NCBI GenBank assembly: GCA_937128475.1
Contig: CAKZML010000295.1
Coordinates: 1 to 36,773 of the forward strand
DNA: 36,773 nt
DNA from: an uncultured Chromatiales bacterium
GTDB lineage: Bacteria > Pseudomonadota > Gammaproteobacteria > Steroidobacterales > BM003
Reading direction: 5' to 3'
Both the position numbers and the translations under genes were made by a program. Under the pieces are notes generated by a model. It was not told the DNA's origin. It was given only the letters and a program-made list of their open reading frames with translations, and searched no databases. Below, one piece after another: positions 1-36,773 of this stretch (position 1 is its first letter; each line of letters starts with the position of its first letter).

Positions 1-620
1 CCCACATAGTTATCAAACCAGGAGTCAATGATCAGGGCCTGCAAGGGCGCATCCTCGTCACCCTGGGGCGGAGGGACCCGGCGCACCAGTTCTTCGAGAA
101 TTTCCCTGACCCCGGCGCCGGTCTTGGCGCTAACCTTTAGCGCATTCTCAGCTTCTATGCCGATGATCTCCTCAATCTCGGCACAAACCCGTTCGGGTTC
201 CGCCGAGGGAAGGTCGATCTTGTTCAGCACAGGAACCACTTCCAGGCCCATCTCCAGGGCTGTGTAACAATTCGCCACGCTCTGGGCTTCCACGCCCTGT
301 GCCGCATCAACAATCAGCAACGCACCCTCACAGGCGGCCAGCGAGCGCGACACCTCATAGGAGAAATCCACGTGCCCGGGTGTATCAATGAAATTGAGCT
401 GGTAGGTGTTTCCGTCCTCAGAGGGAAACTGCAGGGTGACGCTTTGAGCCTTGATGGTAATGCCGCGTTCGCGCTCGATATCCATGGAATCGAGCACCTG
501 GTTCTGGTTACCCATCTCACGCTCGGTCAGGCCACCACAGATCTGGATAAATCTGTCGGCCAGGGTGGATTTGCCATGGTCAATATGGGCAATAATGGAA
601 AAGTTACGAATATGCTTCAT
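1..620 (-). CDS. lepA: Elongation factor 4 (LepA) GTPase, N-terminal part; continues beyond the left edge
   Basis: Ribosome-associated GTPase of the EF-G superfamily, which back-translocates or remodels stalled ribosomes. I translated the minus strand from ATG at 620: the first residues are [19 protein letters not shown], the LepA start with its P-loop (AHIDHGKS). They are followed by the switch region ERERGIT, the G3 motif DTPGH and the G4 motif NKID. About 206 residues of a usual ~600 are present; the rest lies off the window, which is why the ORF track omits it. It lies downstream of the glutaredoxin-like gene on the same strand with a gap of about 75 nt. A perfect TATAAT hexamer in that gap suggests its own promoter. 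One oddity: the stretch after EREM reads GNQNQVLDS where the E. coli protein has EAQVLDS, two extra residues beside switch I. Family assignment is certain. Confidence 0.97.
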
Positions 621-651
621 CAAGGCGCCAAGCTAAGAATACAAACGATCA

Positions 652-657
652 ATTATA
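652..657 (-). promoter_or_regulatory. Possible -10 box for lepA
   Basis: The minus strand reads ACGTATAATTGATC, a perfect TATAAT about 32 nt upstream of the lepA ATG. I see no good -35 hexamer at 16-18 nt (the best is ATCGGA), so this is only a candidate. It would let lepA be expressed apart from the rpoE operon. Confidence 0.35.
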
Positions 658-695
658 CGTCAGGGATGGCCGGCTCCGATAGCAGGCCTGACAAT

Positions 696-947
696 TCAAG
701 CCGCGGAATTCGCTTTAAGCGCCTGGGTAAGCACTTCGGGATCCAGCTGATATTGACAAAGTGTCTCCCCATCCAGGGCGAGCACAGGGATCTTGATCGC
801 ATAGCGCCTGAGTAACTCGTCATCCGCATCGATGTCGACCAGTTGCAGTTCCAGGGGATATTTCTCGAGAAATGGCTGTAATTCCTCCAGCATTATCTCG
901 CACAAGTGACAACCGGGCCGGGAATACAGCGTCAGCGACAGGCTCAC
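696..947 (-). CDS. Glutaredoxin-like (DUF836) thioredoxin-fold protein
   Basis: Small 83-residue protein with a glutaredoxin-like fold. After a first strand (LTLYSRPGC) it has a CHLC motif at residues 14-17, the position of the redox CxxC in glutaredoxins. The cis-proline segment follows (IKIPVLAL), then a C-terminal helix. No signal peptide or membrane segment is visible, so it should be cytoplasmic. The start is GTG at 947 and forms GTGA with the rseC stop, a 4-nt overlap pointing to translational coupling. Family members are often found next to lepA or rseC, and their substrate is not established. In this operon it could support thiol chemistry linked to RseC, but that is inference. Confidence 0.85.
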   Translation of the reverse strand: MSLSLTLYSRPGCHLCEIMLEELQPFLEKYPLELQLVDIDADDELLRRYAIKIPVLALDGETLCQYQLDPEVLTQALKANSAA

Positions 948-1426
948 GCGCCACCCTCCATAGCCTGCCCAACATCCCGGGAGGCTTTACAGGGCCCCAG
1001 ATTAGCCAGGATTTCGGGCTGGAAACGCTTATGGTCCTTCACATGAAGTCGACGGGACAAGAGGCTCCCGGCAACCAATCCCGCGGCACCACTCATGACT
1101 GTCATGGTGTCGTTGTCGAAACCGACCAGGTACCCACTTCCCAGGGCACCGGCGAACAGGCCGGCCAGGGGCAGCAGATAGACCAGGAATGCGCCGCTTA
1201 CCAGGCTGATCTCGGCAATACCCAACTCCACCTGGTCGCCCACTTTCAATTCATGGTCTCCTGCCGATGCCTGGACCTGGTGCAGTCGGTCTCCCAGCAG
1301 TGCACCAAGCACCCCGCCGCCGCAACCCTGTCCGCGTGCGCAACGCTCACAGGCAGAACGGGACTGGCAGTCCACCCAGGCAACGCCATTTTCGAGATGA
1401 CTTACCTTTCCGCGCTCAACAATCAT
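944..1426 (-). CDS. rseC: RseC/MucC family inner-membrane protein
   Basis: 160-residue RseC-type protein of the sigmaE operon. In E. coli RseC is a modest positive modulator of sigmaE and also takes part with the Rsx complex in reducing SoxR. The N-terminal cytoplasmic part carries the typical cysteine cluster (CQSRSACERCARGQGCG, residues 20-36), probably a metal or Fe-S site. It is followed by two hydrophobic segments (about 77-99 and 108-123) and a charged tail. The ATG at 1426 overlaps the rseB stop by 4 nt (ATGA), and its own stop overlaps the next gene by 4 nt. Assignment rests on cysteine spacing, topology and gene order. The exact role here (SoxR reduction or sigmaE tuning) cannot be read from sequence. 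Confidence 0.92.
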   Translation of the reverse strand: MIVERGKVSHLENGVAWVDCQSRSACERCARGQGCGGGVLGALLGDRLHQVQASAGDHELKVGDQVELGIAEISLVSGAFLVYLLPLAGLFAGALGSGYLVGFDNDTMTVMSGAAGLVAGSLLSRRLHVKDHKRFQPEILANLGPCKASRDVGQAMEGGA

Positions 1427-2484
1427 TTCACTTGCGCCGGGATTTCGACGTCCGCCAAAGGCTCCATATGGTGGGCAATCATTTCAACCGCTGCCGGCGG
1501 GACCTCGCCCATGGCAGTGACGTAATACCCATTTATGTGGGCAGAATAGGCATTGGCGCCACCAAGCCTGGAAAGACCCAGCTTGACCCCCGGATTCTCG
1601 CCTTGCTCAACAAATACCGACACGCTGGCCATTCCGTCACTGAACACCAGGTGTTCGTCGGACTCGGCCTTACCCTCGTCTCCGTCATGGGAGACCCGGG
1701 TGAGCATGAAACCGGGTGGCAATTCGGCTGCCCGCCAACGAGAGACCCCGGTTTCCGGCATATGCTTCTGCTCGCTGTAGATCCACTCGTATTCAGAAGC
1801 ATCAATCGCGGTCTGCACCGAACTGGATGCCACGGCCTTACCGGTCACCAGGCGGGTAAAACGAACCTGCTCGATAACCTCACCCTTCTCATTTAGAACC
1901 TGGGTCTGAATGGGGAACGCGGATTCGCGGTCCAGCCAGAGACGGTAACCGAATCGATAGGCATCCACCGGCGTGATCGCCAGCATGACGGTATCCATGG
2001 AAAGCATGCGTTGCTCGGCGTTTTTACCCGGCATGCAACTTCCACATCCCTCGGCATCCAATTCCATCCGTCCGTCCGCAGACTTGCAGCGGTCGCAATC
2101 CAACACCCGGTAATTCGCTGAAAACTGGCCCGAGAACCGCCCGATATGTGACCTCAGGGGCGCATTCGGATCAGCTCTTTCCACCAGCACTGACTTCTTG
2201 TCCGGCATGTAGCATTTGACGCCCTGGCTATCACTGACAATTTCTCTACCTGCGCCATCCAGGGAGATCAGGCGCAGGCTCACGTCTCCGGAATCATCCA
2301 CACGGTGGAAGATTTCCAGGGTTTCCATCTCATCCCCGTGTATTCGGATGTAGGCACCCTGGTAACTGGTGCTGTCCACCGCCACAGCCATGCGCTCCAT
2401 CCAGTCCCGGGAAGCATCCTCGGCACGCAGACCAGTCGGCAGGGCAATCAACAAGCAAACACACAGCAGCCAAAACTGGTGCAT
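1423..2484 (-). CDS. rseB: Sigma-E regulator RseB/MucB with an unusual four-cysteine insertion
   Basis: Periplasmic protein that binds RseA and protects it from DegS cleavage until it senses mislocalised LPS or lipoprotein. It has a signal peptide (hydrophobic core at residues 4-17, likely cleavage after LRA), an N-terminal lipid-binding domain that includes YRFGYRLWLD at 176-185, and a C-terminal RseA-binding domain (LPPGF near 250). At 353 residues it is longer than the ~318-residue E. coli protein. Much of the difference is a segment at about 127-160 carrying CDRC (130-133) and CGSC (147-150) between two conserved strands, which I do not find in the E. coli or Pseudomonas proteins from memory. 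There is also a cysteine at 91. The ATG at 2484 overlaps the rseA stop (TGATG). Identity is firm; a metal-binding or disulfide role for the insertion is inference. Confidence 0.93.
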   Translation of the reverse strand: MHQFWLLCVCLLIALPTGLRAEDASRDWMERMAVAVDSTSYQGAYIRIHGDEMETLEIFHRVDDSGDVSLRLISLDGAGREIVSDSQGVKCYMPDKKSVLVERADPNAPLRSHIGRFSGQFSANYRVLDCDRCKSADGRMELDAEGCGSCMPGKNAEQRMLSMDTVMLAITPVDAYRFGYRLWLDRESAFPIQTQVLNEKGEVIEQVRFTRLVTGKAVASSSVQTAIDASEYEWIYSEQKHMPETGVSRWRAAELPPGFMLTRVSHDGDEGKAESDEHLVFSDGMASVSVFVEQGENPGVKLGLSRLGGANAYSAHINGYYVTAMGEVPPAAVEMIAHHMEPLADVEIPAQVK

Positions 2485-3083
2485 CAGGGAGTTACCTTCT
2501 TCGCGTCGACAGCATCTGGCTCAGGTACCGCATCCAAATCATCGATCTGCGGCCCGTCCTCAGCTTGTCCTGCGACATCGCTGGCTTCATCGGTAACCAC
2601 CCGGGTCCAACTACTATTTCGGGCCATGGCAGCCTGGCTTCCATGACGAACCAAATATGAGTTCAGCCGATCCGGAGGCTCCGGCACGGTGTAACTGATT
2701 GCATCCACGTCACTTTGGGCGCTTAAACCCGTCGGGGCAGTGTCAACAATGGCGGTTTGTAAAGACACAAGGGCGACCGCAGCGACGGCGGCGGCCACAC
2801 CGGCACCGGCCACCAATCGTTGAATCTTGCCACGCCATATTGATTGGTCTGATTGGGAAAATTCTTCCGTTGAAATCTCGTCGGACACACGCCGGGCAAA
2901 ATCGCCGTCCAACAATCCGGGCACTAGCCCGTCCCGCATGGCCTCGCCCATCACGGTATAGCGATTCAGCGCATCCCTGGACCGGGAATCTCGTCCGATC
3001 CTCTTCATCAGCATGGCTGCCTCTTCCGAAGGCAACTCACCATCCAGGCACGACGAAAGCTGTTTATTCACACTGTCTGACAT
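2484..3083 (-). CDS. rseA: Anti-sigma-E factor RseA/MucA
   Basis: Single-pass inner-membrane anti-sigma factor that sequesters RpoE and is destroyed by DegS/RseP proteolysis under envelope stress. The cytoplasmic anti-sigma domain is at residues 1-75 (VNKQLSSCLDGELPSEEA, then a helix with MGEAMRDGL). One transmembrane segment (LVAGAGVAAAVAAVALVSL, near 89-107) and a ~90-residue acidic periplasmic tail follow. The ORF track starts at an ATT; I chose the ATG at 3083 because AGGA lies 7 nt upstream. That ribosome site overlaps the rpoE stop (TAGGA), coupling the sigma factor and its inhibitor. The DegS site cannot be placed by eye. Length 199 residues, normal for the family. Confidence 0.93.
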   Translation of the reverse strand: MSDSVNKQLSSCLDGELPSEEAAMLMKRIGRDSRSRDALNRYTVMGEAMRDGLVPGLLDGDFARRVSDEISTEEFSQSDQSIWRGKIQRLVAGAGVAAAVAAVALVSLQTAIVDTAPTGLSAQSDVDAISYTVPEPPDRLNSYLVRHGSQAAMARNSSWTRVVTDEASDVAGQAEDGPQIDDLDAVPEPDAVDAKKVTP

Positions 3084-3092
3084 GACCAATTC

Positions 3093-3668
3093 CTAATCCA
3101 ACAATGGCCTGAGACGACTATCAATCGCCTCACGAGCCCTGAAAATCCTCGATCTAACCGTACCGACCGGGCAATCCATGGCCTGGGCAATCTCCTCGTA
3201 GCTCATTCCCTCGATCTCACGAAGGACAATTGCCATCCGCAAATCCTCTGGCAATTTCTCTACGGCTTCTGCAACAACCTCTCGCACTTCCTCACCCAGG
3301 GCATGTCCCTCAGGCGTTGCGATATCACTTACCCGGGCCTGCATTTCGTACTGGGTCGGATCTTGCAGGTCCACGTCATAATCCAACGGTCTGCGCTTAC
3401 GGGCGACCAGGTAATTCTTCGCGGTGTTGATGGCGATCCGGTACAACCAGGTATAAAACGCGCTTTCTCCCCGAAAATTGGGCAAGGCCTTGTAGGCCTT
3501 GATGAAAGCCTCCTGGGCCACGTCCTGCGATTCAGATGGGTCCTGTACGTAACGCATAACCAACTTCACAATCTTGTGCTGATACTTGAGCACCAAAACG
3601 TCGAACGCAGTCTTGTCGCCGCCTTGAACCCGTTGCACCAGTTGCCAATCATCTGCCCTGCCAGCCAT
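3093..3668 (-). CDS. rpoE: ECF sigma factor RpoE/AlgU (sigma-E)
   Basis: Extracytoplasmic-function sigma factor directing envelope-stress transcription. Region 2 spans about residues 20-90 (DVAQEAFIKAYKALPNFRG, then FYTWLYRIAINTAKN). Region 4 spans about 132-180 (LPEDLRMAIVLREIEGMSYE, then VGTVRSRIFRARE). It matches the E. coli RpoE and Pseudomonas AlgU pattern throughout. The track uses a TTG at 3674. I prefer ATG at 3668 (191 residues), which has AAGGG six nt upstream, while the TTG would have no spacing to that site. It is the first gene of rpoE-rseA-rseB-rseC-glutaredoxin, and the upstream region holds a sigmaE-type promoter, so it should be autoregulated. Confidence 0.97.
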   Translation of the reverse strand: MAGRADDWQLVQRVQGGDKTAFDVLVLKYQHKIVKLVMRYVQDPSESQDVAQEAFIKAYKALPNFRGESAFYTWLYRIAINTAKNYLVARKRRPLDYDVDLQDPTQYEMQARVSDIATPEGHALGEEVREVVAEAVEKLPEDLRMAIVLREIEGMSYEEIAQAMDCPVGTVRSRIFRAREAIDSRLRPLLD

Positions 3669-3708
3669 AGACAACCCTTACAGCCAGCCGGTCCGCGTCA
3701 TCACTGGG

Positions 3709-3735
3709 ATAGACCGAAGGTAACGAGGAAAGTTC
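3709..3735 (-). promoter_or_regulatory. Sigma-E autoregulatory promoter of rpoE
   Basis: The minus strand reads GAACTT (3730-3735), 15 nt, then GTCTAT (3709-3714). This closely matches the sigmaE consensus (GGAACTT, 15-16 nt, GTCtaa/TCTGA). Transcription would begin near 3702, giving a leader of roughly 35 nt that contains the AAGGG ribosome site of rpoE. Seen directly in sequence; promoter activity is inferred from the known consensus. Confidence 0.8.
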
Positions 3736-3781
3736 TGCGTTTTGGGGTTTTTTTTCACCTGGTCCCGAATGTTGTCCTTAG

Positions 3782-3800
3782 TAGAATACGAGGGATTCTA
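3782..3800. repeat. Short palindrome upstream of rpoE
   Basis: TAGAATACGAGGGATTCTA is a perfect 6-bp inverted repeat around a 7-nt spacer, between the ygfX stop and the sigmaE promoter. The stem is AT-rich with no T-tract after it on the minus strand, so it does not look like an intrinsic terminator. It might be an operator or chance. The rest of this intergenic stretch (3669-3847) holds only the rpoE promoter and a run of eight T on the plus strand. Confidence 0.3.
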
Positions 3801-3847
3801 GCAGGAGAACGGCGTCACGCCTTGATTTTACTGCTATTAACAGCCTG

Positions 3848-4282
3848 TCAGGCAGCATTTGGCCGCCAACGCAGGTGACAGGACAGGCGCCTCCGACTGG
3901 CCTCGGAAGCCGCCCCGGGAGTGACCAGGGCGAGTTGCCTGCCACCGGACTCATCCCGCCAGAATAGAACCGTAAAGGCCGGGCCGGCGGTCCAGGCATG
4001 CAGCAGGTGGGCAGTCATCCAGCCCCCTGAACCACTCAGCAGACGCCAATCTCCGCTAGCCTGCCAGATCACGGTGCGAATTCCACCGGGGCGCTTCGCC
4101 CAGGCCATGAGACCCCAGGCGGTCAACCCCAGAGACAAGAAAATCTTTAAAAGTGGTTCAAGACCCGAGAGGTATACCGCAAGCAACATGCAGCCACTCA
4201 AGACTGGCAGGTAGAGCCCTGCCCAGGTGCCCGGTCGTAGATCAACGATCAGGTTGCTGCAATAGTTTGCCGACGATTTCAC
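3848..4282 (-). CDS. ygfX: YgfX-family membrane protein (partner of SdhE)
   Basis: 144-residue protein matching the YgfX/CptA family encoded next to sdhE. An N-terminal segment with DLRPG is followed by two adjacent hydrophobic stretches (about 22-39 and 45-60), then a soluble part with the family pattern of charged turn plus IRTVIWQASGDWRL and a C-terminal HLRW. In E. coli YgfX is an inner-membrane protein that forms a pair with SdhE and has been described both as a toxin affecting cell shape and as an accessory of SDH regulation. Start is GTG at 4282, overlapping the end of sdhE by 41 nt, which is usual for this gene pair. Sequence conservation in the family is low, so the call rests partly on position. 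Confidence 0.8.
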   Translation of the reverse strand: MKSSANYCSNLIVDLRPGTWAGLYLPVLSGCMLLAVYLSGLEPLLKIFLSLGLTAWGLMAWAKRPGGIRTVIWQASGDWRLLSGSGGWMTAHLLHAWTAGPAFTVLFWRDESGGRQLALVTPGAASEASRRRLSCHLRWRPNAA

Positions 4283-4484
4283 TGACCAATCCCTGGGGTG
4301 GTTGCTCCCTGCCCGTAACCCAGGAAAAGATCATAGGATCAGGCAACTCAAGGAACGCCTTGAACGCCTCCTGCTCTTGGGCAGACACCCTGGGATAGTC
4401 TTCCTCCAGGTAACGCCCGAGGAGGAAGTCCAGTTCCCGCATACCGCGGCGGCAACGCCACTTTAAACGGGATAATTCTTTCAT
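4242..4484 (-). CDS. sdhE: FAD assembly factor SdhE
   Basis: 80-residue SdhE (SDHAF2-type) protein, which promotes covalent attachment of FAD to SdhA. It has the RGMRE motif (residues 14-18, the family RGxxE) and the acidic helix pattern of the fold. The track ORF begins far upstream inside sdhB; the correct start is the ATG at 4484 (MKELSRLKWRCRRGM), 17 nt after the sdhB stop. It lies in the sdhC-D-A-B-E-ygfX operon, next to the protein it matures. Confidence is high from motif, size and place. Confidence 0.95.
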   Translation of the reverse strand: MKELSRLKWRCRRGMRELDFLLGRYLEEDYPRVSAQEQEAFKAFLELPDPMIFSWVTGREQPPQGLVSEIVGKLLQQPDR

Positions 4485-4501
4485 GCTGATACCGAGCCGA
4501 C

Positions 4502-5284
4502 CTAGTGCTGCCGGTCGGACAGCATTTTCTTCACTTCCGCAATCGCCTTGGCAGGATTCAATCCCTTGGGGCAGGTGCGGGTGCAATTCATGATCGTATG
4601 GCAACGGTAGAGCCGGAACGGATCTTCCAGGTCATCCAGTCGCTGACCGGTGGCATCGTCCCGGCTATCCACGATCCAGCGGTACGCCTGCAACAAGGCA
4701 GCCGGACCCAGGTAACGGTCACTGTTCCACCAGTAACTTGGGCAACTGGTTGAGCAGCAGGCGCAAAGAATGCAGGCCGACGGCTCGTCGATCTTTGCCT
4801 GGTCTTCCTTGGTCTGAAGCCGTTCATGATCCGGCGGTGGCGGCGTACTGGATTGCAGCCAGGGCTTGATCGATGCGTACTGGGCATAAAACTGAGTCAG
4901 GTCCGGCACCAGGTCCTTGACCACCGGCATGTGAGGAAGCGGATAGATTTTCACATCCTTGCTCACATCAGAGGTCGCCTTGGTACAAGCCAGGGTGTTC
5001 GTGCCATCAATATTCATCGCGCAGGAACCACAGATACCCTCGCGACATGAACGCCTGAAGGTCAAGGTGGAGTCCACCTCGTTCTTGATCTTGATAAGTG
5101 CGTCCAACACCATCGGACCGCAGCCATCCATGTCCACCTCATAGGTGTCCAGGCGCGGATTCTCGCCACTGTCCGGGTCATACCGGTACACGACGAAACT
5201 CCTCACATTCCTGGCGCCCTCGGGGGCTTTGAACACCTTACCCTTGGTAATACGGGAATTGGGAGGTAATCGAAATTCGGCCAT
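4502..5284 (-). CDS. sdhB: Succinate dehydrogenase iron-sulfur subunit SdhB
   Basis: Iron-sulfur subunit of respiratory complex II, passing electrons from FAD in SdhA to quinone. The 2Fe-2S cysteines are at 80, 85, 88 and 100 ([10 protein letters not shown]). The ferredoxin-like domain binds the 4Fe-4S and 3Fe-4S clusters through CILCACC (171-177), C181, C228, C234 and C238 (NCTRTCPKG). At 260 residues it is longer than the 238-residue E. coli protein, with about 20 extra residues at the N terminus, as in alphaproteobacterial and mitochondrial subunits. It follows sdhA after 23 nt. Confidence 0.98.
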
Positions 5285-5307
5285 TACGCGTACTCTCCGG
5301 ATCGCAA

Positions 5308-7098
5308 TCAGTAAACTCGTTTCTTCGGCGGAACCACGTCAACCTCATCGGTCATCGTAGTCATGTGCACAGGCCGATAATCGATCTGCACCTTGCCATC
5401 ACTGTTCACCCACGCCAGGGTATGCTTCATCCAGTTCGCATCATCGCGATCCGGGTAATCATCCCGCGCATGGGCCCCTCGGCTTTCCTTACGGTTGGCG
5501 GCAGAGCAAATCGTGCTCATGGCCTGCCCCATCAGGTTATCCAGTTCCATGGTCTCCATCAGGTCGGTATTCCAGACCAGCGAACGATCGGAAATACCGA
5601 CCTGCTCGAAGGAGGCGAATACTTCCTGCATCTTCTCAACACCGGCATCCAGCACTTCACCGGTACGGAACACCGCTGCGTGATTCTGCATGGTGCGCTG
5701 CATATTCAAGCGAATCTGTGCGGTGGAGAGTTCACCCTTGGCATAACGCAACTTGTCCAGGCGAGCCAGGGCAAAGTCACCAGCATCCTCTTTAAGCGCT
5801 CTGTGCCGAGTATCAGTTTTGACCTCGCTGGCGCAGCGCTTGGCTGCGGCCCGACCGAACACTACCAGGTCAAGCAATGAGTTCGAGCCCAGGCGATTGG
5901 CACCGTGCACCGACACACAAGCCGCCTCACCGATAGCCATCAGGCCAGGCACCACGTGATCGGGATTACCGTCTTTCAAGGTAACCACTTCACCGTGGTA
6001 ATTGGTGGGAATGCCGCCCATGTTGTAATGCACGGTAGGCAACACCGGAATCGGTTCACGGGTCACATCTACCCCGGCAAAAATTCGTGCGCTTTCTGCG
6101 ATACCGGGCAGGCGCTCATGAATCACCTCAGCACCCAGGTGCTCAAGATGCAGGTGAATGTGATCCGCCTCGGCGCCAACACCACGGCCTTCATTAATCT
6201 CGATGGTCATGGAACGACTGACCACGTCTCGTGAGGCCAGGTCTTTCGCATTGGGTGCATAACGCTCCATGAAGCGCTCGCCATTGGAGTTGGTCAGGTA
6301 ACCACCCTCGCCTCGCACACCCTCGGTAATCAGGCAGCCCGCACCGTAAATTCCGGTGGGATGAAATTGCACGAACTCCATGTCCTGCAGCGGCAACCCG
6401 GCACGCTGAACCATACCGTTGCCGTCACCGGTGCAGGTGTGTGCAGAGGTACAGGAGAAGAACGCCCTGCCATAACCGCCGGTAGCAAGAATCACACGGT
6501 GGGCACGGAAACGATGCAATGAACCGTCTTCCATACACATGGCGATAACACCACGGCACTCGCCATCCTCCATGATCAGATCCATAGCGAAGTATTCAAT
6601 GAAAAACGTCGCGTCGTGTTTCAGGCTCTGCTGGTACAGGGTATGCAGCATGGCATGACCGGTACGATCAGCCGCGGCACAAGTTCTCTGGGCCGCAGGT
6701 CCCTCGCCATAGCGGGTAGTCATACCGCCAAACGGACGCTGGTAAATCTTGCCCTCCTCGGTACGGGAGAACGGCACACCGTAGTGTTCCAGTTCGATCA
6801 CCGCATCAGGGGCTTCCTTGCACATGTACTCGATAGCATCCTGGTCACCCAGCCAGTCCGACCCCTTGACGGTGTCGTACATATGCCAGCGCCAGTCATC
6901 CTCGCCCATGTTACCCAGCGCGGCACTGATACCGCCCTGGGCGGCAACCGTATGGCTGCGGGTAGGAAAGACCTTGGTGATGCAGGCAGTAGACAGCCCG
7001 CTTTCGGCCAGCCCGAAGGTTGCCCGCAATCCGGCGCCGCCGGCTCCCACCACAACGACATCGTAGGTGTGGTCAATAAACTCGTAGGCCTGCGACAT
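5308..7098 (-). CDS. sdhA: Succinate dehydrogenase flavoprotein subunit SdhA
   Basis: Catalytic subunit that oxidises succinate to fumarate on the cytoplasmic face of the membrane. A Rossmann motif at 18-30 ([13 protein letters not shown]) is followed by the covalent-FAD motif [10 protein letters not shown] with His49. The substrate and active-site segments are HPTGIYGAG, then [10 protein letters not shown] with its catalytic arginine, and [18 protein letters not shown] near the end of the FAD domain. Length 596 is typical. The ATG at 7098 has GGAG 7 nt upstream, inside the end of sdhD, so the two are tightly coupled. SdhE and the SDHAF4-like protein in this same cluster are expected to act on it. 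Confidence 0.99.
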
Positions 7099-7100
7099 CG

Positions 7101-7481
7101 TTATGCTCCAAATCCCACTCTGAGTACAGAGAATACGCCCAACGCACCGGCCAGCACGTGGGCAAATTTGATCAGCATCAATGACACAACCTTGAGGCTG
7201 CCATGATGCACATAATCCTCGATAACAACCTGGACACCCAGCAGCGAGTGATACATCAGGGTACCAATCAGCAGGATCAACAGGACCGCGTTATAGGGCG
7301 AGGACAAAAATTCAGTCATGCTCTGGTAATCAAAACTTTCCAGGCAGATCAGTTCGGCCGCAAACCATAATCCCAGGAACACCAGGCCCACGGCAGTGAC
7401 GCGCTGCGACCACCAGTGACCTGTTCCATTCTTGGCGGAACCGGTCCCAAGCACTTTTCCAAGCGGACTTTTCAGACTCAT
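7101..7481 (-). CDS. sdhD: Succinate dehydrogenase membrane anchor SdhD
   Basis: Hydrophobic anchor of complex II with three predicted transmembrane helices (about 27-45, 65-87 and 97-121). [15 protein letters not shown] precedes helix 1, and EDYVHH follows helix 2; its tyrosine (Tyr90) corresponds to the quinone-site Tyr83 of E. coli SdhD. The ORF track starts at TTG. I chose the ATG at 7481 because a GGGGGA ribosome site lies 6 nt upstream, giving 126 residues. It lies 11 nt after sdhC and 2 nt before sdhA. Confidence 0.94.
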
Positions 7482-7492
7482 CTTCAATCCCC

Positions 7493-7870
7493 CTAGATAA
7501 TCAGCAGCCAGAACCCTGCGGTCAGGACGATGCTGGCAATAATGGCCGCATAGCCTGATGCGTAGAGTTGAGAGATTTCAAAACCCCGCCCCGTGTCCCA
7601 CACCAGGTGACGGATACCGTTACAAAGGTGGTAAAAGAAAGCGAAGGAGGCACCGGCCAGGACCGCAACCGCCGGGGCTGAAGCCAGGCATTGCATGGCC
7701 GTGGCATAGGCTTCAGGGCCACTGGCAAGACTGACCAGCCAGTACACCAGCAACAAACTGCCCAACGCCAGCGCGACACCGGTGGCGCGATGGGCAATGG
7801 ACATGACCATGGTGATCTGCCAGCGATACACCTGCAGATGCGGAGACAGTGGACGGTTTTTCGTCGTCAT
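7493..7870 (-). CDS. sdhC: Succinate dehydrogenase cytochrome b556 subunit SdhC
   Basis: Heme b-binding anchor of complex II. The N-terminal signature RPLSPHLQVYRWQ and SIAHRATG (Ser24 and Arg28 match the quinone-site Ser27 and Arg31 of E. coli) come before helix 1. HLCNGIRHLVWDTG carries the heme ligand His81. There are three transmembrane helices in 125 residues. The ATG at 7870 has AGG a short distance upstream. It is the first structural SDH gene, lying 93 nt after the SDHAF4-like gene on the same strand. Confidence 0.97.
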   Translation of the reverse strand: MTTKNRPLSPHLQVYRWQITMVMSIAHRATGVALALGSLLLVYWLVSLASGPEAYATAMQCLASAPAVAVLAGASFAFFYHLCNGIRHLVWDTGRGFEISQLYASGYAAIIASIVLTAGFWLLII

Positions 7871-7896
7871 TGATGCCTAGTCCTTTACCGAGTCAA

Positions 7897-7924
7897 TCAA
7901 TACAGCCTCGTTAGCGGGAAACAA
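7897..7924 (-). promoter_or_regulatory. Weak candidate sigma70 promoter for sdhC
   Basis: In the 93-nt gap upstream of sdhC the minus strand reads TTGTTT (7919-7924), 16 nt, TATTGA (7897-7902). Neither box is close to consensus. It is offered as the best candidate if sdhCDAB is transcribed apart from the upstream small gene. Confidence 0.3.
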
Positions 7925-7963
7925 CCCACCCCCGAAGACTTTAAATTCTGTGGTTACTCTACG

Positions 7964-8155
7964 TCAGAAGTCGATGCAGCGACCGTTCTTTTCCCAATCG
8001 CCGAAACGGGTAGGTTCAGGTCCGGATCTGCCGCCAATTTCCTTGGCCATCCCCTGCTCACCAGTGGCGGCAGTTTCACCTTCCCGATCAGTCACTTCTG
8101 GCTGTTCGGGTGGGAGTTTGGGTTCTGCTTCGTGCTTTTCCGACATGTCGGGCAT
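7964..8155 (-). CDS. SDHAF4-like (DUF1674) succinate dehydrogenase assembly factor
   Basis: 63-residue protein ending in GPEPTRFGDWEKNGRCIDF, which is the DUF1674 signature shared with eukaryotic SDHAF4/Sdh8. The N-terminal 35 residues are charged and proline-rich, probably disordered. In eukaryotes SDHAF4 binds flavinylated SDHA and shields it until SDHB joins; the bacterial proteins are little studied. Its place immediately upstream of sdhC on the same strand, in a cluster that also encodes SdhE, supports the same job. Two starts are possible, ATG at 8155 or ATG at 8146, neither with a strong ribosome site; the conserved part is unaffected. Family call is firm, function is inferred from homology and position. 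Confidence 0.9.
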   Translation of the reverse strand: MPDMSEKHEAEPKLPPEQPEVTDREGETAATGEQGMAKEIGGRSGPEPTRFGDWEKNGRCIDF

Positions 8156-8237
8156 TCTGCCAGATCACCACTGCCTTTGCACCCCGAAAACCTATACACT
8201 CGCGGCATTAATTTCACACCCGGAGTACACTCTGGCC

Positions 8238-9101
8238 ATGCTATGGATGACTAGACCAGATTACGGCGTCATACGCGTCACCGGAGAGGATGCCCAGGAC
8301 TTCCTCCAGGGCCAGCTGACCAATAACGTACTATCACTGGCACCCGACAGGGCTGTCCGGGCCGCTTACTGCACGCCCCAGGGGCGCTCCATCGCGCTAC
8401 TGACCCTCCTTCCCCAGCAAAATGGTTTGTTAATGGTGCTGCCCAGGGAACTGTTACAGCCGGTAATGACCCGGCTGCGAATGTTCGTCATGCGCTCCCG
8501 GGTAACCCTTGAGCAGGCGCAAAGCGATGAACTGCTGATCTGCGGGAACCAGTTACCCGACCAACTAAACCAACAGGACCAGGTCAGTAGTGATCAACAC
8601 GGCCTGACCTGGGTTGCCAGTGCGGAACCCGCGCTGGCCTGGCGCCTGCTGGATGAACCGGAACCTGGACTGGAATTAACTCAATTCGATGCCAACCTGG
8701 CCAGGCGATGGCAAATCGATGCGGGCCTGCCAGAACTTGATGAGCAAAGCAGTGGCCAATACATCCCCCAGATGCTCAACCTGGACGCCCTGGATGCGGT
8801 CAGCTTTCGCAAGGGCTGCTACACCGGACAAGAAATCGTCGCCAGAACCCAGCACCTGGGGCGTATCAAGCGGCGTTTGTTTCGGCTGGAAGGCGATGGA
8901 AGTGCACCCAATTCAGGCACTAGCGTGGAAGTCGATGAGCGGGGAATAGGCCAGGTACTGCTAAGCGCAGCCCTGGGAGACGGGTTTTGTGCCCTGGCAG
9001 TCCTGCAACTCGATGCGGCCCAGGCAGGCTCGCCGATGAATATAGGCGAAAGCCGGGTCGAAACCCGGCCCCTGCCTTATTCGCTGCCCGAAACCGACTA
9101 G
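8238..9101 (+). CDS. ygfZ: YgfZ folate-binding protein (Fe-S cluster repair/assembly)
   Basis: 287-residue YgfZ/IBA57-type protein related to the T-domain of glycine cleavage. It supports maturation of certain Fe-S enzymes, apparently through tetrahydrofolate. The hallmark [12 protein letters not shown] is present, as are [19 protein letters not shown] near the N terminus and the aminomethyltransferase-like C-terminal barrel. The track ORF extends upstream to 7950, across the divergent SDHAF4-like gene. I place the start at ATG 8238 ([10 protein letters not shown]), where homology begins; GGAG lies 12 nt upstream and ATG 8247 is an alternative. It diverges from the SDH cluster, whose SdhB carries three Fe-S centres. 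Its stop shares a CTAG tetramer with the lysS stop. Confidence 0.94.
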
Positions 9102-10585
9102 GCCTCGGGGCGCATCAACGGGAACAACAACACGTCGCGAATTGACGCCGAGTTGGTGTACAGCATCACCAGGCGATCAATACCAATTCCCAGCCCGCCT
9201 GTAGGCGGCAATCCATATTCCAGTGCACGAATATAATCGTCATCAAAGAACATGGCCTCATCGTCTCCTGCATCCTTGGCCACAACCTGGTCACGGAAGC
9301 GTTCGGCCTGCTCCTCGGGATCATTCAACTCAGAGAATCCGTTAGCTAACTCTCTGCCGGTCATGAACAATTCAAAACGATCGGTAATAAACGAATCGTT
9401 GTCATTGCAGCGGGACAGCGGTGACACCTCGGTGGGATACGCGGTAATGAACGTGGGTTGCATCAACTCGCTTTCCACTGTCGCATCGAATATCTCGATC
9501 AGCAGCTTACCCGCGCCGAAACTGTCTTTCACATGCACTTTCAGTTTTTTGCAAACCTCACGCAGGTACTCGACCTCACGTAGCCGCTTGGGATCCAGGT
9601 CCGGGTTATATTTCAGCACAGACGCCTCGACGGTAATCCGTTCGAACGGCTTGGCCAGGTCTACGTCCACACCCTGGTAATCCAGCACCTGCTTCCCAAG
9701 TACCGCCTGGGCGGTATTACGAATCAGGTTCTCGGTGAGATCCATGATGTCCTCGTAATCCGCAAATGCCTGGTACAACTCCAGCATCGTGAATTCAGGA
9801 TTATGCTGGGTGGAGATACCCTCGTTGCGGAAGCTGCGATTAATCTCGTAGACACGACCCAGGCCGCCTACGATCAATCGCTTCAAATACAGTTCCGGAG
9901 CGATACGCAGGTACAACCTCATATCAAGGGTGTTGTGATGGGTGACAAAGGGTCGAGCCACGGCACCACCGGGAATCGGGTGCATCATGGGGGTTTCGAC
10001 CTCCATGAAAGACAACCCGTCCAGCTGACTGCGAATCGCCGCCAGGGTCTTGCTGCGAATCTTGAATGCTTCCCGGGTCGAGTCGTTGATGATCAGGTCC
10101 ACATAGCGCTGGCGATAGCGGGTTTCCTGATCGCTCAAACCGTGAAACTTTTCCGGCAGGGGGCGCAAAGACTTGGTCAGCGGGCGAAGCTCCTCAACCC
10201 ATACCGACAGCTCACCGGTCTTGGTTTTGAACAGCCTGCCACGGGCACCGATGATGTCACCGCGGTCCCAGGATTTAAACGATGCATACAGCTCCTCACC
10301 CAGGCTGTTCTTCTGCACAAACAACTGCAGCTGGCCGGAACGATCCTGGATCTTGGCGAAACTCGCCTTCCCCATCACCCGCTTGGCCATCAGGCGTCCG
10401 GCTACGCTTACCACCTTGCCGAGTTCATCCAGGGCTTCCCCGGAATGTTCTCCGTACTCGGAAAGCAAGTCATCGGCCAGGGCTTCCTGGCGGAAGTCAT
10501 TCGGGTAGGCGTTCCCTGAACTGCGCATCTCATTGAGCTTGCGCCGACGTTCGGCGATCAGGGCATGTTCGTCTTCGTGATTCAT
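9098..10585 (-). CDS. lysS: Lysyl-tRNA synthetase, class II
   Basis: Charges tRNA-Lys. It has an N-terminal OB-fold anticodon-binding domain (about 60-145, with [20 protein letters not shown]). The class II catalytic core carries motif 2 ([14 protein letters not shown]) and motif 3 ([12 protein letters not shown]) near the C terminus. The length of 495 residues is typical. The track begins at TTG 10591; ATG 10585 is better because AGGA lies 7 nt upstream. It follows prfB by about 45 nt on the same strand, the conserved prfB-lysS order. It converges on ygfZ with overlapping stop codons, leaving no room for a terminator. Confidence 0.98.
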
Positions 10586-10629
10586 CTGCAAATCCTGCGT
10601 TGATTTAGCCTGTGCAATCTATGAGTAGA

Positions 10630-11725
10630 CTACAGGCCTTGCTTGAGGCTTGCCTCAAGAAATTGATCCAGGTTTCCGTCCAATACCGCCTGGGTATTGC
10701 CGGTCTCCACACCCGTGCGTAAATCCTTGATACGCGACTGGTCCAGCACATAAGACCGAATCTGGCTGCCCCAGCCAATGTCTGACTTGGTGTCCTCCAG
10801 GGCATCGGATTCCGCCTTGCGTATCTGAAGCTCCCTCTCGTAGAGCTTCGCCTTCAATTGTTTCATCGCAGTGGCCTTGTTCTTGTGCTGTGATCGGTCG
10901 TTCTGACACTGCACGACAATGCCACTGGGATTATGGGTTATTCGAACTGCCGACTCGGTTCGGTTAACGTGCTGTCCGCCAGCACCGCTAGCCCGATACA
11001 CGTCGATACGCAAATCAGCCGGGTTCACATCAATGTCGATGTCATCGTCCACTTCAGGCGCAACAAACACTGCAGCAAATGAGGTGTGACGACGATTACC
11101 TGAATCGAAGGGCGATTTACGAACCAGGCGATGTACACCGGTCTCGGTTCGCAGCCAACCGTAGGCGTAGTCACCGCCAAAGCGTACCGTGGCGCTCTTG
11201 ATACCCGCCACTTCACCGGCAGAAGCCTCGATGATCTCGGTATCAAAGCCCCGGGCCTCACCCCAACGCAAATACATTCGCAGCAGCATCTCTGCCCAAT
11301 CCTGGGCCTCGGTACCACCGGAACCGGCCTGGATATCCACGAAGGCGCTACTGGGATCCATTTCACCGCAGAACATCCGGCGGAATTCCAGCTTACTGAT
11401 CTCGGCTTCCAAACCGTTCAGGTCCGCAATCAATTCATCCACGGTGCCCTGGTCCTGCTCTTCGATAGCCATTTCCAGCAGGTCATCCGCATCCTGGAGG
11501 CCACCCGAGAGACGATCCAGGGAGCTTACCAAGGCTTCAAGCTTGACCCGTTCGCGCCCCAGGGACTGGGCCTTTTCCTGGTCGTCCCAGATCGTTGGGC
11601 TTTCCAGTTCGCGGCTTACTTCTTCCAGGCGTTCGGCGCTTCCAGCATAGTCAAAGATACCCCCTAAGGGCCTCAGTACGCCCTTGAAGGTCCTTGATCT
11701 GGGTTTTTTGCGGGTTGGTCTCCAT
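10630..11725 (-). CDS. prfB: Peptide chain release factor 2, with programmed +1 frameshift
   Basis: RF2 terminates translation at UGA and UAA. The real gene is in two frames. It starts at ATG 11725 (METNPQKT), reads 24 codons to CTT, meets an in-frame TGA at 11651-11653, and shifts +1 to continue as [11 protein letters not shown] from 11652. The joined product is 364 residues, against 365 in E. coli. The stop-recognition motif SPF ([15 protein letters not shown]) and the catalytic [14 protein letters not shown] are both intact. The track entry 10630..11760 wrongly extends the second frame upstream through TTG, giving a false N terminus. Expression is autoregulated: low RF2 slows reading of the UGA and favours the shift. 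It lies between recJ and lysS. Confidence 0.97.
11650..11665 (-). promoter_or_regulatory. prfB programmed frameshift site
   Basis: The minus strand reads AGGGGGTATCTTTGAC: an internal Shine-Dalgarno (AGGGGG), 3 nt, the slippery CTT, the in-frame TGA and the following C. This is identical to the canonical RF2 frameshift element and has the same spacing, so autoregulation by RF2 level is retained here. Confidence 0.97.
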
Positions 11726-11810
11726 ACACTTCGCTCAATGCAAGCCAAAACGGGAGGCAATGGTAGTTGAAAAACAGCTCATACGAAACTGCTAAACCTC
11801 CGCAACCGCT

Positions 11811-13502
11811 TTACTGTGCCTGGATATTCTCCACCATCAACTGCAACCTGCGCCTGCCCTGCCATTCATTGACGTCCAGCCGGTATACCAGGTTCATGTT
11901 CTGATCGAGGTGATCCTGCATCTCTGCCTGCCCGAAAGCGATGGCATCGAGCACGTCACCACCGGCGGCATCGCGAACCCGTAGCTTAAGGTGCTTCTCG
12001 CCCACGATCCGGCTTTCCAGGATATGGAAGAGACCGTCAAAACGGGGCTCCGGGAATTGCTGTCCCCAGGGGGCGGCTTCCCTGAGTAATTCCGCGCTTT
12101 CCAGGTTGAATTCCGAGGGCTGCAATTCACCGTCGGTCCACAGCACCCCTTGCATATCCATATCGTCCGTCCAGCGGGCCACCTCTTCCACCATGGCCTG
12201 TCGAAACCCATCCAGGTCTTTCTCGGCCAGGCTTAACCCCGCGGCCATGGCGTGACCACCAAACTTGCTCAACATCGACGGGTGCCGGGTAGCAACGTTA
12301 TCCATGGCGTCCCGAATATGCAGTCCGGTAACGGAACGGGCAGAACCTTTCAGTTCCCCCTCCTCGGTGCGGGCAAAGGCAACCACAGGGCGGTGCACCT
12401 TTTCCTTGATGCGCGAGGCAACCAGCCCCACCACGCCCTGGTGCCAGTCCGGGTCAAACAGGCAAAGTATCGGAGGCAGTTCATCGCTGGAATCCAGTTC
12501 CAGGGATTTCACCGCTTCCAGCGCCTGTTCCTGCATTCGACCCTCAATCTCTCGCCGCCGCTTGTTCAGGTCATCCAGTTCCGCGGCCCACTGCCTGGCC
12601 TGTACCGGATCCTCGGTCATCAGACAGCGAATGCCCAGGGACATATCATCAAGCCGCCCCGCCGCATTTAATCTCGGTGCCACACCGAAGGCCAGGTCTA
12701 CGGCGGTGGCACGCCGGGCATCTCGATCCGACAATTCCAGCAAGGCCAGTATTCCCGGGGCACATTTACCCGCCCGGATACGTTTTAGTCCCTGCTGGGC
12801 CAGGACCCGGTTGTTCTTGTCCATGGGCACGACATCGGCGATGGTTCCCAGGGCCACCAGGTCCAGCAACCGGGCCGGAGAGAACCCACAATCCAGTTTC
12901 CTGGCTAACGCCGCCATGACATAAAACGCCACTCCCACCCCGGCCAGATTCTTGCTGGGAAAATCGCTGCCAACAAGATTCGGATTTACTATGACCTGGG
13001 CTTCAGGCAATACAGACGGTGGCAGATGATGATCGGTCACCAGTAATTCCAATCCGGCCTCAGCCGCGCGCCTGGCGCCTTCCACGCTGGAGATGCCGTT
13101 ATCAACGGTGACCAGCAAGGTGGGGGTTCTTTGCAGGGAAAGCTCGACGATTTCCGGGGTCAGGCCGTAGCCAAATTCGAAGCGATTGGGAACCAGAAAA
13201 TCCACACTGTTGAAGCCCATGGCCTGCATGGCCCGCATCATCAGCGCCGTGCTCGTGGCCCCGTCCGCATCAAAGTCTCCGATTATCAGGACCCGTCCAG
13301 ACTCCCGATGACGGCTGAGCAACTCCGCTGCCTGATCAACCCCGGCAAGCTGGCTGACAGGAATGATCTCAGCAAGCGAAGCCCCAAGATCCCGGGCATC
13401 CAGCACGCCACGATTAGCCATCACCCGGCGTAACAGGTCCGACCAATCACTTCCTGGGGATGAGTCACCCTTGGGCTCACGGCGCCTGACAGGACGACTC
13501 AC
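11811..13502 (-). CDS. recJ: Single-stranded-DNA exonuclease RecJ
   Basis: 5'-3' single-strand exonuclease of the DHH superfamily used in recombination and mismatch repair. Motifs in order: IIGDFDADGATSTALM, VTVDNGIS, VTDHH, GTIADVVPMD and NAAGRLDD. The DHHA1 domain follows (SARSVTGLHIRDAM, then KFGGHAMAAG), with an OB fold at the C terminus. The track starts at TTG 13547. I chose GTG 13502 (MSRPVRRREP), which overlaps the upstream stop as GTGA and has GGGAG 7 nt upstream; it also matches the usual RecJ N terminus. This gives 563 residues, close to the E. coli 577. Confidence 0.97.
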   Translation of the reverse strand: MSRPVRRREPKGDSSPGSDWSDLLRRVMANRGVLDARDLGASLAEIIPVSQLAGVDQAAELLSRHRESGRVLIIGDFDADGATSTALMMRAMQAMGFNSVDFLVPNRFEFGYGLTPEIVELSLQRTPTLLVTVDNGISSVEGARRAAEAGLELLVTDHHLPPSVLPEAQVIVNPNLVGSDFPSKNLAGVGVAFYVMAALARKLDCGFSPARLLDLVALGTIADVVPMDKNNRVLAQQGLKRIRAGKCAPGILALLELSDRDARRATAVDLAFGVAPRLNAAGRLDDMSLGIRCLMTEDPVQARQWAAELDDLNKRRREIEGRMQEQALEAVKSLELDSSDELPPILCLFDPDWHQGVVGLVASRIKEKVHRPVVAFARTEEGELKGSARSVTGLHIRDAMDNVATRHPSMLSKFGGHAMAAGLSLAEKDLDGFRQAMVEEVARWTDDMDMQGVLWTDGELQPSEFNLESAELLREAAPWGQQFPEPRFDGLFHILESRIVGEKHLKLRVRDAAGGDVLDAIAFGQAEMQDHLDQNMNLVYRLDVNEWQGRRRLQLMVENIQAQ

Positions 13503-14467
13503 TGCTGGTCTCCCGGCATCGACGCTTTTCGCCACCGCGCCCACCAATCCAATAGCCCCAGTTTGTAGCCAGCCCCATCCAGGTCACTCAAGATAAACGT
13601 CCAGGGCTTCAGCCCACGAGTGGCCAACGGTGCCAGCCAGGCCTGCTCCAGCGCATCCAGCCGCTGCTCTCTCGGCCCGTCCGCATGCAGCGACACCAGG
13701 GATGAACCGAACCAGCTATCCGACATCCCGGCAAGTGATTCGACCTTCCCCACGGACTGTTTCAGCACCTCGGCGATTCCACCCAGCACCGGATCACCAT
13801 CACTCCAGAACGTCACCTTGCGCGCCCCATCCAGGCTGTGATCTGTTCCGCCGCCCCAGGGCCACAGGCAATTAGCCTGGGCTCTGCCTTCTTGCTCACG
13901 CTTCAGGTTGACCGGGTGCTGGTGAAGGAGAATTTGAATTTCATTAAGCAGTTTTGCCCATTCTTTTGCCAGGTCATTCCCGGCAAGGCGTTCCATCAGG
14001 TTCTCACCCTCGGCCAGTATTGGCGGACCCAACCCGGCCCGAAGCGACTCCCGGGTCAACACATACCAGCGCGACGGTACCGACGCTTCCAGGTGCCAGC
14101 CAAATTCGGTCATCAGGTGATCCAGTTCCAAAATCAGCGCATCCGCTTCCTCGCGCTGTAAATCCGGCATGGACGCTGAGCGCAGGAACAAGCCCCGGGG
14201 GCCCACGCCCACCTCTACCGGATCCAGCCGCGCACAACCGCCCTCGGGAAGATGGCCGGTATCATGCAGGAAGCAATATCTTGCCAGCCCCCCAACGCCG
14301 CCTTTGAGCCCCAGTGCCCGGGCAAACCCCTCGCCAGGCTGACCCTGGGAAGGCAATGACCGCCCTCTCGCCAACACGCGATTCATGACGGGCCAGCGCA
14401 AAGGGTCCCGGATTGCCAGGTCCGCCAGGGCCATCAGATCAGGCACTACTATTGTCAATTCAGCCAT
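13499..14467 (-). CDS. RpfE-type protein (COG4255, annotated as phosphoglycerate mutase-like)
   Basis: 322-residue protein of the family named after Xanthomonas RpfE. The diagnostic block is NEIQILLHQHPVNLKREQEG followed by NCLWPWGGG (around residues 172-208), plus FWSDGDPVLGGIAEVL further on. Databases often label the family as phosphoglycerate mutase because of a distant relation to the apgM fold, but enzymatic activity has not been shown to my knowledge. The start is ATG 14467 with AAGG 7 nt upstream. It overlaps recJ by 4 nt (GTGA), and rpfE-recJ-prfB-lysS resembles the gene set of the Xanthomonas rpf region. The partner rpfB, rpfF, rpfC and rpfG genes are not in this window, so no link to diffusible-signal sensing is implied. 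Confidence 0.8.
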   Translation of the reverse strand: MAELTIVVPDLMALADLAIRDPLRWPVMNRVLARGRSLPSQGQPGEGFARALGLKGGVGGLARYCFLHDTGHLPEGGCARLDPVEVGVGPRGLFLRSASMPDLQREEADALILELDHLMTEFGWHLEASVPSRWYVLTRESLRAGLGPPILAEGENLMERLAGNDLAKEWAKLLNEIQILLHQHPVNLKREQEGRAQANCLWPWGGGTDHSLDGARKVTFWSDGDPVLGGIAEVLKQSVGKVESLAGMSDSWFGSSLVSLHADGPREQRLDALEQAWLAPLATRGLKPWTFILSDLDGAGYKLGLLDWWARWRKASMPGDQQ

Positions 14468-14529
14468 GCAACAACCTTTGATAAGAACCGGAATTGTTCC
14501 GTTGCTCGCGACTGGCTATGCTCTCGCCC

Positions 14530-14898
14530 ATGCAATTTACCCGCGACCTCAGACTCGACATAAACCTGATCCGATCCCATGAAGCAGGCGCCCTGGTAAT
14601 CGGCGACCAGACTTTCACGTCCAATCTGATCCTCTCTCCAAGCCAAATTATGCCCGATTGGGCCGCAGCATCCACTGAATTCCTGACAATGGAACAACTG
14701 GAAGACGCCCTGGCAATGAAACCGGGAATATTAATACTGGGTACCGGCGCGGTTCAGACCTTCCCTGACCCGGCACTCATGGCATCGGTAATGGGGCTGG
14801 GAATTGGTCTGGAAGTGATGACTACAGCTGCCGCCTGTCGCACCTACAATATCCTGGCGAGCGAAAACCGACCGGTAGTCGCAGCACTAATTCTCTAA
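14530..14898 (+). CDS. MTH938/NDUFAF3-like (DUF498) protein
   Basis: 122-residue protein of the MTH938 fold family. Recognisable parts are SHEAGALVIGDQTFTSNLIL, a central WAA...LE segment, LGTGAVQTFPDP, and the C-terminal EVMTTAAACRTYNILASENR with a conserved alanine-rich turn before RTYN. The eukaryotic relative NDUFAF3 assists complex I assembly; the bacterial role is unknown. The start at ATG 14530 (MQFTRDLRLD) fits the family; the track ORF begins 12 codons earlier and no strong ribosome site helps the choice. It diverges from the rpfE-like gene and converges on rpoS with a 13-nt gap and no visible terminator. Confidence 0.85.
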   Translation: MQFTRDLRLDINLIRSHEAGALVIGDQTFTSNLILSPSQIMPDWAAASTEFLTMEQLEDALAMKPGILILGTGAVQTFPDPALMASVMGLGIGLEVMTTAAACRTYNILASENRPVVAALIL

Positions 14899-14911
14899 TC
14901 CGTTAATCCTG

Positions 14912-15871
14912 CTAACCGATCAGGGATTGCACGCTATGACCGGTAGTGATCATGATTCTTCGAAGACGAACCAGTGCGTCCATTTGAATTTGCCTGACCC
15001 GCTCGCGAGTCACACCAATTTGCTCGCCAACCTGCTCAAGGGTAGCGCGCTGGTGACCGTGAATGCCGAAACGCCTCTCAACCACCTCGCGCTGAATTTC
15101 ACTGAGTTCTTCCAGCCAGCCATCGATCAATCCCCGGACGTCCTCGAATTGAGCAGAGTCCTGGGGGTCAAACCCATCTTCATCGGCAATCGTATCGATC
15201 AGGCTGTGCTCGTTCTCCCGACTGATCGGCGAGTGGGCAGAGATCACCCGTTCCCGAAATCCTGAAATCCGACGCACCTCGGAAAGAGGTCTCCCCATGC
15301 GCGAAGCAATCTCATTAAGCGAAGGAACGTGATCCATTTCCTGGGCCAAATCTCTCTCGGCCCTTACGTAGGCATTAACGTCCTTGGCAACGTGAATAGG
15401 CAACCTGATAGTGCGGGACTGGTTCATGATGGCCCGTTCCATGGACTGGCGAATCCACCAGGTCGCGTAAGTCGAGAAACGGAAGCCCCGCTCGGGATCG
15501 AACTTTTCCACCGCATGCATTAAACCAAGATTACCCTCCTCCACCAGGTCAAGCAGAGGCAGGCCGCGGTACAGGTAACGACGGGCAACTTTTACCACCA
15601 GCCTGAGATTACTCTCTATCATCCGGTCGCGGGCAACCGTGTCGCCCTTGCGGACCCGGCGGCCAAGCTCAACTTCTTCTTCTGCGCTAAGCAGATCAGA
15701 GGCACCGATCTCGTTCAGGTACAGACGCGTGGCATCGTGACAACCGCTATCCATCACGCTGTCATTAATTTCTTCGGACTCAACGATGTCCTCAGACGAG
15801 CTTTCGCCAGTCCGTTCAGGGTCACTGATTAATCCGGGGATAGATAATCCCCCGGGATTCTTCACACCCAT
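14912..15871 (-). CDS. rpoS: Stationary-phase sigma factor RpoS
   Basis: Master sigma factor of stationary phase and general stress (sigma70 family, group 2). Region 1.2 is [20 protein letters not shown]. Regions 2.1-2.4 run from [20 protein letters not shown] to [20 protein letters not shown] and [12 protein letters not shown]. Region 3 includes [16 protein letters not shown], and region 4 has [20 protein letters not shown] and [10 protein letters not shown]. The track starts at GTG 15895. I chose ATG 15871, which has AGGGAG 6 nt upstream, giving 319 residues. It lies 54 nt after nlpD, the standard arrangement in which rpoS is also driven by promoters inside nlpD; I cannot place that promoter by eye. 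Confidence 0.97.
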
Positions 15872-15925
15872 ATTCGACTCCCTGAAATCTGGCACAGGAG
15901 AAACACTTGCTACAGGGTATGGTTA

Positions 15926-16672
15926 TTATCTTTTAGGCAAATACCGGACTGGATTCACCGGCTTTCCATTGACCCTTATTTCAAAATGCAGCAGAGGTTT
16001 ATTTCCCGGGCCTTCTCCGATCTCGGCGATCTTTTGACCTACCTTGACCGGGTCACCTTCCTTTACCGCCATTGTTCTGTTGTGCCCATAAGCACTAAGG
16101 AAGGTATCGTTATGTTTGATAATAATAAGCTTACCGTAACCAATTAGTCCACTGCCGGCGTATACGACCTTGCCGTTAGCCGCAGCCCGAACCGGATCAC
16201 CCAGGCGCCCGCCAATGTCCACGCCCTGTCCCATGCTGTTCTTGTCACCGAACCCGGCGACAACAGGACCGGAGGCCGGCCAGCGCCATCCCGCAACGGG
16301 TGTGGCGGGAGGTGAGCTCGGTCTGGACTGAGTCGAAGTCCTTGAACTGGTGGTGGGGGTTGAGGTGGCAGGCCGGGAAGCTGATGTCCTTGAAGCCGAC
16401 GACGCGCCACTGCTGGAAGAGTTTGGCGGCGGCGACAAGCGCAAGGTCTGCCCCGGGTAAATCAACCCACCGTTAGACAAACCATTCCAACGTGCCACGT
16501 CTCGCCAATCAAGTCGGTTACGCCAGGAAATTGAATAAAGGGTGTCGCCTTGTTTGACGACATACGACTGGGGAGGGTCCCAGGTCAGGGCGCTGCCGCC
16601 ACACCCGGCTGCCAGCATCACCCAGGTAACAAGCAGCGCTGCTGCAATTCGGGCAGGCGTCAGAATCTCCAT
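15926..16672 (-). CDS. nlpD: Lipoprotein NlpD: LysM plus degenerate M23 activator domain
   Basis: Outer-membrane lipoprotein that activates the amidase AmiC during septum splitting. It has a lipoprotein signal with lipobox LAAGC (Cys24) and a LysM domain (YVVKQGDTLYSISW to YPGQTLRL, about 37-83). A serine/threonine/proline-rich linker (about 85-130) leads to a C-terminal LytM (M23) domain. That domain reads GQGVDIGG where active peptidases have a metal-binding HxG pattern, so it is a non-catalytic activator as in E. coli. It ends in LHFEIRVNGKPVNPVRYLP, nearly the E. coli ending. Start ATG 16672 overlaps yqaA by 13 nt. Confidence 0.94.
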   Translation of the reverse strand: MEILTPARIAAALLVTWVMLAAGCGGSALTWDPPQSYVVKQGDTLYSISWRNRLDWRDVARWNGLSNGGLIYPGQTLRLSPPPNSSSSGASSASRTSASRPATSTPTTSSRTSTQSRPSSPPATPVAGWRWPASGPVVAGFGDKNSMGQGVDIGGRLGDPVRAAANGKVVYAGSGLIGYGKLIIIKHNDTFLSAYGHNRTMAVKEGDPVKVGQKIAEIGEGPGNKPLLHFEIRVNGKPVNPVRYLPKR

Positions 16673-17238
16673 ACCAGAAGGCCAATTACCAACAGCCCCA
16701 CCGTTGCCCAACCTAATCTTTCCACGTACTGACGCAGCATAGGCTCAATTTTCGGCCCGCCCCACATCACCAGGCCGGCCACCACGAAAAAGCGCGCTCC
16801 TCTACCCACTGCTGAAGCCAGCATGAACAGCGGCAGGTTCATACTCAGCGCACCCGCGCTAATCGTAAAAACCTTGTAGGGAATTGGTGAAAAACCTGCC
16901 ACCAGTACCGCCCAGAAACCCCACTTGGCAAACACGCCCTGGACCTCCAGGTACTTTTCCCAATAACCGTATTCCTGCATCCAGGGAGTTATCCATTCCA
17001 GGGCATACAGTCCGATAAAATACCCGGCGACTCCACCAGCCACAGAAGCCAGGGTGGTTATTAGCGCGAAGCGCATGGCTTTCTTGGGCGCCGCTAAAGA
17101 CATAGGCGCCAACATCACATCAGGCGGGATCGGGAAAAACGACGACTCAGCAAAACTCAGTCCACACAGATACCAGGATGCGGAAGGGTAACCTGCCCAT
17201 CTCAGCACCGTGTCGTAGAGAGGACCAAATATCTTCAT
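16660..17238 (-). CDS. yqaA: YqaA family membrane protein (VTT/DedA-like domain)
   Basis: 192-residue integral membrane protein of the DedA-like (SNARE-associated/VTT) superfamily, YqaA branch. Visible features are the reentrant-loop segment FAESSFFPIPPDVMLAPMSLA, the glycine-rich LASVAGGVAGYFIG and the second conserved segment AGFSPIPYKVFTISAGAL. GRGARFFVVAG and a final hydrophobic helix follow. DedA relatives take part in recycling or flipping of carrier lipids; the YqaA branch is less well characterised. It overlaps pcm by 4 nt (ATGA) and nlpD by 13 nt, so it is part of the surE-pcm-yqaA-nlpD operon. Confidence 0.88.
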   Translation of the reverse strand: MKIFGPLYDTVLRWAGYPSASWYLCGLSFAESSFFPIPPDVMLAPMSLAAPKKAMRFALITTLASVAGGVAGYFIGLYALEWITPWMQEYGYWEKYLEVQGVFAKWGFWAVLVAGFSPIPYKVFTISAGALSMNLPLFMLASAVGRGARFFVVAGLVMWGGPKIEPMLRQYVERLGWATVGLLVIGLLVWRF

Positions 17239-17903
17239 CCGTCACTTCCACCAATAAGAGGCACAAATCTCACCGATCCCAGTGAGCGCTTTTCAAAATT
17301 CGAACCCTTGCGGGTAATCTTGATCAACTCCTGACTTGCCCGCCCACCCACGGGAATAATCAGCCGGCCACCGTCGGCCAACTGATGCAACAGCGCCTCG
17401 GGAACCGTCTCCGGGGCAGCAGCTACCAGGATGCCATCGAATGGTGCCTGGGTCGGCCAGCCCTGCCAGCCATCTCCTACCCGCATCCTGATGCCAAGCA
17501 TATTCAAGGAGGCCAGTGTCTGTCGCGCCCGAACCTGCAACGACGCCAAGCGTTCTATGGCAAACAATTTACCCACCAGGGAAGACAGAATCGCTGTCTG
17601 GTATCCGCAACCGGAACCAATTTCCAGCACTTTCGCCGGCTTGCCATCTTCCAGCAATGCCTGGGTCATCAGCGCCACCACATAAGGCTGGGAGATCGTC
17701 TGGCCGTGGCCAATCGGCAAGGCGGTATCTTCATAGGCCCGGCTCGCCATGGCTTCATCCATGAACAGGTGCCTGGGGACATTGCGCACCTGGGCCAGCA
17801 CCAACTCGTCAGTAATACCCTGTTCACGCAAACGCCTCACCAGGCGGTCACGGGTTCGCGCGGAGGTCATACCTATACCGCGTATTCGTTGGTCCGCATT
17901 CAT
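17235..17903 (-). CDS. pcm: Protein-L-isoaspartate O-methyltransferase
   Basis: Repairs isoaspartyl residues in aged proteins using S-adenosylmethionine. Motifs: [30 protein letters not shown] (substrate loop), [15 protein letters not shown] (SAM motif I), [15 protein letters not shown] and a C-terminal [11 protein letters not shown] 17903 overlaps the surE stop as ATGA. The track begins at GTG 17915, which would overlap surE by 16 nt and is less likely. Length 222, slightly longer than E. coli (208) because of an N-terminal extension before [10 protein letters not shown]. Confidence 0.96.
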
Positions 17904-18646
17904 TTGGCCAGCCACCCCCGAATCGAATCCAGTTGCGAGTGACGGGTCAGGTCAACCTGAATAGGAGTAACGGATACGCAACCGCTGGCAATTGCGTGAA
18001 AGTCGGTACCCGGACCGGCGTCCTGTTCCGAACCGGCGGGACCCACCCAGAAAATGTCTCGTCCCCGGGGATCCTGGCTACGAATCACCGGTTCCGCCCG
18101 GTGCCGGTTACCTAATCGGGTCACCTGCATGCCCTTGAGCTCTTCATAGGCAACATCGGGAATATTGATATTCAAAATCGTGTCATTGGGAAGGGGATGC
18201 TCAACCAGCCTGTGCACGATATCCCGGGCAACCCGGGCGGCAGTATCCACGTGCCGGGGCTCTCCCCGTGTCACCAGCGAGAAGGCGATGGCGGGAAGAC
18301 CCAGGCAGCGTCCTTCCATGGCAGCAGCCACCGTGCCCGAGTAAAGCACATCGTCGCCCAGGTTCGCGCCGTCATTAATTCCAGAAACAACCATGTCCGG
18401 ATCAGGATCCATTAGTCCGGTTATCGCCAGGTGCACGCAGTCCGTGGGAGTCCCGTTAACAAAAAACACGCCCTCCTCAGCCTCTACAACCCGCAAAGGG
18501 CCATCCAGGGTGAGAGAGTTGCTGGCACCGCTGCGATTCATTTCGGGTGCCACAATAATGATTTCGCCAAACTCGCTAATCGCCGCTGACAATGCCCTGA
18601 TCCCGGCGGACCGGTAACCATCATCGTTGCTTACTAGAATCCGCAA
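17900..18646 (-). CDS. surE: 5'/3'-nucleotidase SurE
   Basis: Survival protein and nucleotidase that acts on nucleoside monophosphates and short polyphosphate. It opens with [10 protein letters not shown], the metal-binding Asp8-Asp9 pair, then [27 protein letters not shown], and [20 protein letters not shown] with the conserved Ser/Gly/Asn pocket. The start codon is TTG at 18646. It is supported by an AGGAGG 9 nt upstream and by alignment of MRIL with family starts; no nearby ATG would keep the motif. It heads the surE-pcm-yqaA-nlpD-(rpoS) block and diverges from smr across a ~200-nt region containing tandem repeats. Confidence 0.96.
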
Positions 18647-18747
18647 ACCGGATTTCCTCCTGACCGGGCCCTATCCAGCTCTTTTGTTGGAACAGCAAGA
18701 TCGAAAACGGCTTAACTACTGATATGATCTGATTGCCCCCCCAGGGG

Positions 18748-18825
18748 CACCCCGGAAAAGAAGCAACGGCACCCCGGGAAAGAGGTAACTATACGGCCAC
18801 CCCGGGAAAGGGCTAACTATACTGG
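18748..18825. repeat. Tandem direct repeats in the surE-smr intergenic region
   Basis: Three head-to-tail copies upstream of smr. Copy 2 (18770-18797) begins CACCCCGGGAAAGAGGTAAC and copy 3 (18798-18825) begins CACCCCGGGAAAGGGCTAAC; both continue CTATAC-like to 28 nt, with about 25 of 28 bases equal. Copy 1 (18748-18769) is a shorter, 22-nt version, CACCCCGGAAAAGAAGCAAC. Copies 2 and 3 each end in TAACTATAC. In copy 3 this gives TATACT (18818-18823), a good -10 box about 25 nt before the smr start, but with no good -35. The repeats could be activator or repressor sites, or a duplicated promoter. The rest of the 18647-18847 stretch has the surE ribosome site and nothing else I recognise. Confidence 0.8.
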
Positions 18826-18847
18826 ATTCACCATAGGGAGGACGAGT

Positions 18848-19411
18848 GTGACAAAACGTTATCCACCCGACATTCCCGAAGACGAGGACACCGACGAACT
18901 GTCGCTATTTCGTCGCAGCGTTGCCGATGCCACCCCCCACGACCCAAAACCCTTCATCACGAAGCGTCCAAAGCCTCCGGCACGCGCACGCTTCAAGCGA
19001 GCCGATGAAGCCCAGGTATTGCGCGAAAGCCTCGAGGGCGAAAGCCTCCCTGGGATTCTTGATAACGGGGATCACCTGAACCACTGCAGGGAAGGTGTAA
19101 GCGAGCAGATTCTGCGCAAATTGCGCAGGGGTCGTTACAGCCTCCAGGCGGAGGTGGACCTGCACGGACTAACCGTCGCCAAAGCCCGGATAGAGCTAAA
19201 CGACTTTCTCGCCGAGTGTCGTCGGGAACGCTTGAGTTGCGTGCGGGTAATTCATGGCAAAGGCCTGCGCTCAGGTAACGGCGGACCAGTGCTGAAATCC
19301 AAGGTCGCGGTGTGGCTAAGCCAGGCCAATTTCGTTATCGCCTATACATCGGCCCGTCCCATGGACGGAGGCACCGGCGCCCTCTACGTATTGCTCGAAA
19401 AAATACGCTAG
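18848..19411 (+). CDS. Smr-domain endonuclease-like protein
   Basis: 187-residue protein with a C-terminal Smr domain (about 98-187): EVDLHGLTVAKAR, RVIHGKGLRSGNGGPVLK, and GGTGALYVLL. Smr proteins are RNA or DNA nucleases; E. coli SmrB cuts mRNA between collided ribosomes. This one has the DLHG motif of SmrB together with an SmrA-like length and IHGKG segment, so I give no symbol. The N-terminal half is charged and of low complexity, with LFRRSVAD near residue 21, similar to the helix that precedes the linker in SmrA/SmrB. Start is GTG 18848 behind AGGGAGGA. Its TAG stop falls in the left CTAG of the inserted element. Confidence 0.9.
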   Translation: MTKRYPPDIPEDEDTDELSLFRRSVADATPHDPKPFITKRPKPPARARFKRADEAQVLRESLEGESLPGILDNGDHLNHCREGVSEQILRKLRRGRYSLQAEVDLHGLTVAKARIELNDFLAECRRERLSCVRVIHGKGLRSGNGGPVLKSKVAVWLSQANFVIAYTSARPMDGGTGALYVLLEKIR

Positions 19412-19570
19412 GGAACCTCTGATTAATTCTGGACGAAGTAGATTGTAGGCGAAAAGATTCAGATTCAAGGCGCCAATCGCACGGAATAGCCAGCTATTGC
19501 GAAGATTGGCAACACAGAAGCTGGATTTTTTAGCCCCAAGAGTCGAGTTCATGAATAAATCAGAGGCTCC
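19412..19570. mobile_element. MITE-like inverted-repeat element flanked by CTAG duplications
   Basis: 159-bp non-coding element. The left end GGAACCTCTGATTAATTC and the reverse complement of the right end, GGAGCCTCTGATTTATTC, match at 16 of 18 positions. CTAG lies immediately outside on both sides (19408-19411 and 19571-19574), as expected of a 4-bp target duplication. Inside is a second inverted repeat at 19472-19510 (GCCAATC...AATAGC / GCTATT...GATTGGC). No transposase of useful length is present. The terminal sequence and CTAG target recall IS5-family elements, but I could not search. The flanking CTAG copies supply the stop codons of smr on the left and truD on the right. Confidence 0.85.
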
Positions 19571-20635
19571 CTAGGCCTCAGGCTTTGAATGCCGGGCTTC
19601 CCGGCAGTCCAGTAACTCCCGTAATACCGCGGTCGCGAAACATCCGCTGGGGAGAGTGAAAGCCAACTCCAGAGAATCATCTGAAAATGCCCAGCTCAAC
19701 TCCGCCACATCCAGGACCAGGCGCCGCCGGTCAGCCTTGACCCGGGAGGCACACAGGCCATCCACCCACGCCGAATACCCCGCGAGAACCTCCTGCTCCA
19801 GGGCCAGCGCCTCAGCCACCGGTTGCATACCCGACTCACCGGGCATAGGTCCCGTCGGCCCCACGTCATTGGAGGCCAACCTGGCGAGGATTTCCTCATC
19901 TACCGTCTCGGCCACGAACAGGCTCCGGGAACCCGCCAGCATCAACAATTCCCCGGGCAACGCCGTGTTCCAGTTTCCTTCACGAATTCGCCTCGCCAGC
20001 ACCTCGTTGAACAGGGCCGATCGGGCGGCGGAAAAGGCAAACTCCCGATCATTGCGATGCCAGCGCCTGCGCGGGTCGGACAACACCCGTTGGGCCAGGC
20101 CCAGGTTGCCCATATCACGACCGAAACGCTGATCACCGAAGAAGTTTGGAACCCCGCCTTTGGCGACACTTTGCAGTCGCGCTTCAAGAGCTTCCCGGTC
20201 TCCTTCCAGCTGTCTTATCACCAGGCGAAACTTGTTAGCCTGGTGGGTGCCACGCCTGAGCTTTCGGCGATGCGCGGTGGCTGCCAGGACCTTGAACCCC
20301 TCTGTCTCCAGGGCGAGCCATTCGTCGCAGCTCAATGCCCCACCCGCCAACGAGAAGTACTGCCGGGTCACGGCCCAGCGATCCTTCATCCCCGAGTAGC
20401 CCAGGTCCCGGCGCTGAATACCGGCGAGCCGGGCAATCTGCCCCGCCACCCAGGCGGTATTGCAATCAGTCTTTTCGATCCACAGGAGGATGTGCTCACC
20501 CTCACCGTCGGGCTCAAAGCCCAGCACTTCCTCCACCCGGAAGTCCTCGCTCTTGCTGCGCATCACGCCCGAGGCCGAGGGCAGGCCCAGGGCATGCACG
20601 TCCGACCAGGAGAATTCAGGATGTGTATCTGTCAT
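19571..20635 (-). CDS. truD: tRNA pseudouridine(13) synthase TruD
   Basis: Makes pseudouridine 13 in tRNA-Glu and a few other RNAs. Family motifs: DFRVEEVLGFEPDGEGEH near the N terminus, GYSGMKDRWAVTRQ with the catalytic Asp85 (Asp80 in E. coli), GVPNFFGDQRFGRDMGNL, and the TRUD insertion domain at about 160-310. Length 354 is normal. ATG 20635. It follows ftsB after 72 nt, where E. coli has ispD and ispF in between. The stop TAG lies in the right-hand CTAG of the inserted element. Confidence 0.96.
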   Translation of the reverse strand: MTDTHPEFSWSDVHALGLPSASGVMRSKSEDFRVEEVLGFEPDGEGEHILLWIEKTDCNTAWVAGQIARLAGIQRRDLGYSGMKDRWAVTRQYFSLAGGALSCDEWLALETEGFKVLAATAHRRKLRRGTHQANKFRLVIRQLEGDREALEARLQSVAKGGVPNFFGDQRFGRDMGNLGLAQRVLSDPRRRWHRNDREFAFSAARSALFNEVLARRIREGNWNTALPGELLMLAGSRSLFVAETVDEEILARLASNDVGPTGPMPGESGMQPVAEALALEQEVLAGYSAWVDGLCASRVKADRRRLVLDVAELSWAFSDDSLELAFTLPSGCFATAVLRELLDCREARHSKPEA

Positions 20636-20707
20636 AAATTTTATCCGGGGAATTGCCGGGCCAGTGCAGAACGGCCGGCAAGATCGGCAAAGAAAAAGGG
20701 TGAGTCC

Positions 20708-21010
20708 CTACGGGGTCTCACCCTCATCTGTTTTGGTATCTGGATCGGCAAGAAAGATCAGTTGCTCATCCGACTTGATCATGCCCAGCTCACTGCGTGC
20801 ACGCTCTTCGAGCGCAGCAGTACCTTCTTTCAAGTCCATAACCTCGGCTTCCAGGGTATCGTTGCGCTCGCTCAGCTTCTGGTTCTCTTCCAGCTGGGCA
20901 TCGACTTCATTATGCAAGCGCCAAAGTTCCGGAATCCCGTTGTCTCCGAGCCACAATCTTGCCTGCAACCCCAGCAGTAACAGCAACAGTAATGCCGCGA
21001 CTAACCGCAT
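20708..21010 (-). CDS. ftsB: Cell division protein FtsB
   Basis: Small bitopic divisome protein that works with FtsL and FtsQ to activate septal peptidoglycan synthesis. The track ORF is too long: the first 69 residues are a shadow of enolase. The true protein starts at ATG 21010 (MRLVAALLLLLLLG), 4 nt after the eno stop. It has a transmembrane helix at 2-18, then GDNGIPELWRL and a coiled coil (about 30-70, with NQKLSERNDTLEAEVMDLKE), then ERARSELGMIKSDE. At 100 residues it matches the family. No clear ribosome site is seen, so translation may be coupled to eno. Confidence 0.93.
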   Translation of the reverse strand: MRLVAALLLLLLLGLQARLWLGDNGIPELWRLHNEVDAQLEENQKLSERNDTLEAEVMDLKEGTAALEERARSELGMIKSDEQLIFLADPDTKTDEGETP

Positions 21011-21014
21011 AGGA

Positions 21015-23176
<2,162 letters not shown>

Positions 23177-23188
23177 TACTTGCCTCTC

Positions 23189-24820
<1,632 letters not shown>

Positions 24821-24877
24821 TTAGAATTTCCGCCTAAAGAATTAATGTGCCGTGCGCACACTGCAAGACGGGGTTAC

Positions 24878-24906
24878 AAGTTACCAGAACCCCCCTTTCC
24901 GGACAA
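24878..24906 (-). promoter_or_regulatory. Candidate sigma70 promoter for the pyrG operon
   Basis: On the minus strand TTGTCC (24901-24906), 17 nt, TAACTT (24878-24883), about 58 nt upstream of the pyrG ATG. Spacing is ideal and four of six bases match in each box. The 24821-24988 gap holds no gene, and I see no hairpin plus T-run that would terminate tilS. Confidence 0.5.
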
Positions 24907-24988
24907 TGGGAAAACCTTCACCCAGCGGGAATACCGGCATCTTCGCGGAGAATCATCCTTCGCCAGCGTGAATTCGCGCAACACAGAC

Positions 24989-26344
24989 CTACAAAACCAG
25001 TCTTGGAGCACCCTTCCAGACCACCACCCGGGCCTCATCGCCGGCTTTTGAGGCAAACGCCTGGTCGGTCCAGAACTGGCCCACCGCAGCGAGTTTTCCG
25101 CCCACGTAGACCAGGGGAACCCGGTCCCGCATCCACGGCAGCACACCGCCTTCCTGGAACAAATCACGCAATCCATGGCTGCCCTGGCGCCCGGCCAGCC
25201 TCAGCTTCTCTCCCCCGAGCCTGAAGCGTACTTCCAGCGCCTTTCCTTCCAGGGCCGCCAGATCAAGTCCCGGCCCTGCCCCTTCAGCCAGGGACAATCG
25301 CCCCAGGCCGGAAGGCAACTCCAGTTCCTCCGTCACCCGCCATGCCAGCGGTCCACCGGGGCCTGGCGCCTGGGTGGGTTGAACAATCAACCTTCCCCGG
25401 TACCGCCTGATCTCCGCCCCCTGCCAAGACAAGCAAGGCAGGGCCTGGGCTTTCGCGTTCAATACCTGCTCGGGCAGCAAGTCCAGCACATGGGCAGGAG
25501 GACTGGGCAATCCCACCCGGCCGACCCAATAGCGCACCAGGTTTCCTACCCGGGGCTGATCAAGAGCCAACAATTCCTGGACCACCAGGTCACCATCAAT
25601 GGAACAGCGCTGATAATCATCGGCTGCCAATTGCTCCAGCAACCCACGAGCCTCGCCGCAATAGCGGGCGCTGCGTGATGCGCCCCGGGCGGCGGCCGGC
25701 CAACGCTGCATCAAGGCAGGCAGCACCTGGTGGCGCAAATAATTGCGATCAAAACTGGTGTCCTGGTTGCTGGGCTCTTCAATCCACTCCACTCCCCGCT
25801 CACAGGCCCAGTGGCGCAATGCTTCCCGGGGAAAATCCAGCAGAGGTCGGAAGTGCTGCCCGGACCCGAACGCCGCGATAACCGGCATGGCTGCCAGTCC
25901 CGCAACTCCCGCACCACGCATCAACTGCAACAGCACAGTTTCCAGCTGATCGTCCTGGTGATGACCGGTGAGCAGGACCTCACCCTCATCCATGGCCTGC
26001 ATAAGCGCCTGGTAGCGAGCCCGCCGGGCGCAATCCTCGAGACTCTGGCCAGGTTCTTTTTGCACGGACACCTTGAGCACCTGGAAATCGCATCCCAGGC
26101 CCTGGGCCTGGGCCCTTGCGGCCTCTGTCCAGGCCTCGGCATCGGAGTAGAGTCCGTGGTGAATATGTATCGCGCGCAAGAGGTGCTCCCCACGGGGCTC
26201 CAGCTCAGCGATGACCTTGGACATGGCGTGCAAGAGTACGGTGGAATCCAGCCCGGCGCTTAAAGCTACGCACCATCGACGAGGCACATCCGGGGCAAAG
26301 TGAGTGTCGATTAGTGCCGCGAGGGCCTCGTGTCGAAAGGACAT
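24989..26344 (-). CDS. tilS: tRNA(Ile)-lysidine synthetase
   Basis: Adds lysine to C34 of tRNA-Ile(CAU) so that it reads AUA. The N-terminal PP-loop ATPase carries ALSAGLDSTVLLHAM (family SGGxDS; here the first glycine is alanine, residues 29-34), LRAIHIHHGL, LTGHHQDDQLETVLLQL and EPSNQDTSFDRNYLRHQVLP. Substrate-binding domains follow, ending in LRDLFQEGGVLPWMRDRVPL and VYVGGKLAAVGQFW. Length 451 is typical. It lies 10 nt downstream of accA on the same strand, so it is probably co-transcribed with it. Confidence 0.95.
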   Translation of the reverse strand: MSFRHEALAALIDTHFAPDVPRRWCVALSAGLDSTVLLHAMSKVIAELEPRGEHLLRAIHIHHGLYSDAEAWTEAARAQAQGLGCDFQVLKVSVQKEPGQSLEDCARRARYQALMQAMDEGEVLLTGHHQDDQLETVLLQLMRGAGVAGLAAMPVIAAFGSGQHFRPLLDFPREALRHWACERGVEWIEEPSNQDTSFDRNYLRHQVLPALMQRWPAAARGASRSARYCGEARGLLEQLAADDYQRCSIDGDLVVQELLALDQPRVGNLVRYWVGRVGLPSPPAHVLDLLPEQVLNAKAQALPCLSWQGAEIRRYRGRLIVQPTQAPGPGGPLAWRVTEELELPSGLGRLSLAEGAGPGLDLAALEGKALEVRFRLGGEKLRLAGRQGSHGLRDLFQEGGVLPWMRDRVPLVYVGGKLAAVGQFWTDQAFASKAGDEARVVVWKGAPRLVL

Positions 26345-26354
26345 GACGACCTGC

Positions 26355-27314
26355 TCAGGTCTCCCTGAACCGGCCCATCCTGCGAATCCGCTGGTTACGC
26401 AATTCCACCAGCTTGTCCGTGGGCATAGCCTGCACGTCGGTCAAGTGCTTGAGCAGCGTGGTTTTCAGGGCTTCGCTCATGGACTCCAGGTCACGGTGAG
26501 CTCCGCCCAAGGGTTCCTTGATGATCTCGTCAACCAGGTCCAGCTCTGCAAGACGCTCGGCGGTGAGACCCAGGGCTTCGGCGGCAGCCTCGGCCTTGTC
26601 GGCGCTCTTCCATAAAATGGACGCGCACCCTTCGGGCGAGATAACCGAATAAATTCCGTATTCCAGCATCAACAGGCGGTCACCCACGCCAATAGCCAGC
26701 GCGCCACCGGAACCACCTTCGCCAATCACCACCGCAATAAGCGGGGTCTTCAGGGTGGCCATTACAAACAGATTGCGGGCGATCGCCTCGCTCTGGCCGC
26801 GTTCCTCAGCCCCTACTCCGGGATAGGCCCCGGGGGTGTCGATCAGGGTGATTATCGGCAGGCCAAAACGCTCCGCCAATTTCATCAGTCGCATGGCCTT
26901 ACGGTAGCCTTCGGGCCGGGGCATGCCGTAGTTACGCTGCACGCGCTCCTTGGTGTCACGACCTTTTTGCTGACCGATGACCATGACCGGGATGCCTTCC
27001 AGTCTGGCCAGGCCGCCCACCATCGCCTCGTCATCGGCGTACATCCGGTCTCCGTGCAACTCCTGGAAATCGGTAAACACTGTGTCCAGGTAATCCAGGG
27101 TGTAAGGACGCTGGGGATGGCGCGCCAACTGGGTTATCTGCCAGGACGTCAGGTGCGAGAAAATCTTCTTCGTCAGGGTCTTGCTACTACCCTTGAGGCG
27201 TTCAATTTCCCCACTGATATTGATCTGCGAATCATCACCAACAAAGCGCAACTGCTCGATCTTTGCTTCAAGCTCGGCGATTGGTTGTTCAAAATCCAGG
27301 AATTTCAGGTCCAT
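26355..27314 (-). CDS. accA: Acetyl-CoA carboxylase, carboxyltransferase subunit alpha
   Basis: Alpha subunit of the carboxyltransferase that makes malonyl-CoA for fatty acid synthesis. N-terminal [17 protein letters not shown], then [68 protein letters not shown] and [11 protein letters not shown], all family signatures. 319 residues, as in E. coli. It follows dnaE after 75 nt. That gap is AT-rich near the start codon and may hold a promoter, but no clear pair of boxes stands out. Confidence 0.98.
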
Positions 27315-27389
27315 AGGAACATTTTCTACTAATAATTTATGATTTGAACACTACCTCCAACATCGGTCGGAGACAAGCATCCTGAATCC

Positions 27390-30300
27390 TTAGGAGTTTT
27401 CCACCCGGCGAGGATACATCACCCTAACCCGGTCTCGCCCCACCATTTCAACCAGCCGGTCCATCAGTTCCCGGGTGGGTTTGACCTGCCACTGCTCGCC
27501 CAGGTAAACCCGTCCTTGCGCGCTGTCTCCCCGGTACTGGATACCCACATCGCACAGCCCTCCCAGGTGGGGCTGCAGGGCAGATTTCAGCTGGTCTGCG
27601 AAGTCCTGACTGATACTGCCGCCATCACACTGGATCAGCAATCGACGGGCGTAGCGCTGGCGGGCCTGCTCCATGGTCTGCAGGCTGGTGGCGTTGAGAC
27701 TCCAGGCATCGGTGAAATCCACAAACCTCAAGGTGCCGTCAACAATCAGGATGGCGTCCTTGGTCAATAAATGCCGGTGATCGTTCGCCACCTCATCAAA
27801 CAAGGTCACCTCCAGACGCGCGCTACGATCATCCAGCAACAAGATCAGGCGATTCCCCCGCTTGCGCATATCCATCACCAGGCCGCCGACGGTAACCGCC
27901 TTGCGACTTGAGGCGTAACGGGATTCACCAGGCGCCGGCCGACCGGAAACCAGGTCCACAATACGCCCGCTGGTGAACTGCTTAAGTTCTGTCTCGTATT
28001 CATTGATCGGATGACCGGTGAGATACAGACCCAGGGTCTCCCGCTCACCCAGCAAACGCTGTTGTTCGCTCCACTCGGACCGGGGCTTGATCAGGGTGTG
28101 CTCCATCGGCACTTCCGGCGCGGTAACCGATCCAAACATATCGCTCTGCCCCGCGGCCAACGCCTTGGCATCCTGCTCGGCCACTTTCAGCGCTTCGTCC
28201 AGGTTTGCCATCAGGGTGGCCCGGTTCTCGCCCAGGCAATCCATGGAACCGGAGCGAATCACTGCCTCCAGTACGCGCCGATTGAGCTTCTTGGGATCGA
28301 TCCTGCTGCACAGTTCAAACAGATCCTTGAAGCGACCGTTCTTCTCACGCTCCTCGATCAAGCCCTCGATCGCTCCCCGACCCACGCCCTTGATGGCGCC
28401 GAGTCCATATCGAATGCTCTCGGTATCCGGGGCGGAAAATGCGAACTCGGATTCATTCACGTCCGGCGGCGCGATGACCAGCCCCATCCGGTCACATTCC
28501 TCAATGAACGTAACCACCTTGTCAGTGCTGTCCATATCCGAGGACAACACGGCGGCCATAAACTCTGCGGGGAAATGCGCTTTCAGCCATGCTGTCTGAT
28601 AGGACAGCATCGCGTAGGCGGCGGAATGAGACTTGTTAAAACCGTAGCCTGCGAACTTCTCCATCAAGTCGAAAATGTAGGTGGCCTTGGCCTCGTCAAC
28701 ACCCCGGTTCTTTGAGCCTTCAACGAAGAATTCCCGCTGCTTGGCCATCTCCTCGGCTTTCTTTTTACCCATGGCCCGACGCAGCAGGTCAGCGCCGCCG
28801 AGACTGTATCCGGCAAGTACCTGGGCGATCTGCATAACCTGTTCCTGGTAGAGAATCACACCATAGGTGGGCTCCAGGATGGCTTGCAGGTCCGGGTGCA
28901 GGTAATCAATCGCGGCGCCGGTACGATCGTGTTTACGATCGATAAAGTCGTCCACCATGCCCGATTGCAATGGACCGGGACGGAACAACGCCACCAGCGC
29001 CACGATTTCATCGAACCGGTCAGGCTGCAGGCGCTTGATCAGGTCCTTCATGCCGCGGGATTCAAGCTGGAACACCGCGGTGGTTTCACAGCGCTTCAGC
29101 AGGTCAAAGGTCTTTTCATCATCGTAGCGAATACCATCCAGTGTCACCGGCTCCTCGCCCGCCACCTTGCGCTTGCGATTTATCGCCTTGAGAGCCCAGT
29201 CGATGATGGTGAGGGTCCGAAGACCCAGGAAATCGAATTTAACCAGGCCGACTTTTTCAACGTCATCCTTGTCGTACTGACTGACGACGTTGGTTCCGCC
29301 CTCTTCACAATAAAGCGGTACGAAGTCCGTCAGTGGCCCGGGCGCGATGACCACGCCGCCGGCGTGCTTACCCGCATTTCGGGACAGGCCTTCCAGGGAC
29401 CTGGCCAGGTCTATCAAGGTCTGGACATCTTCCTCATTCTCGTAGGCCGTGCGCAGCTCATCTTCCTGGGCCAGCGCCTTTTCCAGGGTAATGCCGATTT
29501 CAAAAGGAATCAGCTTGGCAATACGGTCAACGAATCCATAGGGATGGCCCAGCACCCGTCCCACGTCGCGCACCACCGCCTTGGCAGCCATGGTGCCAAA
29601 GGTGATGATCTGGGAAACCTGGTCCCTGCCATAACGCTCGGCCACGTAATCGATAACCCGATCCCGGCCTTCCATGCAGAAGTCGACATCAAAGTCAGGC
29701 ATGGACACACGTTCCGGATTAAGGAAACGTTCGAAAAGCAGTTCATGCTCAAGGGGGTCAAGATCAGTAATGCCCAGCACCCAGGCAACCAGGGAACCGG
29801 CACCGGAACCACGACCCGGACCGACCGGCACGTCGTTTTCTTTTGCCCAGCGAATGAAGTCCGCGACGATCAGGAAGTAGCCAGGAAAACCCATGCCTTC
29901 GATCACGCCCAGCTCGATGGCCAGGCGCTCCTTGTAGCCGGGAATGTCGGCTTCGGGGATATTCCGTAATCGGATTTTCTCGGCCAGGCCCTGCTCACTG
30001 GCCTCGGCAAGCCAGGAGGCGGTGGTATAGCCATCAGGCACTTCAAACTCGGGAAGTACGCTATGCCCCAATTCCATGGTCAGGTTGCATCGCCTGGCAA
30101 TCTCGACCGTGTTGGCAAGAGCCTCGGGAAGATCCTCGAATAGCTCCGCCATCTCCTCGGCGCTACGCAGGTATTGCTGGGTGGAGTATTCCCTGGGTCT
30201 GCCCGGATCAGTCAGCGCATGACCACCGTGAATGCAAACCCTGGCCTCGTGGGACTCGAACTCTTCCTGGTCCAGGAAGCGAACGTCATTGGTCGCCACC

Positions 30301-30887
30301 AGCGGTATATCCATTTTCGAGGCCAACGCCACAGCCGCGTGCAGGTATGTTTCATCCCCTTCCCTACCGGTACGCTGGACCTCCATGTAGAACCGACCCG
30401 GGAACAACCCTGACCAAAATTCCACGGCCTGGCGGGCATCGCTTTCGCGCCTGGCCAGCAAGGCTCGGCCAACGTCTCCGCGCTTGCCACCGGAAAGCAT
30501 GATCAGTCCTTCGGTCATGCCCTGGAACCATTCCCTCTCAAGCATGGGAACGCCGTGATGCTGTCCATGCAGGTAGGCCTGGGTCAGCAGTCGGGAAAGA
30601 TTTCGATAACCGTTTTCATAATCCTGGCATAGAAGGATGACCCGGCTGGGCTTGCCCGGATCCTCAGGCTCATTCAACAGCAGGTCGGCGCCGATAATCG
30701 GCTTTACGCCCTTCTTGCGAGCAGCCTGGTAAAACTTCACCAATCCGAATAAATCGTTCTGATCTGTCATGGCCAGGGCAGGCATGCCCATTTCCGCCGC
30801 CCTTTGCATCAGGGCGGGAATACGCACCACGCTGTCAGCCAGGGAAAACTCGGTATGCAGACTCAAATGGACAAAAGACGAATTCAT
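27390..30887 (-). CDS. dnaE: DNA polymerase III alpha subunit
   Basis: Catalytic subunit of the replicative polymerase. PHP domain at residues 4-270 ([35 protein letters not shown]). The palm has the catalytic aspartates in [20 protein letters not shown] and the third in [14 protein letters not shown]. These are followed by [20 protein letters not shown], the helix-hairpin-helix region and a C-terminal OB fold ([20 protein letters not shown]). The track ORF starts 92 codons too early inside rnhB. The ATG at 30887 overlaps the rnhB stop (ATGA) and has GGAGG 6 nt upstream, giving 1165 residues (E. coli 1160). Confidence 0.98.
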
Positions 30888-31504
30888 CCCTTGCCTCCGA
30901 AAAAGGCACTCACTGGGGAGAAGGTTCGGCGGTGTATCGGGCTGGGCCCGATTTGCTCCAGGCACTTGCGATGAGCCGCCGTGGGATAGCCTTTGTGGCC
31001 TGCGAAACCATAACCGGGATACACCACGTCCAACCCTTTCATCATCCTGTCCCGAGTTACCTTGGCAAGAATAGAGGCGGCACTGATCTCGGGCACCAGG
31101 GCATCGCCACCAACAATGGCCTCTATGGTACAGGACAGTCCGGTACCTGCCAGTGACGGACAACGATTTCCGTCCACCTGCACATGGTCCGGCATCACCG
31201 CCAGTCCCAGTAAACTTCGGCGCATGGCCAGCATTGTGGCGTGCAGGATATTGAGCGAGTCAATTTCATCCGCATCCGACCAGGCGACAGCCCAGGCCAG
31301 GGAGCGAGCCTTGACCTGTGGAAACAGCTTTTCCCGCCTGGCCTCGCTTAGTTTTTTCGAATCGGCCAGTCCGGCAATCGGATCCTGGGGATTCAATATC
31401 ACCGCTGCAGCCACCACCGGACCCGCAAGGGGACCCCTGCCCGCCTCGTCGACACCGGCCATCAAATTACTATGGGAAAAATTCAGGCTGCCCTGAGTCG
31501 TCAT
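30884..31504 (-). CDS. rnhB: Ribonuclease HII
   Basis: Removes ribonucleotides embedded in DNA and RNA from hybrids. Type 2 RNase H signature: [20 protein letters not shown] with catalytic Asp19 and Glu20, [22 protein letters not shown] with the third carboxylate, [11 protein letters not shown] with the fourth, and [15 protein letters not shown]. 206 residues. It overlaps lpxB upstream and dnaE downstream by 4 nt each, the conserved lpxB-rnhB-dnaE run. Confidence 0.97.
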
Positions 31505-32664
31505 TCGCCCACCTGCTCCACTGGCTCCCGACCCAGGAGTTCCAACACAGCCCTGGCTGCGGTGCTCGCGGCATCCTGTCGCAGAGCGCGGTGCATGGCT
31601 TCAAACGCCTCGACCTGCTCCTTGCGCCGCGCCGGATCTTCAAGCAGCCCCAGGACCTCGTTGCCCAGTGTTTGCGGGTTCACCGCATCCATGATGTGTT
31701 CAGGCACCACTGGTGGTGAATGCAAAAGATTTGGTAACGAATAATGCTTGAGATGCAGACCAAGAAATGTCTCGGCCAGCCACTTGGTTATCTTGGAGAT
31801 TCGGTAGGCCATGACCATGGGTCGCTTTACCAGCGCGGTTTCCAGCGCAGCGGTGCCTGAGGCCAACAACACCACGTCCGCTGCAGCCATACACGCCTGG
31901 GGCTGTCCATCCACCAGGGTCACCGGGACACCCGGGGCGGCCTGGGCCAGGGCCGCCTCGAACGCCTGGCGCACTGCCGGGCCGGCCATGGGAGAAACGA
32001 ACACCAGGTCGGGTCGGCGACTGGCAAGCCAATTTATGGTTCCCGCGAAATCCTCGCCCAAGCGCTTGAGTTCACCCCGTCGGCTCCCGGGCAATACCGC
32101 CACCACCTGGCCGGTTTCGGGCAAGCCCAGGCGTCGCCGGTGCTCGCCCCTGTCCAGTGCCAGGGGTATCTCGTCTGCCAGGGGGTGACCAACGAACGCC
32201 GCAGGCACCCCATGCTGGTCGTAAAAGGCTTTCTCAAAAGGCAGCAGACACAACACCAGGTCCGTGGAACGACCGATCTTGTGAACCCGCTTCTGGCGCC
32301 AGGCCCACACCGAGGGACTGACGAAATGAACTGTCTTGATGCCTTTGCGACGCAACTTGCGTTCCAGGCCAAGATTAAAGTCCGGTGCATCAACACCGAT
32401 AACCACATCAGGAGGATTATCGCGCCAGCGCTTGACCAGGCCCCGCCGAAGCTTGAGCAGCCGCGGCAATTCACCGAACACCTCGACGATGCCCATCACC
32501 GCCAGTTCATCCGAATCATGGAGGCAGTGACAGCCGGCTTCACGCATCAGCGGCCCGCCCACTCCTTCCACCTGGAGCCCGGGCACCATCCGCTTTAAAG
32601 CCTTGATCAGGGCTGCCCCCAGCAAATCACCGGAAGCCTCGCCAGCGACAATAGCTAGACGCAT
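31501..32664 (-). CDS. lpxB: Lipid-A-disaccharide synthase
   Basis: Glycosyltransferase (GT19) joining UDP-diacylglucosamine and lipid X into the lipid A disaccharide. Signatures: [86 protein letters not shown], and the C-terminal [20 protein letters not shown]. 387 residues. It follows lpxA after a 73-nt gap, the only loose joint in this lipid A block, and overlaps rnhB by 4 nt. Confidence 0.98.
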
Positions 32665-32737
32665 GTGTCAGAGATCTCCCAAGTAAAAGGGGGCGCAAAC
32701 ACCCGGGCTAATAGATACCCAAAGACGCACCGGGGCG

Positions 32738-33517
32738 TCAGCGAATAATACTGCGTCGAGACTCGTGAGTCAGGAAGTTCAGGAATATCTCCAGTTCTGG
32801 CTGGGTTTGGGCAAGCCGGGCGATCTCATCCGTGGCCTCTTGCAGGCGCATCCCCGAGCGGTAAAGCACACGGTATGCATTACGAATGTTACGCAGTTGC
32901 TCTTTTTCAAAGCCACGGCGCTTAAGCCCTTCAAGGTTGATACCCTTCGGCTCGCCGGGGTTTCCGGAAATGGTGATGTACGGGGGCACATCCCGATTGA
33001 TACCTGAGTACATACCCAGGAACGCGTAATCACCCACGGAACAGAACTGGTGGGCTCCAACAAAGCCCCCGAATATCACGTGATTCCCCACGTGTACGTG
33101 CCCCGCCAGAGTCGCATTATTGGCGAGAATCACGTCATTACCAACCGTGCAGTCATGGGCAATATGCACATAGGCCATGATCCAGTTGTCATCACCCAGG
33201 CGCGTCGCACCTTGGTCCTGGGCAGTACCACGATTGATCGTGCAATATTCGCGAATCGTATTGCCATCACCAATTTCCAGCCTGGTTTCCTCGCCCGCAT
33301 ACTTCTTGTCCTGGGGCTCGTCACCAATGGAGGAAAACTGGAAAATTCTGTTCTTCTCGCCAATAACGGTGGGACCCTTGATCACCACGTGTGAAGCGAT
33401 CTCAGTTCCGGTTCCGATCCGCACACCATCACCAATCACGCTATACGGACCAATGGTCACGCCATCGGCAATCTCTGCGCCGGAATCAATAATTGCGGTG
33501 GGATGTATGTTGCTCAT
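32738..33517 (-). CDS. lpxA: UDP-GlcNAc acyltransferase LpxA
   Basis: First enzyme of lipid A synthesis; transfers a 3-hydroxyacyl chain from ACP to the 3-OH of UDP-GlcNAc. It has a left-handed beta-helix of hexapeptide repeats (residues 1-185), the catalytic His121 ([10 protein letters not shown]), HQFCSVGDY, then [10 protein letters not shown] and a C-terminal helical domain. The hydrocarbon-ruler position equivalent to E. coli Gly173 is Met169 (FLGMYSG). The P. aeruginosa enzyme also has Met169 and prefers 10-carbon acyl chains, so a C10 preference is likely. 259 residues; 4-nt overlap with fabZ. Confidence 0.98.
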
Positions 33518-33960
33518 TGTCCTGGTGCCACCATCAGTTCAGCCGTGGCCACTATTTGCCCGTCAACCTCGGCTGTCGCGCTGAATTTCCAAATCGTTCT
33601 GATGCGTCTTTTGAACTCGACCTTCAGGACAAGCTGATCTCCCGGGGACACCGGCTTCTTGAAGCGTGCCTGGTCTATGCCCACGAACACGAATACCTGA
33701 CCACTACCCGGGGCCTCACCCACGGTCTCAAAGGCCAGCAGGCCACAAGCCTGGGCCATGGCTTCCACCACCAGCACACCGGGCATGATAGGACGCCCCG
33801 GAAAATGTCCCTGGAAAAAAGGCTCGTTGATCGTGACGTTCTTGATAGCCGTCAGACACTTTCCCGGTTCGCAGGAAATGACTTTATCCACCAACAGGAA
33901 CGGGTAGCGGTGGGGCAACAGGTCGAGTACCCCCTGAATATCGATTGACGTCTCACTCAT
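33514..33960 (-). CDS. fabZ: 3-hydroxyacyl-ACP dehydratase FabZ
   Basis: Hot-dog-fold dehydratase of fatty acid elongation, competing with LpxA and LpxD for 3-hydroxyacyl-ACP. [14 protein letters not shown], then [20 protein letters not shown] with catalytic His52, and EAMAQ with Glu66. 148 residues. It overlaps both neighbours (lpxD and lpxA) by 4 nt, so stoichiometry is coupled with the lipid A enzymes. Confidence 0.98.
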
Positions 33961-34991
33961 GATTCTTGTTCCGGCTCAGCGGATCCCTTTGCGAGTTTTT
34001 TAACCGTACGTGCTAACTGATTCAAATCACGGAAGCGCGCGCTGTTTCGACGCCAGTTTCGCGCCTCGTCCATAGGCAGTGCGCCCGAATAAACGCCACC
34101 TTCCTGGGTGATTGAATGATTTACAAGGGTGCGCGCGGTAATCGTGACGCCATCAGCAATTGTCAGATGCCCGGCAATCCCGACATCGCCCGCTATCAGG
34201 CAGTTCTTTCCAACACGGGTACTGCCGGCAATCATAGCGCAGCCTGCCAATGCCGTGTGGGCACCAATATGAACGTTATGCCCGATCTGGATCTGGTTAT
34301 CCAAACGGACATCATCTTCCAGGACAGTGTCTTCCAGCGCGCCGCGATCAACCGTGGTGTTTGAACCTATTTCCACGTCGTTGCCCAGCCGGACACTGCC
34401 CAACTGGGGCACCTTCACCCAGCCGTCCGAATCCGGGGCCAGGCCGAAACCGTCGCCACCAATAACCGAGCCAGGATGGAGGATGCAGCGCTGACCAACC
34501 GACACCCGCTTGCCCAGGTAAACCCGGCCGACAAGGTGACTGTCTGCACCAACCCTGGCGCCGGCCTCAACGATTGAACCTGGACCTATCACCACCCGGT
34601 CACCAATCTCGGCGCCCTCGCCCACAAAGGCCAGGGCAGAAATTTGCGCGCTGTCCGAGACTTTCGCACTGGACTCGACAACCGCAGATGGGTGAACTCC
34701 GGCCACCGCTGTACCTAACGGATGCAGCAACTGGGCGACCCTGGCGTAGACGGTGTAGGGGTTGTTACACACCAATGCGGCGACCGGACAGGAATCCAGG
34801 TCTTTCTTGCCCAATATCACAACACCCGCCCGGGTTCCGGGCAGGTGCTTGCGATAAGTGGGATTAGCCAGGAAGGAAACACTTTCCGGGCCTGCTTTTT
34901 CAAGTGTACCCAGGCTCGAGACAACCTGGCCTGGATCACCAACCAGTTCACAACCGAAGCGAACAGCTAATTCCGAGAGAGTGACTCCCAT
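33957..34991 (-). CDS. lpxD: UDP-3-O-acylglucosamine N-acyltransferase LpxD
   Basis: Third lipid A enzyme, adding the N-linked 3-hydroxyacyl chain. N-terminal uridine-binding domain (1-100, with [13 protein letters not shown]), then a beta-helix of hexapeptide repeats (about 100-300) with the catalytic His238 in [23 protein letters not shown], and a C-terminal helix (residues about 318-340) that ends in a charged tail. 344 residues, E. coli 341. ATG 34991. Confidence 0.98.
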
Positions 34992-35014
34992 GCTGCTACT
35001 GCCCCGTACCGGGC

Positions 35015-35545
35015 CTAGTTACCCGATGTAAACTTGTTTTTCAGAGCAGCCAGGAGTTCGTCGGTGACATCCATGGCTTCGCTGGCATACAGCGGATCAC
35101 CAACGATCAGGTCATATCCCTGGGTCTTGGCGAAACTATTGATCTCTTCGAAAAGGGTCCGCTGCAACTTGCCCAGCTCTTCGTTACGACGAAGATTAAC
35201 GTCTTCGTTCATTTCCTGGCCCTTGCGCTGCAAATCACGCTGCCCGTCACGCATCTGACGCTCCAGGCTTACCCTTTCTTCTTCGCTCATGACAGCACCG
35301 TCACGCTTCAGGGCTTCTTCCTTGTCACGGAGGTCCTTCTGCATGGCTGCCAGCTCTCGCTGCCTTGGGGCAAATTCGGCCTGCAATGATTCAGCCAGTG
35401 CCTTGGATTGAGGCGCAGAACCCATCAAGCGCTGAACATTCACAACGCCAATCTTGGCTTCGGCAGCCTGCAAACTTGCTGAGCCCAGCCCGATAAACGC
35501 CATCGAACCAATAAGTGCCAAACGCCAAATTTTATTAAATCGCAT
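35015..35545 (-). CDS. skp: Periplasmic chaperone Skp (OmpH)
   Basis: Holdase that carries unfolded outer-membrane proteins across the periplasm to BamA. Signal peptide ([13 protein letters not shown]... cleaved near LQAAEA), then [16 protein letters not shown] and long charged helices forming the trimer tentacles (about 50-135), and a C-terminal strand [20 protein letters not shown]. Two starts are possible: ATG 35560, which overlaps the bamA stop as TAATG, and ATG 35545, which has GGTGG 8 nt upstream and a normal signal-peptide N region. I prefer the latter (176 residues). Identity rests on pattern and the bamA-skp-lpxD order. Confidence 0.93.
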
Positions 35546-35559
35546 GTAAGTAACCACCA

Positions 35560-36773
35560 TTAAAATGCAGAACCAATAGAAAACTGGAAGCCTTCAGTTT
35601 CATCCGCCCGGACAAAGCCGTCGCCTGTAAACTCATTCAAAGGAACGCCGTAGCTGAAACGGAACAATCCCAGGGGGGCCAGCCATTGTACTGAAACGCC
35701 CACCGATTGACGCAGATCCGCTGCGTCAAAGTCGTAAAAAACCTGGTTGCCATACCCGTCAAAGAATCGGGTACCACCGGTAGAGAATACATTACCGATA
35801 TCAAAGAACAAACTGGCGCGTGCCTGGGACGCAAACTTCTCCGGCATGGGAAGCAGTAACTCTGCCTGCCCAGCCACCATCAGATTGCCACCGTAGGGGT
35901 TGCCGTTGCTGTCCCTTGGGCCCAGGCTGGACTCGCGGAAACCACGCACTGAATTCGGACCACCGGCAAACATGTTACGGGCTGGCGGCGGGGCCGTGGA
36001 ATCGCCCAGCGCCTCGGTAAAGTTCACTTCCCCGTGGAACGACAGCCCCCACTGACCCCAGAGAGGAATCAGCTTGAGACCCTCCCAGGACGCCGCAAGG
36101 TACTCCAGGTCACTGCCCGGAACCGCTGCGGCCAGGCTGATAATGTGCCTGGAACCACGGTTGGCGAAAATCGCCCTGTTTCGGGTGTCATACAACCAGG
36201 TAGTCGTTAATTCAATCAAGTTGTAATCAGTGCCGTAGATGATCTGCCCGGCTGTCGGCTGTTCCACGTAGGAATTGCCGTTGTTGATCACCCACTCCTG
36301 CAACTGCTGCGAACTGCCTCTACCGGTAATCAACTGGGTATTTCGAAGATTTACACCGTAAGAAAGCCGCTGCCATTCGGTGATCGGGTATCCGTACTGG
36401 ATTCCCAACTGCATCGACTTTGAGTTGAATTCCGAACCATTGGACACCAACTGCACAGTATCCCTGTAAGCCAGGTTAACAGTACGACTGACACCGTCCA
36501 TATTTACGTATGGGTCGGTGTGGTTGAACATTAACATCTTGGAATATTTACCGGAGTTCACCTGTCCGGAAATATGATTACCCGACCCAAGGAAATTCGT
36601 GTGAGTAAAGTTACCGTTCAATTGCACACCCTGGGAGCCTGAGTACCCAAGTCCGCCACCGAATTGACCGGGCAAACCTTCCTTGATCTCAAACTCGACA
36701 TCCACCAGGTCAGGGGTACCGGGGACAGGAACACTCTCCACATCAACTTTTTCAATGAACGGCAGACGTTGCA
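35560..36773 (-). CDS. bamA: Outer membrane protein assembly factor BamA, C-terminal part; continues beyond the right edge
   Basis: Core beta-barrel of the BAM complex. About 404 residues are present, from the end of the last POTRA domain (RLPFIEKVDVESVPVPGTPD, read through the window edge) to the barrel end. The barrel has the conserved loop-6 motif VRGF (NSVRGFRESSLGPRD) and ends in phenylalanine (FQFSIGSAF), the beta signal. The track ORF starts at an internal ATG at 36741; the reading frame is open to the edge, so it is truncated by the window, not broken. Its stop overlaps the possible upstream skp start. Confidence 0.98.
   Translation of the reverse strand, partial: QRLPFIEKVDVESVPVPGTPDLVDVEFEIKEGLPGQFGGGLGYSGSQGVQLNGNFTHTNFLGSGNHISGQVNSGKYSKMLMFNHTDPYVNMDGVSRTVNLAYRDTVQLVSNGSEFNSKSMQLGIQYGYPITEWQRLSYGVNLRNTQLITGRGSSQQLQEWVINNGNSYVEQPTAGQIIYGTDYNLIELTTTWLYDTRNRAIFANRGSRHIISLAAAVPGSDLEYLAASWEGLKLIPLWGQWGLSFHGEVNFTEALGDSTAPPPARNMFAGGPNSVRGFRESSLGPRDSNGNPYGGNLMVAGQAELLLPMPEKFASQARASLFFDIGNVFSTGGTRFFDGYGNQVFYDFDAADLRQSVGVSVQWLAPLGLFRFSYGVPLNEFTGDGFVRADETEGFQFSIGSAF

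Follow-up and report, generated by a model that had tools for sequence, protein, structure and literature searches.

Why should a 159-bp element lie precisely within the stop codons of two convergent genes and leave both genes with a stop? Direct reading of the sequence at 19408-19574 of the window, the 36,773-nucleotide contig C295 of a 3.06-Mb draft genome (G000), gives CTAG, a 159-bp insert and CTAG, with an smr-domain gene ending in the left tetramer and truD ending in the right one on the other strand (Table 1). Our best explanation as a whole, which we hold with considerable confidence, is a MITE moved by an IS5-type transposase into YTAR targets, whose insertions survive because the stops they strike are restored, and whose fold is probably functional.

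Table 1. Features of the window at the occupied smr/truD junction and at the unoccupied ygfZ-like/lysS junction.
Feature	Position	Strand	Evidence or comparison
159-bp MITE copy	19412..19570	+ (plus = stronger-fold strand)	13 full genome copies; absent at sister's site
Left CTAG target duplication, holds smr TAG stop	19408..19411	.	Single CTAG in sister
Right CTAG target duplication, holds truD TAG stop (minus strand)	19571..19574	.	Single CTAG in sister
Left terminal inverted repeat, GGAACCTCTGATTAATTC	19412..19429	+	Sequence reading, TIR scan
Right terminal inverted repeat, GGAGCCTCTGATTTATTC	19553..19570	-	Sequence reading, TIR scan
smr-domain gene, ends in left CTAG	18848..19411	+	PF01713, E 8.4e-25
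truD, tRNA pseudouridine synthase D, ends in right CTAG	19571..20635	-	PF01142, E 1.5e-62
Unoccupied shared CTAG, convergent ygfZ-like/lysS	9098..9101	.	Same kind of site, no insert
ygfZ-like gene	8145-9101	+	Convergent with lysS, CTAG in common
lysS	9098-10591	-	Convergent with ygfZ-like gene, CTAG in common

A dispersed MITE with YTAR target duplications

The window element is a non-autonomous transposon (MITE). It is 159 bp long, under about 400 bp, carries no transposase and ends in 18-bp inverted repeats (GGAACCTCTGATTAATTC and GGAGCCTCTGATTTATTC) identical at 16/18 positions, as an earlier note made from the sequence alone had described along with the flanking CTAGs. The note's assignment of the left CTAG to the smr stop and the right CTAG to the truD stop agrees with the ORF ends and the domain matches, and the CTAG that it saw shared by ygfZ and lysS is indeed there. 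A search of the whole genome returned 13 full-length copies at 82-100% identity plus one partial copy, with more in relatives, and since reverse-strand matches fell at identical places the element is an imperfect palindrome. The flanks of the own-genome copies and of other loci show target duplications of the form YTAR (CTAG, TTAG, CTAA, TTAA), mutated in several copies, so that the CTAG target proposed in the note is in use but is one member of a wider set; outside YTAR the flanks have no obvious consensus.

The note had also reasoned that removing the element and one CTAG would rebuild a convergent pair sharing CTAG, and exactly such a junction exists in the sister genome G001, the closest congener (TruD identity 94%), where truD and smr meet at one common CTAG and the insert is absent. 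When the flanks of the remaining 12 copies were searched against the congeners G001 and G002, G001 gave insert-free alignments at nine further sites, the YTAR tetramer being intact in most (CTAG for C70, C59, C123, C122 and C278, TTAG for C81b, TTAA for C37 and C81a) and degraded for C135; C108 aligned free of the insert as well (CTAA). The C133 copy (L009/L025) is also present in G001 between the same flanks, indicating that this insertion is older than the split of G000 and G001, and the C305 copy, at a contig end, had no G001 match in the flank search. Dispersed copies with YTAR duplications, empty sites at which relatives hold the target only once, and autonomous elements with matching ends (L091 and L254-L271, from the same order but other genera) all accord with a MITE. 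That a degenerate palindrome came to lie between two CTAGs by chance, with no mobile element involved, is refuted by the 13 closely similar copies and the empty sites; we found no support for it and regard its probability as negligible.

The smr-truD junction of G002 (L285:2145-2284) holds a 131-bp intergenic insert, with a GCAACGCAGAAGC core and GAGGCTTCCTAG at its end, that we considered as an eroded copy and rejected: profile searches gave E values of 0.11-0.3 and the covariance model likewise gave no support, so we do not claim recurrent insertion at smr-truD. Length variants do occur, including a miniature form of 65 bp in G000 that has the two terminal repeats (L055:788-852, C81) and forms of about 27 to 340 bp in other genomes.

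Autonomous relatives and known MITE families

We scanned the terminal repeat in named genomes, looking for repeat pairs that were separated by 0.6-3 kb and had a duplicated flank, and found L091, an element of 1195 bp from a MAG within the order, with CTAG on both sides and a 320-aa transposase (PF01609 and PF05598; NF033581, IS5 family). Relatives of L091 are present in 23/396 genomes of the order, mostly 1.1-1.2 kb long with the same type of end and YTAR duplications, and IS5 is known to duplicate YTAR (PMC10359306). Two further repeat pairs, L044 and L168, were discarded as parents, no IS5-type gene being among their ORFs. The 4-bp YTAR duplication and the match of the MITE's ends to an element with an IS5-family transposase indicate that a DDE transposase of the IS5 family, IS5 group, very probably moves the MITE in trans; the likeness between MITE and IS is limited to about the outer 18-25 bp, and it is from these ends that we infer mobilisation. 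A search of the own genome and two congeners (G000-G002) for DDE_Tnp_1 or IS5-type transposases found none, which is a point against our best explanation. A parent transposase of the sort that the earlier note envisaged is probably represented by the autonomous elements in the same order, with none found in the own genus. Plasmid and phage records yielded no match to the element.

The element represents a new, IS5-related MITE family, of which we found no report in the open papers searched. It shares with the IS5 group GGAA(G/C)CTCTGAT-type terminal repeats and the 4-bp YTAR, as in the 1.1-1.2 kb autonomous elements of the order, but it lacks a transposase gene and its interior is an unrelated hairpin. 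ERIC/IRU elements are likewise short, intergenic and palindromic enterobacterial MITEs, whose RNA affects neighbouring mRNAs (PMC2229807), but ERIC is 127 bp long and TA ends are the usual form among such MITEs, whereas our element is 159 bp with GG...CC ends set in YTAR. NEMIS/Correia elements are also hairpin MITEs, and RNase III cleaves their folded transcripts (PMC2229807); at 107 or 155 bp they differ from ours in length. QMITE2 of Coxiella burnetii, another gammaproteobacterial hairpin MITE, lies mostly 3' of ORFs and can touch stop codons (PMC5896051), but it is described in one species and has variable duplications of 7-9 nt and repeats of 23-29 bp (PMC10969869), in contrast to the 4-bp YTAR seen here. 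Rfam, searched with the window copy and five other loci, returned no family at the gathering threshold, and a known RNA was rejected as the identity of the element because the sole hit was a chance one far below that threshold. With our own covariance model, which scores the window copy at 164.8 bits, we obtained matches at E<=1e-6 in 89/369 genomes sampled from the class, although the weaker ones may include other hairpins.

Stop codons as insertion targets

Reverse-complementing YTAR gives the same degenerate tetramer, and TAR, a stop codon, is therefore read on both strands; because the tetramer is a stop on either strand, the target duplication restores every stop struck. Among the 13 copies in the own genome, three lie on a CTAG common to convergent stops (smr/truD in C295, sodium:sulfate symporter/DoxX in C123 and AIR-synthase-type/DsbD_2-type in C133), four on a single stop and six on none. 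Conditional on the tetramer, three shared-CTAG copies compare with 0.126 expected (P = 1.9e-4), and with the discovery copy left out two compare with 0.106 expected (P = 0.0045). The background was 1.13 Mb (37%) of the genome, in which a purpose-written codon model supplied the gene calls for the stop-codon counts and non-genic CTAGs numbered 159 intergenic, 146 single-stop and 6 shared, giving an estimated occupancy of 3/~19 for shared CTAG versus 3/~826 for other non-genic CTAG. The excess over any stop is weak (7/13 versus 4.0 expected, P = 0.054), since half of the non-genic CTAGs are stops anyway. Only the shared-stop excess is strong, and the any-stop excess mostly follows where CTAG is located, this tetramer being scarce in the coding DNA of the own genome and about half of the non-coding CTAGs being stops.

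Shared stops are also struck elsewhere: by L050 in the congener G002, by L033 in another family of the order (CTAA, gamma-glutamyltranspeptidase/FG-GAP), and by 3/22 autonomous IS copies, which lie at a shared YTAR between two long convergent frames (DUF498/glycosyltransferase in L264, an unnamed frame/gyrB in L280 and an unnamed frame/TerB-DnaJ in L281). As L280 shows at gyrB, an essential gene can be struck at its stop. The idea in the earlier note that shared CTAG stops are safe harbours holds to the extent that the C123, C133 and L050 copies repeat the smr/truD arrangement, that the excess over expectation is large and that autonomous copies do the same; it does not extend to the 10/13 own-genome copies that lie elsewhere. 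Insertion is not always harmless, either. The C70 copy preserves the stop of the right gene, while the left gene, which at the empty site overlaps the right gene and ends in TGA, is deprived of its final codons and now terminates within the element.

Survival of insertions, a preference of the transposase and a benefit from insulation each predict the shared-stop excess. We favor survival, under which an IS5-type transposase would cut at YTAR and duplicate the tetramer, so that a target that is a gene's stop codon would leave one stop on each side, and a tetramer common to convergent genes would leave each gene its own stop with no loss; with both genes keeping their stops, insertions would survive and the element accumulate there. 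The transposase might instead prefer some feature of overlapping convergent stops, stop preservation being incidental, which we consider possible but rather unlikely; symmetric flanks, colliding converging transcription and supercoiling are tentative candidates for that feature. Such a preference would fit the far higher occupancy of shared CTAG (3/~19) than of single-stop or intergenic CTAG (3/~826), the low occupancy of single stops even though many of these should be harmless too, and the reported bias of IS5 toward certain DNA structures (PMC11677980), but the flanks carry no obvious consensus beyond YTAR, and a polar hairpin may make single-stop sites within operons costly, which would lower their occupancy under survival too.

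Insertion could also be beneficial, the hairpin being kept as insulation of overlapping convergent genes against read-through transcription, which it would stop or buffer. The smr/truD empty site has no space for a terminator, RNA of the insert has a strong fold whichever strand is read (-71 and -61.6 kcal/mol), and of the 12 own copies for which both neighbours are known four are in convergent junctions, against 11% under the null (p=0.034). However, we rejected an intrinsic terminator, as there is no canonical tail and terminator-like matches are near the shuffle expectation, the majority of copies are non-convergent, and the sister manages without the insert; we judge insulation unlikely, and less probable than a transposase preference.

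Survival through restored stops suggests a rule for a harmless transposon, namely that an insertion at a gene end is self-repairing where the duplicated target reads as a stop in either direction, and this rule would extend to essential genes such as gyrB. Because CTAG is scarce in the coding DNA of this genome and about half of the non-coding CTAGs are stops, target choice and host tolerance coincide. We noted in many older copies (L062, L017, L024, L054, L184, L304) a CCAG before GG and/or a CTGG after CC. These edges correspond to CTAGG becoming CCAGG at either end, by which the restored stop is lost, and CTAGG to CCAGG is the change expected from very-short-patch repair.

A covarying hairpin with a preferred strand

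Besides the stop-repairing target duplication with its shared-stop excess, the second noteworthy trait of the element, absent from the earlier note and unexpected, is a strand-specific covarying hairpin. The fold spans the whole element, at -71 kcal/mol (z = -9.2) on the plus strand and -61.6 kcal/mol (z = -6.1) on the minus strand. Across 63 aligned copies, 35/56 pairs carry compensatory changes on both sides, and 95.1% of cells are paired compared to 88.5% in shuffled and 35-43% in slid controls. A second set of 29 copies from 29 other genomes (median pairwise identity 71%), which was not used to derive the structure and of which a few may coincide with loci of the named-genome scan, is 93.6% paired where shuffles reach at most 84.9%, and shows 144 double changes where shuffles reach at most 53. 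The same strand folds better in 63/63 copies of the first set and 29/29 of the second (92/92), and in a strand-neutral register G-U sites outnumber A-C sites 41:20 in the first set (p=0.0099) and 43:14 in the second (43/57, p=1.5e-4), p-values that are only indicative because the copies are related by descent.

These data suggest that one strand is under selection, either in RNA or in single-stranded DNA form, and pairing retained on one strand by compensatory change suggests that the fold itself is probably functional; the full-length hairpin may act in either form. The strand asymmetry could, at least partly, be an ancestral asymmetry retained by descent. Over all loci, transcripts arriving from adjacent stops meet the minus strand, which folds less well, more frequently than the plus strand (44:23, p=0.014), a bias at odds with selection acting simply on an mRNA hairpin of the plus strand. 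The compensatory pattern might alternatively be mutational, with the fold itself unselected. Quasipalindrome correction by template switching, in which one arm is copied onto the other, is a known process at imperfect palindromes and would likewise yield changes on both sides of pairs. It predicts Watson-Crick pairs with G-U and A-C equally frequent, however, whereas G-U exceeds A-C in both sets and the same strand folds better in every copy, and we consider this explanation improbable.

Selection on the fold remains our preferred reading, and what leads a MITE to maintain such a structure, in RNA or in single-stranded DNA, throughout a bacterial class is a separate question from that of its targets. 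The broadest form of the argument, in which a class-wide gammaproteobacterial element, with one strand a functional 56-bp hairpin (of RNA or single-stranded DNA) that selection has maintained over the long term, persists via self-restoring, chiefly convergent-shared stops, we put forward tentatively, with the balance of probability somewhat against it; if true, such an element would leave host genes intact. As a further observation on palindromes, a second small one, GTAGGGTGC...GGTGCGTAAAACRCACCCTAC, is nested inside a 194-bp copy in G002 (L050:1320-1371) and occurs again at L340, beside the C133 orthologue.
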